A stretch of DNA of 64,000 bases. Source: Bacteroidetes Order II. bacterium. GTDB lineage: Bacteria > Bacteroidota > Rhodothermia > Rhodothermales > UBA2364. Position numbers and translations under genes: made by a program. The stretch is from contig JAEUSQ010000014.1 of NCBI GenBank assembly GCA_016788705.1, forward strand, positions 1-64,000. The letters are read 5' to 3'. Within the stretch, counting starts at the first letter, position 1, and each line of letters starts with the position of its first letter. Below, piece after piece: positions 1-64,000 of this stretch. The notes beneath the pieces are model-generated. The model saw nothing but the letters and a program-made list of their open reading frames with translations. It searched no databases and was not told the DNA's origin.

Positions 1-56
1 ACTATACAAGTTATGAATCCCAAGAACCCTCTCTTGACTAATTTGAGTACTTTCAT
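1..56 (-). CDS. N-terminal fragment of a putative immunity protein for the lipase-like Rhs tip
   Basis: An ATG at 56-54 overlaps the TGA (55-53) of the lipase-like toxin tip as ATGA and stays open to the window edge. The 18 visible residues begin MKVLKLVK and continue with a hydrophobic run ending near ITCI, which looks like a signal peptide or first membrane segment. The position and overlap match the other toxin/immunity pairs in this cluster, so a periplasmic or membrane immunity role is inferred from context only. Most of the gene lies outside the window. Confidence 0.5.
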   Translation of the reverse strand, partial: MKVLKLVKRGFLGFITCI

Positions 57-826
57 TTTGCTAAACCTCGATGAACTAAATACTGATGGACAAAATTCAT
101 GACATTCTGATTGGTGTGCATGGCACCATGTGCGTCCCATATACCTGGGTTTTGTGTTCTATATCCTACTTGGCGACCTTTTGCATAAATTGGAACTTGT
201 AGGGATTTTAAACCTGTTAAGTCAGTTACATCTCGATTATCAAAACCTCCGTGTGCCCTGCCAGCAGGTCCAATTTCAAAACCGCCTGTATAAACAGGAT
301 TTCCTAGACGATCTCCACCTACAAATCTTGGTGTACTTCCGCCATTAGTTTGTACTCCATCATATTTATTGTACAAATTGAGCGTCGTTTGAATATGTCG
401 TCTTGCAGTATCTGTCAGTTTGTACGCTCGTGAAGGGGTACCCATCATAACGACCGTTTTTGTGTTAATACCTGCATTTGCAAGTGTATTAAGCGCCATA
501 ATTGCAACATTGCCACCATGACTGTGTGCAACGATATTAACCGTTTTGGAAGGATCTTTGTGTAGTGTTTGCATGATTGAAAATGCCAATTGAGCTGCTG
601 CCTCCCTCCGTTCTTTATCATTATTTCCACCTGACCAATTGGAAAAATGCCCTTCTCCTGTATCTCCTAAAGCATTTTGCCATGATCGCAGATGACCCTC
701 TGCATATCTTTTTCCTAACGATTGAAAATGATTATCATCTTGACTATAATCCGCAAATATTGTTCCATGTACAAACCAAGTGTCTTTCCCATCCGGATCC
801 ACCATCCCCAGCGGGTTGTTCAGCAC
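53..826 (-). CDS. Orphan Rhs C-terminal toxin tip with alpha/beta-hydrolase (lipase-like) fold
   Basis: The 257 residues start at the conserved Rhs boundary (LNNPLGMVDPDGK), followed by a serine-hydrolase-like domain. Visible features are a WFVHGT strand-turn (about residues 17-22) that could form the oxyanion hole, a nucleophile elbow VAHSHGG with Ser102, and histidines in DAHGAMH (233, 237) near the C terminus as candidate catalytic base. A lipase, phospholipase or esterase toxin is inferred. The real upstream Rhs frame continues as SPYNYV but is cut by a TAG where the other modules have Trp, so this tip is an orphan with no intact Rhs cage. The internal ATG/GTG codons used here as start may not be real starts. 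The downstream partner overlaps by ATGA. Confidence 0.7.
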   Translation of the reverse strand: MLNNPLGMVDPDGKDTWFVHGTIFADYSQDDNHFQSLGKRYAEGHLRSWQNALGDTGEGHFSNWSGGNNDKERREAAAQLAFSIMQTLHKDPSKTVNIVAHSHGGNVAIMALNTLANAGINTKTVVMMGTPSRAYKLTDTARRHIQTTLNLYNKYDGVQTNGGSTPRFVGGDRLGNPVYTGGFEIGPAGRAHGGFDNRDVTDLTGLKSLQVPIYAKGRQVGYRTQNPGIWDAHGAMHTNQNVMNFVHQYLVHRGLAK

Positions 827-1196
827 ATAATTATACGGACTCTATGCGGGGTATTTCTCCGCCAGCGGGTCCACCGACAGCCACCGCCCACTCCCCGAAG
901 CGTAGTACCCGTGCGCCACACGAGGCGAAGCCGACCAATGGAGCGAAGCGGAATAAAGTAATCAAGCCCCGTCTCTGCATCGCGCTCCTTGTTCCGCTCG
1001 CTAAGGCGGAGCGGTGAACCGCTCCTTTGTAGGATTGCCAATCGCATAACTACGACCGGGCATAATACCACCCCATGCCTCATAATCGTGCCCCTCCATA
1101 ACCATACCATCTTCTCGAATAACCGAACGGGTGCTTCCAAAGTGGTCTTTTTCGGCACACCCAAACGCCGTGTTCCAATACTGGTTGGCTTTTGGT
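827..1196 (-). pseudogene. Decayed Rhs core remnant upstream of the lipase-like tip
   Basis: Minus-strand translation recovers Rhs core text in pieces: FGSTRSVIREDG, then YEAWGGIMPGRSYAIGNPTK and ERFT, later KERDAETGLDYF, then RWLSVDPLAEKYPA followed by TAG and SPYNYV. The pieces are separated by a 16-nt palindromic insertion near 1000-1015, a 37-nt hairpin-rich insertion at 918-954 and one extra G near 909. These add up to 54 nt, but in-frame stops remain. The remnant accounts for the gene-free stretch 827-1196. From 1197 to 1340 nothing further is recognisable. Confidence 0.75.
918..954. repeat. Hairpin-rich 37-bp insertion in the Rhs core, copy 1
   Basis: The segment begins ACACGAGGCGAAGCCGACC and contains two mini-hairpins with GAA loops (GGC-GAA-GCC and GC-GAA-GC). 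It interrupts the Rhs core exactly between the YF and GARYY codons. Very similar sequence sits at the same core position in two other modules (4592-4628 and 6096-6132). Confidence 0.6.
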
Positions 1197-1340
1197 AATA
1201 ATTTGGCTATATTTTCTCATTGGGAATCAGTTAGCCCTGCTGAATTGCTTTAGTGTATGGAAAATACAAAATAAAACCATATCCTACACGTACTGGATAG
1301 CTTTATTAAATCCGTTAATCTTAAAAAATATCGCTGCTTT

Positions 1341-1934
1341 ATGAATGAAAGAATAGTAAGAGCTGTATATGATAACAATACCATTACAGTTTATCAAGCG
1401 TTTAATAAATATATCGCTCAATCCGCAGTAGAGCATCAAACTTTTGTATCTCCTCCTTTTAAAAAGGAAAGAATGACTTGGATTAAACCTTCTTTCCTGT
1501 GGATGATGTATCGTTCTGGTTGGGCTATCAAAGAAAATCAGGAGTGCATTTTAGCAATAAAAATAAAGCGTTTAGGACTTGAATGGGCTCTACAAAACTC
1601 CTGCCTATCTCATTTTGATAGTTCAGTTCATACATCATATGAAACATGGAAAAAAATACTCAAAAATTCGCCTGTTCGTATTCAATGGGATCCTGAAAAA
1701 GATATTTTCTTACATCCCTTAAATTATCGTTCTATTCAAATAGGTTTATCAGATATTGCAGTAGAAAGATATGTTACTGATTGGATTGTGCAGGTTGATG
1801 ATATTACAGAGAATTGCAAACACATCAACCAACTTATTAATGAGGGTAAAATAAATCAGGCAAAGGATTTATTGCCACAAGAACAAATTTACCCTTTGCC
1901 TGAAAATATCGCTTTAATAGTTAATGCTTTTTAA
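1341..1934 (+). CDS. DUF4291 family protein
   Basis: This 197-residue protein carries the conserved DUF4291 signature: an N-terminal RAVYDNNTITVYQAF block, HQTFVSPPFKKERMTWIKPS (about residues 33-52) followed by FLWMMYRSGW, and the later ALQNSCLSHFDSSVH block. Length agrees with the family. The biochemical function of the family is not established to my knowledge. It is the only plus-strand gene in the Rhs graveyard, is AT-rich like its surroundings, and its last 14 nt overlap the end of the convergent immunity candidate (1921-2409). No signal peptide or membrane segment is seen. Confidence 0.85.
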   Translation: MNERIVRAVYDNNTITVYQAFNKYIAQSAVEHQTFVSPPFKKERMTWIKPSFLWMMYRSGWAIKENQECILAIKIKRLGLEWALQNSCLSHFDSSVHTSYETWKKILKNSPVRIQWDPEKDIFLHPLNYRSIQIGLSDIAVERYVTDWIVQVDDITENCKHINQLINEGKINQAKDLLPQEQIYPLPENIALIVNAF

Positions 1935-2409
1935 GAACTTCCTCAAGTTGAAAAGTTGCATTTTCTTTTATAATTGGATCATCAACTTTTTCTAAAAGCT
2001 TTAATTTTTGTATTGCTTCAGGTGTATTAACAGCACTCAAAGCCCATATAGATTTTTTGGCTATAGCTCTCATATCATCGTAATCAGGAACATCAAGAGC
2101 AACTTCATATAATTTGTCTACGCTTTTAGGGTCTTTAATCAATTCGAGAACACTTATAATATCCTCTTCAGAAGTGTGCCATTTCTCATCTAAAAGTTGC
2201 AGTAAAATATCTGTGTAATCAGCATCTGCGCCGTCATAAAAAAGAACAGATAGAGTGGTTTCTAAACCCTCTTGGTCTTCATTTTTGACATTTTCTTTTA
2301 ATAAAGAAAGGGTTTCTTTTTTAAAACGCAATAATCGCTCTTGAGGAAATTCATCAAAATAAATTTCACCATTTAAAAGCTTTTTATAAAATTTCCAAAA
2401 TTCAAACAT
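1921..2409 (-). CDS. Putative immunity protein, helical-repeat (HEAT-like)
   Basis: The 162-residue cytoplasmic protein is acidic and apparently all-helical, with repeated helix pairs such as TDILLQLLDEKW, DIISVLELIKDPKSVDKLYE and AIQKLKLLEKVDDPIIKENA that look like HEAT/armadillo-type units. Its ATG (2409-2407) overlaps the TAA of the preceding Rhs tip as TAATG, which suggests translational coupling. Position and size fit an immunity gene for the 2409-3172 tip. Lack of a signal peptide would put toxin neutralisation in the cytoplasm. Function is inferred from context. Confidence 0.6.
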   Translation of the reverse strand: MFEFWKFYKKLLNGEIYFDEFPQERLLRFKKETLSLLKENVKNEDQEGLETTLSVLFYDGADADYTDILLQLLDEKWHTSEEDIISVLELIKDPKSVDKLYEVALDVPDYDDMRAIAKKSIWALSAVNTPEAIQKLKLLEKVDDPIIKENATFQLEEVLKKH

Positions 2410-3172
2410 TACTTAATTACTTTAAAGTTATTTATCCATGGATTAAACATATGAGTATTTTGTTGTATTCCTAAATTCCAAGCTTTTCTCTCATATTTCC
2501 ACATTAATAATCCTCTATTTGCCCATCCTTTACTTGCCGCTGGTGTTCTATGCATTACCCCAACCTGTTTAAAGTAATTCATTGCACCTGGCTTCATATT
2601 AAACTGAACCAATACATCATACCATCTTTTTGTAGGTACGGTCTTGAATATGCAGATTTTGTAGAAACAAACAACTTTTTTCCTTTCATATATGTTAAGC
2701 CTTGATTGGCTTCTAATGCAGCATATTCAGCATTAGACATTGCTCTATAAAACGCTACTTCCTTCGTGGCAAGGAGTGCAGAACCTCCTCCTTGTGCTAG
2801 CCTTTGGGCAACCCCCAAAGCACCGCCAGACAATAAAAAAGGAAGGGTATCATCTTCTACTAAACCTTCAGGGTTTGCTATTTCTCCTGCTTCTACTAAC
2901 TCTCGTACATAAGGGTCTGTTATATTTTCGCTAACCCAGAGCTTCCATGCAAGTAAATAATCCGTACTACTAGGAGGGGAAGACCAACCCCAAGATGGTT
3001 GACGTTGTTCATGAAGGTCAAAGGCGATTGAGTTGATTTCACCCCGCCGTTCATGACTAAAACCGACCGCTTCAACGGCCACTTCTTGGCAATAACCCTG
3101 TGTCTTTACATCCCAGTTCTTACATGGTTCAAGCCCAAATAAGTCCACCATCCCCAGCGGGTTGTTCAGCAC
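2409..3172 (-). pseudogene. Frameshifted orphan Rhs toxin tip, type unrecognised
   Basis: The tip begins at the Rhs boundary (LNNPLGMVDLFGL) and runs in one frame to about 2600, ending in a non-conserved tail. From about 2640 downward the plausible reading moves to the next frame: FKTVPTKRWYDVLVQFNMKP and onward to FNPWINNFKVIK, finishing at 2409. One frameshift near 2635-2650 joins the two. The upstream core (3173-3228) reads LSVDPLAEKYPA, then TAG, then SPYNYV, so there is also a nonsense codon where other modules have Trp. The final domain resembles C-terminal domains on other Rhs/polymorphic toxins that I cannot name with certainty. The candidate immunity gene overlaps its stop. Confidence 0.65.
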
Positions 3173-3316
3173 ATAATTATACGGACTCTATGCGGGGTAT
3201 TTCTCCGCCAGCGGATCCACCGAAAGGATGTTTTGGCACTTTAAGCAACGAAACTCACCTATAGTAAGCCATTCATTGAATTAATTACTTACTTTGCTAT
3301 TATTTTAAAAGTCTAA

Positions 3317-3772
3317 CTATATAATCCTGAATGGCCAGATCAACTCAACCCTTTCACTGGGTGGTATCAATACCTTTACTTTTTTAAATTCGGATATCAA
3401 CCACTTTTCTAGAATTTCATCTATAGGAGGCTCAGAAAATCCATGCTTATAATAAAAAATTGTTTCACCTTTACCATCCCAAAGTTGAATAAAATTTATC
3501 CGCTTTATCTCATATGTTTCATCGGGAAAAAGAACCACTAAAGCATCAGAACCTCCATTCATAAACCCTTTGAAACGGCTTCTAATTTCGTTTGGCATTA
3601 CAAAATGGGGTGGTTTATCCAAAACACGCCCAGTTGGCTTTGAAACAACGACAGGGCTCCCTTCTTTAGGAGAAAGGACGGCCTCTTTAGGAGAAGGTAT
3701 CACCTCTTTAGAGGAGCAACAAGCCCCCAAGAAAAAGGAAAAAACAATAAAAGGTAGTAAATACTTTTTCAT
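3317..3772 (-). CDS. Putative lipoprotein immunity protein
   Basis: This 151-residue protein has a lipoprotein signal (MKKYLLPFIVFSFFLGACC; lipobox GAC with Cys18), a low-complexity SPKE-repeat linker at about residues 27-43, and a mixed alpha/beta remainder. Its ATG (3772-3770) overlaps the TAA of the frameshifted zincin tip as TAATG. By analogy with the other modules it is the likely immunity protein, placed in the periplasm or outer membrane. It does not obviously resemble the 8262-8741 immunity family even though the toxin tips are related. Confidence 0.6.
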   Translation of the reverse strand: MKKYLLPFIVFSFFLGACCSSKEVIPSPKEAVLSPKEGSPVVVSKPTGRVLDKPPHFVMPNEIRSRFKGFMNGGSDALVVLFPDETYEIKRINFIQLWDGKGETIFYYKHGFSEPPIDEILEKWLISEFKKVKVLIPPSERVELIWPFRII

Positions 3773-4549
3773 TACATTCCAAAATTAGCCCTCTGTGGAT
3801 GATAAAACCTAATTATTAATGGTTGAGCAGAAACTCTGATAAAATAATCTTTATATATAGATCTTTCATTGTTCTTACTCCCTTTTTTAAAATTCAGGAT
3901 TGCTGTTTTATATTTTTGATGGTCAAATTCAATTTGGGGGTTCTGTAATTTGTCTGTTAATCCTACCATTGAGCTTTGGTAAAGTTCACCCTCCTTATTA
4001 TTTCTACCAAAAGGCATTCCTGATAGCCCTGGCAAAGTAGTGTTGATAAACAACTCCTGCATCACAAATACCTTAAAAATATCAGCCTCTACCTCCATAC
4101 TGATAAAACGTCCCGTTGCATTTTTCTGATCGTGTTCATAAAACATGATATAGTTCGTGCGCAATCGCTTTTGTATCAGTTTTAGTATCATCTGAAAGAT
4201 CTCCTTTAATCGTTCTTGATTTATGAGAATAGGACATAGAAGCATTAATCTCATCTGGCTTTTGGTGATTAAAGGTGTAGGTTTCTTTACTCCCAACAAG
4301 CGTTGATATAACATGGTTTCCTGATTCAGATTTAGAGATTAGGTTTAATTCACTAATAGCTCTATAAACAGATTTATTGTATTTATATTGTTCTGCATCC
4401 ATACCTTCTTGATAATAAAGGGCACACTCCCGCTTTTCATTCATATATAAACACACCTGCTTCCCATCTGGGTCTATGGCATTTAGTGGAGAATTTCCTA
4501 CGTAATTATACGGCGACCAGCTGGGGTATTTCTCCGCCAGCGGGTCCAC
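3772..4549 (-). pseudogene. Frameshifted orphan Rhs zincin (HExxH metallopeptidase) tip
   Basis: In frame 1 the sequence reads VDPLAEKYPSWSPYNYVGNS, then a zincin-like domain to AIAHELYHV, then stops at TGA. Deleting one T from the TTTT run near 4145-4148 restores HELYHVYEHDQKNATGRF and continues to FYHPQRANFGM, ending at 3772. The restored protein has HExxH (HELYH) and a downstream MEVEAD glutamate as candidate third zinc ligand, matching the layout of the intact tips at 8738-9592 and 7429-8151. The break could be real, phase-variable, or a homopolymer sequencing error. Upstream (4550-4640) the core continues as GARYYDSGIGRWLAVDPL but is interrupted by the hairpin insert. Confidence 0.75.
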
Positions 4550-4591
4550 CGCCAGCCAGCGGCCAATCCCCGAATCATAGTACCGCGCGCC

Positions 4592-4628
4592 ACACGAGGC
4601 AGAGCCGACTGATGCAGCGAAGTGGAAA
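4592..4628. repeat. Hairpin-rich 37-bp insertion in the Rhs core, copy 2
   Basis: This is a diverged copy of the element at 918-954 (starts ACACGAGGCAGAGCCGACTG). It lies directly before the GARYY codons of the zincin-tip core stub. Its length is 1 modulo 3, so it shifts the Rhs frame. Confidence 0.55.
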
Positions 4629-4630
4629 AA

Positions 4631-4664
4631 ATACCAGCCCTAAACAACCAATTAGGACTGGCAT
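4631..4664. repeat. 34-bp palindromic repeat, copy A
   Basis: The arms CCAGCCCTAA (4634-4643) and TTAGGACTGG (4652-4661) pair with one mismatch around an 8-nt loop. A near-identical copy lies at 6329-6362. There is no T-run, so this looks like an intergenic REP-type element rather than a classical terminator. The rest of 4665-4789 shows nothing recognisable. Confidence 0.6.
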
Positions 4665-4789
4665 AATCTCAGTTTATTATCTCAATGGCTCAGTAGCATG
4701 ACTTCGCCGTATCGCTACACCGCACCGCTGCCGTTGTCGCTACGAAGCAAAACGGTACTTCGGAGAAGCGCCGTTTTTGAAATAAGTTT

Positions 4790-5161
4790 TTATACAACAC
4801 GATGAGCAACATTATGGTATAATACTAATCCAATTAGAAGAGTAATAGATGTGATGCTACTATATAAAATTGCTGAGTAAATATAATATTTTACAAGAAT
4901 ACTACTTTGGATCATGTTTTTGTTATAGATGCTAAATATAAATAAACTTAATTGCATAAAAAGTAAAAATAAATACAGTTGATACTTGATCATGGGAATA
5001 GTATCCATTAAAAGAACACTATCTTCATAAGATTCACTCAAGTTAGTAATATCTTGACCAACGATCATAGAAACGATTTTATTTGAATAAGTATAAAAAC
5101 TATAAAGTATTACAATTGCTGAAATATATAATACGAGATGAGAAATAAGTTTTTTTTGCAT
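4790..5161 (-). CDS. Small polytopic membrane protein, candidate immunity protein
   Basis: The 123 residues have three clear hydrophobic helices: about residues 7-25, 62-81 (YQLYLFLLFMQLSLFIFSIY) and 92-115. It lies 34 nt downstream of the Rhs tip at 5196-6053 on the same strand. A membrane-embedded partner suggests the cognate toxin acts at the inner membrane. That role is inference from gene order alone. The sequence is very AT-rich and no family is recognised. Confidence 0.5.
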   Translation of the reverse strand: MQKKLISHLVLYISAIVILYSFYTYSNKIVSMIVGQDITNLSESYEDSVLLMDTIPMIKYQLYLFLLFMQLSLFIFSIYNKNMIQSSILVKYYIYSAILYSSITSITLLIGLVLYHNVAHRVV

Positions 5162-5195
5162 TGTAATAGCTTAAATAGGGTGAATCAGAAAATTA

Positions 5196-6053
5196 TCAGT
5201 GTCTTTTTATCATGTAATTACGCAGGATCATTCCAGAAGCGTATTCTCCTCCTGGATATGGCATTTGATGAGGAGCTACTTTATGCCCCATTGCTTGCAT
5301 CCCATATGCCCACCTTTCTTTGACATTCATCAAATTTCCTGAGGCAGGGAAGGGTGCCATACCAGGTACTAAAATTGGTGCAATAATAGACATACCAGCC
5401 AGACCCTGTTTTGAAGCCGCTGAAACCAGTCCAAACGCTTTAGTATTTTCATACAACGGTTGAATTAAACTTTGTTCCTGTGCCAAAGTAAAACCATCCC
5501 ATCTTTTTGCATCACGTCCTTTTAAGACAGTACCTTTAATGAGATTTTTGAGTTTGGGGAACACATTCTCAAATATAACTCTATTCCCTGTTTTTGCAAA
5601 TTGAGATGCGTCAGCAGAGCTATACCCAAGTAAAGCTCCTGCTTCATATCCTTCATACTCATCAGATAAAAAACTGATAGAACCTGCAACTTTAGATGCT
5701 GCCTTTGCCCAACGCGTTTCAAAACCTAAACGAGCCGTATAACTATCAAACCAACCATAAAAAGCTGCTCTTTGTTCAATAGTTTGATATTCCCAATGGC
5801 GCTGGTTTTCTAAATTATAGAGATTTGCATTTTGCCATCTAACAGTATTATTCATCCTATCGTCATAGGTCCAATCTTCAGGGTTGTTAGATTGCAAGCA
5901 AGTTCTTATCTTGAATGCTCCCAACGATCCTTGCATATATCCATTATAACAGGGCAATTCTTTTTTACCGTCAGGATCAATTCTGTCGGTAACGCTGTTA
6001 CTTACATAATTGTATGGAGACATATCAACAAAAGATTCCGCCAGCGGATCCAC
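5196..6053 (-). CDS. Orphan Rhs toxin tip, type unrecognised
   Basis: The 285 residues start within the Rhs core stub (VDPLAESFVDMSPYNYVSNS, then DRIDPDGKK). The start codon used here is a GTG for that Val and may not be genuine. The variable domain of about 255 residues has no motif I can name. It contains a moderately hydrophobic, Gly/Pro-rich stretch (GLAGMSIIAPILVPGMAPFP, about residues 217-236) that could be membrane-active, which would agree with the polytopic membrane partner downstream. The usual DPLAEKYPxW is altered to DPLAESFVDM here. The core upstream (6054-6135) is interrupted by the hairpin insert and has a TGA. Confidence 0.55.
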   Translation of the reverse strand: MDPLAESFVDMSPYNYVSNSVTDRIDPDGKKELPCYNGYMQGSLGAFKIRTCLQSNNPEDWTYDDRMNNTVRWQNANLYNLENQRHWEYQTIEQRAAFYGWFDSYTARLGFETRWAKAASKVAGSISFLSDEYEGYEAGALLGYSSADASQFAKTGNRVIFENVFPKLKNLIKGTVLKGRDAKRWDGFTLAQEQSLIQPLYENTKAFGLVSAASKQGLAGMSIIAPILVPGMAPFPASGNLMNVKERWAYGMQAMGHKVAPHQMPYPGGEYASGMILRNYMIKRH

Positions 6054-6095
6054 CGAGAGCCAGCGGCCAATCCACGAAGCGTAGTACCGTGCGCC

Positions 6096-6132
6096 ACACG
6101 AGGCGTAGCCGACTCATGGAGCGAAGCGGAAT
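6096..6132. repeat. Hairpin-rich 37-bp insertion in the Rhs core, copy 3
   Basis: The sequence (starts ACACGAGGCGTAGCCGACTC) differs from the 918-954 copy at only a few positions. It occupies the same site, immediately before the GARYY codons of the Rhs core. Confidence 0.6.
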
Positions 6133-6328
6133 AAGTCGCAGATTCACCGGAAGGTAAAGTAATCTAATCCCGTTTACTACGCTACGCTTCGTGAATCTGC
6201 GCTAACGCTTGATTTCGGCATCGCGTTCCTTACCGTCAGGTCGAGGCTCTAGCCTTCGATGGGCGCAGTTACACCCTCTTTTAGCACAGATCGCATTGTA
6301 CCAAGATGTAATTTCTCTATGCGTGCTT

Positions 6329-6362
6329 ATGCCAGTCTTAAACAACCAATTAGGGCTGGCAT
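6329..6362. repeat. 34-bp palindromic repeat, copy B
   Basis: This is a near-identical copy of 4631-4664 with ends ATGCCAG and CTGGCAT and the shared middle TAAACAACCAATTAGG. Its presence in two separate inter-module spacers shows that the spacers are related by duplication or by element spread. Confidence 0.6.
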
Positions 6363-6445
6363 ATACCCATAATCAGAATGATGCCAGCCCTATCGCGTTA
6401 TACCCCTCTCTAAAACATCTTCACATGTAAAACATCTTCATAGCC

Positions 6446-6931
6446 TTACTCTTTTTTCCATGACTTATAACGAGAACAGGTCCTTGCTGAAAACCCAAAA
6501 AGAATAAGGGGCATTTTCTCTTGCCGACTCATCTCAAGTTGGTCTGCTTCCGTCTTTGAAAACAGGTTGGGATAACGGGCATAATAAGCATAAAAAGCCT
6601 GCTCTAACCACAATGGATTCATATACGTATTCTGACGGGCTAAAGACTTATTCTTGGCGTTATCTTCCACAGAAATATCTTCCCTTTTCTTGATATCATA
6701 ATACGAATAAACATAGGTTCGTAAGTATATAATACGGTTGTTTTCCTTCTTGTATAAAAATCTAATTCCTGCCTCACCATGATTTTTTATTTTTAAGGAA
6801 TCGGGTACAACAATGCAGGGATCACCATAAAAATCAAGTTCTTCTTGTTGCTGCCCGTAGCAAAATGTGCTCGTTAAAAAAAGGATTTTAAATCCGCTAA
6901 GGCAGCATATCCTATAAAATAGTTGTTTCAT
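6446..6931 (-). CDS. Putative exported immunity protein, tandem copy 2
   Basis: Start chosen at the ATG at 6931 (MKQLFYRICC), matching the paralogue upstream. A GTG two codons earlier would give MKMKQ. The protein has about 161 residues with a Sec signal peptide ending near FCYGQQQ, then the family motif PCIVVPDSL, a YSYYDIKKRED block, a WLEQAFYAYYARYPNLFSKTE helix and a C-terminal CSRYKSW. It is nearly identical to the 6942-7427 protein and related to 8262-8741, all downstream of zincin-type Rhs tips. The likely role is periplasmic immunity; the duplication may provide redundancy or altered specificity. Confidence 0.65.
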   Translation of the reverse strand: MKQLFYRICCLSGFKILFLTSTFCYGQQQEELDFYGDPCIVVPDSLKIKNHGEAGIRFLYKKENNRIIYLRTYVYSYYDIKKREDISVEDNAKNKSLARQNTYMNPLWLEQAFYAYYARYPNLFSKTEADQLEMSRQEKMPLILFGFSARTCSRYKSWKKE

Positions 6932-6941
6932 CTTCACAGCC

Positions 6942-7427
6942 TTACTCTTTTTTCCATGACTTATAACGAGAACAGGTACTGGCTACAAACCCAAAAAGAA
7001 TAAGGGGCATTTTCTCTTGCCGACGCATCTCAAGTTGGTCTGCTTCCGTCTTTGAAAACAGGTCGGGATAACGGGCATAATAAGCATAAAAAGCCTGCTC
7101 TAACCACAATGGGTTCATATACGTATTCTGACGGGCTAAAGACTTATTCTTGGCGTTATCTTCCACAGAAATATCTTCCCTTTTCTTGATATCATAATAC
7201 CTATAAACACTAGTCCTTAAGTATATAATACGGTTGTTTTCCTTCTTGTATAAGAAAGAAATTCTTGCCTCACCATGATTTTTTATTTTTAGGGAATCAG
7301 GCACAACAATGCAGGGATCACCATAAAAATCAAGTTCTTCTTGTTGCTGCCCGTAGCAAAATGTGCTCGTTAGAAAAAGGATTTTAAATCCGCTAAGGCA
7401 GCATATCCTATAAAATAGTTGTTTCAT
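6942..7427 (-). CDS. Putative exported immunity protein, tandem copy 1
   Basis: The 161 residues start at an ATG one nucleotide after the TAA of the zincin tip (7429-8151), so the two are likely co-translated. The signal peptide covers about residues 1-28 (hydrophobic core FKILFLTSTF). The mature part has PCIVVPDSLKIKNHG, two conserved blocks around YRYYDIKKRED and NPLWLEQAFYAYYARYPD, and CSRYKSWKKE at the end. Two mature Cys residues could form a disulfide, as expected in the periplasm. It is homologous to 6446-6931 and 8262-8741. The immunity function is inferred from pairing with a related toxin family. Confidence 0.7.
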   Translation of the reverse strand: MKQLFYRICCLSGFKILFLTSTFCYGQQQEELDFYGDPCIVVPDSLKIKNHGEARISFLYKKENNRIIYLRTSVYRYYDIKKREDISVEDNAKNKSLARQNTYMNPLWLEQAFYAYYARYPDLFSKTEADQLEMRRQEKMPLILFGFVASTCSRYKSWKKE

Positions 7428-7428
7428 C

Positions 7429-8151
7429 TTATTTCCTTACGTTTTTGTAAAAGGTGGTAATAACAGGAGGGCGGGTTAGGGTATAGGTAAATTCCTTAAA
7501 GTTTGCATAAGACCCCATTTGCTTAGAACCCATCTTGAACAAACCAACCGCATCATTAAAATCTTTCACAGGAAAAGATTGTTTTTTATGAAACGCTTCT
7601 AATAGAGTATTTATTTCTCTATTGTAAGCCACTCCTTTATCTATATCATTTCCCCCTTTGTAATCCCTTATGGATGTTGTCTTATTATTTGATAACCTAT
7701 CCTGAATGAAGTAGCCATAGAGATACCCTTCAACTTCAATATCAATTCCACTTCCAAATTCACTGCCAAGTTTATCTTTTTGGTAAGCATGGAAAAGTTC
7801 ATGTCCCACCCTCATCATGTCATCAATATCCATCTCTTCACTTCCAAGCCCACCCATATAAAAGGTTCTTGTTGTTCCGCCAAAAGCATAAGCCCCTTGG
7901 GGAGAACGTTGATCAGAGAATATATACCGCTCTGGGCTCTTAATCAATGTGGCAATGACGGTTGCACCCACATCAATGGTCGCAAGTTTGTTGAGTCCTA
8001 GAACAAAATTATACAGGTCTTTATTGTCCTTAAACTGCTCGGCATCCATCCGTGATTTGTATTGCTGGGTACAAGATTTGCTTTTGTTGTCATAGACCAA
8101 GCATATTTCTTTCCCATCCGGATCCACCATGCCCATTGGGTTATTGAGCAC
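7429..8151 (-). CDS. Orphan Rhs zincin (HExxH metallopeptidase) toxin tip
   Basis: The 240 residues start at LNNPMGMVDPDGK. The domain contains GHELFHAYQ with HExxH at residues 117-121 and a following DIEVEGY glutamate about 18 residues downstream as candidate third zinc ligand, a gluzincin-like layout. The first 150 or so residues are almost identical to those of the 8738-9592 tip; after EVEGYL the two diverge. This pattern of a shared catalytic half and a variable tail suggests recombination. The core stub upstream is badly degraded (8152-8262), so the tip has no intact Rhs carrier. A peptidase toxin role is inferred. Confidence 0.7.
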   Translation of the reverse strand: MLNNPMGMVDPDGKEICLVYDNKSKSCTQQYKSRMDAEQFKDNKDLYNFVLGLNKLATIDVGATVIATLIKSPERYIFSDQRSPQGAYAFGGTTRTFYMGGLGSEEMDIDDMMRVGHELFHAYQKDKLGSEFGSGIDIEVEGYLYGYFIQDRLSNNKTTSIRDYKGGNDIDKGVAYNREINTLLEAFHKKQSFPVKDFNDAVGLFKMGSKQMGSYANFKEFTYTLTRPPVITTFYKNVRK

Positions 8152-8261
8152 ATAGTAGCGAATTTTAAATTCGCCATAAGGGCTGGCATGATGCTGATTA
8201 GAAATCAGAAAGGTATTTATCCGCTAGCCGATCCACCACCACCGCCCGATGCCTTGAAAGA
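8152..8261 (-). pseudogene. Degenerate Rhs core stub with palindromic insertion
   Basis: The minus strand reads GIGRWW, then in another frame VDRLADKYLSDF and a TAA, then SPYGEFKIRYYVLNNP. The expected SPYNYVLNNP is split by an almost perfect palindrome (GCGAATTTAAAATTCGC, 8157-8173). At least one frameshift separates the RW block from the VDxLA block. Confidence 0.6.
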
Positions 8262-8741
8262 CTATTCTTTACGAGAACAGGTATATACGCCAAGTGAAAA
8301 ATAATACAAGGTTGCTCTGTCTGTTTTATACATATAAGTTAAGAACTCTTCTCGCTTCTTAATAATTTCTGGATAGGATGAGACATATCTATAAAAGGAA
8401 GCCTCTAACCAAGCAGGATTCAAGTAAGAATTGGGGTGTTTTTTGTATTCAACTTTTAATAAATCAACCCTGTCAAATACATCAACCTCTTTACGCTTAT
8501 TGAGATCATAATAAGAATACACCCTTGCTTTTACCAGAAGATTTTCTCCCTTTTCTGAATTTTTATAAAGGTAGCTAATCAGAGTTCGGTTATGATAACT
8601 GATTTGCAAGCTATCTGGAACCTGCAAGCATGGGCGCTCATCTATGGTAGGTAGTATCCAGTTTTGCGAGTAGCAGTATTGGAAAACCATCCCAAAGCCA
8701 ATGAAATATTTTCCATACTTATTGAAAATTAATGTCATCAT
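8262..8741 (-). CDS. Putative exported immunity protein for the zincin Rhs tip
   Basis: The 159 residues overlap the upstream toxin tip by ATGA. A hydrophobic N-terminal segment (about residues 11-25) is a likely signal peptide or anchor. The mature part is homologous to the tandem pair at 6446-7427: RPCLQVPDSLQI, the YSYYDLNKRKEVD block, YLNPAWLEASFYRYVSSYPE and a C-terminal CSRKE. Same order, same family and the coupled start make this the best supported immunity candidate in the cluster. The downstream core stub starts almost at its stop. Confidence 0.7.
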   Translation of the reverse strand: MMTLIFNKYGKYFIGFGMVFQYCYSQNWILPTIDERPCLQVPDSLQISYHNRTLISYLYKNSEKGENLLVKARVYSYYDLNKRKEVDVFDRVDLLKVEYKKHPNSYLNPAWLEASFYRYVSSYPEIIKKREEFLTYMYKTDRATLYYFSLGVYTCSRKE

Positions 8742-9592
8742 TGTTTTACCTTGGTATGATAAAGTGAAGCAATAACAGGCGTTTGTTTTTTCGTATAAGT
8801 GTAGATTGGGAAATCTTTATATGCTCCCATCGTATCTGAACCCTCCTTAAAATTATCAGCTGCTTTGCGAAAATCACGGATAGGAAATTCTTTTCTATCC
8901 AGATAATTTATAGCCATAGAAATCATACCCTTAGAGTATTCTTCTCCTTTTGGTACATCATTTCCGCCAATATAATCATTAGGGTCAGGGCGATAGTTAT
9001 CCAAACCATAACGAATAATGTATTGAAACAGATAGCCTTCAACTTCAATATCAATTCCACTTCCAAATTCACTGCCAAGTTTATCTTTTTGGTAAGCATG
9101 GAAAAGTTCATGTCCCACCCTCACCATGTCATCAATATCCATCTCTTCACTTCCAAACCCACCCATATAAAAGGTTCTTGTTGTTCCGCCAAAAGCATAT
9201 GCCCCTTGGGGAGAACGTTGATCAGAGAATATATACCGCTCTTGGCTCTTAATCAATGTGGCAATGACGGTCGCACCCACATCAATGGTCGAAAGTTTGT
9301 TGAGTCCTAGAACAAAATTATACAGGTCTTTATTGTCCTTAAACTGCTCGGCATCCATCCCCGCTTTGTATTGTTGGGTACAAGATTTGCTTTTGTTGTC
9401 ATAGACCAAGCATATTTCTTTCCCATCCGGATCCACCATGCCCAGCGAGTTGTTCAGCACATAATTATATGGACTCCATGCGGGGTATATTTGTCCGTAC
9501 AGCACAGGACACTCGTATGGGTCTGAAAAAAATTCTTCGGGTGTCCGGATTTTGGCACATGATTCGTCTATGATCATGTAACATGGGAGCAT
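8738..9592 (-). CDS. Orphan Rhs zincin (HExxH metallopeptidase) toxin tip with non-Rhs N terminus
   Basis: The 284 residues have an N-terminal 34 or so (starting MLPCYMIIDESCAKI) that are not Rhs core. Core then starts abruptly at IYPAWSPYNYVLNNSLGMVD, with the Trp codon intact. The catalytic domain contains VGHELFHAYQ (HExxH at 161-165) and DIEVEGY (Glu183/185). The tail ends in TPVIASLYHTKVKQ. This is the rightmost module, and no rhs gene lies upstream: a plus-strand DGPF gene begins at 9621. The junction near 9490 therefore marks the edge of the rearranged island. Whether it is expressed alone is unknown. Confidence 0.65.
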   Translation of the reverse strand: MLPCYMIIDESCAKIRTPEEFFSDPYECPVLYGQIYPAWSPYNYVLNNSLGMVDPDGKEICLVYDNKSKSCTQQYKAGMDAEQFKDNKDLYNFVLGLNKLSTIDVGATVIATLIKSQERYIFSDQRSPQGAYAFGGTTRTFYMGGFGSEEMDIDDMVRVGHELFHAYQKDKLGSEFGSGIDIEVEGYLFQYIIRYGLDNYRPDPNDYIGGNDVPKGEEYSKGMISMAINYLDRKEFPIRDFRKAADNFKEGSDTMGAYKDFPIYTYTKKQTPVIASLYHTKVKQ

Positions 9593-9620
9593 TTTCCCAA
9601 CACACCTAACAAAAACGTTT

Positions 9621-9986
9621 ATGAAAACCCCTTTTCTTTATCTATTCCGGGAGTCGCCAGAGGAAATGGCCCGTTTATCGCCAGCAGAACTACAAGAAGA
9701 CATGGCGCGGTGGATGGCTTGGACCGAAGCCCTTGCACAGCGCGGCAACCTCGAAGATGGGCAACCCCTTGTTGCTGAGGGCCATGTGGTGGGTCCGACA
9801 TTTGAACGTATGACCGATGGCCCGTATCCCGACGGTAACGAGGTCGTAAGCGGCTACTTGATGGTCCGCGCAGAGGATTTAGACCATGCCACCGAACTTG
9901 CAAAGGAGTGCCCCATTTTGCATTATGAAACCGGCTCTGTAGAAATCCGCGAAATCATCAAACTTCCCAATCCTTCTAATGACTAA
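9621..9986 (+). CDS. YCII/DGPF-domain protein
   Basis: The 121-residue cytoplasmic protein belongs to the YCII-related family, with the signature DGPYPDGNEVVSGY (about residues 66-79) and the RAEDLDHATELAKECP helix followed by a VEIREI strand. Family members form ferredoxin-like alpha/beta dimers of unclear enzymatic role. It is first of three co-directional genes with a second DGPF protein and an ECF42-type sigma factor, an association known for that sigma group. No signal peptide is present. The ATG comes about 28 nt after the edge of the Rhs island. Confidence 0.85.
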   Translation: MKTPFLYLFRESPEEMARLSPAELQEDMARWMAWTEALAQRGNLEDGQPLVAEGHVVGPTFERMTDGPYPDGNEVVSGYLMVRAEDLDHATELAKECPILHYETGSVEIREIIKLPNPSND

Positions 9987-9999
9987 CACAAACAAACGC

Positions 10000-10344
10000 A
10001 TGAAAAACTTTATTTATCTTTTCCGAGGAGGCGAAGCCGATCCAGAAAACCCTGCCGCTGCGCCGAGTGCCGAAGAACTGCTTTTGTGGGACCAATGGAT
10101 GAAGCCCCTACTAGCCGAAGACCGCGTGACGGGTGGAGACCCGCTTGTACCAACAGGCCGGGTGATCCGGAGCAAACACAAGATCGTCTCTGATGGCCCT
10201 TTTACGGAGGGGAAGGAAATGGTGGGCGGATATTTCTTTTTAAAAGCCCATGATTTGAAGGAAGCTGTCGCCTTATCTAAAAATTGCCCCATCTTGCAAA
10301 CAGCAGATGGAACCGTAGAAGTTCGTGAAGTACATCAGTTGTAA
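10000..10344 (+). CDS. YCII/DGPF-domain protein
   Basis: Start chosen at the ATG giving MKNFIYLFRG because it aligns with MKTPFLYLFR of the paralogue. An ATG 21 nt earlier (9979) would overlap the previous stop. The protein has about 114 residues with the canonical DGPFTEGKEMVGGYFF (residues 65-80) and the LKEAVALSKNCP helix. It sits between another DGPF gene and the ECF42-like sigma factor gene, 10 nt before the latter, and is therefore probably in the same transcript. The function is inferred to be tied to the sigma factor regulon. Confidence 0.85.
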   Translation: MKNFIYLFRGGEADPENPAAAPSAEELLLWDQWMKPLLAEDRVTGGDPLVPTGRVIRSKHKIVSDGPFTEGKEMVGGYFFLKAHDLKEAVALSKNCPILQTADGTVEVREVHQL

Positions 10345-10354
10345 AAAGACCTGA

Positions 10355-11584
10355 ATGGACGAACATTTTTTCAGACACGAATCCGGACGTTTGGTGGTGC
10401 GGCTAACCCGCTTTTTCGGAACGCACCACCTTGCATTGATCGAGGATGTCGTTCAGGACACCCTTGTTAAGGCATGGGAGGTTTGGCGATTTCGCGGTCT
10501 TCCAGAAAACCCCTCGACATGGCTCTTTCGGGTGGCCCGTAATAAGGCCCTTGACGTGCTAAGACGCAAGAAAAGAGAACAACCGCTTTCGTGGGAGCAC
10601 TTGGAAGCATTCGAGACAGAGGAGCATGAGCGCGAAGTTTTGGCACATCCGCTTCTTGCAGACGATGTCTTGCGTATGATGTTCGTTTGTTGCCACCCCA
10701 GCCTTCCGCAAGAATCGCAGATTGCCCTGATGCTCAAATACCTTTGTGGTTTTTCGGTTCAGGAGATTGCCCGTGCTTTTCTCACGACCGAAGCCAATAT
10801 TGAGAAGCGTCTTTATCGGGCACGCCAAACGTTTCGGAAACAACACATTCCTTTCGAGGTTCCGACACAAGGTGCACTACCAGCGCGTTTTTCGCAAGTT
10901 CTGTTGGCGATATACCTCCTTTTTAATGAAGGCTACAAATCCAATCAACTTCATGAAGTGATTCGGCAGGAGTTGATGGAAGAGGCCCTCCGGCTGGGGG
11001 TTTTACTGACTGAACAACCTCAAACCCGTCAACCAGAAGCGTTTGCCCTGCTTGCACTCATGTGTTTTCAAGCGGCCCGCACCCATGCCCGCCTTACGGA
11101 AACGGGCGCTTTGTGTCTTTTACCAGATCAGAACCGATGTTTGTGGAATGGTGCACTCATCGAGATTGGAAAAACGTATCTAAACAAAGCTGCTACGGGC
11201 ACCCATTTATCACGCTACCACCTGGAGGCGGGTATTTCGTGGGAGCATACCCGTGCCGCTACCTACCAAGCAACCAACTGGGGCAAAATTTTGCAATATT
11301 ATGATGCCTTGGAAACAATAGCCCCCTCTCCGATAGCCTCCCTCAACCGCTTGATTGCACTTGCTGAGGTTGAAGGCCCCCGTGTTGCCCTCGCAGCCTT
11401 CGACCACCTCCCCCATCGAGATGCGCTCTCCACACATCACCTGTATTTTTCCATTCGTGCCTATTTATTGTCTGCAGCCGGAGAAAGAGAAAAGGCACTT
11501 TTGGCATGGGAACAAGCCTTAGAAAAGGCGCCGTCTGAAGCAGAGCGCCTGCTTATTCAGCACAAGATAAACGCCCTTATCTGA
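10355..11584 (+). CDS. ECF42-type RNA polymerase sigma factor with C-terminal extension
   Basis: The 409 residues start with sigma region 2 (about 1-75, including DVVQDTLVKAWE and NPSTWLFRVARNKALDVLRR), followed by region 4 (about 105-160, FSVQEIARAFLTTEANIEKRLYRAR read in two parts). About 240 further residues form an all-helical, TPR-like extension (DUF6596-type), with FNEGYKS at the start of that domain. This architecture and the two adjacent DGPF genes match the ECF42 group, which has no classical anti-sigma factor; in that group the extension is needed for activity. No anti-sigma gene is seen here. The targets probably include the DGPF genes themselves. Confidence 0.88.
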   Translation: MDEHFFRHESGRLVVRLTRFFGTHHLALIEDVVQDTLVKAWEVWRFRGLPENPSTWLFRVARNKALDVLRRKKREQPLSWEHLEAFETEEHEREVLAHPLLADDVLRMMFVCCHPSLPQESQIALMLKYLCGFSVQEIARAFLTTEANIEKRLYRARQTFRKQHIPFEVPTQGALPARFSQVLLAIYLLFNEGYKSNQLHEVIRQELMEEALRLGVLLTEQPQTRQPEAFALLALMCFQAARTHARLTETGALCLLPDQNRCLWNGALIEIGKTYLNKAATGTHLSRYHLEAGISWEHTRAATYQATNWGKILQYYDALETIAPSPIASLNRLIALAEVEGPRVALAAFDHLPHRDALSTHHLYFSIRAYLLSAAGEREKALLAWEQALEKAPSEAERLLIQHKINALI

Positions 11585-11815
11585 AGCCTGATACGCTACT
11601 TGGGGAGCATGATCGCCCTTCTACGCTCAAAATAAAATCCGTTTTGCCCAAGATTGTGGACGGAAAATGAAGAAAAGCCTTGCTTTCGCCTATATCTTTT
11701 TTGTTTCTTCATGGGTTACTTAAACAAGGTTCGGGTCGTCCTTATTTTATATACAACATCTAAGATTACCCTACAAACCCTTTTGTTTTCATTTTCCCCT
11801 AACAAAGATACCGTA

Positions 11816-13369
11816 ATGAGTACAAACACAGAATCCTGGGGCTCGCGGGTGGGACTGGTTCTGGCCATGGCAGGCAATGCTGTTGGTCTCGGAAACTTTC
11901 TCCGCTTTCCCGTGCAAGCCATTGAAAATGGCGGTGGTGCATTCATCATTCCCTATTTAGTCTGCTTTCTACTAATGGGCATTCCCCTGCTCTTTGTAGA
12001 ATGGTCTATGGGCCGTTTTGGTGGTCAACACGGACACCACAGCACTCCCTTCATCGTTGGCTCGATGGCCCCCAATGGCAAACTATGGAAATACGTAGGT
12101 GTTTTTGGGATATTCACCAACCTTGCCGTTGCTGCCTACTATTGTTATATCGAATCTTGGACCATGTCTTATGTATATCATACAATCGTCGGTTCTTTCA
12201 ACGGGAGTACCCAGGCATCGGTAGCACAATTCTTTACTGATTACACTGATATTGGCGTTTCGCATACGGGTATTCCCTACGAACCAGTGGTATTTTATAT
12301 ACTTTGCTTGCTACTCAATACCTGGATTCTGTCTCGCGGTTTGAGTGGCGGGGTAGAAACCGTTGCAAAAATCGGAATGCCACTCCTCATTATTTTTGGG
12401 ATTTTCTTGGCCATTCGCGGCGTTACCCTGACCGCAGGAAGCGATGGAGCGGTAAATGACGGTACAATGGGGCTTAATTTCCTCTGGAATCCGCAATTCG
12501 ATAGCATCTGGAATGCAAAAGTATGGTTGGCAGCCGCCGGACAAATCTTCTTTACCCTGTCTGTGGGGATGGGAAGTATCCATTGCTATGCGTCCTACCT
12601 CCGTTCCCGCGACGACGTGGCGTTGAATGCAATGGGCGCTGGATGGACCAATGAATTTGTTGAGGTGGTCTTGGGCGGCGCGATTGTTATCCCGATCACT
12701 GTTGGCTATTTGGGGATAGATGGCGTAAAAGAAATTGTGGTAAATGGGGGCGGTTTTGGTTTAGGTTTCCAAACCCTGCCTTACCTCTTCCAGCAATGGG
12801 GGCCAGTTTTGGGTGTTATTTCTGGTGTGATGTGGTTTGGCTTGTTGTTTTTTGCAGGAATCACGTCTTCTTTGGCCATGGGAACCCCGATTATGGGTTT
12901 CTTACAAGACGAATTTGGCTGGAAGCGCGAGAAGTCCGCTTGGACGTTTGGTCTGGCCGTATTGATTCTTGGCTTGCCCACCGTTATCTTCTATAAAGAG
13001 GGCGTTTTTGGCGAATATGACTATTGGGCAGGAACGGTCTCGTTGGTGGTTTTTGCCTTGTTGGAAATCATTCTCTTTGCATGGGTGTTTGGCATGAAAC
13101 GCGGCTGGGACGAGATCAATCGTGGGGCAGATATTCAGGTTCCGACAGCCTTTAAGTTTATCATCCAATACATCACGCCGGTGTTTTTGCTGACCGTGTT
13201 TGCTTTCAGCCTTCCAGACATCATCCAAAAACTGACAGACCCACAACCAATAGCGGTACATCTTTCTCGCTTGCTCTTGTTGGCACTTTTTGTAGGAATT
13301 GCCTACCTCGTTCGGGTGGCCTACTATAAGCGCATCCGAGAAGGCCGTCATATTGTTAACAACGCATAG
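11816..13369 (+). CDS. Sodium:neurotransmitter symporter family (NSS/SNF) transporter
   Basis: Start chosen at the ATG giving MSTNTESWGSRVG. The longer frame from 11654 adds a non-homologous 54 residues. The protein has 517 residues and about 12 membrane helices. It begins with the family's sodium/substrate motif AGNAVGLGNFLRFPVQA in helix 1, and FTLSVGMGSIHCYASYL corresponds to the unwound helix 6 region. NSS proteins co-transport amino acids or amines with Na+. A tiny membrane protein follows 11 nt downstream with a strong ribosome binding site. That arrangement resembles MetP/MetS-type methionine transporters, but the substrate is not known here. Confidence 0.9.
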   Translation: MSTNTESWGSRVGLVLAMAGNAVGLGNFLRFPVQAIENGGGAFIIPYLVCFLLMGIPLLFVEWSMGRFGGQHGHHSTPFIVGSMAPNGKLWKYVGVFGIFTNLAVAAYYCYIESWTMSYVYHTIVGSFNGSTQASVAQFFTDYTDIGVSHTGIPYEPVVFYILCLLLNTWILSRGLSGGVETVAKIGMPLLIIFGIFLAIRGVTLTAGSDGAVNDGTMGLNFLWNPQFDSIWNAKVWLAAAGQIFFTLSVGMGSIHCYASYLRSRDDVALNAMGAGWTNEFVEVVLGGAIVIPITVGYLGIDGVKEIVVNGGGFGLGFQTLPYLFQQWGPVLGVISGVMWFGLLFFAGITSSLAMGTPIMGFLQDEFGWKREKSAWTFGLAVLILGLPTVIFYKEGVFGEYDYWAGTVSLVVFALLEIILFAWVFGMKRGWDEINRGADIQVPTAFKFIIQYITPVFLLTVFAFSLPDIIQKLTDPQPIAVHLSRLLLLALFVGIAYLVRVAYYKRIREGRHIVNNA

Positions 13370-13374
13370 GAGGT
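13368..13374 (+). promoter_or_regulatory. Strong Shine-Dalgarno site for the 49-residue membrane protein
   Basis: AGGAGGT ends 6 nt before the ATG at 13381 and overlaps the stop codon of the transporter gene. Such a perfect site is unusual in this window and argues that the tiny downstream frame is translated. Confidence 0.8.
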
Positions 13375-13380
13375 ACGATC

Positions 13381-13530
13381 ATGACTACTGCAGCACTTGT
13401 TTTATGGTTAACAACCATTATCCTTATCACTGCGATTACGGTGTATTTCTTCCTAAAAGTATTAAATACACCGCCCCACGAAGGAGGAGAACATGAACCT
13501 CCGCACATAAAATCCTTCGACGCAACCTGA
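13381..13530 (+). CDS. Tiny single-pass membrane protein, MetS-like transporter partner
   Basis: The 49 residues (starts MTTAALVLWLTTIILITAIT) consist of one membrane helix (about 4-28) followed by a Pro/His/Glu-rich cytoplasmic tail (PPHEGGEHEPPH). A perfect Shine-Dalgarno site precedes it, and it lies 11 nt after the NSS transporter gene. Small auxiliary subunits of this form (MetS with MetP) are known for some bacterial NSS transporters, so an accessory-subunit role is likely but inferred. A transcription terminator follows directly. The frame is short enough to be missed by automated gene calling. Confidence 0.75.
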   Translation: MTTAALVLWLTTIILITAITVYFFLKVLNTPPHEGGEHEPPHIKSFDAT

Positions 13531-13555
13531 TTGGTTTAACCCACGAGAGAAGGTA

Positions 13556-13594
13556 AAGGCCCGCAACAACAACTGTTGACGGGCCTTGTTTTAT
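13556..13594 (+). terminator. Rho-independent terminator of the transporter operon
   Basis: AAGGCCCG (13556-13563) pairs with CGGGCCTT (13580-13587), extended inside by CAAC/GTTG with a one-base bulge, and is followed by GTTTTATT. The remainder to 13875 (about 280 nt) holds no gene or element that I recognise. Confidence 0.8.
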
Positions 13595-13875
13595 TGATCG
13601 CGTCACAGAACACAGAAGAATGGAAAGGCGTAACCCTAAAATCCAGATAAACCCTAATATTCCTCGCCTATGCGTGTCACCAACCAATCATTCCCGCTCC
13701 AAAGCACCTCAACACGGCGGCTTTAGTTCATTAACAGGGGTAACCACTTCTCCGTATCGCCCCGAAAATGATGTATAAAACAGGACTTTCCTCCCATCCA
13801 TTCGTATTCCCATCTCCATTTAACCATCTTTTATTTGGAACCTTGCGGGTAGCCTCGGAGAAGCCCAAGGTAGGC

Positions 13876-14937
13876 TCACTTCAGAGCAGCCAGAATTTTC
13901 AGTTGACTCTCGGTAACATCACCAAAGAGGGAAATTCCGCTGGCACCGTTCCTTCGCGCATAGCGCACGCCCATTTCGAAGGTGTTGTCATTGGCAAAGG
14001 CAGGCAAGTACAGGCCTGCATAAAGAGGCTTTGTATCCCGAAGCCCAAAAACCCCTTGCTCCACTGCTTCGCCAATCCACTGTTCCGGTTCCAAATAAAA
14101 ACTATGGTACACCATTGGGCAGAAGGCATCCAAGTTCCAACGAGTCCAATCTTGCCGCACAATGCGCTGAGCAATTTCCGGCGTTGGGAAAACCGCAGCC
14201 GTAATGGGTTTTTTATGTGCGCTAACTACCTTTGCCAAACGATTTACCAGTTGTGTAACCGCATCGTAGCGAAACTTCCGCCACGAGTACTGGTCGGATG
14301 GATAGGCAATGTCCTTGGGGTCTTTGCCATATTGTGCCTTATACTTCGAGCGACACACATCACAATAGCAAAAATCATAATCCGGCAATTCCTCGGTTTG
14401 TACCAAGTTATAGGTGGGCCAAAGTTCCACTGGCAAGATCACATCGCAGAAACGCACATAATCCAAATGAATGCCCTGTACGTATGGCTTTTTAAGGTGA
14501 TCGCGGACAAATTGCTCCAAGTAATCACCCACTTCTTTGCGGCTCGGGCATACCCATCGGTAGTACTCCACGTAGGGCGGCTGATCAAAACAAGACTTTC
14601 CGTTACGACTTACCGCATACCATTCCGGATGGTTATCCCGAATCCATTGGTCGCGCCGATTGGTTGTCCACATCCAGAGGTGCGTAGAAAGTCCTGCATT
14701 GGCTGCCGCTTGGAAGGTTGCTTCGTGATACCACTCTATAAACACGCCGTAAATCCCATAACGTTTATACATTCGGAACAAGTCACGGCGTTGTGCATCG
14801 GTCTGCTTGTCATCTGGACGAATCCAAATCCAGTTCCGAATGGGGCGTTTGGCAACAGCCGCCGCCATGCCCATTTGCGGATCGGCCAAAGCCATCGCAC
14901 CCATGCCCATTAGTTTCAGCGAATTTCTACGGTCCAT
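13876..14937 (-). CDS. Exported family-10 glycosidase-like (GHL10/DUF187-type) TIM-barrel protein
   Basis: The 353 residues start with a short Tat/Sec-type leader (MDRRNSLKLMGMGAMALA). The barrel has characteristic strand-end motifs: YGVFIEWYHEATF, GIHLDYVRFCDV (about 180-190) and AFCPMVYHSFY. It resembles glycosyl-hydrolase-like proteins annotated as family 10 glycosidase or DUF187. The insertion CYCDVC has closely spaced cysteines that could bind a metal. The substrate is unknown, probably a glycan acted on outside the cytoplasm. The gene is monocistronic, with non-coding gaps on both sides. Confidence 0.75.
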   Translation of the reverse strand: MDRRNSLKLMGMGAMALADPQMGMAAAVAKRPIRNWIWIRPDDKQTDAQRRDLFRMYKRYGIYGVFIEWYHEATFQAAANAGLSTHLWMWTTNRRDQWIRDNHPEWYAVSRNGKSCFDQPPYVEYYRWVCPSRKEVGDYLEQFVRDHLKKPYVQGIHLDYVRFCDVILPVELWPTYNLVQTEELPDYDFCYCDVCRSKYKAQYGKDPKDIAYPSDQYSWRKFRYDAVTQLVNRLAKVVSAHKKPITAAVFPTPEIAQRIVRQDWTRWNLDAFCPMVYHSFYLEPEQWIGEAVEQGVFGLRDTKPLYAGLYLPAFANDNTFEMGVRYARRNGASGISLFGDVTESQLKILAALK

Positions 14938-15100
14938 ATTTTTGGGGGATTAGGTTGAAGGGGAAGAAAATAAGTTATCCAATTCCAGTTATATCTCCAA
15001 GACATTTTAAAGACTTGGCAAACAAAAATACCAAATAGTGCGTTTATAAAAAAACATCAGGTTTCCGACTTGTTATTTTTCCAATCAATCGCTATTCGCT

Positions 15101-15895
15101 ATGTACTTTCCTAAGCCGTTTCCCCTAATCGCATTTTTCGCCTTATGCGGTACACTGGTTGTATCTGCTCAAAATACAATGGTTTCATTTAAGCCCGTTA
15201 CTGCGGACGAGCGAGAGGTGGTACAACAACTAACAGAAGACAATACCGTTTCGCTCTATGTGGATATTTTGGGCCGGAGCCACCTTGAGGCATTTTTGTA
15301 TGGCGTTTGGGGTTTAGGGCCTGGCCCTTTGCGCTCAGTTTTACTCCGCACCAAAGACGGTGGAAAAACGTGGCGCGAGGTCATGACCCCCGTAGGTTCC
15401 AGTCAAGTCTGGGAAATGCACTTCTTGAATGCCAAAACTGGATTTGCGCTTGTGCTGTTTACGATGGAAGGACCAGGTGAAGTACAACTTTTTCGCACCT
15501 TAGATGGCGGTGCTACCTGGACTAGGCGTACAGCAATACCCAAATCGGATCACTCCGATGTTCCAGTCCGGATGTACTTCACCTCCGCACAGAAGGGCGA
15601 GGTCTATCTGACGTGCAACCCTGGCGCTGATGCAGAACACCTTATGCGCCAAAGCACGACAAATGGGGGGAAGACATGGAAAAAAGGGCCTTGTCGGTTG
15701 GCGGATACCTTTACCTTACCGCAGCACCGTCACCAACTACCCAAGGACCTGACGATGTGGGAGCTTGAGCAAGCGGAGCGTAGTCCCCACATAACTATTT
15801 TACGGTATCGAGCCACCGAACAACAAAAACCACCTGTTGCCCGCCTCCATCGGATGTGGAAGATCGTCGGCAACCAGCTACACCCCGCAGAATGA
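15101..15895 (+). CDS. Exported BNR/Asp-box repeat protein (sialidase-like beta-propeller)
   Basis: The 264 residues have an N-terminal signal peptide (hydrophobic residues 7-22, cleavage near VSAQ). Three Asp-box motifs are visible: TKDGGKTWRE, TLDGGATWTR and TTNGGKTWKK. These mark blades of a beta-propeller of the YCF48/sialidase-fold type. No sialidase catalytic arginine triad can be assigned. The protein is shorter than a full six-bladed propeller, so it may be a partial fold or a binding protein. It ends 8 nt before the convergent isomerase-like gene. Confidence 0.7.
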   Translation: MYFPKPFPLIAFFALCGTLVVSAQNTMVSFKPVTADEREVVQQLTEDNTVSLYVDILGRSHLEAFLYGVWGLGPGPLRSVLLRTKDGGKTWREVMTPVGSSQVWEMHFLNAKTGFALVLFTMEGPGEVQLFRTLDGGATWTRRTAIPKSDHSDVPVRMYFTSAQKGEVYLTCNPGADAEHLMRQSTTNGGKTWKKGPCRLADTFTLPQHRHQLPKDLTMWELEQAERSPHITILRYRATEQQKPPVARLHRMWKIVGNQLHPAE

Positions 15896-15902
15896 CCCGT
15901 AC

Positions 15903-16751
15903 TTAAACGTCACAAATCCGAATACCTTCTTGTAGGGATGCCATTGGGTTTTTACTTTTGGGGATAAACTCCTGTGCTACATAGCCCTTATACCCGATCT
16001 CCAAGAGCGTCTTCATGATGATAGGATAGTAAATTTCCTGCGTCTGATTGATCTCATTTCTGCCCGGATTCCCTCCTGTGTGGAAGTGCGCGAGATGTTT
16101 TTGATGTTTCCGGATCGTGCGGATGAGGTCGCCCTCCATGATCTGCATGTGATAAACGTCATAGAGCAGTTTAAAATTGGGATGGTCCTCCAACTGGTTA
16201 CAAACCCCCACGCCCCATTCGGTGGTATCTGCTTGATACCCTTTGTGATCTATGCGACTATTTAGCATTTCCAGAACCAGCGTAATACCCGCACGTTCAG
16301 CCAACGGCAATAAACGTCGGATACCGGAGGCCATATTTTGAATGCCTTCTTCGTCCGAAAGGCTGTTTTGATTTCCGGAGAAACAGATCACTTGTTTATA
16401 ACCATTTGCAGCCGCTTTCGGGATCAGGTCTTCATATCGTCGTACCAATTCATCATGGAGGGCGGGGTCATTAAAGCCACGGGTAAGGCTAATTTCCGCC
16501 CCATTCACCATCGAACATGTTAAACCATGCTTTTTGAGCACGGGCCAGTCGGCCTCCCCTACCAAGTCTATGGCTTCTAAGCCCAAAGCCTTGACTTGAC
16601 GACAAAACGTATCCAATGGTATTTGCCCATAGCACCATCTGCATACGGAATGTCGGATACGACCTTTCAAGGGACCATTCTCGGCAAATACCCCCAGAGG
16701 AGCGGTTGCCAATAAAATAGATTGCTTAAGCGCGGTACGTCTGCTTTGCAT
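15903..16751 (-). CDS. Hydroxypyruvate-isomerase-like / sugar phosphate isomerase-type TIM barrel, exported
   Basis: The 282 residues begin MQSRRTALKQSILLATAPLG, a Tat-like leader. The AP-endonuclease-2-type barrel shows VLEMLNSRIDHKGYQ (metal-binding Glu), YDVYHMQIMEGD, HFHTGGNPGRNEIN and VAQEFIP (final metal Glu), the pattern of hydroxypyruvate isomerase-type enzymes. Isomerisation of a keto sugar or sugar acid is probable; the precise substrate is unknown. The export signal suggests a periplasmic role, as is common for Bacteroidota members of this family. Confidence 0.8.
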   Translation of the reverse strand: MQSRRTALKQSILLATAPLGVFAENGPLKGRIRHSVCRWCYGQIPLDTFCRQVKALGLEAIDLVGEADWPVLKKHGLTCSMVNGAEISLTRGFNDPALHDELVRRYEDLIPKAAANGYKQVICFSGNQNSLSDEEGIQNMASGIRRLLPLAERAGITLVLEMLNSRIDHKGYQADTTEWGVGVCNQLEDHPNFKLLYDVYHMQIMEGDLIRTIRKHQKHLAHFHTGGNPGRNEINQTQEIYYPIIMKTLLEIGYKGYVAQEFIPKSKNPMASLQEGIRICDV

Positions 16752-16984
16752 GTTCTTTTGGTTTTTACAGGTTTGTTAAAGCAATATAAAAGTATTTGCC
16801 CTCAAAAGCATGAATAGACGGATGGAAAATACAGACCAGCACAACCACCAGAACATTCCACCAATCTTTTGCCCCTGCTCCCAGATCAGGTTTTTTATGG
16901 GAAAACCCGCTTTTTCCTGTTCTGAGAATACAATTCGCGCATGGTTTTTGTATCTTCCTATGATATAACCCAAAATGTTCTGAC

Positions 16985-17575
16985 ATGACCGAGACCGAAT
17001 TGATTGACCTTGGCAACCGACTCTATCAGCAAGCCATGGTTCGTAGCGAACAGGAAGCCATTACCGATCCAGCAGGATTGCCCATTCGTTGGATGTTGGA
17101 TACCCGAACCCCGATGTTGGATGCCGTTTTTTTTAATGAGGTCGGGGGCGTTTTGGCAAAACGTTTAGCAAAGAAGGAAGTACATCAGGTGGTTGGCCTG
17201 GGGTATGGTTCCTTTCCATTGGTGTGTTCAGTACTGAGTTCGGGACCTGAAATGGGGTTTAAAGGTGGATTTGTACGCGAAACCCGCAAGGCATATGGCC
17301 GTCGTCGCTTGGTGGAAGGCCCTATCAACCGGAATGAACCTGTGGTGTTGTTAGACGACGTCCTGAACAGCGGCAAAAATGCACGTCTGGCCATTAAATT
17401 ACTGCGTGAGGATGGATTTAAAGTTGTGGGTCTTTTTACCCTTTTCTGTTTCACATGGGGTAATGGAAAAGAAACCTTGCAAAACGAAGGGGTTTGGGTG
17501 GACTCATTGTTAGACCTGAATCTTCGTAATAAAAATGACGACGAAAAGAGTACCTCGGATAGCAGTCCGGTCTAA
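16985..17575 (+). CDS. Phosphoribosyltransferase, orotate PRTase-like
   Basis: The 196-residue cytoplasmic protein has the PRPP-binding loop VVLLDDVLNSGKN (residues 120-132) and a hydrophobic strand VVGLGYGSFPL at about 69-79. This is the type I PRTase fold seen in orotate phosphoribosyltransferase-like proteins. The N-terminal residues 1-40 resemble the PyrE N-terminal hood. The C-terminal tail is charged and Ser-rich (DDEKSTSDSSPV). Substrate specificity cannot be read from sequence, and its neighbours are not pyrimidine genes. Confidence 0.75.
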   Translation: MTETELIDLGNRLYQQAMVRSEQEAITDPAGLPIRWMLDTRTPMLDAVFFNEVGGVLAKRLAKKEVHQVVGLGYGSFPLVCSVLSSGPEMGFKGGFVRETRKAYGRRRLVEGPINRNEPVVLLDDVLNSGKNARLAIKLLREDGFKVVGLFTLFCFTWGNGKETLQNEGVWVDSLLDLNLRNKNDDEKSTSDSSPV

Positions 17576-17696
17576 GGATGGTAGCGAGAACGACGTACCA
17601 GAACTTGCTTATGGAACATTTGCCCTTCACAACGCATAAGGACGTCTCACTTCTTGCATCATTGGCGTAGATCCAGCAGGTGAATATATCACTTGC

Positions 17697-18470
17697 CTAA
17701 GCGCGTGATCCTTTTCGAAACATTCGGATATGTGGGATACCTGCTTCATCAAATAATTTGCCAATCGGCCGAAATCCGAGTGTATTATAAAAGGCTTGTA
17801 GGTGCGCTTGCGCATGTATTATCTGTACCGAATATCCCGCTTTTTCGGCCTGGTCTATTGTCCATTCAACTATTTGGCGACCATAGCCTTTGCCCCGAAA
17901 GGGGGTTAATAATGCAAATCGCTCTAATTTGGCAAGGCCATCTCCATCCCCACTTTTCACGGTGCGCCATCTTGCACAGGCTGCGGGGACACCATTTACC
18001 GTACCCAAAATATGCGTTGCCGTTTCATCAAACAAATCCCATTCTTCTTCCGGTGGACAAGCCTGCTCCAGAATAAATACTTCCGTCCGGATGTGCTTAA
18101 CGGACTGCCATTCGCTTTCATTGGATACCAGACGTAAGTGGAGAGGAGGCAAAGCTGGCTCCCCCCCTTCAGGGCCATAAAACATCACCCAAGCCGAAAA
18201 ATCATCTGAAAAGTCCTCGAACCGATGCACCACGCCAGCCGGAACAAACAAAACATCGTTTGGGCCAAATGGATGCTTTTGGTCGCCATTTACAAACCAA
18301 CCAGTACCACTTGCCACCACATACAATTCGTCGCGGGTATGTGGGGTTTGCAAGTCCTGCTGTTGAGGTGCATAAAGTTCCACCACCAACGTCCCGTGTT
18401 CAAACAACTTGACAAAGGGCTGGTGGTGGTGTTCGAGTATCGTTAAACCTTCCGCAAGGCGTAGGTGCAT
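17697..18470 (-). CDS. Cupin-GNAT acetyltransferase fusion protein
   Basis: The 257 residues carry two domains. Residues 1-105 are a cupin with HTRDELYVVASGTG (His44, Glu48) and PAGVVHRFED (His82), which gives the usual metal-binding set. Residues 110-257 are a GNAT acetyltransferase of the ElaA/YjcF type, with IRTEVFILEQACPPEEEWD and the acetyl-CoA loop LTPFRGKGYGRQIVEW (189-204), followed by HAQAHLQAFYNTLGF. Both halves look intact. The fusion suggests that one small ligand is sensed or modified by both domains. It ends close to the NhaD gene on the same strand. Confidence 0.8.
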   Translation of the reverse strand: MHLRLAEGLTILEHHHQPFVKLFEHGTLVVELYAPQQQDLQTPHTRDELYVVASGTGWFVNGDQKHPFGPNDVLFVPAGVVHRFEDFSDDFSAWVMFYGPEGGEPALPPLHLRLVSNESEWQSVKHIRTEVFILEQACPPEEEWDLFDETATHILGTVNGVPAACARWRTVKSGDGDGLAKLERFALLTPFRGKGYGRQIVEWTIDQAEKAGYSVQIIHAQAHLQAFYNTLGFRPIGKLFDEAGIPHIRMFRKGSRA

Positions 18471-18485
18471 GGCCTCTTACGTTTA

Positions 18486-19760
18486 TCAATGGGTATGTAA
18501 AAGTGCGTATATCACGATGTATGCCGCTGCACCCGCAAAATAGCCAATGGCCGCCCAGATCGAAATCTTTTTGACATACCAAATAAAGTCTATTTTTTCC
18601 ATGCCCATCACCGCTACGCCAGCAGCAGAACCGATGATTAGAATAGAGCCACCTGTTCCGGCTGTATAGGCAATAAACTCCCAGATTTTGGAATCCATCG
18701 GATAGGTTGCGAGATCGTACATCCCCATTGTGGCAGCGACCAATGGTACGTTATCCACAATGGCAGAAAGAAGGCCAATCACCACGGCGATCACATCCAA
18801 GTTCCCAACCGTATCGTTCAGCCATTGCGCAGTTGCTCCGAGGATACCCGATACCTCCAGTGCCGAAATGGCCAGCAATATCCCTAGGAAGAACAAAATA
18901 CTGGGCGTATCTACTCGCTTGAGTGCTTCGGATGCGGTATAAGGCTTACGAACTTCTTCGTCTTTGTTTTTATGCAACAACTCGGAGGCAATCCAAATAA
19001 CAGACAAGGAAAGCAACATCCCCACATAAGGAGGTAAATGCGTAACCGTTTTGAAAATAGGTACAAAAACCAAGCCCCCTACGCCGAGGATGAGCATGAG
19101 GGTGCTACCATCCGGAATGTGGTCTTTGGCTGGTTTGGCAGGTGCTTCTACGGTTCCCTTCAGGTGAAACCCAATCCAAATTAGCGGAACCAACAGGCAA
19201 ATGACGCTTGGAATAAAAAGAGATAAAATGATATTAACCGTTGATATCTGGCCGCCAATCCACAGCATGGTCGTTGTAACATCCCCAATTGGTGAAAAGG
19301 CACCGCCTGCATTCGCGGCAATCACCACCATACCCGCAAACATTTTCCGCATTTCGTGGTTTTTAATCAATTTGCGCAGCAAACTAACCATCACGATGGC
19401 GGTTGTGAGGTTATCCAAAATAGCAGATAAGAAGAAGGTAACCCATGAAATGAGCCACAGCAGTTTGCGTACATCCTGCGTCCGGATGCGATCTGTAATC
19501 ATGCGAAACCCTTCGTGCGCATCCACCAATTCCACAATGGTCATCGCACCCAACAAAAAGAACAGAATTTGGGCAATATCCGCGAGATGGTGGCCCAACT
19601 CCGTTTCTATATGATGTACCTCTCCCGATGTAAGTACGACAACGGTCCATAGCAGTACGCCCGTTAGCAGCGCCGTAGCAGACTTATTGATTTTGATGGG
19701 GTGTTCAAAGGCGATTGCGGCATACCCAATAATAAATATACCTACCAACAAAGATTCCAC
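18486..19760 (-). CDS. nhaD: NhaD-type Na+/H+ antiporter
   Basis: The 424-residue polytopic protein belongs to the ion transporter/ArsB-NhaD superfamily. Family-typical segments include WVTFFLSAILDNLTTAIVM, AANAGGAFSPIGDVTTTMLW and IVDNVPLVAATMGMYDL, repeated halves each with an Asn/Asp-rich re-entrant motif, and TAGTGGSILIIGSAAGVAVMG near the end. It exports Na+ (or Li+) in exchange for protons at the inner membrane. Fifteen nucleotides separate its end from the start of the cupin-GNAT gene on the same strand, so the two are probably co-transcribed. Confidence 0.9.
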   Translation of the reverse strand: MESLLVGIFIIGYAAIAFEHPIKINKSATALLTGVLLWTVVVLTSGEVHHIETELGHHLADIAQILFFLLGAMTIVELVDAHEGFRMITDRIRTQDVRKLLWLISWVTFFLSAILDNLTTAIVMVSLLRKLIKNHEMRKMFAGMVVIAANAGGAFSPIGDVTTTMLWIGGQISTVNIILSLFIPSVICLLVPLIWIGFHLKGTVEAPAKPAKDHIPDGSTLMLILGVGGLVFVPIFKTVTHLPPYVGMLLSLSVIWIASELLHKNKDEEVRKPYTASEALKRVDTPSILFFLGILLAISALEVSGILGATAQWLNDTVGNLDVIAVVIGLLSAIVDNVPLVAATMGMYDLATYPMDSKIWEFIAYTAGTGGSILIIGSAAGVAVMGMEKIDFIWYVKKISIWAAIGYFAGAAAYIVIYALLHTH

Positions 19761-19797
19761 AATATTTAGGATTTAAACGTAAAGGAAAACATGCCCT

Positions 19798-20502
19798 TTA
19801 TGGGCGCGGCAAATAAAGCTGGCCTCCTGGTGATACAATGCCCGATGTATGATGGGCTGTATTTCCGCAAGCACCCAGTAAGGTAGCAAATTCAGAACTG
19901 ATTTTGAATAGTTCTGAATTGTTAATCATTTGAGAAGGCGCATAAATCGCGGCTGCAACATGACGCGTTTCGGGCAAGGTCTTGGTTTTGAGGCTATCTT
20001 TCACTGGATTTACGATCGGAAGCCCAGTCGGGTAGTTCTGAAAACAGGCGCACCCAACAGGAAGGTCTTGCAATCCTATTTCTTGGCTTCCGGAGTTAAA
20101 AACATAGGTCTCGCCGGGTTGACCAAGCCGAAATAAAAAATCATCAGTACCTGCCAACTCCAGGTCCCATAATGAGATTGGGAGTAAATATTTAATGCTG
20201 ATCAGGTTATTGATATCTACTGGTGCATTGATTCTAGGGAACTTTTCTCCCTGTACCGCCCGGATCAAATATTCATTTGCCGGTTTTCCACGACCCGTCG
20301 GTTTATAATTCCCATTACGAAGCATATCCCTCGCGGCTTTTCGGATGGACTCATCCTTTTCGCTAAGTGGTTGTTTTCTATATGTAAGCCATTGTGATAG
20401 CTCTTCATTGAATGTAGGTGGGTAGGTACGTGCATCAATGCCAAAGGCACACGCAATACCAATGGATATCTTTCCGCCTTCAATTTGATTGATAAAATTC
20501 AC
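19798..20502 (-). CDS. B3/B4 tRNA-binding-domain protein
   Basis: Start set at the GTG (20502) giving a VNFINQIEGG N terminus. The longer frame back to 20553 would run into the divergent STAS gene start. The protein has about 234 residues. It resembles stand-alone B3/B4 domains of phenylalanyl-tRNA synthetase beta: NLISIKYLLPISLWDLELAG and the PVGCACFQNYPTGLPIV region fit that fold. Such proteins are proposed to bind or edit mischarged tRNA or amino acids. It is divergently arranged with the STAS gene, separated by about 20 nt. Confidence 0.7.
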   Translation of the reverse strand: MNFINQIEGGKISIGIACAFGIDARTYPPTFNEELSQWLTYRKQPLSEKDESIRKAARDMLRNGNYKPTGRGKPANEYLIRAVQGEKFPRINAPVDINNLISIKYLLPISLWDLELAGTDDFLFRLGQPGETYVFNSGSQEIGLQDLPVGCACFQNYPTGLPIVNPVKDSLKTKTLPETRHVAAAIYAPSQMINNSELFKISSEFATLLGACGNTAHHTSGIVSPGGQLYLPRP

Positions 20503-20522
20503 GTTTTTCGATAAATAATGGT

Positions 20523-20978
20523 ATGGAATTAGATACAACGTCCGACAAAACACCCGTTATGCCGAACCAAGATATGGCTTTCCAACTTCAGCCTGCAACA
20601 GACCTTATAACAATTGCCGAAATTGGACCTGCTTTAGACTTTCGTAATGCCTCGGCTTTCAAAGAGGTATGTATGCAGGAAGTAGAAAAAGGAGTCCGTT
20701 TTTTTGTATTGGATTTCTCTGATACTGGAATTTTAGACTCTACTGGTTTAGGCACTATTTTTTATTTACATCGTCAGGTAAAACCTACTGGAGGACGAGT
20801 GGTTTTTGCGGCCCCCTCGCGCCCTGTTCAGGTTGTTGTCCAACTTACCCGTGCCTTTAAACACTTCCAGCAGTTTGTAACCATCGAAGAAGCGTTGGAA
20901 CGACTACAAATGCACAGCCGAATGGCCGTCGGCCCCATTCTTACACAATACAAAGCCCAATTAAAAAAAGAAGTTTGA
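20523..20978 (+). CDS. STAS-domain anti-sigma factor antagonist
   Basis: The 151 residues have a SpoIIAA-like STAS domain at about 20-128. The phosphorylation-site motif LDSTGLGTIFYLHRQ has its conserved Ser at 73, preceded by FVLDFSDTG. Such proteins are switched by a serine kinase (anti-sigma factor) and a phosphatase. No kinase or sigma partner is adjacent, so the partner must lie elsewhere. The C-terminal extension (about 129-151) is basic and not part of the domain. Confidence 0.82.
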   Translation: MELDTTSDKTPVMPNQDMAFQLQPATDLITIAEIGPALDFRNASAFKEVCMQEVEKGVRFFVLDFSDTGILDSTGLGTIFYLHRQVKPTGGRVVFAAPSRPVQVVVQLTRAFKHFQQFVTIEEALERLQMHSRMAVGPILTQYKAQLKKEV

Positions 20979-21038
20979 AATGAACTTCACTTGATTCCCC
21001 AGATCCTTATTTGTTATCTTGATAGTCTATCAAAAAAT

Positions 21039-21110
21039 GTCCAGTTCGTCTAGCGGTCAGGACTCCGCCCTTTCACGGCGGCAACACGGGTTCGATTCCC
21101 GTACTGGATA
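21039..21110 (+). tRNA. tRNA-Glu (anticodon TTC)
   Basis: The cloverleaf can be drawn by eye. Acceptor arms are GTCCAGT (21039-21045) and ACTGGAT (21103-21109) with discriminator A21110. The anticodon stem is CCGCC/GGCGG around loop CTTTCAC, giving TTC at 21072-21074, and the T-arm contains GGTTCGATTCC. CCA is not encoded. A strong terminator follows. Confidence 0.95.
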
Positions 21111-21115
21111 CCCCA

Positions 21116-21146
21116 ACCGGACTTCCTTAAGAGGTCCGGTTTTTTT
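21116..21146 (+). terminator. Rho-independent terminator of tRNA-Glu
   Basis: ACCGGACTTCC (21116-21126) pairs with GAGGTCCGGT (21131-21140) around a short TTAA loop and is followed by seven Ts. Confidence 0.88.
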
Positions 21147-21162
21147 ATGCCTATTTTCAAAC

Positions 21163-21190
21163 AAAAAAGCCCCGACCATTGGGCGGAGCT
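21163..21190 (-). terminator. Terminator for the Ig-like repeat membrane protein gene
   Basis: On the minus strand AGCTCCG pairs with CGGGGCT (one G-T pair) around an 8-9 nt loop containing CCAATGG. A run of six Ts follows, lying just past the stop codon of the 21210-23108 gene. Confidence 0.72.
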
Positions 21191-21209
21191 CTTTCGCAGA
21201 GAATTATGG

Positions 21210-23108
21210 TTAGAACCTACCTATGGCAAACCGCACACGAGATCGGCTCTCGTTGGTTACATTGTCTTGCGCTCGGATATCTATAGTGTAGATTCCTTCT
21301 TTTAACCCCTTAATAGAGCCAACAAAAGGCATCTCCTTCCCTCCATTGATGGCATACCAAATAGCCTTCGTACCGGAAATATCATCGGTTGCAGCCAGAA
21401 ATATTTGCGTGAGTTGCGGATAAACCCCTAATACCTCGCTGCCCTGTCGGATGTCTTCATACTTATTGGCGCTGAGGTGACTAAAGATCTGAGGTGGCCG
21501 ATCATCTACCACAAAAGCAACCCGCCGATTTTCTTCTCGGTTATTTACTTGGTCAATCGCGTGGAAAATCACTTCATGGAAGCCACGCCCTTGGATGACA
21601 AATGGGTTGCTAAATATCTTCTGTGGATCGGTATCTTTTTTATAATTAACCAGTTTTACCGTAGAGTACTTATCCGTAGCGGGGAGTTTCAGATGGGTAC
21701 GGGTGGTGATGTAGAGGGTGTCTCGCAGCATAAAAGTTGGTCCATCGAATATATAATCTGAAACGGGTTTTTCTAAATCCATATAAACGATCATTCGTTT
21801 AGGCTTCGAGGTGTTTTCTACATTATCCGTAGAACGGTAGTCTATGCGATATTCGCCATTTGATTGTGGAATCTTAAAGGGTTGTGTATAACGTAAAAAC
21901 CCACTCTCATTGATTTGGTATTCAATCCGACTTACGCCAATTTTATTGTCTTGAGCCGCCAATTTCACTTCGGTACGCGGGGAAACATATTGCCGACCAT
22001 TAATAAAGAATTTATCCCCTTTCACTTCAGAAGAAGACAGAGGGCTTGTAAGGTCAAAATAAAACGAGAAAACCTTATCTGGTTCCCTATTGCCTACGTG
22101 GTCTATGGCGTAATAATATAATTTATTGCCCCCTTCTTTAAGGCTCCCCAGTTCAATGCTTTTTCCGTTGTATAATCGGTATTGGGTTTCACCCTCGTAT
22201 CGGTAGTAAATTTCCCGCACCCCAGAAAGATTATCTCGGGCACTCAGCACAACCGTTGTTTGGGGTGAAATGGTTTCCGAAACATATGGTTTTTGAAGGG
22301 TCATTGTAGATTGAGGCGCTGTCAGGTCCACAATAAACAACTCTTCTTTGGGCTTTCCAGCATTTCCTACATTATCCACCCCATAGGTACGAAGGCTATA
22401 GGGTTTCTCTTTATCGAAAATTAAAACGGATTGGTTAGAAATAAAGGCGTCACCGTCAATAGAGACAAAACTTTCTTGCAGGCCAGAAATTTTATCCTCG
22501 GACTTCACGTCCACTTGCAGGCCCTTGCCAAAATACACGGTGCTGTCTTTGGCATAACGCTGGGCTCCTTTAAACTCTGTCCAGACTTTGGGGGCTGCAT
22601 CATCCGATGTGAGATTAAAAACATTCAGATCAGCACCGCCACGCTCAGTATGAGAATGACGAAGATGGTGTTCACCAGGCCCGTCTAATTTCATGGGCGC
22701 AGCGTTCATCCCCGTCAGACGATAGGACGGCGCATTGGGGTCTTCAGAAACGGCAATTTTGACATAGACAGGCATTTCTTGCTGTACATAGACCTCTCCC
22801 TTGGCGCCAATAAACACTTTGTGTGGATGTTGATGCGGTTTGGCCATGTTTGAGCGATCCATGGTTTTCGCCAATAACTTGGAGACCGAAACCTGCGGCT
22901 TCTCCGACGGCGTAGCAGGGGCATTGATCCACTTTTGGTACCCCCAAACACCACCTGCAATTAATCCCAGCACCCCACCTGTTATCAGCAACAATGGCCA
23001 GAGAGATGGTTTAGGTTTAGGGGGTTCTGGCTCCGGCTCTAAAAAGGGTGGCCCCTGATCAAAAGATTTTAAGGGCACTTCGGGAGGATAGGACGAAGAG
23101 TAAGACAT
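21210..23108 (-). CDS. Membrane-anchored protein with repeated OmpL47-type/Ig-like domains
   Basis: Start chosen at the ATG giving MSYSSSYPPEVP. The longer frame adds 20 residues with no conserved features. The protein has 632 residues: a Pro/Glu-rich cytoplasmic N terminus, one membrane helix (about residues 37-56, LLLITGGVLGLIAGGVWGY), then five or more beta-sandwich repeats. Each repeat carries ARDNLSGVREIYYRY-like and YAIDHVGNREP-like motifs, typical of OmpL47-type and bacterial Ig-like extracellular repeats. A His-rich segment PHQHPHK lies near residue 90. It probably spans the periplasm as a structural or adhesion scaffold. The function is unknown. Confidence 0.75.
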   Translation of the reverse strand: MSYSSSYPPEVPLKSFDQGPPFLEPEPEPPKPKPSLWPLLLITGGVLGLIAGGVWGYQKWINAPATPSEKPQVSVSKLLAKTMDRSNMAKPHQHPHKVFIGAKGEVYVQQEMPVYVKIAVSEDPNAPSYRLTGMNAAPMKLDGPGEHHLRHSHTERGGADLNVFNLTSDDAAPKVWTEFKGAQRYAKDSTVYFGKGLQVDVKSEDKISGLQESFVSIDGDAFISNQSVLIFDKEKPYSLRTYGVDNVGNAGKPKEELFIVDLTAPQSTMTLQKPYVSETISPQTTVVLSARDNLSGVREIYYRYEGETQYRLYNGKSIELGSLKEGGNKLYYYAIDHVGNREPDKVFSFYFDLTSPLSSSEVKGDKFFINGRQYVSPRTEVKLAAQDNKIGVSRIEYQINESGFLRYTQPFKIPQSNGEYRIDYRSTDNVENTSKPKRMIVYMDLEKPVSDYIFDGPTFMLRDTLYITTRTHLKLPATDKYSTVKLVNYKKDTDPQKIFSNPFVIQGRGFHEVIFHAIDQVNNREENRRVAFVVDDRPPQIFSHLSANKYEDIRQGSEVLGVYPQLTQIFLAATDDISGTKAIWYAINGGKEMPFVGSIKGLKEGIYTIDIRAQDNVTNESRSRVRFAIGRF

Positions 23109-23387
23109 AACAAATACGTTAAACGGGTAGTGGGCAATTTGTTTAAAGACATGGTTTTGATGTTGCAAAAAACAAAACGCTTAATCCATTCATGACACAA
23201 ACCTTTAAATTATAATTACTTGTTTAGACAATTAAAAATTGTTTAGCCAAGCAGTTGGATAATTTGATTGTTTTATATTTTGTGTGCCTCTGAACGGACT
23301 ACCGGGTACAAAAGAAAGCAAAATGTTGTAACTTCAGACATAGCGGTTAGCCACTGCGTATTTCCCATTGATCATCTTAAATAGCCC
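23109..23387. promoter_or_regulatory. Divergent intergenic region with AT-rich inverted repeat
   Basis: The region lies between the divergent Ig-like protein gene and chaN-like gene. ACAATT (23228-23233) and AATTGT (23237-23242) form a dyad with a 3-nt spacer, followed by the AT-rich stretch TTTGATTGTTTTATATTTTG around 23264-23282. This may hold promoters and an operator. No exact consensus was matched, so the call is weak. Confidence 0.3.
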
Positions 23388-24299
23388 ATGAAAGCCCTCT
23401 TAACCCTCTTCTTGGCCCTCGCCCTTAACACAATGCTCTCTGCTGGAGTACCTGATTCCACCATTACAGCATCGCATTACCGGATATATGGAAAAAATGG
23501 TGAAGCCTTGCGCATAGAAGATATTGTACGGCAAATGAGGGCAGCCGATGTGGTTTTTCTGGGAGAAGAACACAACGATCCCGTGGCCCATCACCTCCAA
23601 TTCGAGTTACTCAAAGCCCTTTTCGAGGCAGAGAAAACACGCCCGATCGTGCTGGCGATGGAGCAATTTGAGCGAGACACCCAAGAAGTACTGGACTTAT
23701 ACCTTTCAGGTACCATCAGGGAGCGAGACTTTAAATTAGATAGTCGCCCATGGACCAATTATGAGACTGATTATAAACCGATGATTGAGTTTGCAAAAAC
23801 AAACCGTATTCCAGTCATTGCAGGCAATGCGCCCCGACGGCTTGTAAGCCTGACAGGCCGAGAAGGTATTGCCGTACTCAATTCTTTACCTACGATCGCC
23901 AAGCAATGGCTTCCACCCTTGCCCTTGCATCCAGCATCTGCCACATATGGCCAGAAGTTTAATGCAGAGATGGAACGGCAAATGGGTGTTGCACACAACA
24001 ATCCAAAAATGTTAGAGGCCCAAAACCTCCGAGATGCAACCATGGGATGGTCTGTGGCCCAAGCATTCAAAAAACATAAAAAAGCCCTTGTCGTCCATAT
24101 AAATGGGGTGTTTCATAGCGAAAGCGCCTTGGGTACTCCTGAACAGGTATTGCACTACCACAAAAAAGCCCGAATTTTTACTGTGACCATGCACTCTGGT
24201 ATGGGTTTTCCCGAATACAAACCGAGTGAACACCAACATTTGGGTGATGTCTTGATCTTGACAGATCCCTCTCTACCCCGTACCGACAAGCGCAATTGA
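23388..24299 (+). CDS. ChaN-family (DUF399) heme-binding-type exported protein
   Basis: The 303 residues have a signal peptide (MKALLTLFLALALNTMLSA). The ChaN/DUF399 domain is recognised by VVFLGEEHNDPVAHHLQFEL (about 55-74), LAMEQFERDTQ and VVHINGVFHSESALGTPEQV. ChaN-like proteins bind haem in dimers, and many are envelope lipoproteins. This one lacks an obvious lipobox. Its stop overlaps the ATG of the cytochrome c gene (TGATG), indicating co-translation and a shared haem-related role. Confidence 0.82.
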   Translation: MKALLTLFLALALNTMLSAGVPDSTITASHYRIYGKNGEALRIEDIVRQMRAADVVFLGEEHNDPVAHHLQFELLKALFEAEKTRPIVLAMEQFERDTQEVLDLYLSGTIRERDFKLDSRPWTNYETDYKPMIEFAKTNRIPVIAGNAPRRLVSLTGREGIAVLNSLPTIAKQWLPPLPLHPASATYGQKFNAEMERQMGVAHNNPKMLEAQNLRDATMGWSVAQAFKKHKKALVVHINGVFHSESALGTPEQVLHYHKKARIFTVTMHSGMGFPEYKPSEHQHLGDVLILTDPSLPRTDKRN

Positions 24300-24778
24300 T
24301 GATGCGTAAAACATTATTTCTCTTGGTATTGGTCGCATGGATGGGTTGCAAACAGACACCCTCTCCTATCCCACTTCCCCCGCCAGGGATGGCTTTTTAC
24401 GAAAAGCAGTGCGCTTCGTGTCACCAATCGGATGGGGAGGGTGTGTTACGCACCTTTCCTCCACTCAAAAACAATGTAACGGTCGAAGGACCACATGGAC
24501 GATTGATTCGTTTGGCACTTCATGGCTTGGAAGGCGAATTGGTCTCTGAAAACGAAGTATATCGTGGGGCTTGTCCACCGTGGGGACATCTAAGCGACGA
24601 GGATATTGCAGACATTCTTACCTTTATCAGAAGTCGCTGGGGAAACAATGCGCCCCCCGTCCCTGCCGACGACATAAAAATGATTCGGTTATTCTATCGC
24701 GACCGCACCACACCTTGGACGCCAGAAGAATTAAAAAAGCCCGAAAACACGTCGGTTCCGGGTGTTGCTGGTTGGTAA
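24299..24778 (+). CDS. Cytochrome c-type lipoprotein with Cys in the axial Met position
   Basis: Start set at the ATG overlapping the chaN-like stop. The protein has 159 residues. Signal and lipobox (AWMGC, Cys17) indicate a lipoprotein. A single CASCH haem site lies at 38-42 (haem ligand His42). The distal loop that normally supplies the axial methionine in this class (MPPWGHLSDEDIADILTFIR-like) reads RGACPPWGHLSDEDI, so Cys92 replaces Met. The haem may therefore be His/Cys-ligated or use another residue, which would change its redox potential and ligand binding. It is paired with ChaN-like 23388-24299. Confidence 0.85.
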   Translation: MMRKTLFLLVLVAWMGCKQTPSPIPLPPPGMAFYEKQCASCHQSDGEGVLRTFPPLKNNVTVEGPHGRLIRLALHGLEGELVSENEVYRGACPPWGHLSDEDIADILTFIRSRWGNNAPPVPADDIKMIRLFYRDRTTPWTPEELKKPENTSVPGVAGW

Positions 24779-26038
24779 CTATTCCCAACGAATCGCCTCC
24801 ACAGGCTCTGTCTGTGCAGCCCGCCATGCTGGATATACGGCGGCCAATGTACATAAGACCAATACCCCAAGGGCAATTACCAACACATCGCCATACTGTA
24901 CCGCAACGGGATAGGCATCAATAATGAAGGAATCCCCGCCCATCAGTGGGACCCATTTAAAGCGATCTTGTATATAGCAAAGGAGCAAACCAATGGTTGT
25001 TCCAACAGCTATGCCTACGCTACCAATCAGCAAGCCTTCTAAGAGGAAAATGTGACGAATGTGAGACCGTGAAACCCCCATCGCCTGAAGAATGCCCAAA
25101 TCCCGCCGTTTCTCAATCACGACCATGGTGAGCGATCCTACGATATTAAAGGCAGCCACCAGAATAATGAGGCCAAGGATTAAAGAGGCGCCCCACTTTT
25201 CGAAGAGCATTGTCTCGTAGAGGGTTTTCTGGATATCAAACCAAGTACTAACGCGAAATTTTTGGGCGTTCAGCTGTGCCAAAAGATGGGCTTTTACTTG
25301 CGTAGCAGCGTTCAAGTCGTTTAAACGTAGTTCGACCCCTGTTACCCGACCATTCATTCTGAACAGACGCTGGGCTTCTGGCAAATCAATAAACACATGA
25401 CTTTCGTCGTAGGTGGGGTCTATTTGGAATAGGCCCCTGACCTGAAATCGTGGGAAGTCTGGAAAACCAAATGTAGCTAAACTACGGGCAAGACCCGCCG
25501 CAGACCGAAGTTCCACCCGATTGGGACCATAATCATTATTAAGTGAAAAAATACCAATCCGATTGGCCAATGCCTCGCCCAATATTACACCCGGCTCGCC
25601 CTCGCCACGCGCCAATTGCAGGGTACCAGTTGTCATCTTTCCGGAAACGGTATTTTCGCCTGTTCCTAAGTGACCTACAATGCCTCTGACGATCACAACC
25701 TTGTTACCGTGTTTCCCCTCGCCCCAGATAAACTGTGCTTTTCCTTCTACATACGGTGCAACCGATTGTACGTGGGGGGTGTTACGAATGGCTTGAATCA
25801 GAGAATCCGGATTTAAAAACCCTCTTGAACTGGCCGATTCTATCCGAATGTGGGGATCAAACGAGACCATAAGGTCGCGCACAAGATTAAAGAAACCATT
25901 CAATACCGAAAGCACAACAATCAGCACTGCCGTCCCCAATGTAATCCCTGCAATCGATATGCCGGAAATAATAGATACCAGTGAGAATTGTTTTTTGCTC
26001 GCAAAATATCGGCGTGCGATTAGTAAGCGATAGTCCAT
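24779..26038 (-). CDS. LolC/E-family lipoprotein-releasing ABC transporter permease
   Basis: The 419-residue inner membrane protein has the MacB-PCD/FtsX layout: an N-terminal membrane helix preceded by RRYFASKKQFSLVSIISGIS, a periplasmic domain (about 50-265), and three C-terminal helices. It contains ILVAAFNIVGSLTMVVIEKRRDLGILQAMGVS, conserved in LolC/LolE, and a terminal EPVEAIRWE. It probably moves lipoproteins out of the inner membrane together with a LolD ATPase encoded elsewhere. The gene ends 1 nt after the convergent cytochrome c stop. Confidence 0.85.
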   Translation of the reverse strand: MDYRLLIARRYFASKKQFSLVSIISGISIAGITLGTAVLIVVLSVLNGFFNLVRDLMVSFDPHIRIESASSRGFLNPDSLIQAIRNTPHVQSVAPYVEGKAQFIWGEGKHGNKVVIVRGIVGHLGTGENTVSGKMTTGTLQLARGEGEPGVILGEALANRIGIFSLNNDYGPNRVELRSAAGLARSLATFGFPDFPRFQVRGLFQIDPTYDESHVFIDLPEAQRLFRMNGRVTGVELRLNDLNAATQVKAHLLAQLNAQKFRVSTWFDIQKTLYETMLFEKWGASLILGLIILVAAFNIVGSLTMVVIEKRRDLGILQAMGVSRSHIRHIFLLEGLLIGSVGIAVGTTIGLLLCYIQDRFKWVPLMGGDSFIIDAYPVAVQYGDVLVIALGVLVLCTLAAVYPAWRAAQTEPVEAIRWE

Positions 26039-26175
26039 ATCTCCAATTTTCGTTACCCCAATATCGCCAAAGGCGGCTTTTGGGGCAGGAACAATTTTTA
26101 AAAGTAGGAATCAATTTTCCATCATGGCCGTCTAAAGCCTGTTTTCCAATTGATTTTCACTAAATGACCCCCAAT

Positions 26176-26862
26176 ATGAAAACGATCGTATTCGGTGTGC
26201 TCTTGTGCTTTGCATCTGTTATGGGTGGGTGGGCACAAAAAGTTCAGACAACCACCAAGCCGTTTGACTTTAACAATAACAAAGGCTTAGCAATTAACCT
26301 GCACAACAGTGGTTTCGGCATCAACGGCTTTTGGACCAAGTCCATGTCTAAGGATCTGGCCTTTACCGTTGAAGCCTCTCTTCGTTCCGAGAAAGACGAA
26401 AAAGAAGAAAAATATTTTGACTGGTGGGGGAATAGCATTATCCCATATAAGTTAAACTATCTTTTGTTATTACCCGTACAGGCTGGCATTCAAAAGCGGC
26501 TTTTCTCGGAGGTCATAGACGACAGTTTTCGCCCCTATGTGCAAGTGACCGCAGGTCCAACGGTGGCGTGGGTTTCGCCATATTTCGACGATCAAAACCA
26601 AAATAAACAGTTGGATGACGTGGAACGAATTTATGACTCCATTGCATCTATTCCGCATGGGAAACCAGTTTTGGGTCTGGGAGGTGGATTGGCATTGGGA
26701 GCACAGTTTGGAAAGAGTCGCCGTGCGCTACAAGCAGTTCGGATTGGAGTGGATATTCAGCTTTACCCCGCCTCGATACAGTTAATGGAGCCCGCCATAC
26801 GCGAATCGCAACAAGTTTTCCTCACCCCCAGTTTTGCCATTATCTTCGGGAAGTACCGATAA
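26176..26862 (+). CDS. Exported beta-barrel-like protein of unknown function
   Basis: Start chosen at the second ATG (MKTIVFGVLLC), four codons after the first (26164). The protein has 228 residues with a signal peptide ending near GGWAQK. The mature part alternates polar and hydrophobic strands with many aromatic and glycine residues (GLAINLHNSGFGINGFW, PVLGLGGGLALGAQFG, FLTPSFAIIFGKYR). This looks like a small outer membrane beta-barrel, but no named family is recognised. A weak terminator follows at 26884-26919. Confidence 0.55.
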   Translation: MKTIVFGVLLCFASVMGGWAQKVQTTTKPFDFNNNKGLAINLHNSGFGINGFWTKSMSKDLAFTVEASLRSEKDEKEEKYFDWWGNSIIPYKLNYLLLLPVQAGIQKRLFSEVIDDSFRPYVQVTAGPTVAWVSPYFDDQNQNKQLDDVERIYDSIASIPHGKPVLGLGGGLALGAQFGKSRRALQAVRIGVDIQLYPASIQLMEPAIRESQQVFLTPSFAIIFGKYR

Positions 26863-26883
26863 GTAATTGGAAATTTTGTTTCG

Positions 26884-26919
26884 AAAGCGACTTCTGATGA
26901 CTTTGGAGCCGCTTTTTTT
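26884..26919 (+). terminator. Probable terminator after the beta-barrel-like gene
   Basis: AAAGCG (26884-26889) pairs with CGCTTT (26910-26915), with partial internal pairing, and a run of seven Ts follows. The threonine synthase gene converges from the right and ends at 26918. Confidence 0.55.
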
Positions 26920-28075
26920 ATTTCCAAAGGTTCTCGATATATTTATAAGCAGACCCCGTATTGATCAACACCACTTTATCTTTTGATTTCACCCAGCCAG
27001 ACTCCCGAAGTTTTTTGAGGGCCATCCAAACAGCAGCACCTTCGGGCGCCACAAAGAATCCCTCGCCTGCGGCCAATTCACGAATTCCCGATTCCATTTC
27101 CTCGTCCGAAATGGCGATGGCCGTTCCGTTACTTTCATACAGCGCCTCCAGAATCAACCGGTCACCAAACGGAGCTGGTACACGGAGGCCATTAGCAATG
27201 GTTTCCGGCGGGTTTTCTACTGGCCGACCATCGGTTTCGTGCGCTTCAAAAGCCGGAACTATTGGATCACATCCTGCCACCTGTACCGCCACCATTCGGG
27301 TAGTGATTTCGGAAATCCACCCCAAATCCAACATTTCTTTAAACGCCTTCCAAATTCCGATGAGGCCCGTTCCGCCACCTGTAGGGTACAAAATCACATC
27401 GGGGGTTTGCCAATGCAGTTGTTCCGCCAATTCGTAGCCCATGGTTTTTTTGCCTTCTATCCGATACGGTTCTTTTAGGGTAGAAACATCAAACCAATGG
27501 CCCGGATTGGTCCGAGCCATCGTCTGGCCAGCATCCCGTATGCTTCCCGGGACGGTGGTTACACGCGCACCAAACCACATACAATCTGTTTGAAAAACTT
27601 TTGGCGTAGCTTCCGGCATAAAAACATGGGTTTTAATACCAGCTCGTGCGCCATACGCCGCCAATGCACTTCCGGCATTCCCAGCAGTAGGGATGGCCAT
27701 TTCCTGAATACCGTACTCATGCGCCTTAGAGACTGCCATTGCCAGTCCCCGTGCTTTGAACGATCCAGTAGGATTTACCGACTCATCCTTAAACCATATG
27801 TCGGAAAGTCCTAATTTTTCGCCAATCCGCTTTAAGGGTAGCAACGGGGTAAAACCCTCGCCCAGTGTTACAATGAGCCGTTCGTCTTCTATTGGCAACA
27901 GTTCACGATACCGCCACATATTACTATTTCGGCCAGCGAGAATATTTTTGTCTAAAGGTGTGAGGTCATATACCGCCAAAAGAGGTTTTTTACATGCTGG
28001 GCAAAAAGTTTGGGGTTCATTTTTAGGAAATATGCGGTCGCAGACCGAACAAACAAGATGGGTAAAACGTGTCAT
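26918..28075 (-). CDS. thrC: Threonine synthase
   Basis: The 385-residue PLP enzyme converts O-phosphohomoserine to threonine. An N-terminal zinc ribbon (Cys9, Cys12, Cys25, Cys28) precedes the fold-type II core. PLP lysine is in NPTGSFKARG (Lys107), the phosphate-binding loop is PTGGGTGLIG, and PTAGNAGSALAAYGA is also typical. The zinc ribbon and length are usual for one threonine synthase subgroup. No other threonine or homoserine genes are adjacent. It probably stands alone, with the terminator region shared with the convergent gene. Confidence 0.88.
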   Translation of the reverse strand: MTRFTHLVCSVCDRIFPKNEPQTFCPACKKPLLAVYDLTPLDKNILAGRNSNMWRYRELLPIEDERLIVTLGEGFTPLLPLKRIGEKLGLSDIWFKDESVNPTGSFKARGLAMAVSKAHEYGIQEMAIPTAGNAGSALAAYGARAGIKTHVFMPEATPKVFQTDCMWFGARVTTVPGSIRDAGQTMARTNPGHWFDVSTLKEPYRIEGKKTMGYELAEQLHWQTPDVILYPTGGGTGLIGIWKAFKEMLDLGWISEITTRMVAVQVAGCDPIVPAFEAHETDGRPVENPPETIANGLRVPAPFGDRLILEALYESNGTAIAISDEEMESGIRELAAGEGFFVAPEGAAVWMALKKLRESGWVKSKDKVVLINTGSAYKYIENLWK

Positions 28076-28182
28076 AGGTCATTGTCTCAGATTGTTTTAC
28101 ATAAGATACGCGAAAATGACCACGGAGAAGGGTATCGAAAAAATAAAAGACGTTACCAAGAAGCCCGAGGAGAGGAGTGATT

Positions 28183-28755
28183 TTAGTCGTTTAAGGCTTT
28201 AGAACCAAATGATTGATAGACCAGAAAATTAAAGCGGGCATCCAATTGCTTCTCCACGATTTCATGAAAAGCCTTGCTTTGCCGTCTGGGCACAACCAAC
28301 TCGCAACGCATCCGCTGCTGAAGCTCGTTACGACAGAAGAAAACATACACCTCGGCATCGGCTCGTTCATGTATCACATAATCTTCCACCTGCCCCCAAG
28401 CAAGCCACATTTTTTGGTTGCCTAATCTTTGAACAATGCCTTTTTCTGTAATGAGTGTACGGCTTACAGCAAGCCCGGTCAGCAATATAGCAAGCGTAAC
28501 GAAACCATAGACCCATAATGCCCCCAGAACGGGCTTTCCTGTTCCCAAAGCCGCACAAATCCAAAGCATTAAATTACTAATCACACCAAGCAAAATCCAC
28601 CGTGGCAAATAAAAACGATGAGGGGTGTACCAAGAGAGAAGAACATTTTTTAGCGTGAAGCGGGTTCGGAGAATGGCACTTACGTACAGAACTCCAAAGA
28701 TGGTAAGCACCATCAGGAAGGAATCGTGTAGATACGTAAGAATAGCCCAGAACAT
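28183..28755 (-). CDS. Polytopic membrane protein, unknown function
   Basis: The 190 residues have four hydrophobic segments (about 8-25, 53-70, 76-95 and a short one after), followed by a soluble C-terminal domain of about 90 residues with mixed strands (KGIVQRLGNQKMWLAWGQVE and YVFFCRNELQQRMRCEL). The tail could be a PH-like domain, but this is a guess. It ends a few nucleotides before the VWA/BatA-type gene on the same strand, so the two are likely co-transcribed with the BatA-like gene first. Confidence 0.55.
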   Translation of the reverse strand: MFWAILTYLHDSFLMVLTIFGVLYVSAILRTRFTLKNVLLSWYTPHRFYLPRWILLGVISNLMLWICAALGTGKPVLGALWVYGFVTLAILLTGLAVSRTLITEKGIVQRLGNQKMWLAWGQVEDYVIHERADAEVYVFFCRNELQQRMRCELVVPRRQSKAFHEIVEKQLDARFNFLVYQSFGSKALND

Positions 28756-28758
28756 GGC

Positions 28759-30879
28759 TTAAGTTTTTTGTGAGGAAGATTTTTTGCGGAGTGCCACAAA
28801 CATTTCGGCAAGCAGGCATAACAACGCTAAAAACAAAAAGACGTTCCACAGATTTTGGCCAAATCGTGCCGTTCCAATGGCTTCTTTTATCTGACGGTCC
28901 GTTCCTGCTCCTACATCCACCATCCGAACCGAGGTTCCAGTCATTTGCTCTATTTGTTGTTTCCCTTCTTCGGGTGGCATTCGTACCAGATCAGACTCAC
29001 GGCTGTCTGCATTAACAGCTACTTTCCGTAAAACTCGGTCCCCTTGCATTACATCGTAGAGGCCGGATTGCTGAATCGCTTCATCCACCGAAATCACCAT
29101 CCCGTTATATACTAGGTTTTGCTGCGGTGTATATTCATCCCCCTTTACCCCTACCAATTTGACTGGCTCCGATCCTTGTAAACCGGATACAAAGACCTCT
29201 CCATCATCCGAGGTTCCCAAACTCCCCTCGCTCTGTGCCCGACTGGCCGAGAGGTAATACACTGCACGGTAGAGCAATGGAATAAACAAGCCGCGTGACG
29301 GTAAATCACTCCACAATGGATCGGGCGCAACCGTCACCAGCAGGGCTGATCCTTTGCCATTTCGGATTTCATGTAGAAAGGGCTGATTATTCGTGAGGCG
29401 GATCAGGGTCTGTTCGTCGCCCGTTCCCGGCTGATATAACATAATATAGCGGGCATCCACCGTCTCGACTTGCTTTCCGACAGACAGATCGCCGTTGGCA
29501 AACATCCCCTCAAAGAGGGGGTGCTCGGTTTCCACTCGGTCAAATTTCCCAATGGCAGGGCCTCCTGCCTGGCCAGAGAATCCACTAGCCTTCCCGCCGC
29601 CAAGAGCCGAAAAGAGTGCTGTGTACTCCCCAGCAACCATCCCCCCACTGGGGAACATTAAGAGACCGCCGCCGGAAGCAATGTAGCGTTTTAGATTTGT
29701 GATCTCGCCGGAAGAGAACCGCTTTTTTCCAATGATTAATACGCAATTATAAGACTCCAATGCCGTTCCACCCAACATGCCCTCTGTGATGGTTTGGGTT
29801 TGGAAAACCACCCTACCACCAGTAACCTGTGGCGAAAGGGCCAACTCTACAAAATTAGTCCGTTCCCCATCGCCTCGTACCAATAATACCGTCCGTTTTT
29901 CCGGAACAAGGAGCGAGAAATACCGACGATTGTCGTCTTCGAAAGTATCTCCTTCAATCCGCACTTCGCCTCCCAACCAACCACGTTTTTGCGGAGTTAG
30001 GGTAAATTGTACGGTTGCCTGATCTTTCGGACCTATGTTTGCAAGGGCTTGCGCAACAGGTTGGCCTTCCAAATATACACTTGCCTGAAAATTACTTAGT
30101 GCCTTGTCGCTATAGTTGGTGAGTGTGGCGGTCACCCCAACTGGCTGGCCTTGTTCTATGATACGACTATCTATCTCGACATCGGTAATCGCCACATTTG
30201 CCGGAGCGTCACTCCCTATCGGAACCAGTGCGATGGATACATTTTGCGGCTTTTCGGTTTCTAAAGAGTCTAAAAACGTAGCACGCTGTAAGTCTGAAAT
30301 GAGATAGACCTCTTTGTTCCTGTCGGATATTTCTGCCAATCGTCTAAAAGACTGACGTGCGGTACGCATCAAAGACCGTGCGCCTGGTTCTGGCTGAATT
30401 TTCCGGATTTCCTCTAAGAGCGGTCCGGTATTCCGGTAGAGGTTGCGGGCTGTCAAACCATTGTTTGCCGTTGTAAGCAATAAAAACTCATCTCCTTTTT
30501 GCGCTTGTTTCACCAATTGAGCCGCAACGGTACGCGCCTGCTGAAGGTACTCGCCACGTACATTCCGCAATTTCATGGATAATGAATTATCTATTACAAT
30601 GGCATATACGGTTTTGGCATGCTTTGCATCACTGGCTGAGCCTTTTAACATAGGCTGTGCAAATCCCAAAACCAAAAACAAAATGGCCAATACGCGTAGT
30701 GCCAGCAATAACCATTGTTCTATTTTCACCCGCTGCATGGCCGTTTTTTCCAGCTCTCGCAAAAAAGCAAGCGTGGAGAAATCCACTTTTTTGGGCTTTC
30801 TAAAATTAAACAAATGAATGAGAATGGGAATGGCAGCAGCCAATAACCCCAATAATATCAGTGGATTGAGAAAAGTCAT
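28759..30879 (-). CDS. BatA/VWA-domain membrane protein
   Basis: Start chosen at the ATG giving MTFLNPLILLGLLAAAIPIL, the canonical BatA N terminus (LIHLFNFRKPKKVDFSTLAF). The longer frame adds 37 unrelated residues. The protein has 706 residues: N-terminal membrane helices (about 6-25 and 56-75), a VWA domain with YAIVIDNSLSM (MIDAS), a CARDB-like beta domain, a DUF4159-like/glutamine-amidotransferase-like segment and a C-terminal helix. Such proteins are common in Bacteroidota and are tied to MoxR-associated envelope stress tolerance. No MoxR ATPase is adjacent. Confidence 0.75.
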   Translation of the reverse strand: MTFLNPLILLGLLAAAIPILIHLFNFRKPKKVDFSTLAFLRELEKTAMQRVKIEQWLLLALRVLAILFLVLGFAQPMLKGSASDAKHAKTVYAIVIDNSLSMKLRNVRGEYLQQARTVAAQLVKQAQKGDEFLLLTTANNGLTARNLYRNTGPLLEEIRKIQPEPGARSLMRTARQSFRRLAEISDRNKEVYLISDLQRATFLDSLETEKPQNVSIALVPIGSDAPANVAITDVEIDSRIIEQGQPVGVTATLTNYSDKALSNFQASVYLEGQPVAQALANIGPKDQATVQFTLTPQKRGWLGGEVRIEGDTFEDDNRRYFSLLVPEKRTVLLVRGDGERTNFVELALSPQVTGGRVVFQTQTITEGMLGGTALESYNCVLIIGKKRFSSGEITNLKRYIASGGGLLMFPSGGMVAGEYTALFSALGGGKASGFSGQAGGPAIGKFDRVETEHPLFEGMFANGDLSVGKQVETVDARYIMLYQPGTGDEQTLIRLTNNQPFLHEIRNGKGSALLVTVAPDPLWSDLPSRGLFIPLLYRAVYYLSASRAQSEGSLGTSDDGEVFVSGLQGSEPVKLVGVKGDEYTPQQNLVYNGMVISVDEAIQQSGLYDVMQGDRVLRKVAVNADSRESDLVRMPPEEGKQQIEQMTGTSVRMVDVGAGTDRQIKEAIGTARFGQNLWNVFLFLALLCLLAEMFVALRKKSSSQKT

Positions 30880-31202
30880 ATTAGCACTAAAATATTCATT
30901 AACGGTGGCGCACGTAGGCTTAACCGAAAGGCTTGCTATATGAACGACCAACCAGACTTCAGACTGGTACATCGCCCACAGAAAAAACAAAGGAGGATCA
31001 TCAGTATCCTCCTTAACAACGATGCAAATGACGTTCCGGTTTCTCTTATTGGGCTTCGCTTAAAAAAACTTGCACCCTCCCAATTTTTTGTGTGCCCAAA
31101 TATTCTCTGTGAGCGCATAAATTGACGCTGTTTAGGGATGCGGAACGCATACGCCCTCAAACCAATTCCAAGGAGAACCCAAAACCGTTCTACAAAATAT
31201 TT
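30880..31202. other. Intergenic region containing the aldehyde dehydrogenase terminator
   Basis: This 323-nt stretch holds one good terminator (30982-31014, minus strand). I could support no gene in it. The short open frames overlap this hairpin and show no coding character. Confidence 0.6.
30982..31014 (-). terminator. Terminator downstream of the aldehyde dehydrogenase gene
   Basis: AAGGAGGAT (30990-30998) pairs with ATCCTCCTT (31006-31014) around a 7-nt loop. On the minus strand it is followed by TTGTTTTTT. It sits about 190 nt beyond the dehydrogenase stop codon. Confidence 0.75.
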
Positions 31203-32567
31203 TTACCGCACCCAAACCGTCTTTGCGTTCACAAACTCGTGAATCCCCATTTCCGATAGTTCTCGGCCATAACCGCTGTGTTTAATGCCCCCAAAGGGTA
31301 AACGGGGGTCACTTTTCACCATGCCATTGATGAAGACACAGCCCGCATTGATTTTGGCTCCCAGAGACTCGGCACGTGGCAGATCATTTGTGAAAATGGT
31401 GGAACCCAAGCCATATTCACTCCGGTTGGCCAAATAGAGGGCCTCTGCTTCGTCTTCTGCAACCACGAGAGCTGCTACTGGTCCAAACAATTCTTCGTCA
31501 AAAGCCGCCATACCTGGTTGAACATTGCCCAATACGGTTGGTTCATAGAAAAATCCTGTCCCTGTTGGCATGTGGCCACCACACAAAATTTTTGCCCCTG
31601 CCGCCACCGACCTTACCACTTGATCGTGAAGTTGCTGACGAAGATCGGCACGCGCCATTGGCCCAATGGCAACATCGGGCTGCACCGGATCCCCCACCTT
31701 AAGTGCTTTAACGCACTTTACAAATTTTTCCGTAAAAGCTTCGGCCACCGATTTTACCATGATAAATCTTTTGGCCGCAATGCACGTCTGTCCGTTGTTA
31801 AGGTATCGGCTAGAAACCGCAACCTCTGCCGCCAACGCCAAATCGGCATCTTCTAAGACGATAAACGGATCGCTTCCGCCCAGCTCCAGTACCGTCTTTT
31901 TGAGTGCTTCTCCGGCCAACCGTGCAACAGATCTGCCTGCCCCCACACTTCCGGTGAGAGTGACCGCTGCAACCCTCGGATCCTGAATGATACCAGCTAC
32001 GGCCTCCACTTCCACAAACAGATTTTGGAAACTGCCTTCTGGAAAACCTGCATCAATCATCAACTTTTCCATCTCGTATGCCGATTCAGGCGTATTCGGA
32101 GCATGTTTTAAGAGAAACACATTTCCTGCCATCATGGTTGGCACACACGCACGAAACGCTTGCCAAAGTGGAAAATTCCAAGGCATAATGCCTAAGATGG
32201 CCCCCAATGGGCTATATGCCACATAAGAGTGGCTGGCATCACTGGCAATGGTGACTGGTTTCAGGAAACGGGTCCCATTTTCGGCATAATACCGACACAC
32301 CGAGGCACATTTTTTGACTTCGGCAATGGCAGCCACAAGTGGTTTTCCCATTTCCTCCGTCATTATCTGTCCGAGATATTCAGCCCGCTCTTCCAAAAGT
32401 GCTGCCGCCCGAACCAGCCAGCCAGCACGTTCTGCCAAGGTGGTCTGGGCAAATGACGAAAAGGCATGATCGGCACGTTGCAACTTTTGTTCAAGTTCAG
32501 ACGAAGTGAGGGTCGGATACGATTTTCGAACGACTTCGGTAGCAGGATTAACAGAAATAAAAGGCAT
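31203..32567 (-). CDS. NAD(P)-dependent aldehyde dehydrogenase, succinate-semialdehyde-type
   Basis: The 454 residues belong to the ALDH superfamily, subgroup similar to GabD/Sad. The Rossmann motif is TLTGSVGAGRSVA, the catalytic general base is in LELGGSDPF (Glu228) and the nucleophile is in NNGQTCIAAKRF (Cys262). It oxidises an aldehyde to a carboxylate with NAD(P)+. Semialdehyde specificity is likely by family but not proven. It is a single gene with its own terminator. Confidence 0.85.
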   Translation of the reverse strand: MPFISVNPATEVVRKSYPTLTSSELEQKLQRADHAFSSFAQTTLAERAGWLVRAAALLEERAEYLGQIMTEEMGKPLVAAIAEVKKCASVCRYYAENGTRFLKPVTIASDASHSYVAYSPLGAILGIMPWNFPLWQAFRACVPTMMAGNVFLLKHAPNTPESAYEMEKLMIDAGFPEGSFQNLFVEVEAVAGIIQDPRVAAVTLTGSVGAGRSVARLAGEALKKTVLELGGSDPFIVLEDADLALAAEVAVSSRYLNNGQTCIAAKRFIMVKSVAEAFTEKFVKCVKALKVGDPVQPDVAIGPMARADLRQQLHDQVVRSVAAGAKILCGGHMPTGTGFFYEPTVLGNVQPGMAAFDEELFGPVAALVVAEDEAEALYLANRSEYGLGSTIFTNDLPRAESLGAKINAGCVFINGMVKSDPRLPFGGIKHSGYGRELSEMGIHEFVNAKTVWVR

Positions 32568-32740
32568 TTTTCGCTTTGGTTAAAGGGAGCTTGATACACG
32601 GAAGGACCAGAAAGTAACGGGTTACTCTGCCAAAATCAAGTATAAATGGAATGGTGGTTTCGTGAAATTGCCTAAACGCTTTTTTTAGCTGTGTTGCATA
32701 CCTATTTTTAGCCCATAGCTGTCCCAAGACATCCAAACAC

Positions 32741-33634
32741 ATGACCTTGTTCGAGATATATTTTTTACGCGTAACCCTCATAGACGTTCTGGATGTGGGC
32801 ATAGTGGCTTTGCTCATTTATACCGTTTATCGGGTGATGCAACGAACCATTGCCATTCAGGTATTTGTGGGCCTTATCGTACTGTATTTTTTTGATGTAT
32901 TGGTAACAGCGGCAGACATGACCATGCTCCGGTTCTTATTCCGAACCCTAAGTGAGGTTTTTGTGGTGGGTATTATTGTGTTGTTCCAGCCGGAGTTGCG
33001 TCGGCTATTGCTAATGCTGGGGCAAACAACGGGGCTTCAGCGCTTTTTTCGTCCTCCAGACCAAAGTAAAATCGTGGAAGATGTATTGACAGCCGTTGCC
33101 GATATGTCTCAAAAAAAAACGGGTGCTCTTATTGTATTCCGACGTTCTACCCCATTAGACACCTACATTGAAACAGGAACGCTTTTGCAGTCGCAGGTAA
33201 ATCCCGATTTACTGATTGCGGTCTTTCAGAAAAACAGCCCGTTGCACGACGGCGCCATGATCATCCAGTCTGGTCGTATCGAGGCGGTACGTTGTATTTT
33301 GCCTGTTTCGGCAAGCAGAGAACTAAGCCCCAATCTGGGGCTACGCCATCGGTCTGCTATGGGACTTTGTGAACAGAGTGATGCGTTTATCATTGTTGTC
33401 TCGGAAGAACGGGGAAAAATCTCGACCGCGCACAACGGCAAACTCATGACCAATTTATCTTTGATTGAATTACGCAACCAGTTACATAAGGCCATTTCTT
33501 TGGACCCTGACCGGATTTCTGACGAAACACGAACCATGGACGAAGGCACCCCAGCCAAAATGACTGCTAAAAAACGGGCCAAAAGAGGGATTGGATCAAC
33601 CCATCAGGAACCAGAGCCTCCCACCGTTCTATAA
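32741..33634 (+). CDS. cdaA: Diadenylate cyclase (c-di-AMP synthase)
   Basis: The 297-residue protein makes cyclic di-AMP from two ATP at the inner membrane. Three membrane helices (about 16-30, 37-55, 70-83) precede the DAC domain with the invariant LHDGAMII (Asp170-Gly-Ala) and LRHRSAMGL (202-204 RHR). The roughly 50-residue C-terminal tail is basic and Pro-rich and lacks a known domain. CdaR, the usual regulator in Firmicutes, is not adjacent, as is normal in Bacteroidota. It starts a run of plus-strand genes that includes dapB and glyA. Confidence 0.93.
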   Translation: MTLFEIYFLRVTLIDVLDVGIVALLIYTVYRVMQRTIAIQVFVGLIVLYFFDVLVTAADMTMLRFLFRTLSEVFVVGIIVLFQPELRRLLLMLGQTTGLQRFFRPPDQSKIVEDVLTAVADMSQKKTGALIVFRRSTPLDTYIETGTLLQSQVNPDLLIAVFQKNSPLHDGAMIIQSGRIEAVRCILPVSASRELSPNLGLRHRSAMGLCEQSDAFIIVVSEERGKISTAHNGKLMTNLSLIELRNQLHKAISLDPDRISDETRTMDEGTPAKMTAKKRAKRGIGSTHQEPEPPTVL

Positions 33635-33676
33635 TTGCCGTAAATTATTTAACGAACGATAAACGCTACAAAAAAC

Positions 33677-34414
33677 ATGAAAATTGCGCTCAATGGGGCC
33701 TCTGGACGTATGGGGCAAGCGATTGCTTTGCTGTTGAAAGAGGGTGGAACACATGACCTTGTGGCCTGCTTTGATGCGGAAGCCCCTTTGCTAACCGAGC
33801 ACGAAATGGAGGTTATGAACGAGGCAGACGTAGTTATAGACTTCTCGCATCCTGCCGTAGTGATGGACCACATCCACCGTTACTGCCTTTGGGGGTTTGA
33901 TGCCGTCATTGGCACAACGGGCTGGTACAACAAAATGGAACAGGTGAGAGATTGGGTAGAAGAAGGTCAAATAGGTCTCTTGTATGCCCCCAATTTTTCG
34001 ATGGGGGTCGCCCTCTTGGTAAAAGCCCTGAATGCTGTTTTACCCACCTTAGAACACCTGAATGAATTTGATGCGTATGTACACGAGTGGCACCATACAG
34101 GAAAAGTGGATAGCCCTTCTGGAACCGCGCTTAAATTAGCCCAAACCATCTTAGAGGGCCTTTCCCGCAAAACACACCTGAGCACAGAAGCCCAGCATGG
34201 CGCAATAGACCCCGCAGCCCTGCATGTTACCTCGACGCGGGTGGGTCATGTTTTTGGGGAGCACTATGCGGGATTTGATAGCCCTTACGAGCAGTTACTG
34301 TTTCGGCACGAGGCAAAAAGTCGGGCGGTTTTTGCTGCCGGAGCGATCCGCGCCGCCGAGTGGTTACAAGGTAAATCTGGCTTATTCACCTTGCAGGACG
34401 TTTTGGGAGATTAA
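33677..34414 (+). CDS. dapB: 4-hydroxy-tetrahydrodipicolinate reductase
   Basis: The 245-residue enzyme of lysine/diaminopimelate synthesis has the NAD(P)-binding loop GASGRMGQAI (8-17), VIDFSHP, and the catalytic/substrate motif EWHHTGKVDSPSGTALKLA (His and Lys pair). Length is normal for the short DapB form seen in Bacteroidota. It follows cdaA by 42 nt and precedes the small membrane protein gene by about 20 nt. Confidence 0.93.
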   Translation: MKIALNGASGRMGQAIALLLKEGGTHDLVACFDAEAPLLTEHEMEVMNEADVVIDFSHPAVVMDHIHRYCLWGFDAVIGTTGWYNKMEQVRDWVEEGQIGLLYAPNFSMGVALLVKALNAVLPTLEHLNEFDAYVHEWHHTGKVDSPSGTALKLAQTILEGLSRKTHLSTEAQHGAIDPAALHVTSTRVGHVFGEHYAGFDSPYEQLLFRHEAKSRAVFAAGAIRAAEWLQGKSGLFTLQDVLGD

Positions 34415-34435
34415 TCCTTAACCCGAAAGACAACC

Positions 34436-34801
34436 ATGAAACTCAGGTACTTTTTTTTAATCGCTTTATTCGCTCTTGTGGGCTATCTGGCCTATACCAA
34501 CCCGAACGAAGCTGAATTTCGGACGTTTTCTCGGGATATGGTGGAAAAATTCTTCCGCGAACGTACCCAACTGCCGGACCACTCAATGAGTGGCCTGATT
34601 CAAGATCTAGCCAGTGTTTTGGCGGGTCAGATGGCTGAAAGTTTGGTACAACGGGAAAACTATTTTTTATTCAGTTTTTTCACCCTGGAAGTACCTGATG
34701 CCTTTGCCCATCATAATTGGCGATTTTTGGGGATTGGTGGGTATTTCATTCCACTTGAAAGGCCGGAATTTCTCGAAAATAACCCACATTTACACCCTTA
34801 A
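34436..34801 (+). CDS. Small single-pass membrane protein, DUF4359-like
   Basis: The 121 residues have an N-terminal membrane or signal segment (MKLRYFFLIALFALVGYLAY). A TNPNEAEFRTFSRDM block and a RENYFLFSFFTLEV block followed by FLGIGGYFIPL resemble DUF4359 proteins. The assignment to that family is tentative and no function is known. It sits between dapB and glyA, 44 nt before the latter, in a probable operon. Confidence 0.6.
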   Translation: MKLRYFFLIALFALVGYLAYTNPNEAEFRTFSRDMVEKFFRERTQLPDHSMSGLIQDLASVLAGQMAESLVQRENYFLFSFFTLEVPDAFAHHNWRFLGIGGYFIPLERPEFLENNPHLHP

Positions 34802-34845
34802 CTGGGTTATCTTCGACCCAATCCTAAATTCAAACCCTTGCAAAC

Positions 34846-36153
34846 ATGCAATATTTGCCCCTTCACGACCCCGAAGTTTTTGCGGCCATCGGCCAAGAAG
34901 TTGACCGCCAGAACAATGGGGTGGAACTGATTGCTTCAGAAAATTTTGTTTCACTGGCTGTACTGGAGGCCGCAGGATCGGTACTGACCAATAAGTACGC
35001 CGAGGGCTTGCCCGGAAAACGCTACTATGGCGGATGCCAGTTTGTGGATATCGTAGAAGACTTAGCCCGAAATCGTGCCAAACAGCTTTTCAATGCCGAT
35101 TGGGTGAACGTCCAGCCCCATTCTGGTGCATCTGCAAACGCTGCGGTTTACCTTTCCTTGCTCCAACCCGGAGACACGTTATTGGGGTTGGATTTGGCAC
35201 ATGGCGGCCACCTGACACATGGTAGCCCGGCAAATTTTTCGGGTATCACGTACAATGCCGTGTTCTATGGCGTAGAAAAGGACGGCCCCCTTGCTGGTCG
35301 GATCAATATGGACAAGGTGCGGGAAAAAGCACGCGCCGTTCGGCCCAAGATGATCTCCATTGGTGCAAGTGCTTATACCCGTGACTTCGACTATACCGCC
35401 TTCCGCGAGATTGCCGACGAAGTGGGTGCATTCCTCTGGATGGACATGGCGCATACAGCGGGCCTCATTGCGGCTGGGCTTCTCCAAAACCCATTACCCC
35501 ATGCACATGTGGTTACCACAACGACCCACAAAACCTTACGTGGGCCTCGTGGCGGAATGATCCTCATTGGTCGCGATCACGAGAACACGCTGGGCAAAAC
35601 AGCCCCTAAAACAGGCCGGGTGAAGATGCTCTCGGAATTGATGGACTCGGCGGTGTTTCCGGGGACACAAGGCGGCCCCCTGATGCATATTATTGCTGCA
35701 AAAGCCGTTGCATTTAAAGAAGCACTCGCACCTTCATTCAAAACATACAGCGAACAAGTTATCCAGAATGCACAGGCCATGGCAAACGCCTTCCTCGAAA
35801 AAGGCTACAACCTCGTTTCTGGCGGAACCGACAATCATTTGCTGCTTATTGACTTACGCAACAAAAACATTACCGGAAAACAAGCAGAGGAAGCACTGGG
35901 AAAGGCGGAAATTACCGTCAACAAAAATATGGTTCCTTACGACACCCAAAGCCCGTTTGTCACTTCTGGTATTCGTATTGGGTCTCCAGCCATGACCACA
36001 CGGGGATTGATGGAAGCAGATTTTGTTCACTTGGTAGAACTCATGGATCGCGTACTTTCTGATCCAACTAACGAAATGGTGCAAGATGCTGTCCGCTCGG
36101 AAGTGCATGATTTTTGCCACCGCTTCCCACTCTATGACCTAACCACCTCCTAA
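34846..36153 (+). CDS. glyA: Serine hydroxymethyltransferase
   Basis: The 435-residue PLP enzyme converts serine and tetrahydrofolate to glycine and 5,10-methylene-tetrahydrofolate. Recognised by [25 protein letters not shown], the PLP-lysine motif [14 protein letters not shown] (Lys near 229) and [14 protein letters not shown] near the C terminus. Length is slightly longer than E. coli GlyA (417). A bidirectional terminator follows, so this is probably the last gene of the cdaA-glyA run. Confidence 0.96.
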
Positions 36154-36170
36154 GCGTGGTTCAGATATAC

Positions 36171-36206
36171 AAAAAAAGCGCACGTTTCATGCCGTGCGCT
36201 TTTTTA
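36171..36206. terminator. Bidirectional terminator between glyA and the convergent exported protein gene
   Basis: GCGCACG (36178-36184) pairs with CGTGCGC (36193-36199), flanked by A7 on the left and T6 on the right, so it can serve both converging transcripts. Confidence 0.9.
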
Positions 36207-36227
36207 TTTAGTATTATCGGGCATACG

Positions 36228-37781
36228 TTATAAATCAGGCGAAAAGCCCGGAACCAATTGCCGAATATGTGTATCCGAAAGGGCATCGGGGATGCCAGCA
36301 CCCAAACGGTCGTACTTTTTCGCGATGGCATCCACCTTATCGCGGCAGGTTTGTACGGCACGTACCAAGTCGGCATATTCTGTCTGGAACTCATTCCGGG
36401 TTCGTTTTTCTTTGGCATTATATCGGACGGCATAGGTAGCAGCCCGAACCCTCAGATCAATCAGTGACTCAATAAGTTTGTCGCTATCGGTGGTGAATTG
36501 TGTTGGATTTGGAAAAATGGTGGTGCGTTCCAAACTGGCCAAAAGTGCCGTAAGTCCGCCCCCAACAGCCGAACCCCAGATTTGTGGTGTACCTTTGGTG
36601 GCAGCCCCCATGATGGCCGTAGCTGCACTTATGACAGCCGTCAAAACGGCCCTACGGTTTTTGGATCGTTCGGCTTTACTGGCCCGCTGACTTAGTACCT
36701 GCTGCAAATCTTGTATCCGGTCAATTTCCCGCGCCGAGTTTTCCAATACATCCCGGTATTGATTATAGAGTGAACCATGATCGGGTGCATCCAATACATC
36801 CAGTTCCACAGGCAAGTCTGCACGTTTACCATTCCGGTCCACGACAAACAACGTAAACTTCAGGGTCTGCTTTTTGACCGCCGCATCCGATGAAATAAAC
36901 GTAAAAGGAGGCGTCCACGAAAAGGTATATACATTCCCTTCTTGGCTCAACTGATAACCCTCTGGTGGATTTCCTTCTATGCCCATAGGGGCTAAGTCAT
37001 CCAAGCCGTCTGGATCATAAACCTGTGCACGCAATAGAAAAGGCTCCGCCTCCCGGACCTCACGTTTTCCGGAGAGTTGGGTGATGGCGGGCGGCAAACC
37101 AGCATCGTATTTAGACAACGTAAGCGTCTGAACGATTTCTGCCTCGCCATCGGTCAGTTTAAAAGAAATACTGATAGGTAAGCGGTCGTATTGGGTGGGG
37201 GTTGCCGTCCATTGAAACACACCTCGGTTAGAAAGGGAAGCCCCAGAAGGCATAGGACCCGACTGTTCGAAGCGCAACAGGTCGTTGTCTTCGTCGGTTG
37301 CGTTTAGCTCATGCGTAATCCGTACATTGGGCAGAATGGTCACATAAAGAGACGTGGGATCGATCTTAGGACTACGGTTTACCTGTCGCACATTTAGCAG
37401 CACTTTCTTGGAAATAGCCACCCCTTCTGCATCCCGAACAGAGAAAAACAACTCTATTGGCCTGATGCGGTTTTGCGTGGTAGCCACGTCGAAGCCCGGA
37501 GTCCACTTAAACAAATTATCAGTAAGTGAGCTACCAGCGGGGAAGGGCGAAGAAGACTCGAACAGGTATGGCTCGCGTCCTCCCGTAGCTTCCAATATCA
37601 AACGAACAGCTTCCCCTTCGTTTACCGTAAGCGGTTCTTGGGGCACCAGCAGATGAAGAGGCGCTTTCAACAAGGTATCGGGAAGCGCTCGAAAAAAAGG
37701 AAAAGCGTCTGCTTGGGCATATACGGGCAAAATAGTTGACCACCAAAGCCAAAGCATTAGGCATAAAGAACGAACTTTCAT
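36228..37781 (-). CDS. Exported protein with Ig-like/cadherin-type domains and coiled-coil tail
   Basis: The 517 residues have a signal peptide (cleavage near VYAQ, residue 22). Residues about 45-330 contain three beta-sandwich Ig-like repeats of the He_PIG/putative-Ig type, with NEGEAVRLILEATGG, ATDEDNDLLRFEQSG and FSWTPPF motifs. Residues about 335-515 are helical, with a hydrophobic Ala/Gly segment (TAVISAATAIMGAATKG, a possible membrane helix) and a long charged helix. It is probably a periplasmic or surface protein. Function and partner are not recognised. Confidence 0.65.
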   Translation of the reverse strand: MKVRSLCLMLWLWWSTILPVYAQADAFPFFRALPDTLLKAPLHLLVPQEPLTVNEGEAVRLILEATGGREPYLFESSSPFPAGSSLTDNLFKWTPGFDVATTQNRIRPIELFFSVRDAEGVAISKKVLLNVRQVNRSPKIDPTSLYVTILPNVRITHELNATDEDNDLLRFEQSGPMPSGASLSNRGVFQWTATPTQYDRLPISISFKLTDGEAEIVQTLTLSKYDAGLPPAITQLSGKREVREAEPFLLRAQVYDPDGLDDLAPMGIEGNPPEGYQLSQEGNVYTFSWTPPFTFISSDAAVKKQTLKFTLFVVDRNGKRADLPVELDVLDAPDHGSLYNQYRDVLENSAREIDRIQDLQQVLSQRASKAERSKNRRAVLTAVISAATAIMGAATKGTPQIWGSAVGGGLTALLASLERTTIFPNPTQFTTDSDKLIESLIDLRVRAATYAVRYNAKEKRTRNEFQTEYADLVRAVQTCRDKVDAIAKKYDRLGAGIPDALSDTHIRQLVPGFSPDL

Positions 37782-37902
37782 GCTAAACTTAGACCATTAA
37801 ACAAAACAAGAAGTAACAACGATTCGGAAGTGGTGGTAGGGTATATACGTTATTTTAAAGTACGGATTTCACGATTAAATTTCAAGAACAGGCATTAGAG
37901 GC

Positions 37903-39873
37903 CTACCAACGCCATAAAACACCGATGGAAATATGAGGAAACAATTGGGTACGCCCCTTCCGCGCTGCATGAAGTACTTCCGGAATATCCGGTAGGGTCT
38001 GGTGGAATTGTTGACGGATGTTCTGATATTGGAGCCAACCTTCTGCGTGAAGAGAAGAACCTTTGCCAAGTGGAAAGACCACCGCCGTCGTAGGCCCTAA
38101 TTGTCGGATAACTTCCCATCCTGCTCCCGATAGGGCTTTGCGAATGGGCTTACCATCAGCCCCTAAGGTGGGTTCTCCATTTCCGTCCCATTGGTCATAG
38201 TATAGCGTGAGGTTTTGGTTATAATCTTGCCGGAGGAAGAGCCGGACACCCACTTCAGCCGTCCAAGTGGTTCCAACACGATAACGTGCCCATCCGCTAT
38301 ATGTTTGCACGGTATCAAACGGAATTTCGGCAAAAGCGGCCCATAGCAGTCGTCCCAACCTCAAATCACTAAAATCAGATGCCAGACTCAGCCGGCTTTC
38401 GTCTGACCAACGGTGTTCGATGGTTGTATCAAAGCGCAATTCGCGGGCAGATTGGTCATTTTTGAGTCGTCCGGCCAATTCAAAATCATCAACAGTATAA
38501 GTAGCCCGCACCTCTGGAGAGAAGGTAATACGGGTTTGATCGGCGGGCAGCCAGCGGATAGTCGGCCGCCAGCGCAAGGAATGCTGGATATTGTTTTCTA
38601 TGGAGCGGTCCGCTTTCAGATAAACCGTATGGTAGTAGGTGCCTAAAACCTGAAACTGTGCCATCAGAGACGGGGCCACTTGCCAAACAAGACGAAGTTC
38701 GCCATTATGGAACACTTCATCGCGGTCGTCAGGATTGGTTTCTGGGGTGTCGTGTCTCAAAATACTGGAAGCACCGTTGGCCTGAAGTTGTAAGCGCGAT
38801 GTCACAGGTAAGTGAATTTGGGTATTCAGCGCAAAGGTTCCCCGCTCAAAATTGGTTTTGCGAAGTTGCTCTCCCCACGATGCCGGCAGATTAAACCCGA
38901 CGGCCAAACGCCTTGCCTCTGCCTCAGCACCCCACTGAGCGGCCAAACGAAGCCGGACATTTCGTTGATGATAGGCCACACCAACTTCCCCATTCAGGCG
39001 TTGACGATTCAGGTTGGTATTGGGCGAAAGGGCCTCTTCCGGATGCTGTATGATGCGAATCCGGCGGTTATTCGCGGCAAAATCCGCCGAACCTATAAAT
39101 GCAAGATGTTTTGAGATGGGTGTTTGAAAATTCAACCCGGCTTCCAATGTGTCACTCAAGATGGCCTCTATCATTTCCCCTCGCACATCGGGTGTTTGCT
39201 GTTGAAAAACCGCTTCTTGATAGGTATCTCGTCTCAGTGTAGCAAATTTCGCACGGACCTGAAAGGCTTGTGCTCCTTTTTGACGGCTAAAACCTGTACG
39301 AACCGATATTCCATGGTTTTGTCTGGGCTGGATTTTTTGGTAATCTGCCTCTCCCGAAACGTTCAGTGTACTTCCTTCTTCCAAAACTGGCACTGCCTCG
39401 AAGCGGAACCCAAGTGCAGGCCCACTATCCAGTCGCAATATCGGAATTCCTTGTAGATCCGGAATCCCCTGTCTTCGGTCCCAAGCAAAACCCATCAGGG
39501 GAAGTACCCGCCAAGTCGCATTTTTCTGATATTGAACGCCCGCCAACACCTCTTGAGACCAAACATTATTCTGACTAAATAAAGCGGTACGGTTAAGAAG
39601 TACCGTTTCTACATATGGACTTAGGCTGCGATTCAATTGAAAAAAAGTCAGGTTTTCATCGCGCCAAGCGGTGGTATTTCCCAAAACCAGGGCCTCTGAA
39701 GCAAAGCGATTACGCAACAAAAAGTATCCTTTGGGAAAAGCCTGACGAAGATTTACGTCGGCCTGCCATCTGTATCGGTTGGTCGCATGTTCAAACCGAG
39801 TCTCAACTTGGGCGTTCGTCACCAAAAGGGAACACGACCATACTAAGCCCAACAAACGCAGGTACCGCTTCAT
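37903..39873 (-). CDS. Outer-membrane beta-barrel-like protein
   Basis: Start chosen at the ATG giving MKRYLRLLGLVWSCSLLV, with predicted cleavage after VTNAQ. The longer frame would add 33 residues from the VanZ gene overlap. The protein has 656 residues dominated by alternating strands with abundant aromatic and charged residues, and it ends in an aromatic residue (HISIGVLWRW), typical of outer membrane barrels. No named family was recognised. It lies 2 nt after the VanZ-like gene, on the same strand, and is probably co-transcribed with it and the NAD(P)HX repair gene. Confidence 0.65.
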   Translation of the reverse strand: MKRYLRLLGLVWSCSLLVTNAQVETRFEHATNRYRWQADVNLRQAFPKGYFLLRNRFASEALVLGNTTAWRDENLTFFQLNRSLSPYVETVLLNRTALFSQNNVWSQEVLAGVQYQKNATWRVLPLMGFAWDRRQGIPDLQGIPILRLDSGPALGFRFEAVPVLEEGSTLNVSGEADYQKIQPRQNHGISVRTGFSRQKGAQAFQVRAKFATLRRDTYQEAVFQQQTPDVRGEMIEAILSDTLEAGLNFQTPISKHLAFIGSADFAANNRRIRIIQHPEEALSPNTNLNRQRLNGEVGVAYHQRNVRLRLAAQWGAEAEARRLAVGFNLPASWGEQLRKTNFERGTFALNTQIHLPVTSRLQLQANGASSILRHDTPETNPDDRDEVFHNGELRLVWQVAPSLMAQFQVLGTYYHTVYLKADRSIENNIQHSLRWRPTIRWLPADQTRITFSPEVRATYTVDDFELAGRLKNDQSARELRFDTTIEHRWSDESRLSLASDFSDLRLGRLLWAAFAEIPFDTVQTYSGWARYRVGTTWTAEVGVRLFLRQDYNQNLTLYYDQWDGNGEPTLGADGKPIRKALSGAGWEVIRQLGPTTAVVFPLGKGSSLHAEGWLQYQNIRQQFHQTLPDIPEVLHAARKGRTQLFPHISIGVLWRW

Positions 39874-39875
39874 AA

Positions 39876-40238
39876 TCAGGGCAGGGGTTGTTTTTTGGAA
39901 GACCTCCGCAAAAACCTCCACAATGTCACGCCCGCCAATGCCCCCAGCCCGTCCGCCAATGCATCTGCCCACTCAAATGCCCGCTTAGAGGGAATCAGAT
40001 AAGGCAACCAATATTCTTGATGTACTTCGATCAACAGGCCAAAAGCAAACCCAAGCCCCACCACAATCATTGGTTGGATGGTAGATGATTCCAGCACCAA
40101 GAATGCCCAAACCATCAAAATAACAAAGTGTAGGAATTTATCTGCGGTAAAAATGGCCATGTCCGGTATGGCGCTACTCGGTACCGAACAACCCAGAATG
40201 ATCAGAAAAGTCCAAAAAAATAAAAGTGCTTTTTTCAA
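39876..40238 (-). CDS. VanZ-family membrane protein
   Basis: The 120 residues have four hydrophobic segments and the VanZ-like pattern: DKFLHFVILMVWAFLV, then a FGLLIEVHQEYWLPYLI helix with conserved acidic residue, and DALADGLGALAGV at the end. The family is of unknown function despite the name. Its start overlaps the stop of the NAD(P)HX repair gene (4 nt), indicating co-translation. Confidence 0.78.
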   Translation of the reverse strand: MKKALLFFWTFLIILGCSVPSSAIPDMAIFTADKFLHFVILMVWAFLVLESSTIQPMIVVGLGFAFGLLIEVHQEYWLPYLIPSKRAFEWADALADGLGALAGVTLWRFLRRSSKKQPLP

Positions 40239-41806
40239 GTAGTTGACGTTTGGATTTCATACAAAACGCGGGGTAATTCTTCCAATAAATCGGAGGCAAT
40301 CATACCCGCCATCGCATTCCGTTTAATGTATCGGTCAGAGGCTTTGCCGGCCAAAAAATAACCACAAACAGCCGCCTCGAATGGTGGAAGCCCTTGTGCC
40401 AATAAACCCGCCACGCATCCCGCCAATACATCCCCTGTTCCTGCGGATGCAGCAGCCGGATTTCCCGTTGGGTTGATAGAAACCCGGCCATCGGGAGAAG
40501 CTACTAGCCCCGGAAAACCTTTGAGCAAAATGACACAGTTCCACTCTTGTGCATACTTCCGAACGAGCGAGAAACGAGCCGCCTCGTCTAACTGGGGATC
40601 ACCGACCAATTTCTTGAACTCTCCCCAATGTGGGGTAAGTACCCATTTTCCTTGTGCATGTTTTTGAAGCAGATTCGGACTTTCGGCCAACGCTGTCAGA
40701 CCATCGGCGTCTATTACCATCGGATCCGGATATTGTGTAAGCCAGTATCTAATAAATTGTTTGGTCGAAATGGCACGGCCCAATCCTGGCCCAACCAACA
40801 TGGCCCGTGCTTTTTCCAAACGTTTTTGTACCACTTCCAAGCCAGATGGATCCAACCCACCGTCGGGTGCTTCAGGAAGGGCAAGGGTCATGGCCGTAGT
40901 AAATTTACGGGCGAGGATGGCTTGTGAGGCCGAAGACGTGGCACAAATTACGCCACCAGCTCCTACACGTTCCGCAGCCCATGTACACAACGTAGCCGCT
41001 CCGGTCATCTCCGGTGATCCGGCCAAAGTCATCAGATAACCGACACGATACTTATGATCCAGATTGGTGCGCACAGGTATCATTTTCTGTACCCATTTTT
41101 CTGTAGGAAGCCATGCACCGCCTTCAGAACGGGCCTGTTCTTGTATAAGATGTGCTGGAATACCGATTTCCAAAAGATCCAGACCTCCTGTAAAGTTGCC
41201 GCCCTCTCCCAGCCACAAACCTGTTTTATAGGCGGCAATAACATAGGTATGGCGTGCCTTTACGGCAACTCCGAGCGCGTACCCCGTGGTAGCATCCAAG
41301 CCACTCGGCACGTCCACCGAGACAATAGGTTCTGACTGTTGGTTGAGCCACTGAATGATGGATGCATGGGGTTCTCTTACATCCGAATGCAGGCCCGTGC
41401 CAAGTAAGGCATCCACCCATACATCTGGCCGAGGCAAACTATACAATACTTCGGGGCCCGAATAATACCAAAAGTGTAAGGGGGCAGTGGGGTCTTTTTG
41501 CTGGATCTCGGCAAGTAATAGAAGGTTTTGGCGGACGTCGGGTGTGGCTTCTTCAGGTGTACCGACAAATACCACCCTTGTACGAATGCCTTGTGCTACC
41601 AGATTTCGGGCGATGACCAAACCATCGCCACCATTGTTGCCTTTTCCACAGAGGATATTGACCTGACGTGGTTGGAATTGCTGTTTGATACATTGGGCTG
41701 TGGCGCGTCCAGCAGATTCCATGAGGGTAAAACCGGGAATGCCAAACTGCTGAATGGTGGCCTCGTCTGCCCGTTGCATGGCCGCAGAGGAGAGAAGGGG
41801 GATCAT
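40235..41806 (-). CDS. nnr: Bifunctional NAD(P)H-hydrate epimerase / ADP-dependent dehydratase
   Basis: The 523-residue repair enzyme for hydrated NAD(P)H has two domains. The N-terminal epimerase (about 1-215) has ILCGKGNNGGDGLV (51-64), and the C-terminal ribokinase-like dehydratase (about 225-523) has VLTPHWGEFKKL and NPTGNPAAASAGTGDVLAG. Both halves appear intact. The stop overlaps the VanZ-like gene by 4 nt, so it probably leads a three-gene transcript with VanZ and the barrel-like protein. Confidence 0.93.
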   Translation of the reverse strand: MIPLLSSAAMQRADEATIQQFGIPGFTLMESAGRATAQCIKQQFQPRQVNILCGKGNNGGDGLVIARNLVAQGIRTRVVFVGTPEEATPDVRQNLLLLAEIQQKDPTAPLHFWYYSGPEVLYSLPRPDVWVDALLGTGLHSDVREPHASIIQWLNQQSEPIVSVDVPSGLDATTGYALGVAVKARHTYVIAAYKTGLWLGEGGNFTGGLDLLEIGIPAHLIQEQARSEGGAWLPTEKWVQKMIPVRTNLDHKYRVGYLMTLAGSPEMTGAATLCTWAAERVGAGGVICATSSASQAILARKFTTAMTLALPEAPDGGLDPSGLEVVQKRLEKARAMLVGPGLGRAISTKQFIRYWLTQYPDPMVIDADGLTALAESPNLLQKHAQGKWVLTPHWGEFKKLVGDPQLDEAARFSLVRKYAQEWNCVILLKGFPGLVASPDGRVSINPTGNPAAASAGTGDVLAGCVAGLLAQGLPPFEAAVCGYFLAGKASDRYIKRNAMAGMIASDLLEELPRVLYEIQTSTT

Positions 41807-42209
41807 GTGTGCTCAGATTTTTTTTAGTGAAGGTGTTGTATCTAAAATAGCATGATCTCCCAAAAAAACCGAATAAAACACGATAAAGAAATGGTCGTTA
41901 GGCAATTTTGTAGGGAATGGCCTTGTAAGCAAAAAGAGTACGTTTCAAGTAGGGGCCTTGAAGGGGCAAAATCAAGCAACGTCATTTCTGACGGAACACG
42001 CACATTGATATAAAAGAAAATTTTGAAATACGATGTACAAAAAGCATTTGTACAAGGCGGATATTAGCAGTACCAAACCCTCAACCTTCAACGAGTTTGC
42101 AGGGCAACGCATTGGTCTTCCCGAAAAGCGATACGCTTGAACTCGCCGAAGCCTCACCTTCCCTGATACAAAATCCATACTAGTGGCTGGCGTTTCTTCG
42201 CTCTTGGTC
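41807..42209. other. Gene-free accessory stretch with hairpins
   Basis: No gene is supported across these 403 nt. Two clean inverted repeats are visible: CGTCA/TGACG at 41980-41993 and TGTACAAA/TTTGTACA at 42034-42054 with a 5-nt loop. The open frame on the minus strand (41972-42274) lacks coding features. The composition is more AT-rich than the flanking genes. Confidence 0.5.
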
Positions 42210-42722
42210 TTAGATGCGGTCTGACAAATTAAAGTCTTCCAAAATTTCCCATTCTCCGCCGTCCTTTTGTTCAATAAGGCTAATTTTCTTAAAATTAAGT
42301 TTTATTGGCAACTTTATTGTTCTCACTTTTTTAAAAATCTTGTCTGTACAAGTTGAGTTTCTTGGATGCATCAAAGTTATATGTGCATTTTGTTTTATTG
42401 GATTATGAACAAGTCCATTCAAAATTTGTTTGCGCAAATTGTCAAACTCTTCATTGTCGCTGGTTGCAGGGAGAAAAAGTCCTTTCCCATTATCAAATCT
42501 TTCTACTTTTTCAAATTCAATATTAATATCAATATGTGCCAAACAAAGTATGTTCGATTTTATTTTTTCAATATTTTCAATTTCGTCTTCCCTACATAAA
42601 GTAATATGGGCCTTAATTATTTTAAATTGTATCGGATTAAATTCTTGCCTAATCTGTTCAATAGCTTCAGCATCCTTTGGTTCTACGAATAGGGTCAGTT
42701 GTCTGCGAATATTAGAAATCAT
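42210..42722 (-). CDS. 2H phosphoesterase (LigT/2'-5' RNA ligase-like)
   Basis: Start chosen at the ATG giving MISNIRRQLTLF. An ATG at 42758 adds 12 residues with no support. The protein has 170 residues with the two HxT motifs of the 2H superfamily: KAHITLCRE (His39, Thr41) and NAHITLMHPRN (His114, Thr116). Such enzymes act on cyclic phosphate or 2'-5' linked RNA. It is AT-rich and isolated among chromosome genes, which suggests acquisition. A palindromic attC-like sequence lies just upstream (42749-42815). Confidence 0.85.
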   Translation of the reverse strand: MISNIRRQLTLFVEPKDAEAIEQIRQEFNPIQFKIIKAHITLCREDEIENIEKIKSNILCLAHIDINIEFEKVERFDNGKGLFLPATSDNEEFDNLRKQILNGLVHNPIKQNAHITLMHPRNSTCTDKIFKKVRTIKLPIKLNFKKISLIEQKDGGEWEILEDFNLSDRI

Positions 42723-42748
42723 TTTTGTCTCTTTATTATGGGTCTTTA

Positions 42749-42815
42749 CGCTTATCACTAACGCTCCGGGCTTCGCGAAGGCAGGAGGTAAAACTGTAAG
42801 CGATCTGTTAGCACC
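42749..42815. repeat. attC-like palindromic sequence upstream of the LigT-like gene
   Basis: CGCTTA (42749-42754) and TAAGCG (42797-42802) form a 6-bp stem. TAACG (42759-42763) and GTTAGC (42807-42812) resemble integron core halves, and CTTCGCGAAG (42771-42780) is a perfect central palindrome. The core halves do not match the strict attC consensus (RYYYAAC/GTTRRRY), so this is only attC-like. Confidence 0.3.
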
Positions 42816-42865
42816 AACGTCTATTAATTTGGTACAAATATTTCTATTTGTTTTACCATAATGTT

Positions 42866-43170
42866 TTAATCGAAGTCATAGAATGGCTCAAGTTGCTAGT
42901 ACTCACTCCCTGTGAATCCAATTGGAGCATAAAAGTATAGAAAAGTCCATAATGAACCACTAAAAAGTTTGCTGTGCATACCATCCCCTTCATGAGAAAA
43001 ATAAATCACCTCCGAGGGGTTATAATCAACCGCAATGATGTCACCATTTGGAACATTCATAAATGACAGTTTGTCTTTCCAGATTTTTTCAACCCCATCA
43101 ATTGTATCTTAGTCATTATATTTTGGGTCTAATGAAGCAATTATCCACCATCTAAAACCTGCATATTATT
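42866..43170 (-). pseudogene. SUKH/SMI1-KNR4-type immunity pseudogene
   Basis: Minus-strand translation gives AGFRWWIIASLDPKYND, TAA, then DTIDGVEKIWKDKLSFMNVP, NGDIIAVDYNPSEVIYFSHE, WTFLYFYAPIGFTGSEY, TAG, then QLEPFYDFD and a final TAA (42868-42866). This closely resembles SUKH-domain (SMI1/KNR4) immunity proteins with two in-frame stops. The second stop (TAG) falls where Trp would be expected. The N terminus is missing above about 43160. Read through, the remaining frame is consistent over about 100 codons. Confidence 0.65.
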
Positions 43171-43344
43171 TAGTCAACAAATTTAAGTTTCAATAAACTA
43201 AAATAGAAAATATTTGTGTAAATTATTCTAATGTTATTTTATTAGATTTATATCTAATCTCCGCGTGTCATGATAAAATGAATAATTATTTTAAATCTCA
43301 CAATACTATTTGTTATATTTATATTTAAAAATGAATTTATTTTG

Positions 43345-43377
43345 TTAATTATTATTTAATTATTATTTAATTATTAT
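43345..43377. repeat. Three perfect tandem copies of an 11-bp AT-only repeat
   Basis: TTAATTATTAT occurs three times in a row in an AT-rich stretch (43180-43440) with no gene. The stretch lies between the SUKH pseudogene and the stop of the response regulator gene. Confidence 0.7.
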
Positions 43378-43459
43378 TTTTAATAATCTTAACCGGTCAA
43401 TCTATTTTATTAATTAATTTTTCAAATATTTTATTCGTTCTTCATAACGATAAAACACC

Positions 43460-44143
43460 TCAACCCATCACCCGATACCCCGCGCCAAAAACCGTGACAA
43501 TAAATTGTGGATTCTTTGGGTCTTCTTCAAGTTTTACACGCAGGTTACGGATGTGAACATCTATTGTACGCTCGGTACCATCACTCATTTCGTCGTGTAG
43601 GTGATCAAAAAGTTCGCCTCGCGAAATGATCTGCCCCGGAGACGCCATGAGCAAGTACAAAATATCAAACTCTTTAGGGGTAAGCGATACAGAGGTGCCA
43701 TTGCATTTCACTCGCCGTTGAACAGGATGCAAGGATACCCTTCTTATCCGTATCCAGTGGCTTTCATCTGGAGTCGGCGATTTCGTGCGACGAAGAATGG
43801 CGTTGATGCGGGCCAACACCTCTCGCAGACCAAACGGCTTGGTAACATAGTCGTCGGCCCCTAACTCCAGACCAATGACCTTATCGGTTTCTTCTTGACG
43901 TGCCGTGAGAAGCATCACGGGTGCGTCACTTTCCCGACGAAATGCGCGAATAAAGTCGTAGCCATCCATATGAGGCATCATAACATCTAATAAAACCAGT
44001 TCTGGCTGAAATACTACGGCTTTTTGGAGCGCTTCACGGCCATCGGCAGCAACTTCAACCCGAAAGCCTTGGGCTTCTAAATACTCCTGTAACATAGTCC
44101 GGACATTCGGCTGGTCGTCTGCTATTAAAATTCGTGTCGGCAT
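43460..44143 (-). CDS. OmpR/PhoB-family response regulator
   Basis: Start chosen at the ATG giving MPTRILIADDQPNV. The longer frame adds 14 unrelated residues. The protein has 227 residues. The receiver domain (1-120) has the phospho-acceptor in LVLLDVMMPHMDG (Asp53), LLTAR and KPFG motifs. The winged-helix DNA-binding domain (about 130-225) contains LTPKEFDILYLL and VDVHIRNLRVKLEEDP-like sequence. No histidine kinase is adjacent, so it is an orphan regulator here. Confidence 0.9.
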   Translation of the reverse strand: MPTRILIADDQPNVRTMLQEYLEAQGFRVEVAADGREALQKAVVFQPELVLLDVMMPHMDGYDFIRAFRRESDAPVMLLTARQEETDKVIGLELGADDYVTKPFGLREVLARINAILRRTKSPTPDESHWIRIRRVSLHPVQRRVKCNGTSVSLTPKEFDILYLLMASPGQIISRGELFDHLHDEMSDGTERTIDVHIRNLRVKLEEDPKNPQFIVTVFGAGYRVMG

Positions 44144-44345
44144 TTTTCCTTTATTAGATACACAAAACCAACACGAATATAGCAACGGTTCTGCCCCTCT
44201 GTACTGTGTGCTACAATTATTGTACGTATTTCCCCTACTTTACCTTTCTCCAATATCGCAAAGTAGTTTTGCATAACAGGTCTTACCTTAAAAAAAGGTT
44301 TTTCATAACCTAGATCATACTTTTTCAGTAGCATCGTAGCACACC

Positions 44346-45977
44346 ATGCCATTTACCCAGTCTGACATGACCGCGCCGCCCGATTTGCGCCAACATGCAA
44401 AAGGAACAGGTCCGCGACGGTCTCAACGCCCCATCTATCAGGATATGTTGCCCCCTTGTAATCATGCTTGTCCGGCAGGCGAAAATATACAAGGGTGGTT
44501 ATCACTTGCGCAAGCAGGGGATTATTATGCGGCGTGGCAGAAATTGGTAGAGGAAAATCCGATGCCCGCGATTCACGGACGGGTATGTTATCACCCGTGC
44601 GAGGACTCGTGCAACCGTGCGGCAATAGACAAAACGGTGAGCATTCATGCGGTCGAGCGGTTTTTGGGCGATATGGCGATCGAGCAAAACTGGCAAGTCG
44701 CCTTTCCAAAAGCACGGTCTGGCAAGCGGGTTTTGGTGGTCGGCGCCGGGCCAAGCGGCCTCTCGGCGGCATATCATCTTACACGCATGGGGCACGAGGT
44801 GGAGATTCAGGAGGCTGGGCCATTGCCTGGCGGGATGATGCATTTTGGCATTCCGGCGTATCGCTTGCCACGCAACATATTAATGGCCGAGATACAACGG
44901 ATCGTCGCAATGGGCGTAAAAATCCACCTCAACCAAAAAGTAGAAGACGTGATGGCGGCCAAGGCCACCGGAAATTTCGATGCCGTATTTTTAGCCATTG
45001 GTGCACAAATTGGAAAAAAAACCACCATTCCCACACAAGCCGCTGGTCAGATATTGGATGCTGTGAGTTATCTACGGGATGTGGAAATGGGCATTGCCCC
45101 GAAACTGGGACGGCGCGTGGCCATTTATGGCGGTGGGAATACAGCGATGGATGCAGCGCGGACGGCCAAAAGACTCGGAGCCGAGGAAACATTGATCATC
45201 TACCGACGAGACCGCGAACACATGCCAGCACACGACTTCGAGGCCGATGAAGCCTTGGGGGAAGGGGTAAAAATCCATTGGTTACGCACCATCAAATCCA
45301 TCGAAGAAACCACCTTTACCGTAGAAGTGATGCGGGTCGAAAACGGAAAACCGGTGCCTACAGGAGAATTCGAGACCTTGGAGGCCGATGCACTGATTAT
45401 GGCACTTGGACAAGACACCGATACCCGTTTTTTAAAGCAGGTCCCCAACTTGGTCTTTAACCAAGACGGTACCTTACAAGTGGGGTTGGATATGATGACA
45501 GGGTGCGATGGCCTGTTTGCAGGTGGTGATATGGTTCCTGAAGACCGCAGTGTAACCATTGCGGTGGGGCATGGCAAAAAAGCCGCACGTTTTATGGATG
45601 CCTATCTAAGAGGGAAAAGTTACCTGAAAGCACCTAAAAAACCCGTCGTAGGTGCAGATCTTCTGCATCTGTGGTTCCATACCGATGCCCCACCCCAAGA
45701 ACAACCCCACCTTCCGAATGAGGTAGCAACAGAAGGATTTGATGAAATTGTGGCTGGATTGACGGAGGCTGAAGCCCGCTATGAGGCACAACGCTGTTTG
45801 TCTTGTGGCAATTGCTTCGAGTGTGACGGCTGTTATGGCTCATGTCCGGAAGGAGCCATCATCAAACTGGGCACGGGTAAACGATATCGGTTTAATTTAG
45901 ATTTATGCACGGGATGCGCCGTTTGCCACGAACAATGCCCGTGTCATGCCATAGAGATGACACCGGAGCCTCTATAA
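44346..45977 (+). CDS. GltD-like NAD(P)-dependent iron-sulfur flavoprotein with C-terminal ferredoxin domain
   Basis: The 543 residues have an N-terminal Cys-rich domain (Fer4_20 type, PPCNHACPAGENIQGW, then CYHPCEDSCN), the FAD site LVVGAGPSGLSAAYHL, the NAD(P) site YGGGNTAMDAARTAKRLG, and a C-terminal 2[4Fe-4S] ferredoxin domain (CLSCGNCFECDGCYGSCPEG and CTGCAVCHEQCPCHAI). It probably passes electrons between NAD(P)H and ferredoxin or a partner enzyme. The gene precedes nifJ by 135 nt and is likely to serve it. It resembles PreT/glutamate synthase small subunits. Confidence 0.87.
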   Translation: MPFTQSDMTAPPDLRQHAKGTGPRRSQRPIYQDMLPPCNHACPAGENIQGWLSLAQAGDYYAAWQKLVEENPMPAIHGRVCYHPCEDSCNRAAIDKTVSIHAVERFLGDMAIEQNWQVAFPKARSGKRVLVVGAGPSGLSAAYHLTRMGHEVEIQEAGPLPGGMMHFGIPAYRLPRNILMAEIQRIVAMGVKIHLNQKVEDVMAAKATGNFDAVFLAIGAQIGKKTTIPTQAAGQILDAVSYLRDVEMGIAPKLGRRVAIYGGGNTAMDAARTAKRLGAEETLIIYRRDREHMPAHDFEADEALGEGVKIHWLRTIKSIEETTFTVEVMRVENGKPVPTGEFETLEADALIMALGQDTDTRFLKQVPNLVFNQDGTLQVGLDMMTGCDGLFAGGDMVPEDRSVTIAVGHGKKAARFMDAYLRGKSYLKAPKKPVVGADLLHLWFHTDAPPQEQPHLPNEVATEGFDEIVAGLTEAEARYEAQRCLSCGNCFECDGCYGSCPEGAIIKLGTGKRYRFNLDLCTGCAVCHEQCPCHAIEMTPEPL

Positions 45978-46112
45978 ATGAAACGCAAAGTTTTTTGGGT
46001 GCTGGTTTTGCATACCTATACAACCTTCCAACATCCAGAAAAACTTTTTCATTTGCAGCGCAACCCAACCTTTTTACGTCCCCCAATTTAATCCTATCAA
46101 AACCAACCGATC

Positions 46113-49100
46113 ATGGCCGATCAGCATACCGTTCTAACCGTAGATGGCAACGAAGCTGCTGCCTATGTGGCATATCGCGTGAACGAAGTTTGCGCCATTT
46201 ATCCGATTACGCCTTCCTCTACCATGGCCGAACTTGCCGACGAGTGGGCAGCCAAAGGCGTTAAAAACTTATGGGGCAATGTACCAGAAGTCATCGAAAT
46301 GCAGAGCGAGGGCGGCGCTGCTGGCACGGTCCATGGTGCGTTACAAACGGGGGCCTTGACTACCACCTTTACCGCTTCGCAAGGGCTTATGCTGATGTTG
46401 CCCAACATGTACAAAATTGCGGGAGAACTTACGGCTGCCGTTTTTCATGTTGCAGCACGCTCACTTGCAGCACAAGGATTGTCCATCTTCGGAGATCATA
46501 GCGATGTAATGGCTGCTCGGACTACTGGTTTTGCAATGTTGTCTTCGGCCAATGTACAGGAAGCCCACGATTTTGCTTTAATCGCACAAGCAGCAACCCT
46601 CGAAAGCCGCTTACCGTTTATTCATTTCTTTGATGGCTTCCGTACGTCCCACGAAGTTAATAAAATAAACGTCTTATCGGACGAACAAATCCGACAGATC
46701 ATCAACGACGACTTGGTAATTGCACACCGAGCACGGGCGCTTAATCCCGACAATCCCTTCATACGCGGGACGGCTCAAAACCCCGATGTGTACTTTCAGG
46801 GGCGTGAAACCGTCAACCCGTATTATACCCGCACCCCCGATGTGGTGGAAGCAGTAATGCACCATTTTGCCAAGTTGACAGGACGCAGGTATCAGCCATT
46901 CGAATATGAAGGTGCACCGGATGCCAACCGCGTGGTCGTTATCATGGGTTCTGGCAGCGAAACAGCCCTCGAAACCGCACATTACTTGGTAGGGAAAGGT
47001 GAAAAAGTAGGCGTACTGCGTGTAAGACTCTACCGTCCGTTTTCGGCCAAACACTTATTTGACGTATTACCAAAAACCGTCACCAAATTGGCGGTGCTTG
47101 ACCGGTGCAAAGAGCCAGGGGGCATGGGGGAGCCCCTTTATCAAGACTTGTTGTCTGTTTTTGTAGAGGCATTTACACAAGGAACATTCCCATGTATGCC
47201 ACACATCGTCGGCGGACGCTATGGCTTGTCTTCTAAGGAGTTTACGCCCGGAATGGCGAAAGCTGTTTTTGACGAACTGAAGCAGGAGCAACCGAAAAAC
47301 CATTTTACGGTTGGGATTGTGGACGATGTCACCCATTCGCACTTGCCATACGATCCCGCTTTTGCATTGGATGAATCGGGCTGGACGCAAGCCTTGTTTT
47401 ATGGATTGGGCGCAGATGGAACCGTGGGCGCAAACAAAAATAGCATCAAAATTATTGGAGAATCTACCGATTTACACGGACAGGGCTATTTTGTCTATGA
47501 CTCCAAAAAATCGGGTGCAAGAACCGTTTCCCATTTACGATTTGGCCCAGAGCCGATTCGGGCGCCATATTTAATTAGGCAGGCGGATTTTGTAGCCGGG
47601 CATCAATTTAATTTTGTGGACCGTGTGGATATGTTGTCACTCGCAAGATCAGGGGCAACCTTCCTCCTGAATAGTCCATACGGCCCAAACGAAGTCTGGG
47701 ATCATTTACCCCGCTCGGTGCAGGAAGCTCTTATCCATAAAAAATTGCACTTTTTTGTCATTGATGCCAATACCGTAGCACGCAAAACAGGTATGGGCGG
47801 ACGTGTGAATACCATTATGCAAACGTGTTTCTTTGCGCTTTCGGGTGTTTTGCCCCGCGATGAAGCCATTTCACAGATCAAAAAAGCCATCGAAAAAACC
47901 TATTTCAAAAAAGGACAAGCCGTCATTGCGCAAAACTTTCGAGCGGTAGATCAGACGTTGGAAAACCTCTATCAAGTCACTATTCCCAATACCGTTACGG
48001 CCACCCGAGAATTACCAGATACTGTTTCCGACGAAGCACCCTATTTTGTACAAAATGTGACAGCCAAAATGATGGCCGGCTTGGGAGACGAGTTGCCCGT
48101 CAGCTTACTGCCCGCAGACGGAACCTACCCCTCTGGAACCACCAAGTGGGAAAAACGCGATATTGCGGATTTGGTACCGGAATGGGATCCCTCGGTTTGT
48201 ATCCAATGCGGAAATTGTAGCTTTGTATGCCCTCACAGCGTGATTCGCGCCAAGTTTTATCACAAAGATCATCTCGCCGAAGCACCAGCAACCTTTCCTT
48301 CTGCGGCCATCAATGCAAGAGGTTTTCCCGATACGCGCTATACCTTGCAGGTATATGAAGAAGATTGTACCGGTTGTACCCTATGTGTAGAGGCTTGCCC
48401 TGCAACAAATCCGACAGACCGTACCCGCAAAGCCATTAATATGCGGCCAAATACCGCGCCCAAGCCAGAAATCAGGTCAAAAATCCGTTTCTTCGAGTCA
48501 TTACCCATCAATGACCGTGCGCGGGTAAATTTTGCAACAGTACATGGCACCCAATTTCTGGAGCCGCTTTTCGAGTTCTCCGGCGCTTGTGCTGGTTGTG
48601 GCGAAACACCTTATGTCCGGCTCCTAACACAATTGTTCGGAGATCGTCTGATTGTTGCGAATGCTACCGGGTGTTCCTCTATTTATGGCGGTAACTTACC
48701 CACCACCCCATGGACAAAAAATGCAGCAGGCAAAGGCCCAGCATGGTCCAACTCATTATTTGAAGACAATGCCGAGTTTGGCTTGGGGATGAGGGTTACC
48801 GCCGATAAGCACCATACACTGGCCATAGAACTCTTGTGGCAATTGGCCCCACGTCTGGGCTTTGACTTCGTAAAACGTATCGCCGAAGCGCCACAGGTAT
48901 ATGAATCGGAATTGGTTGAACAACGGGCACGGGTGAAAGAATTAAGATCCCGCCTACAACACATTCATGCTCCCGAAGCCCGACACTTGCTCTCGGTGGC
49001 CGATCACTTGGTGCGGCGAAGCATCTGGTTGGTGGGAGGAGATGGCTGGGCGTATGACATCGGTTCGGGTGGCTTAGATCACGCCCTTTCAACCGGACGT

Positions 49101-49685
49101 AATGTAAACGTTCTGGTCTTAGACACCGAGGTCTATTCCAACACAGGTGGACAAAGCTCCAAGGCCACTCCTACAGCAGCCACTGCTAAGTTTGCCGCTG
49201 CTGGAAAACGAGTAGGCAAAAAAGACCTCGCTATCCAGGCCATTTCGTATGGGAATGTGTATGTAGCACAAGTGGCCATGGGCGCCAATCCACAACAAAC
49301 CCTACTTGCCCTCCGAGAAGCAGAGGCATACGAAGGCCCTTCGCTGGTGTTGGCCTATAGCCATTGTATCGCACATGGGATCAACATGGAAAAAGGGATG
49401 GACCAACAAAGTAAAGCCGTTGCATCTGGATATTGGCCATTGATCCGCTACAATCCCGTTCTACGAAAAGAAGGACAAAATCCATTTATCTTAGATTCGC
49501 CCGCTCCTTCTATGCCGTTTAAAGATTATGCGTATAACGAATTGCGTTACAAAGTACTGACCCGCACCAACCCGGAAGAGGCCGAACGCCTCATAAAATT
49601 GGCACAAGAACTGGTGGATCTCCGTTGGAAAAACTATGTGGAAATGGCAGGCTTTGGAGCCGATGCCTTTAGCCCAATTGCCTAA
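46113..49685 (+). CDS. nifJ: Pyruvate:ferredoxin (flavodoxin) oxidoreductase
   Basis: The 1190-residue single-chain enzyme decarboxylates pyruvate to acetyl-CoA and CO2, reducing ferredoxin or flavodoxin, or runs in the CO2-fixing direction. Domain order: pyrimidine-binding domain I (from residue 1), transketolase-like domain II, gamma domain, ferredoxin domain (CIQCGNCSFVCPHSVIRA and CTGCTLCVEACPATNP, about 690-770), then the TPP-binding beta domain (GCGETPY cysteines, GDGWAYDIGSGGLDHAL). Length is typical. It is flanked by an NAD(P) iron-sulfur flavoprotein and a DHODH-like gene in an apparent operon. Confidence 0.96.
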   Translation: MADQHTVLTVDGNEAAAYVAYRVNEVCAIYPITPSSTMAELADEWAAKGVKNLWGNVPEVIEMQSEGGAAGTVHGALQTGALTTTFTASQGLMLMLPNMYKIAGELTAAVFHVAARSLAAQGLSIFGDHSDVMAARTTGFAMLSSANVQEAHDFALIAQAATLESRLPFIHFFDGFRTSHEVNKINVLSDEQIRQIINDDLVIAHRARALNPDNPFIRGTAQNPDVYFQGRETVNPYYTRTPDVVEAVMHHFAKLTGRRYQPFEYEGAPDANRVVVIMGSGSETALETAHYLVGKGEKVGVLRVRLYRPFSAKHLFDVLPKTVTKLAVLDRCKEPGGMGEPLYQDLLSVFVEAFTQGTFPCMPHIVGGRYGLSSKEFTPGMAKAVFDELKQEQPKNHFTVGIVDDVTHSHLPYDPAFALDESGWTQALFYGLGADGTVGANKNSIKIIGESTDLHGQGYFVYDSKKSGARTVSHLRFGPEPIRAPYLIRQADFVAGHQFNFVDRVDMLSLARSGATFLLNSPYGPNEVWDHLPRSVQEALIHKKLHFFVIDANTVARKTGMGGRVNTIMQTCFFALSGVLPRDEAISQIKKAIEKTYFKKGQAVIAQNFRAVDQTLENLYQVTIPNTVTATRELPDTVSDEAPYFVQNVTAKMMAGLGDELPVSLLPADGTYPSGTTKWEKRDIADLVPEWDPSVCIQCGNCSFVCPHSVIRAKFYHKDHLAEAPATFPSAAINARGFPDTRYTLQVYEEDCTGCTLCVEACPATNPTDRTRKAINMRPNTAPKPEIRSKIRFFESLPINDRARVNFATVHGTQFLEPLFEFSGACAGCGETPYVRLLTQLFGDRLIVANATGCSSIYGGNLPTTPWTKNAAGKGPAWSNSLFEDNAEFGLGMRVTADKHHTLAIELLWQLAPRLGFDFVKRIAEAPQVYESELVEQRARVKELRSRLQHIHAPEARHLLSVADHLVRRSIWLVGGDGWAYDIGSGGLDHALSTGRNVNVLVLDTEVYSNTGGQSSKATPTAATAKFAAAGKRVGKKDLAIQAISYGNVYVAQVAMGANPQQTLLALREAEAYEGPSLVLAYSHCIAHGINMEKGMDQQSKAVASGYWPLIRYNPVLRKEGQNPFILDSPAPSMPFKDYAYNELRYKVLTRTNPEEAERLIKLAQELVDLRWKNYVEMAGFGADAFSPIA

Positions 49686-49706
49686 ACCGTATAAACAATA
49701 GTTAAA

Positions 49707-50699
49707 ATGGACTTACGGACTACTTATATGGGCCTTGAACTTCGGTCTCCGATCGTTGTCTCCGCATGCCCCCTCTCCGAAGACTTGGACAATATCTTGA
49801 AGATGGAAGACTACGGTGCAGGCGCGGTGGTACTTTTCTCACTCTTCGAGGAGCAAATCCGGCAAGAACATGCACACTACGATGCCATTATGGCAGCTAC
49901 CAATCATATGTTTGCCGAAGCAGCAGATTTTTTTCCTGAACTGGACGATTATCATGTGGGATCAGCGCAATACTTAGAATTGATTCGTCAGGCCAAAGAG
50001 CGCGTGGACATGCCCGTCATTGCAAGCCTAAACGGTATCACAAACGAGGGCTGGATTCAGTATGCCGCCGAGATGGAGGCCGCAGGTGCCGATGGCTTGG
50101 AAATGAATGTCTTTTGGATTCCGGCGGATATTAGGCTTCGGGGAGACGAGGTGGAAGCACGATATTTAGAGATTATTCGAGCCGTAAAAGCGGCAGTCCG
50201 CATACCTGTTGCCTTTAAACTAAATCCGTATTTTAGTGGAATAGCACATTTTGCCGACCAAGCCAGTAAGAATGGGGCAGATGCGTTGGTTTTGTTTAAT
50301 CGCTTTTATCAACCCGATTTCGATATTCACAAGTTGAAGGTACTACACAACCTACGTTTCTCGGACGCCGCCGAAATTCGTCTGCCCTTGCTTTGGATTG
50401 CCGTTTTGTACCATCGCATTGGGGCCTCATTGGCCGCAACAACGGGCGTCCAAAGTGCCAGCGAGGTGGTAAAGTACCTGCTCGCAGGAGCCGATGTTGC
50501 CATGACGGCATCGGCTTTGTATAAATATGGCATCGGCTATCTAAAAAACATGCACCATGACTTAGAGGAGTGGATGCAGGAAATGGGATTTGCAAGCGTA
50601 GAAGCCTTTAAAGGGGTGATGAGTCAACAAAATATTTCTGACCCTGTAGCCTATGAACGCGCCAATTATATACGCATTTTGGAAAACGCCAAACCCTGA
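49707..50699 (+). CDS. Dihydroorotate-dehydrogenase-like FMN protein
   Basis: The 330 residues belong to the DHODH/PreA-type TIM barrel. Motifs: an N-terminal LRTTYMGLELRSPIVVSACP, VIASLNGITNEGWIQYA, GADGLEMNVFW, AFKLNPYFSG and the FMN-phosphate region TTGVQSASEVVKYLLAGAD. Catalytic Ser/Cys typical of pyrimidine synthesis enzymes is not obvious. The gene follows nifJ by 21 nt, so it is not a stand-alone pyrD. Together with the GltD-like protein two genes upstream it recalls the two halves of a PreT/PreA (dihydropyrimidine dehydrogenase) system. The substrate is unknown. Confidence 0.82.
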   Translation: MDLRTTYMGLELRSPIVVSACPLSEDLDNILKMEDYGAGAVVLFSLFEEQIRQEHAHYDAIMAATNHMFAEAADFFPELDDYHVGSAQYLELIRQAKERVDMPVIASLNGITNEGWIQYAAEMEAAGADGLEMNVFWIPADIRLRGDEVEARYLEIIRAVKAAVRIPVAFKLNPYFSGIAHFADQASKNGADALVLFNRFYQPDFDIHKLKVLHNLRFSDAAEIRLPLLWIAVLYHRIGASLAATTGVQSASEVVKYLLAGADVAMTASALYKYGIGYLKNMHHDLEEWMQEMGFASVEAFKGVMSQQNISDPVAYERANYIRILENAKP

Positions 50700-50770
50700 C
50701 CTGAGCAAAGCGTCATCTGAACCGTATCACAAATCCCGCACTTAAGACCTATACTTGCATAACGAAAAGC

Positions 50771-50802
50771 AACAGGGGAACGAACGATTCCCCTGTTATT
50801 TC
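50771..50802 (+). terminator. Terminator of the nifJ operon
   Basis: AACAGGGGAA (50771-50780) pairs perfectly with TTCCCCTGTT (50788-50797) around a 7-nt loop, followed by ATTTCC. The poor T-run lowers the confidence. Confidence 0.65.
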
Positions 50803-50856
50803 CTTAAAAACCAAAATAAAAGATAAGCCCGCCTTTCCTTACCCCATTCTCCAGCA

Positions 50857-51672
50857 CTACATGCGTTCTTTCCGTTCGATGTACAACTGACGAAACAACA
50901 TAAACGTAGTTAGCGCAGTTTGTGAAGTAAACCAGTAATTTACCCCTGCACCAATTGCAATACCAGCCAATGGAATCATTTGTCCCAATTTTGCTCCGAT
51001 AAGATTCTTGGCAATTTCGCGGGGCAAATGACGATTCTGATCTTGGAAGTTTGCTCCTTTTCGTCCTTTATAGTTCATTTCGTTCGCAAATGCCGCCGCA
51101 GCCACACTTATTTCACGCAAAGCATCTTTTTTGGCGGTTTGGCCACCGGAAGAAGCCACATTATAAATAGACAACACAAGCGGGGTAAATTGGTCGCCGC
51201 GCATGGAAAAGCCATAACAAGCGCCAATTTGCTGGATCAATCGGAAATTGATGGTGAAAAGCAGCGGTACGTCGGCCAGTAACAAGACAGGGCCACCAAG
51301 GCTCATTCCACCACCCTGAATTGCCGCCAACAAGGCATTTTCATCAAAGTAAGACCGCGCCAGTTCATCCAGTTTTTCGAGGGGCTGTTCCTGTAAATCC
51401 TCAATCTTTTCTAAGCTGATTTCAGATTTTTGTGCGCGCTCCAGAATAGAATGCTCGGTGTAGGTCCATTGCGACGCATCATTCAAGACTTCCAAGCCCT
51501 TTGTGATTAATCCATCGGCTTCAATAAGCAAATTTTCTGGAACAAATTGGTTCACGGCCCAATCCACTGGCATCATTGCCCAGTCCATCATCTGTTGGAC
51601 TAAACTGGAACCCCCACCATGCCATTTGTCAATTTCTTTCAGGGCTTTTTTTTCGTAGTCAGTCAGTTTCAT
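50857..51672 (-). CDS. EcsC-family protein
   Basis: Start chosen at the ATG giving MKLTDYEKKALKEIDKW. The longer frame adds 30 residues overlapping the regulator gene. The protein has 271 residues: an EcsC-type helical protein with LLIEADGLITKGLEVLNDAS, a long charged linker, GGGMSLGGPVLLLADVPLLFTINFRL (a partially membrane-embedded segment) and a C-terminal hydrophobic region GQMIPLAGIAIGAGVNYWFT. The role is unknown; the name derives from a gene in an ABC exporter operon in Bacillus. It lies downstream of the NtrC-type gene on the same strand. Confidence 0.78.
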   Translation of the reverse strand: MKLTDYEKKALKEIDKWHGGGSSLVQQMMDWAMMPVDWAVNQFVPENLLIEADGLITKGLEVLNDASQWTYTEHSILERAQKSEISLEKIEDLQEQPLEKLDELARSYFDENALLAAIQGGGMSLGGPVLLLADVPLLFTINFRLIQQIGACYGFSMRGDQFTPLVLSIYNVASSGGQTAKKDALREISVAAAAFANEMNYKGRKGANFQDQNRHLPREIAKNLIGAKLGQMIPLAGIAIGAGVNYWFTSQTALTTFMLFRQLYIERKERM

Positions 51673-51742
51673 AAAAGGAATCGGTTGAGGAAAATGAGGC
51701 ATCCGATTCCGCGCAAAACGCTTGTCACGGCTCGGTAAGCCC

Positions 51743-53221
51743 TTAAATGTCCAAAATACCAAATTTCTTCAGGAGACGGTACATGGTGGCACGGCCAATG
51801 CCAAGTTCAACAGCGGCTTTGTCCACATTGCCCTCACATAGCCGATAGGCCCGCTCCACCGCCTGCCGCTTTAGATCATCTAAAGAAACGATGGTGTCGT
51901 CCTGTTTGGTTCCCAGTAAGACCTCTATTGTAGAAGGTGTTTCCATTACGGACTCATCAAACTCAGGTTTCGCTGGTTGAACCGAGGTTTCGGTAGTGGG
52001 CGGTTTTTCACGCGAACCACTCCGTTCTTCCCAAGGCTTAATGGAAAGGGAGAGGTGAAGCATGAGGTCTTCCGTCATAATTTCCTCGGTATCCGCCACC
52101 AAAAGCGCACGTTCTATGACACTTTTCAACTCACGGACATTGCCCGGCCAATTGTACTCCAAAATAGACCGTGTAGCCTCGGAAGATAGGCGCTTGGCAA
52201 TGGTATCCGGCTTGGCTTTCCGGTATTCTTTTAGAAAATGTTGCGCCAACACCAAAACGTCTTGTCCACGTTCACGTAATGGCGGGAGTGTGATGGGGAA
52301 TTGGAAGAGGCGGTAATACAAGTCTTCGCGGAACTTGCCTTCGCGGATCATTTGAAGGATTTCGCGGTTGGTGGCCGATATGACGCGGGCATCAAACATA
52401 AAGGTGTCATTCCCCCCCACACGGGTAATTTCGCGGCTCTGGAGGGCGCGTAACAACTTGGCTTGCAGCCCCAGATCCAATTCCGAAATCTCGTCGAGAA
52501 AAATAGTCCCACCATGTGCTTGTTCAAACTTACCCGTTTTTCGGGCGATGGCCCCTGTAAACGAGCCTTTTTCATGACCAAAAAACTCGCTTTCCATTAG
52601 TTCATGTGGAATAGCAGCACAGTTTACCACCACAAATGGCCCTCGGCGTCGTGCCGAATTGTAGTGGATGGCACGCGCAATAAGCTCTTTGCCAGTTCCG
52701 CTTTCGCCCTGAATGGCCACTGTAAGATCGCCACGTAAGGACTTTTGAAGGAGGCGGTACACACTTTCCATGGAAGGCGAGTCGCCCACGATTTCGTTAA
52801 GGCCATATCGTTGGGCCACTTCGCCGCGCAGATTTTCCACCTCGCGGGCCAACGAAATTTTTTCGGTAACATTCCGAACAATATTGTTCAGCTTTACAAA
52901 ATCATCTTGCCCCTTCGTGATATAATCATAGGCGCCACTTTTCATGGCTTCGATGGCAATGTCTAAAGTACCTTGCGCAGAAACCATCACCACGGCTGCT
53001 TCGGGCATACGACGCTTAATTTCCTTCAGGGTTTGAATCCCATCAATACCCGGCATCATAATGTCTAAAAGGATTAGATCGGGACGGTCGTCCATGACAG
53101 CCAGGACATCTTCCCCACTATTATACACCCGAACCTCATTTTCGGTACCCTTTTCGAGTTGGTAGCTAAGCAATCGGGCATAATGCCGATCGTCATCCAC
53201 GACGTATATCAAGAATTTCAT
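51743..53221 (-). CDS. NtrC-family sigma54-dependent response regulator
   Basis: The 492 residues have three domains. The receiver domain (1-120, Asp53 in LILLDIMMPGIDG) is followed by the AAA+ ATPase domain (about 140-380) with Walker A GESGTGKE (172-179), the sigma54 contact loop as GSFTGA (219-224, Ser instead of the usual Ala in GAFTGA) and ATNREIL. A Fis-type helix-turn-helix sits at the end (AAVELGIGRATMYRLLKKFG). No partner histidine kinase is adjacent. The terminator-like hairpin and small membrane protein upstream are separate transcripts. Confidence 0.92.
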   Translation of the reverse strand: MKFLIYVVDDDRHYARLLSYQLEKGTENEVRVYNSGEDVLAVMDDRPDLILLDIMMPGIDGIQTLKEIKRRMPEAAVVMVSAQGTLDIAIEAMKSGAYDYITKGQDDFVKLNNIVRNVTEKISLAREVENLRGEVAQRYGLNEIVGDSPSMESVYRLLQKSLRGDLTVAIQGESGTGKELIARAIHYNSARRRGPFVVVNCAAIPHELMESEFFGHEKGSFTGAIARKTGKFEQAHGGTIFLDEISELDLGLQAKLLRALQSREITRVGGNDTFMFDARVISATNREILQMIREGKFREDLYYRLFQFPITLPPLRERGQDVLVLAQHFLKEYRKAKPDTIAKRLSSEATRSILEYNWPGNVRELKSVIERALLVADTEEIMTEDLMLHLSLSIKPWEERSGSREKPPTTETSVQPAKPEFDESVMETPSTIEVLLGTKQDDTIVSLDDLKRQAVERAYRLCEGNVDKAAVELGIGRATMYRLLKKFGILDI

Positions 53222-53311
53222 GGTCTATTTTGGATTGCGGAGTTTTGCAGATGAGAGACAATATCAGAAGGTAGAATATACAAGAATAATGCTCTTGTAT
53301 CAAAATGAAAC

Positions 53312-53338
53312 AAAAAAAAAGCCCCGAACGAGGCTTTG
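53312..53338 (-). terminator. Terminator after the small membrane protein gene
   Basis: On the minus strand AAAGCC pairs with GGCTTT around an 8-nt loop, and nine Ts follow. It lies 28 nt beyond the stop at 53366. Confidence 0.78.
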
Positions 53339-53365
53339 TGGATAACAAATGACGAAGGTCTTGCA

Positions 53366-53791
53366 TTACCGGATTTCTTGTACCGAGTAGATAAAGTACC
53401 GGGTTTCTCCCAGAAAAAAGACATCCATAAACTTTTCCCTATAATACAATTTTACTTTCTTGTTTTCGGTAATGGCCTTTTCAATAGACCTACGCACGTT
53501 TTCATCTTTGGTGTGTACCGAGAAATTCCAAATTCGGGTATTAATCCCACCTGGCTCCTGAGTGATGTACCCTTGATCCAATTGGCCTTCCCAAGTTTTA
53601 AAGACAAAGCCCTTATTGCTCATTTTAATGACATTGCCCACCCGAAACCCATCGCTGTAATAACCAAAAGTGGCATAGGCGAAGATACTGACAACAATGA
53701 CTACGGTTAGCACGAGGACAAGGACGAGGTAACGTTTTATTTTTTTTCCGAGAGTACTGACTGGTTTCGCAGCGGAAGGAATGTCAACCAT
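53366..53791 (-). CDS. Small single-pass membrane protein co-transcribed with an ECF sigma factor
   Basis: The 141 residues have one membrane helix (about 21-42, LVLVLVLTVVIVVSIFAYATF), followed by a periplasmic or cytoplasmic domain with YYSDGFRVGNVIKMSNKGFV and the C-terminal VKLYYREKFMDVFFLGET. It resembles small Bacteroidota membrane proteins of unknown function that are sometimes misannotated as 6-phosphogluconate dehydrogenase. It begins 24 nt after the ECF sigma gene, so a role as an anti-sigma-like partner or a target is possible but not shown. No zinc anti-sigma motif is present. Confidence 0.65.
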   Translation of the reverse strand: MVDIPSAAKPVSTLGKKIKRYLVLVLVLTVVIVVSIFAYATFGYYSDGFRVGNVIKMSNKGFVFKTWEGQLDQGYITQEPGGINTRIWNFSVHTKDENVRRSIEKAITENKKVKLYYREKFMDVFFLGETRYFIYSVQEIR

Positions 53792-53815
53792 TGGTTTGTG
53801 GTTTTAGTTGTTCAG

Positions 53816-54442
53816 TTAAAATTCTAAAGACGTTCTGTTGTCTTTTAGAAAACGATACAGCATTTCACGCGCACGGAAGATATGTGCCTTTACGGTTCCT
53901 AAGGGCAAACTTAGTTGATCGGCAATTTCCTCGTAGCTCATTTCTTGCTGGTGGCGCATCACTATAACACGATGGTATTTTTCTGGTAACTTGGCGATCG
54001 CCTCTTCAATCAGACGATTGCGCTGATCTTCCACAATATGGCGATCTGGGCGATACTCCACATCCGGAATTTCCAACTCCATTTCTCCGTCTTTCGTCTG
54101 AACCGGCTTGTCTATGGAAATGGTTTTAAGGCGCCGCTTCCGCAAGAAGTCTATTGTGTGATTCGTGGCTATTTTGTACAACCAAGTCGAAAAGGCAAAT
54201 TGTGTGGAGTACGAACCAAGCGAAGAGAAGGCTTTGATAAACGCCTCTTGCACCAGATCATCCACTTCTTCGTCGTTCCGGATCATTTTTCGGATGTGGT
54301 GCCAGATGGGCTCACGATATTTATTCATCAGACGCTGAAAGGCCACTTCGTTTCCGATCAGGGCCTGCTCCACCCACGTACGGTCTTGTACACTTGAGGC
54401 AGAGGGCGCGGACGATTGTCCGGTGGATATTTGATCCGTCAT
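53816..54442 (-). CDS. ECF-type RNA polymerase sigma factor
   Basis: The 208 residues include sigma region 2 (about 40-100: DLVQEAFIKAFSSLGSYSTQ, then FSTWLYKIATNHTIDFLRKRR) and region 4 (about 140-195: LPEKYHRVIVMRHQQEMSYEEI and GTVKAHIFRAREML). It is RpoE-like in length. No typical anti-sigma factor is adjacent, only the small membrane protein gene 24 nt downstream. A divergent NlpC/P60 gene lies upstream across a 225-nt gap. Confidence 0.9.
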   Translation of the reverse strand: MTDQISTGQSSAPSASSVQDRTWVEQALIGNEVAFQRLMNKYREPIWHHIRKMIRNDEEVDDLVQEAFIKAFSSLGSYSTQFAFSTWLYKIATNHTIDFLRKRRLKTISIDKPVQTKDGEMELEIPDVEYRPDRHIVEDQRNRLIEEAIAKLPEKYHRVIVMRHQQEMSYEEIADQLSLPLGTVKAHIFRAREMLYRFLKDNRTSLEF

Positions 54443-54667
54443 GGGTTTTGGTATGCTGGGAGGGGTTTTCTCGGAAAGGGAATCTAAGAAAAAAATAGCC
54501 CATCCTGTATAGTACGATCTTTTTTTCGCAGTTCGTATGGCAGATCAGGCAAACTGACGTTTATGTTGGTCATTTCAACAGAACGATAAAAAGGATAATT
54601 GGATTCATCCAGTAAGAATTTCCTTATTTTCGGATAAATTATTGTATCAACCTATACAAATACGCTT

Positions 54668-55885
54668 ATGCCAATGCGGATACCCCAATATATCGGCCTG
54701 TGCTGGATTGGATTGGTTTTCATAACGACTGGATGCAACAGTACCGCGCCTTCCGTAAAACCAGCCACTCCTGTACCACCAAGTGCTCTTCTGGATGCTG
54801 CCCAGGAAATTCAAAAGACCTTTGCCCCAGATGGTCGAGTAGCCCATTTCCAAACAGATTTTCTGCCTCGTGGTACTCGGTGGGTACTGAAAGGTGAGAC
54901 GAATCTGCCCGTTGCAAAATTGGCATTGCTGCAAAAAATAGCCCAACTCGGCATGGTAGTGACCGATAGCCTACAGTTGTTGCCCAATACCACTGTCGGC
55001 GAAAAAGCGTGGGCCATTGCCAATAATGCCGTTATCAATTTGCGCTATAAGCCTGAACATGCCGCCGAGATGGCCACACAAGTATTACTGGGGCAATTGG
55101 TACAGGTTCTTAAAGCAGAAGATTATTGGTATTGGGTACAAACACCCGATGGCTATTTGGCATGGGTGGAGGGAGGAGCCTTACATCGCCTCACGCAGTC
55201 AGCCAAAAAACAATATGAAGCGGCACCCAAAATGGTGTATTTACGTCCTTTTGGATTTTCTTTTTCCCGACCTGATGAACGGAGTGAACCTGTCTCGGAT
55301 CTGACTGCGGGCAATATTTTGGTGATTGTACGGGAGGAAGGCATGTTTTTTCAGGTGAATTACCCTGATGGTCGTATGGGGTTTGTCCCTAAGGCGGATG
55401 CAATGCCCTATGATTTATGGCAAACACAAACGCGGGCTACCTCGGCCTCTTTGGTCGAAGCCGCACGCCGTTTAATGGGCGTGCCGTATCTGTGGGGCGG
55501 CACATCGGCGAAAGGAGTGGATTGTAGTGGATTTACCAAAACCATTTATGCCATGAATGGCTTAATGCTCCAACGGGATGCATCACAACAAGCACATGAA
55601 GGTATTTTGGTGGATGAAACGGGCGATTTCTCCCACCTTCAGCCCGGAGACTTATTGTTCTTCGGCAAAAAAGCCACCCCAAATAGCCGAGAACGGGTCA
55701 TTCATGTGGGCTTATGGATTGGAGAAGGACGTTTTATCCATGCTTCCTCACGAGTCCAGATCAACAGTATGATTCCGGAACATACGGACTATAGTGCCTA
55801 CGAACGCGGTAGGTACTTGTATGCCCGCCGGATGCTGGGCCATGTTCCCGAGGTTCGTTTGTCTGTACCCCTCGTGCCGCAATAA
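54668..55885 (+). CDS. NlpC/P60 (C40) peptidoglycan peptidase lipoprotein with SH3-like domains
   Basis: The 405 residues have a lipoprotein signal (VFITTGC, Cys23). Two SH3-like segments follow: one around residues 115-180 (VINLRYKPEHAAEMATQVL, DGYLAWVEGG) and one around 190-255. The C-terminal NlpC/P60 domain (about 265-390) has the catalytic Cys in VDCSGFTK, His in VIHVGLWIGEG and a further His in FIHASSRV. It cleaves peptide stems of peptidoglycan in the periplasm. It is divergent from the ECF sigma gene and probably monocistronic. Confidence 0.88.
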   Translation: MPMRIPQYIGLCWIGLVFITTGCNSTAPSVKPATPVPPSALLDAAQEIQKTFAPDGRVAHFQTDFLPRGTRWVLKGETNLPVAKLALLQKIAQLGMVVTDSLQLLPNTTVGEKAWAIANNAVINLRYKPEHAAEMATQVLLGQLVQVLKAEDYWYWVQTPDGYLAWVEGGALHRLTQSAKKQYEAAPKMVYLRPFGFSFSRPDERSEPVSDLTAGNILVIVREEGMFFQVNYPDGRMGFVPKADAMPYDLWQTQTRATSASLVEAARRLMGVPYLWGGTSAKGVDCSGFTKTIYAMNGLMLQRDASQQAHEGILVDETGDFSHLQPGDLLFFGKKATPNSRERVIHVGLWIGEGRFIHASSRVQINSMIPEHTDYSAYERGRYLYARRMLGHVPEVRLSVPLVPQ

Positions 55886-55980
55886 AAACAAATGCAACAT
55901 GGGGCGTTTATTAAAAGATGTGGCTATCTTGCGTCATCTCTTGAAAATCTTTTTTTGTTATACCACTATCTACACTACGC

Positions 55981-57387
55981 ATGAAACTCACTTTTTGCGG
56001 CGCCGCTCAAACAGTAACAGGTTCGATGCACCTGCTCGAGTTGGAAAGCGGTCATAAGATTTTAATGGACTGTGGCCTGTTTCAAGGAAGAAGGGACGAG
56101 GCCAATCACATCAACCGGACTTTTTTGTTTAATCCCGCCGAAATTGATGTGGTACTTCTGTCCCATGCCCATATAGACCATGCAGGTCTTCTGCCCAAAC
56201 TCTGGAAAGATGGCTTTCGAGGACGTGTTTATGCCACCCATGCCACCTACGACCTTTGTGCAATTATGCTCATGGACTCGGCCTACATTCAAGAATCCGA
56301 TGCAGCTTTTTTGAATAAACGCAACAAAAACCGCCGTGGGCCACAAGGTCCGGAAATTGTACCGCTTTATACACAGGCAGATACCGAGGACATGCTCAAA
56401 AGATTTGTTTCGGTGGGCTACGATACCCCTTTTTCACCATTACCAGGGCTATCGGTAGAGTATCGGGATGCGGGGCACATTTTGGGATCTGCTTCAATGG
56501 TCTTGAAAATCCAAGAAGGCGGACGAGAGAAAAGATTAGGTTTCACTGGAGATATAGGCAGACCGGAACGACCAATCATCCGTGATCCCCAAACCATGGA
56601 AGACTGTGACTGGATCATTACAGAATCCACCTATGGCGGCCAAACCCATCCGCCCACTACAGAAACCAATGAGGCGCTGGCCAATGTCATCCGTAACACG
56701 GCCAGTAGAGGCGGTAAAATTCTGATTCCAGCCTTTGCGGTAGGACGAACCCAAGAACTGGTATATGCCTTAGACCAGTTGTGGAATGAAGGTGAATTAC
56801 CCCGAATTCCGGTGTATGTGGATAGTCCGCTTGCGGTAAGTGCTACAGCCGTTTTCCAATCACATCCAGAATGTTACGACGAAGAAACCCGGCACTACCT
56901 CCGGGAGGATGAAAATCCATTTGGTTTCGAGAAACTGCGCTACGTTCGTTCGGTAGATCAGTCTAAAGCCTTGAATACACAACGTGGTTCAATGGTCGTG
57001 ATTTCGGCATCGGGTATGTGCGAAGCTGGCCGCATACTACACCACCTACGCAACAACATCAGCAATCCCAAAACGACGGTATTGATGGTGGGCTACTGCG
57101 CCGAGAACACCTTAGGGCGACGCCTGATCAATAAGGATCCTGTGGTACGTATTTTTGGCGAAGAGTATCTCCGAAAGGCTGAAGTGGTTACCCTTTCTTC
57201 GCTTTCTGCTCATGCCGACGAACCGGAATTGCTGGATTTCCTGGGGAAATTAGACATAGACCGCCTCCAACAAACATTTCTAGTACATGGCGAATTAGAA
57301 CGCCAGCAGTTGCTACAAACAGCCCTCAAAACCAAGGGCTTTAAGCAGGTGGAAATTCCGGTCCGTGGTCACTCAGTTATATTGTAA
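55981..57387 (+). CDS. Beta-CASP metallo-beta-lactamase RNase
   Basis: The 468 residues fit the RNA-processing exonuclease/CPSF73-like family. The MBL signature SHAHIDHAG (61-69) and further metal ligands precede the beta-CASP insert (ITESTYGG onward), followed by a C-terminal RMMBL region (SGMCEAGRILHHLRNNIS, LSSLSAHADEPELLDFLG, FLVHGELERQQ). It probably acts on RNA. The gene starts 95 nt after the NlpC/P60 gene and ends 29 nt before the BatB-like gene, so joint transcription is possible. Confidence 0.86.
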   Translation: MKLTFCGAAQTVTGSMHLLELESGHKILMDCGLFQGRRDEANHINRTFLFNPAEIDVVLLSHAHIDHAGLLPKLWKDGFRGRVYATHATYDLCAIMLMDSAYIQESDAAFLNKRNKNRRGPQGPEIVPLYTQADTEDMLKRFVSVGYDTPFSPLPGLSVEYRDAGHILGSASMVLKIQEGGREKRLGFTGDIGRPERPIIRDPQTMEDCDWIITESTYGGQTHPPTTETNEALANVIRNTASRGGKILIPAFAVGRTQELVYALDQLWNEGELPRIPVYVDSPLAVSATAVFQSHPECYDEETRHYLREDENPFGFEKLRYVRSVDQSKALNTQRGSMVVISASGMCEAGRILHHLRNNISNPKTTVLMVGYCAENTLGRRLINKDPVVRIFGEEYLRKAEVVTLSSLSAHADEPELLDFLGKLDIDRLQQTFLVHGELERQQLLQTALKTKGFKQVEIPVRGHSVIL

Positions 57388-57416
57388 ATGGGGTACAGCC
57401 CAAGTTCTAAATAACA

Positions 57417-58475
57417 ATGGATTGGTTACATCCTATATTCTTATGGTCGTTATTCGCGGTTCCAGTGGCCATTTCAGGCTATCTTTGGAAAGCATTTCAA
57501 CGAAAACGGGCACGTGATGTATTTGGGGACGCCATGCTGGTGGAACGCCTCTCCGAAGGTGTTAGCACCAGACGGCGTAGGTGGAAAGCAACGCTGTTTG
57601 CACTTTCGGTGTTTTTTTTGGCTCTGGCTTTAGCTGGACCAAGAATGGGGACAAAGGTCCGGGAAGTTTCTCGTGAAGGGGTAGATTTGATGATCGCCCT
57701 AGATGTCTCCACTTCCATGCTCGCGGAAGACGTGGCCCCCAACCGCCTGAAAAGGGCTAAGTTTGAGCTAACAAAATTGGTAGAAAAACTCAATGGCGAC
57801 CGAGTTGGGCTAATCCTATTCGGTGGAGATGCCTTTCTTCAATGCCCCGTGACATTGGACTATAACGCCCTAAAGTTGTTTTTAGACATCTCGGAGCCAG
57901 ACCAGATGCCCACGCAAGGCACACAGTACGACCGGATGTTGGAGGTGGTCATTAAGGCGTTCGACATGAAAGGGACCGACAAGGATTCTAAAGGCAACCG
58001 CAGCAAGGTTCTATTGGTTGTATCAGATGGCGAAAGCCATAGCGGAGACATGAGCACACTCAGGAGTAGGGCGGCAGAATCTGGCATTACCCTATTTACA
58101 GCTGGTGTAGGCGAAACCGTAGGCGTAACCATTCCAGCATATCTAAACGGCCAACGCACCGAAGGACTTAAAACCGACCGAAATGGCCAAGCCGTGATCA
58201 CCAAATTAGAGGAAGCAGCCTTACAGGATTTAGGCAAAGACGGCGCCTACTTCCGGATTGCCCGTACCACCAGTAACCTTTCAGACTTCAGCGATGTATT
58301 GGCCGGAATGGAAAAAACAAAATTTGGAACCACTAAGTTTGCTGCCTATGAGGAACAATTCCAATGGCCTTTGGGTGTGGCGTTGCTGCTGTTGCTGATT
58401 GAATGGCTCTTGCCAGATCGCAGAAAAAAGCCCAAAACATTGTTCTCTTCTGCTATGACCCCACACACACTTTGA
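57417..58475 (+). CDS. BatB-like VWA-domain membrane protein
   Basis: The 352 residues have a membrane helix at about 7-25, a second at about 58-75 (ATLFALSVFFLALALAG), a VWA domain with MIDAS DVSTSMLAEDVAPNRLKRAK and GDRVGLILFGGDAF, and a C-terminal membrane helix (WPLGVALLLLLIEWLLP). This is the BatA/BatB type, associated with MoxR ATPases and stress tolerance in Bacteroidota. MoxR and the other Bat genes are not adjacent. Its TGA overlaps the TTG start of prmC. Confidence 0.85.
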   Translation: MDWLHPIFLWSLFAVPVAISGYLWKAFQRKRARDVFGDAMLVERLSEGVSTRRRRWKATLFALSVFFLALALAGPRMGTKVREVSREGVDLMIALDVSTSMLAEDVAPNRLKRAKFELTKLVEKLNGDRVGLILFGGDAFLQCPVTLDYNALKLFLDISEPDQMPTQGTQYDRMLEVVIKAFDMKGTDKDSKGNRSKVLLVVSDGESHSGDMSTLRSRAAESGITLFTAGVGETVGVTIPAYLNGQRTEGLKTDRNGQAVITKLEEAALQDLGKDGAYFRIARTTSNLSDFSDVLAGMEKTKFGTTKFAAYEEQFQWPLGVALLLLLIEWLLPDRRKKPKTLFSSAMTPHTL

Positions 58476-59320
58476 CATACCGCGATCTAAAACAAGCATC
58501 CATTCACCGTTTGATGCAATTTGGGCTAGAGACACCCGAAGCCAACCTCGAAGTCCGTTGGCTATTAGAACACCTCACGGGATGGTCTGGAACTGGTGTA
58601 TTACTCCACTTGGATGACTCCGTCACCATTACGCATCTCGCACGTTGGGAATCTTTTTTGCACCGAAGAATCCAGCATGAACCCATTCAATATATTATTG
58701 GAACGGTACCCTTTTTGGGATTAACCCTAAAAGTTAACCCAAATGTTCTCATTCCTCGCCCCGAAACTGAGTGGCTTACCCATTGGCTTAGCACACACTT
58801 ACGCGGCCCTCTACGGATACTAGATGTCGGGACAGGTAGTGGATGTATTGCACTTGGTCTAAAGCATTTACGACCAGAATATCAGGTGACAGCCTGTGAT
58901 GTGAGCATAGGCGCCTTGGAAGTTGCCCGGGAAAATGCCCAACTGAATCAGATAAATGTTCAATTCTATAGCGCCGATATGCTTGACCCTATGTTTCCAG
59001 AAGTCTTTCACACCCCTTTTAACCTGATCGTTTCTAATCCGCCCTATGTGTTGCGCGAAGAGGCACATACATTGCAAAATGAAGTGATCGCATACGAACC
59101 ACATTTGGCACTTTTTACGGAAGGGGAGCCTTTAAGATTCTACCGCGCCTTGGTTTTAAGTGCCACCAAAATGCTTGCACCGGGTGGATGGGTGGCCTTG
59201 GAGTGTCATACCGACTTTGCCGACGATGTAAAAAATCTCTTGGAGGACTCCGGCTTCTTTGAAGCTCAAGTGATCCATGACCTATCGAATAAACCCCGTC
59301 TGGCAATAGGCAAAAAGTAA
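58472..59320 (+). CDS. prmC: Release factor glutamine N5-methyltransferase
   Basis: Start chosen at the TTG at 58472, giving MTYRDLKQASIHRLMQFG, the usual PrmC N terminus. The ATG at 58403 would add 23 residues inside the BatB frame. The resulting 282 residues match family length. The SAM site is ILDVGTGSGCIALGL, and NPPYV (near 189-193), the glutamine-binding motif, is present. It methylates the GGQ glutamine of release factors. The TTG overlaps the BatB stop (TTGA), a coupled arrangement. Confidence 0.9.
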   Translation: MTYRDLKQASIHRLMQFGLETPEANLEVRWLLEHLTGWSGTGVLLHLDDSVTITHLARWESFLHRRIQHEPIQYIIGTVPFLGLTLKVNPNVLIPRPETEWLTHWLSTHLRGPLRILDVGTGSGCIALGLKHLRPEYQVTACDVSIGALEVARENAQLNQINVQFYSADMLDPMFPEVFHTPFNLIVSNPPYVLREEAHTLQNEVIAYEPHLALFTEGEPLRFYRALVLSATKMLAPGGWVALECHTDFADDVKNLLEDSGFFEAQVIHDLSNKPRLAIGKK

Positions 59321-59356
59321 AAAAGAGCCGGACTTTATAAAAAAGACCGACTCTTT
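59320..59356 (+). terminator. Probable terminator after prmC
   Basis: AAAGAGCCGGAC and GACCGACTCTTT can pair with two mismatches around an A/T-rich loop. The pairing is imperfect and there is little T-run. Confidence 0.5.
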
Positions 59357-59376
59357 AGCCCTGACGCAAGGTTTTA

Positions 59377-60783
59377 TCAAGGGAAAATACCCATTTCCAA
59401 ATATGAAACCGCTACTTTATCTATTGCATTGATGAAAGAAGCGGTTCTTAAGTCTGTTTTGTGGTGTTGTGCAATCGCCCGTACTTCGTTATACGCATTG
59501 ATCATCGTGTCCTCAAGTCCGGAGTTTACCAAGTCTTCTTCGCTTGCTCCATGTATCACCTCCTCCATAAACCGAGGGTCTAATTTTTGTCCAATTAATG
59601 TTTGAATAGCGTCCAGCATTTTGGTTTGCATATTCTGTTCGAACCGCTTGCTCATTCGTCCAAATCGAACATGTTGTAGGTTTCTAAGCCATTCAAAATA
59701 AGAAACCGTTACTCCCCCCGCATTCAAAAACACATCCGGAATAATCATAATGCCTCGCTCATTCAAAATGGTATCGGCATGGGCCGTTACAGGGCCATTT
59801 GCTCCTTCGGCTATGATCTTGGCCTGAATTCGGGTGGCATTTTCTCCAACAATTACGGCTTCGAGTGCTGCCGGAACCAAAATATCGCAGGGCAATTCCA
59901 ATGCCGCTTGCGAGTGGGTAATGTTCTCGGCACCAGGGAAGTTCAAAATAGAACCGGTTTCTTTACGGTGTTTAACCACTTTTTCCAAATCCAAGCCATT
60001 GGCATTGTAGATAGCACCTTCATACTCTGCAAGACCGACAATAACCGCCCCGCCTTCTTGAATAAATTTGGCCGCATGATAGCCCACATTCCCCAACCCT
60101 TGCACGACCACCGTTTTCCCCGCAAGCCCAGGACTGAGCCCCAACTGAGCCATATCTTCGGCGTGGGAACATGCTTCACGCAGGCCAAAGAATACACCGC
60201 GTCCAGTTGCCTCTTTACGCCCCCGAACCCCGCCTTGCCCCACTGGCTTTCCGGTTACACAAGCAAGTGCATCCAACGAATCGCTGGTAAGAGAGTTGTA
60301 GGTATCCAAAATCCACGACATCTCTTTTGCTCCGGTTCCATAATCCGGTGCCGGAACGTCTATACCCGGACCGATGAAATTTTTCTTCACCAACTCGAAG
60401 GTATAGCGCCGGGTAATGCGTTCAAGTTCGGCTTCCGAATATTTGCGACGGTCAATACAAATTCCTCCTTTTGCGCCACCAAAAGGGACATCCACAATGG
60501 CACATTTATACGTCATCAGCGAAGCGAGTGCCGTAACCTCGTCTGCATTTACATTGGGTGCATAACGGATGCCACCCTTGGTTGGAGTTTTATGCTGGCT
60601 ATGTTCTGCACGCCACGCCCGGATCACCTCGATCGAGCCATCGTCACGTTTTAATGGAAATTGCATGGCATACGTACTATTGCAAATACGAATCTGATCC
60701 AGCAATCCTTTTGGGTGTTTGGTGTGGACCGCAGCCTTTTCAAACATACGGTTGACTTGAGCTAAAAAACTAATGTCGGACAT
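59377..60783 (-). CDS. gdhA: Glutamate dehydrogenase (Glu/Leu/Phe/Val family)
   Basis: The 468 residues carry the substrate-side motifs [15 protein letters not shown] and [19 protein letters not shown], which includes the catalytic Lys, [15 protein letters not shown], and the cofactor loop [16 protein letters not shown]. This is the family of oxidative or reductive glutamate dehydrogenases. Coenzyme preference cannot be read with certainty. Length is normal. It is a single gene, convergent with prmC. Confidence 0.9.
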
Positions 60784-61092
60784 AAAATTGACGTTTTACG
60801 TTAGAAAAAGCCACTCTGAAAGCAGCATGTTTCCGAGGAGAAGACTTCATATAACGGGTACAAGTTGTACTTGTTGTTTTTGACCCTGCAATCCACAAGT
60901 CTTTATGGAAACGCTTCCAATTTAATCAAAAATAAGAACTAAAAAGCACCCGAAGGAAAATTATTCGTTGTACCACGGTTAAATAGCATCCATTCCGCTT
61001 ATACCTCCCACAATCTGCTACCACTCCCCCCCAAAAAAAAACGGCCTTCTGCTGAAACAAAAGACCGTTTAAAAAACGAGTGGGTGAAAAAC
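60784..61092. other. Intergenic region with a terminator and no gene
   Basis: This roughly 309-nt stretch holds the terminator at 61033-61070. I see no gene or regulatory site that I could support in the rest. Confidence 0.5.
61033..61070 (-). terminator. Terminator of the LysM transglycosylase gene
   Basis: On the minus strand AAACGG (61070-61065) pairs with CCGTTT, with additional CTT/AAG pairing, and a run of nine Ts follows. It lies 23 nt beyond the stop at 61093. Confidence 0.75.
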
Positions 61093-63258
61093 TTAGCGAC
61101 GTTTCTTTTTAGTAGTCGTTGTTTTTTCTTTTTTGCTGCTCTTGGTATTGGCTTTGGTGCCTTTAGGATCAACCGTTTTGCCACCTTTAATTCGAAGAAT
61201 ATCACCTGGCTTAATAGTGCTACTTTTCAGATTATTGACAGACTTCAGTTCCGCAACAGTTATACCATATTTACGGGCAATGCTCGTCAGACCTTCTCCT
61301 TTGGCAACACGATGCGAGGAAGGCGCAGCCGTTGTTTTCGTCTTGGAACTACTTGTGGTACGTTTAGAAGATTCCCGTGCAGCCGCCACTTCCCGTGCAC
61401 CTGGCTCCTCCGGCTTGGTATCCGAGAAGATCACAATGCGTTGACCAACATTGATTTGGTTATGACGCAGGTTATTCCACTCTTTGATGTCGGAAGCCTC
61501 TACTCCATACTGGGTTGCCAACTGTGTAAGGGTTTGACCCGGTTTTACTTTTACAACCTGACGCTTACCCTTTGGTGCGGCCACTTGGCGCTCCTGTGGT
61601 TTCGGTGTAGGTTTAGCCTTTGTTTTGGGCGGTGCAGGGGTCAAGTCCGCAATGGCCGCTACAGCAGGAGCGGGTATGGTAACAGGAGCAACAGCCGTAT
61701 CGCTTGCTGATGTTGAACCAAAAACGGAAGAGGGCTGGCCACTATCCGGTTTCGTCGGAGAGGTTTTAGGTTCAGGCTTGGAACGAACCCGATCCCGTGA
61801 AGAAGGCAACACCGAAGCGAGGCTTTCTAAGGGGTTTTCGGCACGTTGTGCAAGGTTACCAGTCCGTGTGCCATAACTTACCTGCAATGGTGTACCCAAT
61901 GCAAGGTCACCCAAGTTTGAACCCGTATTCTTAGGAACCCGAAGTAAATACCCTTGTTCAGGCATTTCACCATTCCCCAACAAAATTCGGTCAGGCATGA
62001 ATGAGGCAGAAACAGCCGACGGTGTCTTGTCGGTTTTTAGTTCTGGATTCAATGCGCGAATATGGGTGATGGGGATTTGTAACTTGTCAGAAATCTCGTC
62101 TAAAGAAGTACCCCCCTGAACAGCTACCACATCATACTCATATGATGGCGCTTGTGGATAAGTACCCAAATCGAACGCCTGTTGGTTGTTCATAATCAGG
62201 TACGTCGCAATGAATAACGGGACATAATTGCGGGTCTCGCGTGGGAGTTTGTCCATAATCTCCCAGAAGGTGGCTTTGCGGCCCAACCGCTGAGAGGCTT
62301 GTTCTAGTGCTCGCTTTACGCGGTAAGGATTACAGTTATATCCTGCCAGCGCCAATTGCCAGTCTCCACCAAACATCTGGTGTAGATCACGGAGGTGGCG
62401 TGCGGCAGCACGAGTTGCTTTTTCTGGGTCCCGCCGTTCGTCTATTGCATTATTGATATTAAGACCGTATCCCGCTCCTGTAGCCGGAATAAACTGCCAT
62501 AAGCCAGCAGCGGCAGCCCAGCTTTGGGCACGGGGATTCAAAGCACTTTCTACTACGGCCAAATACTTGATTTCATCCGGCAAACCTTCTTCTTCCAAGA
62601 TGCGCTCAATCATAGGGAAGTATAAGTCTGCACGGGTACGAACCGTCCTAAAGTGTGTTTTATTGCGACTGAGCGAGGAAATTGCCCGGAGAACGGGGCG
62701 TTCCAGATCCATCTGAAATACCGTATTAACGGGAGCCAGACCGAGCTGGGACGGCGCGTTCACATTTTCGAGCAAATTAGAATTGTCGTCGGTCTCAAGT
62801 TCTGCAATCACTTCTGCACGAAGTTCAAAGACTTCATCATTCTCGGCAACCAGTAAAGGATCTACTTTTCCGTAAAAATCTTTTGTGGTCCGAATAGCCG
62901 TCCGGTACATATCCCGGAAAGGCATCAAATCTGTAATACCGGGTTGGGTTAACAAAGATTGCAGTTCTGCAACAATGTTCCGTAAAATTCCGTCTGCCTT
63001 GTTGCGGTCTTTGCTACGGTCCAACTCCAGAAAACGGGCATAATCTCGATAGATTTTCGCAATTTTACGATCTTGCTCATCTACCGAGATGCTTTCATCC
63101 ACAGGTGTGGACTGGATGGCCCGATACAGCCGTCCCTCAACTGACATTGTCGTAGGCTCAGGCTGAGTGGCCAATGGGGTTGTTTTAGGTTGTTGCGCAA
63201 AGACCAGTCCTGTAGGCCCCAGACACAACACCCACGCTAATAGTTTTGATCGGTTCAC
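61093..63258 (-). CDS. MltD-like lytic transglycosylase with LysM domains
   Basis: Start chosen at the GTG at 63258, which has AGGAG at a suitable distance (63266-63270) and gives MNRSKLLAWVLCLGPTG as signal peptide. The ATG at 63294 adds 12 residues ahead of it. The protein has about 721 residues: a central transglycosylase SLT domain with the catalytic Glu in AVVESALNPRAQSW, GLWQFIPATG and LAGYNCNPYRVKRA; three LysM-type segments (an irregular one at YEYDVVAVQGG, then VVKVKPGQTLTQLATQYG and SHRVAKGEGLTSIARKYG), with a Pro/Ala-rich linker between; and a basic C terminus. It cleaves glycan strands in the periplasm. Confidence 0.9.
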   Translation of the reverse strand: MNRSKLLAWVLCLGPTGLVFAQQPKTTPLATQPEPTTMSVEGRLYRAIQSTPVDESISVDEQDRKIAKIYRDYARFLELDRSKDRNKADGILRNIVAELQSLLTQPGITDLMPFRDMYRTAIRTTKDFYGKVDPLLVAENDEVFELRAEVIAELETDDNSNLLENVNAPSQLGLAPVNTVFQMDLERPVLRAISSLSRNKTHFRTVRTRADLYFPMIERILEEEGLPDEIKYLAVVESALNPRAQSWAAAAGLWQFIPATGAGYGLNINNAIDERRDPEKATRAAARHLRDLHQMFGGDWQLALAGYNCNPYRVKRALEQASQRLGRKATFWEIMDKLPRETRNYVPLFIATYLIMNNQQAFDLGTYPQAPSYEYDVVAVQGGTSLDEISDKLQIPITHIRALNPELKTDKTPSAVSASFMPDRILLGNGEMPEQGYLLRVPKNTGSNLGDLALGTPLQVSYGTRTGNLAQRAENPLESLASVLPSSRDRVRSKPEPKTSPTKPDSGQPSSVFGSTSASDTAVAPVTIPAPAVAAIADLTPAPPKTKAKPTPKPQERQVAAPKGKRQVVKVKPGQTLTQLATQYGVEASDIKEWNNLRHNQINVGQRIVIFSDTKPEEPGAREVAAARESSKRTTSSSKTKTTAAPSSHRVAKGEGLTSIARKYGITVAELKSVNNLKSSTIKPGDILRIKGGKTVDPKGTKANTKSSKKEKTTTTKKKRR

Positions 63259-63265
63259 CTTTTCA

Positions 63266-63274
63266 CTCCTCTCT
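63266..63274 (-). promoter_or_regulatory. Ribosome binding site deciding the transglycosylase start
   Basis: The minus strand reads AGAGAGGAG followed by 7 nt and the GTG at 63258-63256. The upstream ATG (63294) has no such site. Confidence 0.65.
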
Positions 63275-63294
63275 GTTTTTGGCTTGGCATACAC

Positions 63295-63704
63295 AAAGCT
63301 GGTGGGTTCCCTTATGTTGTTTAAGGTAAGAGTATAAAAAATTTAGAACAGTACAACGGTGAATTTCATCTGGTGGACATACTGCCCCTATACCGGAAGC
63401 GCTTTTATTCATAAAATTTAAACAATTTGAAAAGGCTTCTTTAAATTCAGAGCACACACCATTGCTATTCTAATAGAAACAATGATCGTCTATCGTGATT
63501 CCATTCATCGAAAACACGTAGTTTTCTGAACGAAATATTTTCTCTATGTACTACAACGCCAAAACCGTGCCTTTTATGATGGGCGTATAGATTTTGTGGA
63601 GAAACCTCCATCGTATATTCCCATCATTGTACGCCATATTTTTAGCAGACCGAAAAATTAATAATCGTACAACTTGGATGAAGACCAAAAGAAGAGGTTT
63701 AATA
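63295..63704. other. Gene-free divergent intergenic region
   Basis: These 410 nt lie between the transglycosylase gene and the right-edge gene. I see no further gene, RNA gene or clear promoter. The region should carry the divergent promoters, but no consensus was assigned. Confidence 0.4.
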
Positions 63705-64000
63705 ATGCAGTTTTTGCGTGCTGTCGGTTGTTGGCTGGGGTATTGCCTTTTATTCGGGGCAACCTGTTTGTGGGGCCAAAGTATCTGGGTATCGGGGCGT
63801 TTGGGTAGCCTTACATCTGCCTATGACGCACTTGGGAATACGGTAGAAATAGGCGGTGGTGTACGACGGTGGGAAGGTGTTATTGGCGGAATATTGCCTT
63901 TGCAGAATGGTTGGTTTATACAAGCCTTGTTGGCAGGGGGCGGCGAACGTTTTACCAATACAACCAATTTGCAGAAAATTTATGGCCTTCGTAAATCATC
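63705..64000 (+). CDS. Exported protein, truncated by the window edge
   Basis: Start chosen at the ATG at 63705, preceded by AGAGG at a suitable distance. An in-frame ATG at 63678 is possible. The N terminus (MQFLRAVGCWLGYCLLFGAT) is a signal peptide with cleavage near LWGQS. The visible 98 residues contain Gly-rich, strand-like segments (VSGRLGSLTSAYDALGNTVE, then IGGGVRRWEG) that could begin a beta-barrel or beta-solenoid. The reading frame is open to 64000. The family is not recognised. Confidence 0.6.
   Translation, partial: MQFLRAVGCWLGYCLLFGATCLWGQSIWVSGRLGSLTSAYDALGNTVEIGGGVRRWEGVIGGILPLQNGWFIQALLAGGGERFTNTTNLQKIYGLRKS

Follow-up and report, generated by a model that had tools for sequence, protein, structure and literature searches.

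A monoheme cytochrome c with cysteine at the axial methionine position, kept in one bacterial genus and encoded beside a ChaN-like gene

The closest described counterpart of the cytochrome considered here is TfcP (Mxan_0363) of Myxococcus xanthus, in which Cys91 occupies the methionine position, the spectra are reported to be those of a His/Cys heme, with an extra peak near 360 nm, bands near 630 and 730 nm and an EPR signal of thiolate type (g near 2.5, 2.26 and 1.88), and the potential is given as -304 to -320 mV (PMC8833165). In the account available, the proposed role of TfcP is to assist calcium binding by PilY1.1 and not to carry electrons (PMC8833165). His/Cys ligation is also reported for heme 1 of the diheme enzyme TsdA, with a potential of -185 mV and the same ligand pair in both redox states (PMC6879331), and TsdA is further described as combining its Cys-ligated heme with two conserved arginine side chains (PMC9562282). 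In type-2 heme-thiolate proteins, which contain b-type heme, a thiolate switch on reduction is said to open a site for gas (PMC9562282). A search of the literature, reaching few subscription journals, returned no report of the cytochrome described below, for which TfcP is the nearest precedent.

This cytochrome is encoded in the window, by which we mean the whole stretch of 64,000 nucleotides of bacterial DNA that was analysed (Table 1). A first-pass annotation had described an intact CASCH motif and a cysteine, Cys92, at the axial methionine position, and both were found as stated, in the sequence of the open reading frame (ORF) and in alignments. Its Pfam profile, its heme motif and the predicted fold make the protein a class I cytochrome c, and it lacks the distal methionine typical of that class. 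A hydrophobic stretch followed by Gly16-Cys17 is seen by eye at its N-terminus, most cleanly in one of the two related genomes (G002), and on this visual reading of the signal the protein is probably a lipoprotein. Its other methionines are residues 1, 2, 15, 31 and 128; the distal loop contains none, so that the other outcome considered in the first-pass annotation, a methionine elsewhere in the loop providing the ligand, finds no candidate in this protein.

Table 1. Positions in the window of the cytochrome gene, its upstream neighbour and the residues discussed in the text
Feature	Position	Strand	Basis
ChaN-like (PF04187) protein, 303 aa, signal-like N-terminus (by eye)	23388..24299	+	Pfam E 5.7e-59; model
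Stop/start junction TGATG (ChaN-like stop 24297-24299, cytochrome first ATG 24299-24301)	24297..24301	+	Sequence
Monoheme cytochrome c, 159 aa, Cys92 replacing axial Met	24299..24778	+	PF00034 E 6.1e-11; PF13442 E 2e-9
Putative lipid-anchor Cys17, end of lipobox-like segment	24347..24349	+	Gly16-Cys17 identical in 3 genus proteins; lipobox by eye
CASCH heme c attachment motif (Cys38, Cys41, His42)	24410..24424	+	CXXCH in 137/137 domains
Distal-ligand loop Tyr88-Leu98	24560..24592	+	Sequence; 48-row alignment
Arg89, 3 residues before ligand position	24563..24565	+	Asn/Thr/Ser in 41/45 others, Arg in 0/45
Cys92 codon TGT, axial Met position	24572..24574	+	Sequence; alignments
His97 in loop, genus-typical, alternative ligand candidate	24587..24589	+	48-row alignment

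Three genomes of the genus were examined, namely that of the window, G001 (94% identity) and G002 (75% identity), and comparison with homologues outside the genus sets these three apart. In an alignment of 48 rows, every one of the 45 that do not belong to the genus has methionine opposite Cys92, and in a profile alignment of 137 distinct domains from the phylum the ligand column holds methionine 134 times and cysteine three times, each cysteine belonging to a genus member. This alignment of the axial position, proposed as a check in the first-pass annotation, bears out the replacement of methionine described there. The 137 domains are what remains of 162 aligned rows once identical or contained ones are removed; the rows include the matches from an order search (114 genomes, 79 matching at E 1e-20) and a phylum search (394 genomes, 77 at E 1e-22), both of which cover matches up to the threshold given, weaker rows of a further search that recurred in neither having been left out. 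Also set aside were L004 (a weak match), L005, L036 and L037 (copies of genus loci), L006 (from another phylum, with methionine), L056-L081 (ChaN and pattern loci) and L109-L118 (cytochromes of the window's own genome, read separately). An alanine that tblastn had placed at the ligand column in L002, a large fusion protein encoded in the window's own genome, was discarded as a misalignment, as the profile alignment gives methionine. A sequencing error behind Cys92 was likewise rejected: all three genomes have TGT here and not the ATG that the first-pass annotation had named as the observation that would overturn its claim, and because TGT and ATG agree at none of their three positions no single error yields it.

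Further residues are typical of the genus, that is, found in at most two of the 45 other rows, among them Arg51 (Gly in 38 of the others, Arg in two), Thr61 (Trp in 39), His66 (Lys in 27), Arg89 (Asn in 26) and His97 (Phe in 29). The statement that relatives typically read MPPWGH was nearly right, MPPWG and MPAWG being common among them, although Phe is the usual occupant of the His97 position. A DNA-level scan for the pattern Tyr-x-Gly-x-Cys-Pro-[Pro/Ala]-Trp, which covers one phylum and misses cysteine in other loop contexts, matched in 15 of 394 genomes; three of these are the genus members, and in the 12 others the matching ORF lacks a CXXCH. Viral contigs gave 60 pattern stretches and no relatives, and the 95 plasmid records that matched all did so at <60% identity. 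Four of the pattern loci (L071, L072, L074 and L075) belong to one unrelated family with the same Cys-Pro-Pro-Trp segment, which we take to be PEBP-like and which would produce false positives in motif scans for Cys-type cytochromes.

In a phylogenetic tree one branch separates the three Cys rows from all the others (100/100), and their stem is long, at about 1.0 changes per site, although the tree rests on few columns, has many unresolved forks and an unsettled bootstrap, and contains other stems that reach 0.9-1.0. Because the other 134 domains have methionine, parsimony leads us to infer that the change ran from Met to Cys. The ancestor would have been an ordinary His/Met electron carrier, and its axial methionine would have been replaced on the stem of the genus and the cysteine then held by strong purifying selection. 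The substitution rates are those of a gene under such selection within the genus: the close pair formed by the window and G001 has dN 0.031, dS 0.68 and dN/dS ~0.05, and Cys92 is kept against G002, where dN is 0.19 and dS, near saturation, 1.71. The long stem is what might be expected of a relaxed or decaying cytochrome that lost its ligand by drift, but the low dN/dS, the intact CXXCH and the presence of the same cysteine codon in all three genomes leave that account scarcely credible.

Among solved chains phmmer places first the copper nitrite reductase of Ralstonia pickettii (E 8.6e-17), whose cytochrome domain aligns without gaps over 102 residues with residues 29-130 of the window protein and has methionine opposite Cys92. 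This three-domain enzyme (3zbm, 3ziy) is the closest solved match by sequence and by fold, an AlphaFold model of the window cytochrome (mean pLDDT 88.3, heme-free) matching its cytochrome domain with Z 16.8 and rmsd 1.2 over 106 residues. The Ralstonia domain differs in donating electrons and in the aligned methionine, which is presumably its axial ligand. Cytochrome c552 of Thermus thermophilus (1c52, 1dt1), a His/Met carrier, has the fold in common with the window protein (1dt1: Z 16.5, rmsd 2.0, 117 residues), and a solved Met-to-Cys mutant of Nostoc cytochrome c6 (4h0j) is found among the model matches at Z 7.7.

From its place in the loop and its conservation we consider it probable that Cys92 ligates the iron axially while the protein is in its resting ferric state, the heme then being held by His42 and the Cys92 thiolate. 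His97 and His66, both typical of the genus, are possible alternative ligands, and the heme might also be in a His/His or mixed state. The protein might instead be a conventional carrier in which Cys92 is unligated and the sixth ligand is His97 or a methionine outside the loop, or in which the heme is five-coordinate; the genus-typical His97 would suit this, as would Met31 and Met128, which lie outside the distal loop and do not vary among the three proteins of the genus. Cys92, however, stands at the ligand column and is conserved, and L006, a distant relative, reads MPPWGH with its methionine present; as it carries Met plus that His, a histidine there need not mean ligation. A conventional carrier with another ligand is, in our judgement, unlikely.

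With His42 and Cys92 as the ligand pair, the precedents of TfcP and TsdA heme 1 make a His/Cys heme of strongly lowered potential likely by analogy, and the first-pass annotation had drawn this natural expectation; the sensing or transport roles that it added are conjectural. The midpoint potential would lie several hundred mV below that of a His/Met heme, and such a lowering would take the cytochrome off the nitrite-reductase/oxidase chain. The likeness to TfcP, as that protein is described, extends to a secreted monoheme cytochrome c domain with cysteine for the distal methionine, a C-terminal extension, a similar size, retention in one lineage and a gene placed with that of its partner, a putative one in the present case. 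The likeness is one of features read from sequence, and there are differences: TfcP comes from another phylum and is reported with 60 residues between CXXCH and cysteine as against 54, the window protein is lipoprotein-like, and the neighbours given for TfcP are pilin and PilY1 genes, whereas the gene upstream of the window cytochrome is ChaN-like by Pfam, its other neighbours being named by reading.

The His/Cys hemes of TsdA and SoxAX are further removed, as these proteins are described as enzymes of sulfur oxidation with another Pfam domain, TsdA having two hemes (PMC6879331, PMC9562282). A thiol enzyme of the TsdA/SoxA kind has nevertheless to be weighed, in which Cys92 would leave the heme and form an adduct with inorganic sulfur, and the heme would take up electrons, with Arg89 and Arg51 as the anion's binding site. 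Both arginines are possible anion binders on sequence grounds, and their being genus-typical together with Cys92 recalls the reported pairing of a Cys-ligated heme with two conserved arginines in TsdA (PMC9562282). Against this, the ORF has a single CXXCH and not the two hemes of TsdA (PMC6879331); its Pfam matches are Cytochrom_C (PF00034) and Cytochrome_CBB3 (PF13442) and no others, SoxA-TsdA_cyt-c (PF21342) being absent at E 1e-3; a scan of the own genome for the SoxA-TsdA domain gave no match, which is uninformative because its controls were silent too; and the neighbouring gene is ChaN-like and not a recognised sulfur gene. We hold a thiol enzyme to be very unlikely.

The preferred reading also involves the gene upstream. 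The first-pass annotation had reported that the two genes overlap and had coupled them, and their adjacency is borne out: a ChaN-like gene adjoins the cytochrome gene in all three genomes of the genus, so that the pairing is conserved there on the evidence of gene order. The overlap holds in part, amounting to one base in the window and in G001 (where the junction reads TAATG) if the first ATG, at 24299, is the start, while in G002 a gap of two bases separates the genes; the start in G002 corresponds to that same first ATG. At the homologue loci examined outside the genus the arrangement was not met with. In a tblastn search of the ChaN-like protein against loci L001-L055, in which the flanks of the other loci extend ~1-1.5 kb, only the genus loci matched; ChaN-like homologues were present in 36 of 60 genomes searched, own and genus included, and at nine non-genus loci with flanks of at most 1.5 kb there was no adjoining CXXCH ORF of at least 110 residues. 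A scan for promoters and terminators returned 1 and 3 sites, respectively, where 2.9 and 2.3 would be expected, and a defence-gene library gave no match. Downstream, the stop of the cytochrome gene abuts that of a convergent gene with zero bases between them (24778-24779), the latter encoding a LolC/E-like permease by reading.

The profile of the ChaN-like protein reaches Campylobacter jejuni ChaN by sequence (E 2.8e-13), and its model (pLDDT 88.1) has this protein as best match (2g5g, Z 25.8, 241 residues), the two having the same fold but 16% identity. The structural-genomics proteins 2qgm, 3b55 and 2rad come next (Z 15-16), and the erythromycin esterase EreC (Z 14.2-14.5) and the effector HopBA1 (Z 14.3) are also matched. 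Residues invariant in 11 homologues include Gly59, Glu60, His62, His68, His237, Gly240, Phe242 and His243. On the strength of the model, heme binding by the ChaN-like protein is possible, and so is an enzymatic role. Among the ChaN-like genes from other families of the order, that of L059 (929-1678) adjoins a gene for an RlpA-like lytic transglycosylase (Pfam DPBB_1, SPOR), and that of L060 (724-1479) has an RlpA-like neighbour by reading and a DEAD helicase; these neighbours hint at an envelope setting for ChaN-like proteins.

The cytochrome would then be a dedicated partner of the ChaN-like protein. We regard such a functional partnership as evenly balanced between right and wrong, the adjacency lending it weak support because it comes from three related genomes. 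The heme might be a structural cofactor or one that responds to redox state or thiols, much as TfcP serves PilY1, and this analogy is unlikely to be right in detail. A more specific form, a two-part periplasmic device in which a non-carrier heme-thiolate cytochrome controls or stabilises a protein of the ChaN/erythromycin-esterase fold, with reversible Cys ligation as the switch, we consider a long shot. We hold the ligation strongly and the partnership moderately, and the mode of action is a guess. As a whole, the reading of a periplasmic, probably lipid-anchored cytochrome that exchanged Met for Cys, acquired a low-potential His/Cys heme and works with a ChaN-like partner has, in our estimate, an even chance of being correct.

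The heme might also act as a switch for redox state or for NO/CO, the thiolate leaving on reduction, a gas site opening and the signal passing through the ChaN-like protein, and type-2 heme-thiolate proteins, though with b-type heme, are described as behaving in this way (PMC9562282). NO is plausibly made in this organism, because its genome has a NirK-cytochrome fusion and, by reading, a NorC-like gene. The two-gene unit is, however, without sensor domain or regulator, and TsdA heme 1 is reported to keep its His/Cys pair in both redox states (PMC6879331); a gas or redox switch is accordingly improbable. On contig 13 of the own genome (L003/L109) the genes for a fusion of copper nitrite reductase with a cytochrome, for a NorC-like cytochrome and for an SCO1-like protein, all named by reading, lie near one another, and the cluster suggests partial denitrification.

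PF00034 has 10 matches in the own genome, one being the window domain, and in eight of the other nine methionine is seen by eye at the expected place; by reading, two of the eight lie in the NorC-like protein, one each in the NirK fusion, a cbb3-like and a CoxB-like protein, and three in large fusion proteins, the ninth match being a diheme peroxidase-like protein. A search of the genus at E 1e-8 gave only long proteins and no further small protein of this family with methionine. Neighbours were read at 16 Met-type loci, and six of these, chosen for look-alike neighbours, were submitted to Pfam: in L009, L014, L018, L019 and L026 the adjoining genes encode a GSDH sugar dehydrogenase, an SGL gluconolactonase or both, and in L016 an E1-E2 ATPase. 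As the six were picked by hand, no neighbour frequency follows; because GSDH and SGL genes adjoin them, some Met-type relatives at least seem to accept electrons from dehydrogenases of the periplasm, and this setting is absent from the Cys type.

Taken by analogy with TfcP, the window cytochrome would be an independent second case of a cysteine-ligated cytochrome, here repurposed as the partner of a ChaN-like protein. If so, the different phylum and different partner raise the question of whether Cys ligation is a general route from cytochrome to accessory protein, the swap from Met to Cys being one that should give an ordinary electron carrier a different job. With 134 Met-type relatives at hand, the protein is a small test object in which ligand, potential and function can be compared.

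Elsewhere in the window (53-9592), several minus-strand ORFs have in common an N-terminal segment that reads like Rhs-type repeats and differ in their downstream parts; two of these ORFs, at 7429-8151 and 8738-9592, resemble each other so closely along much of the sequence that they look nearly duplicated.
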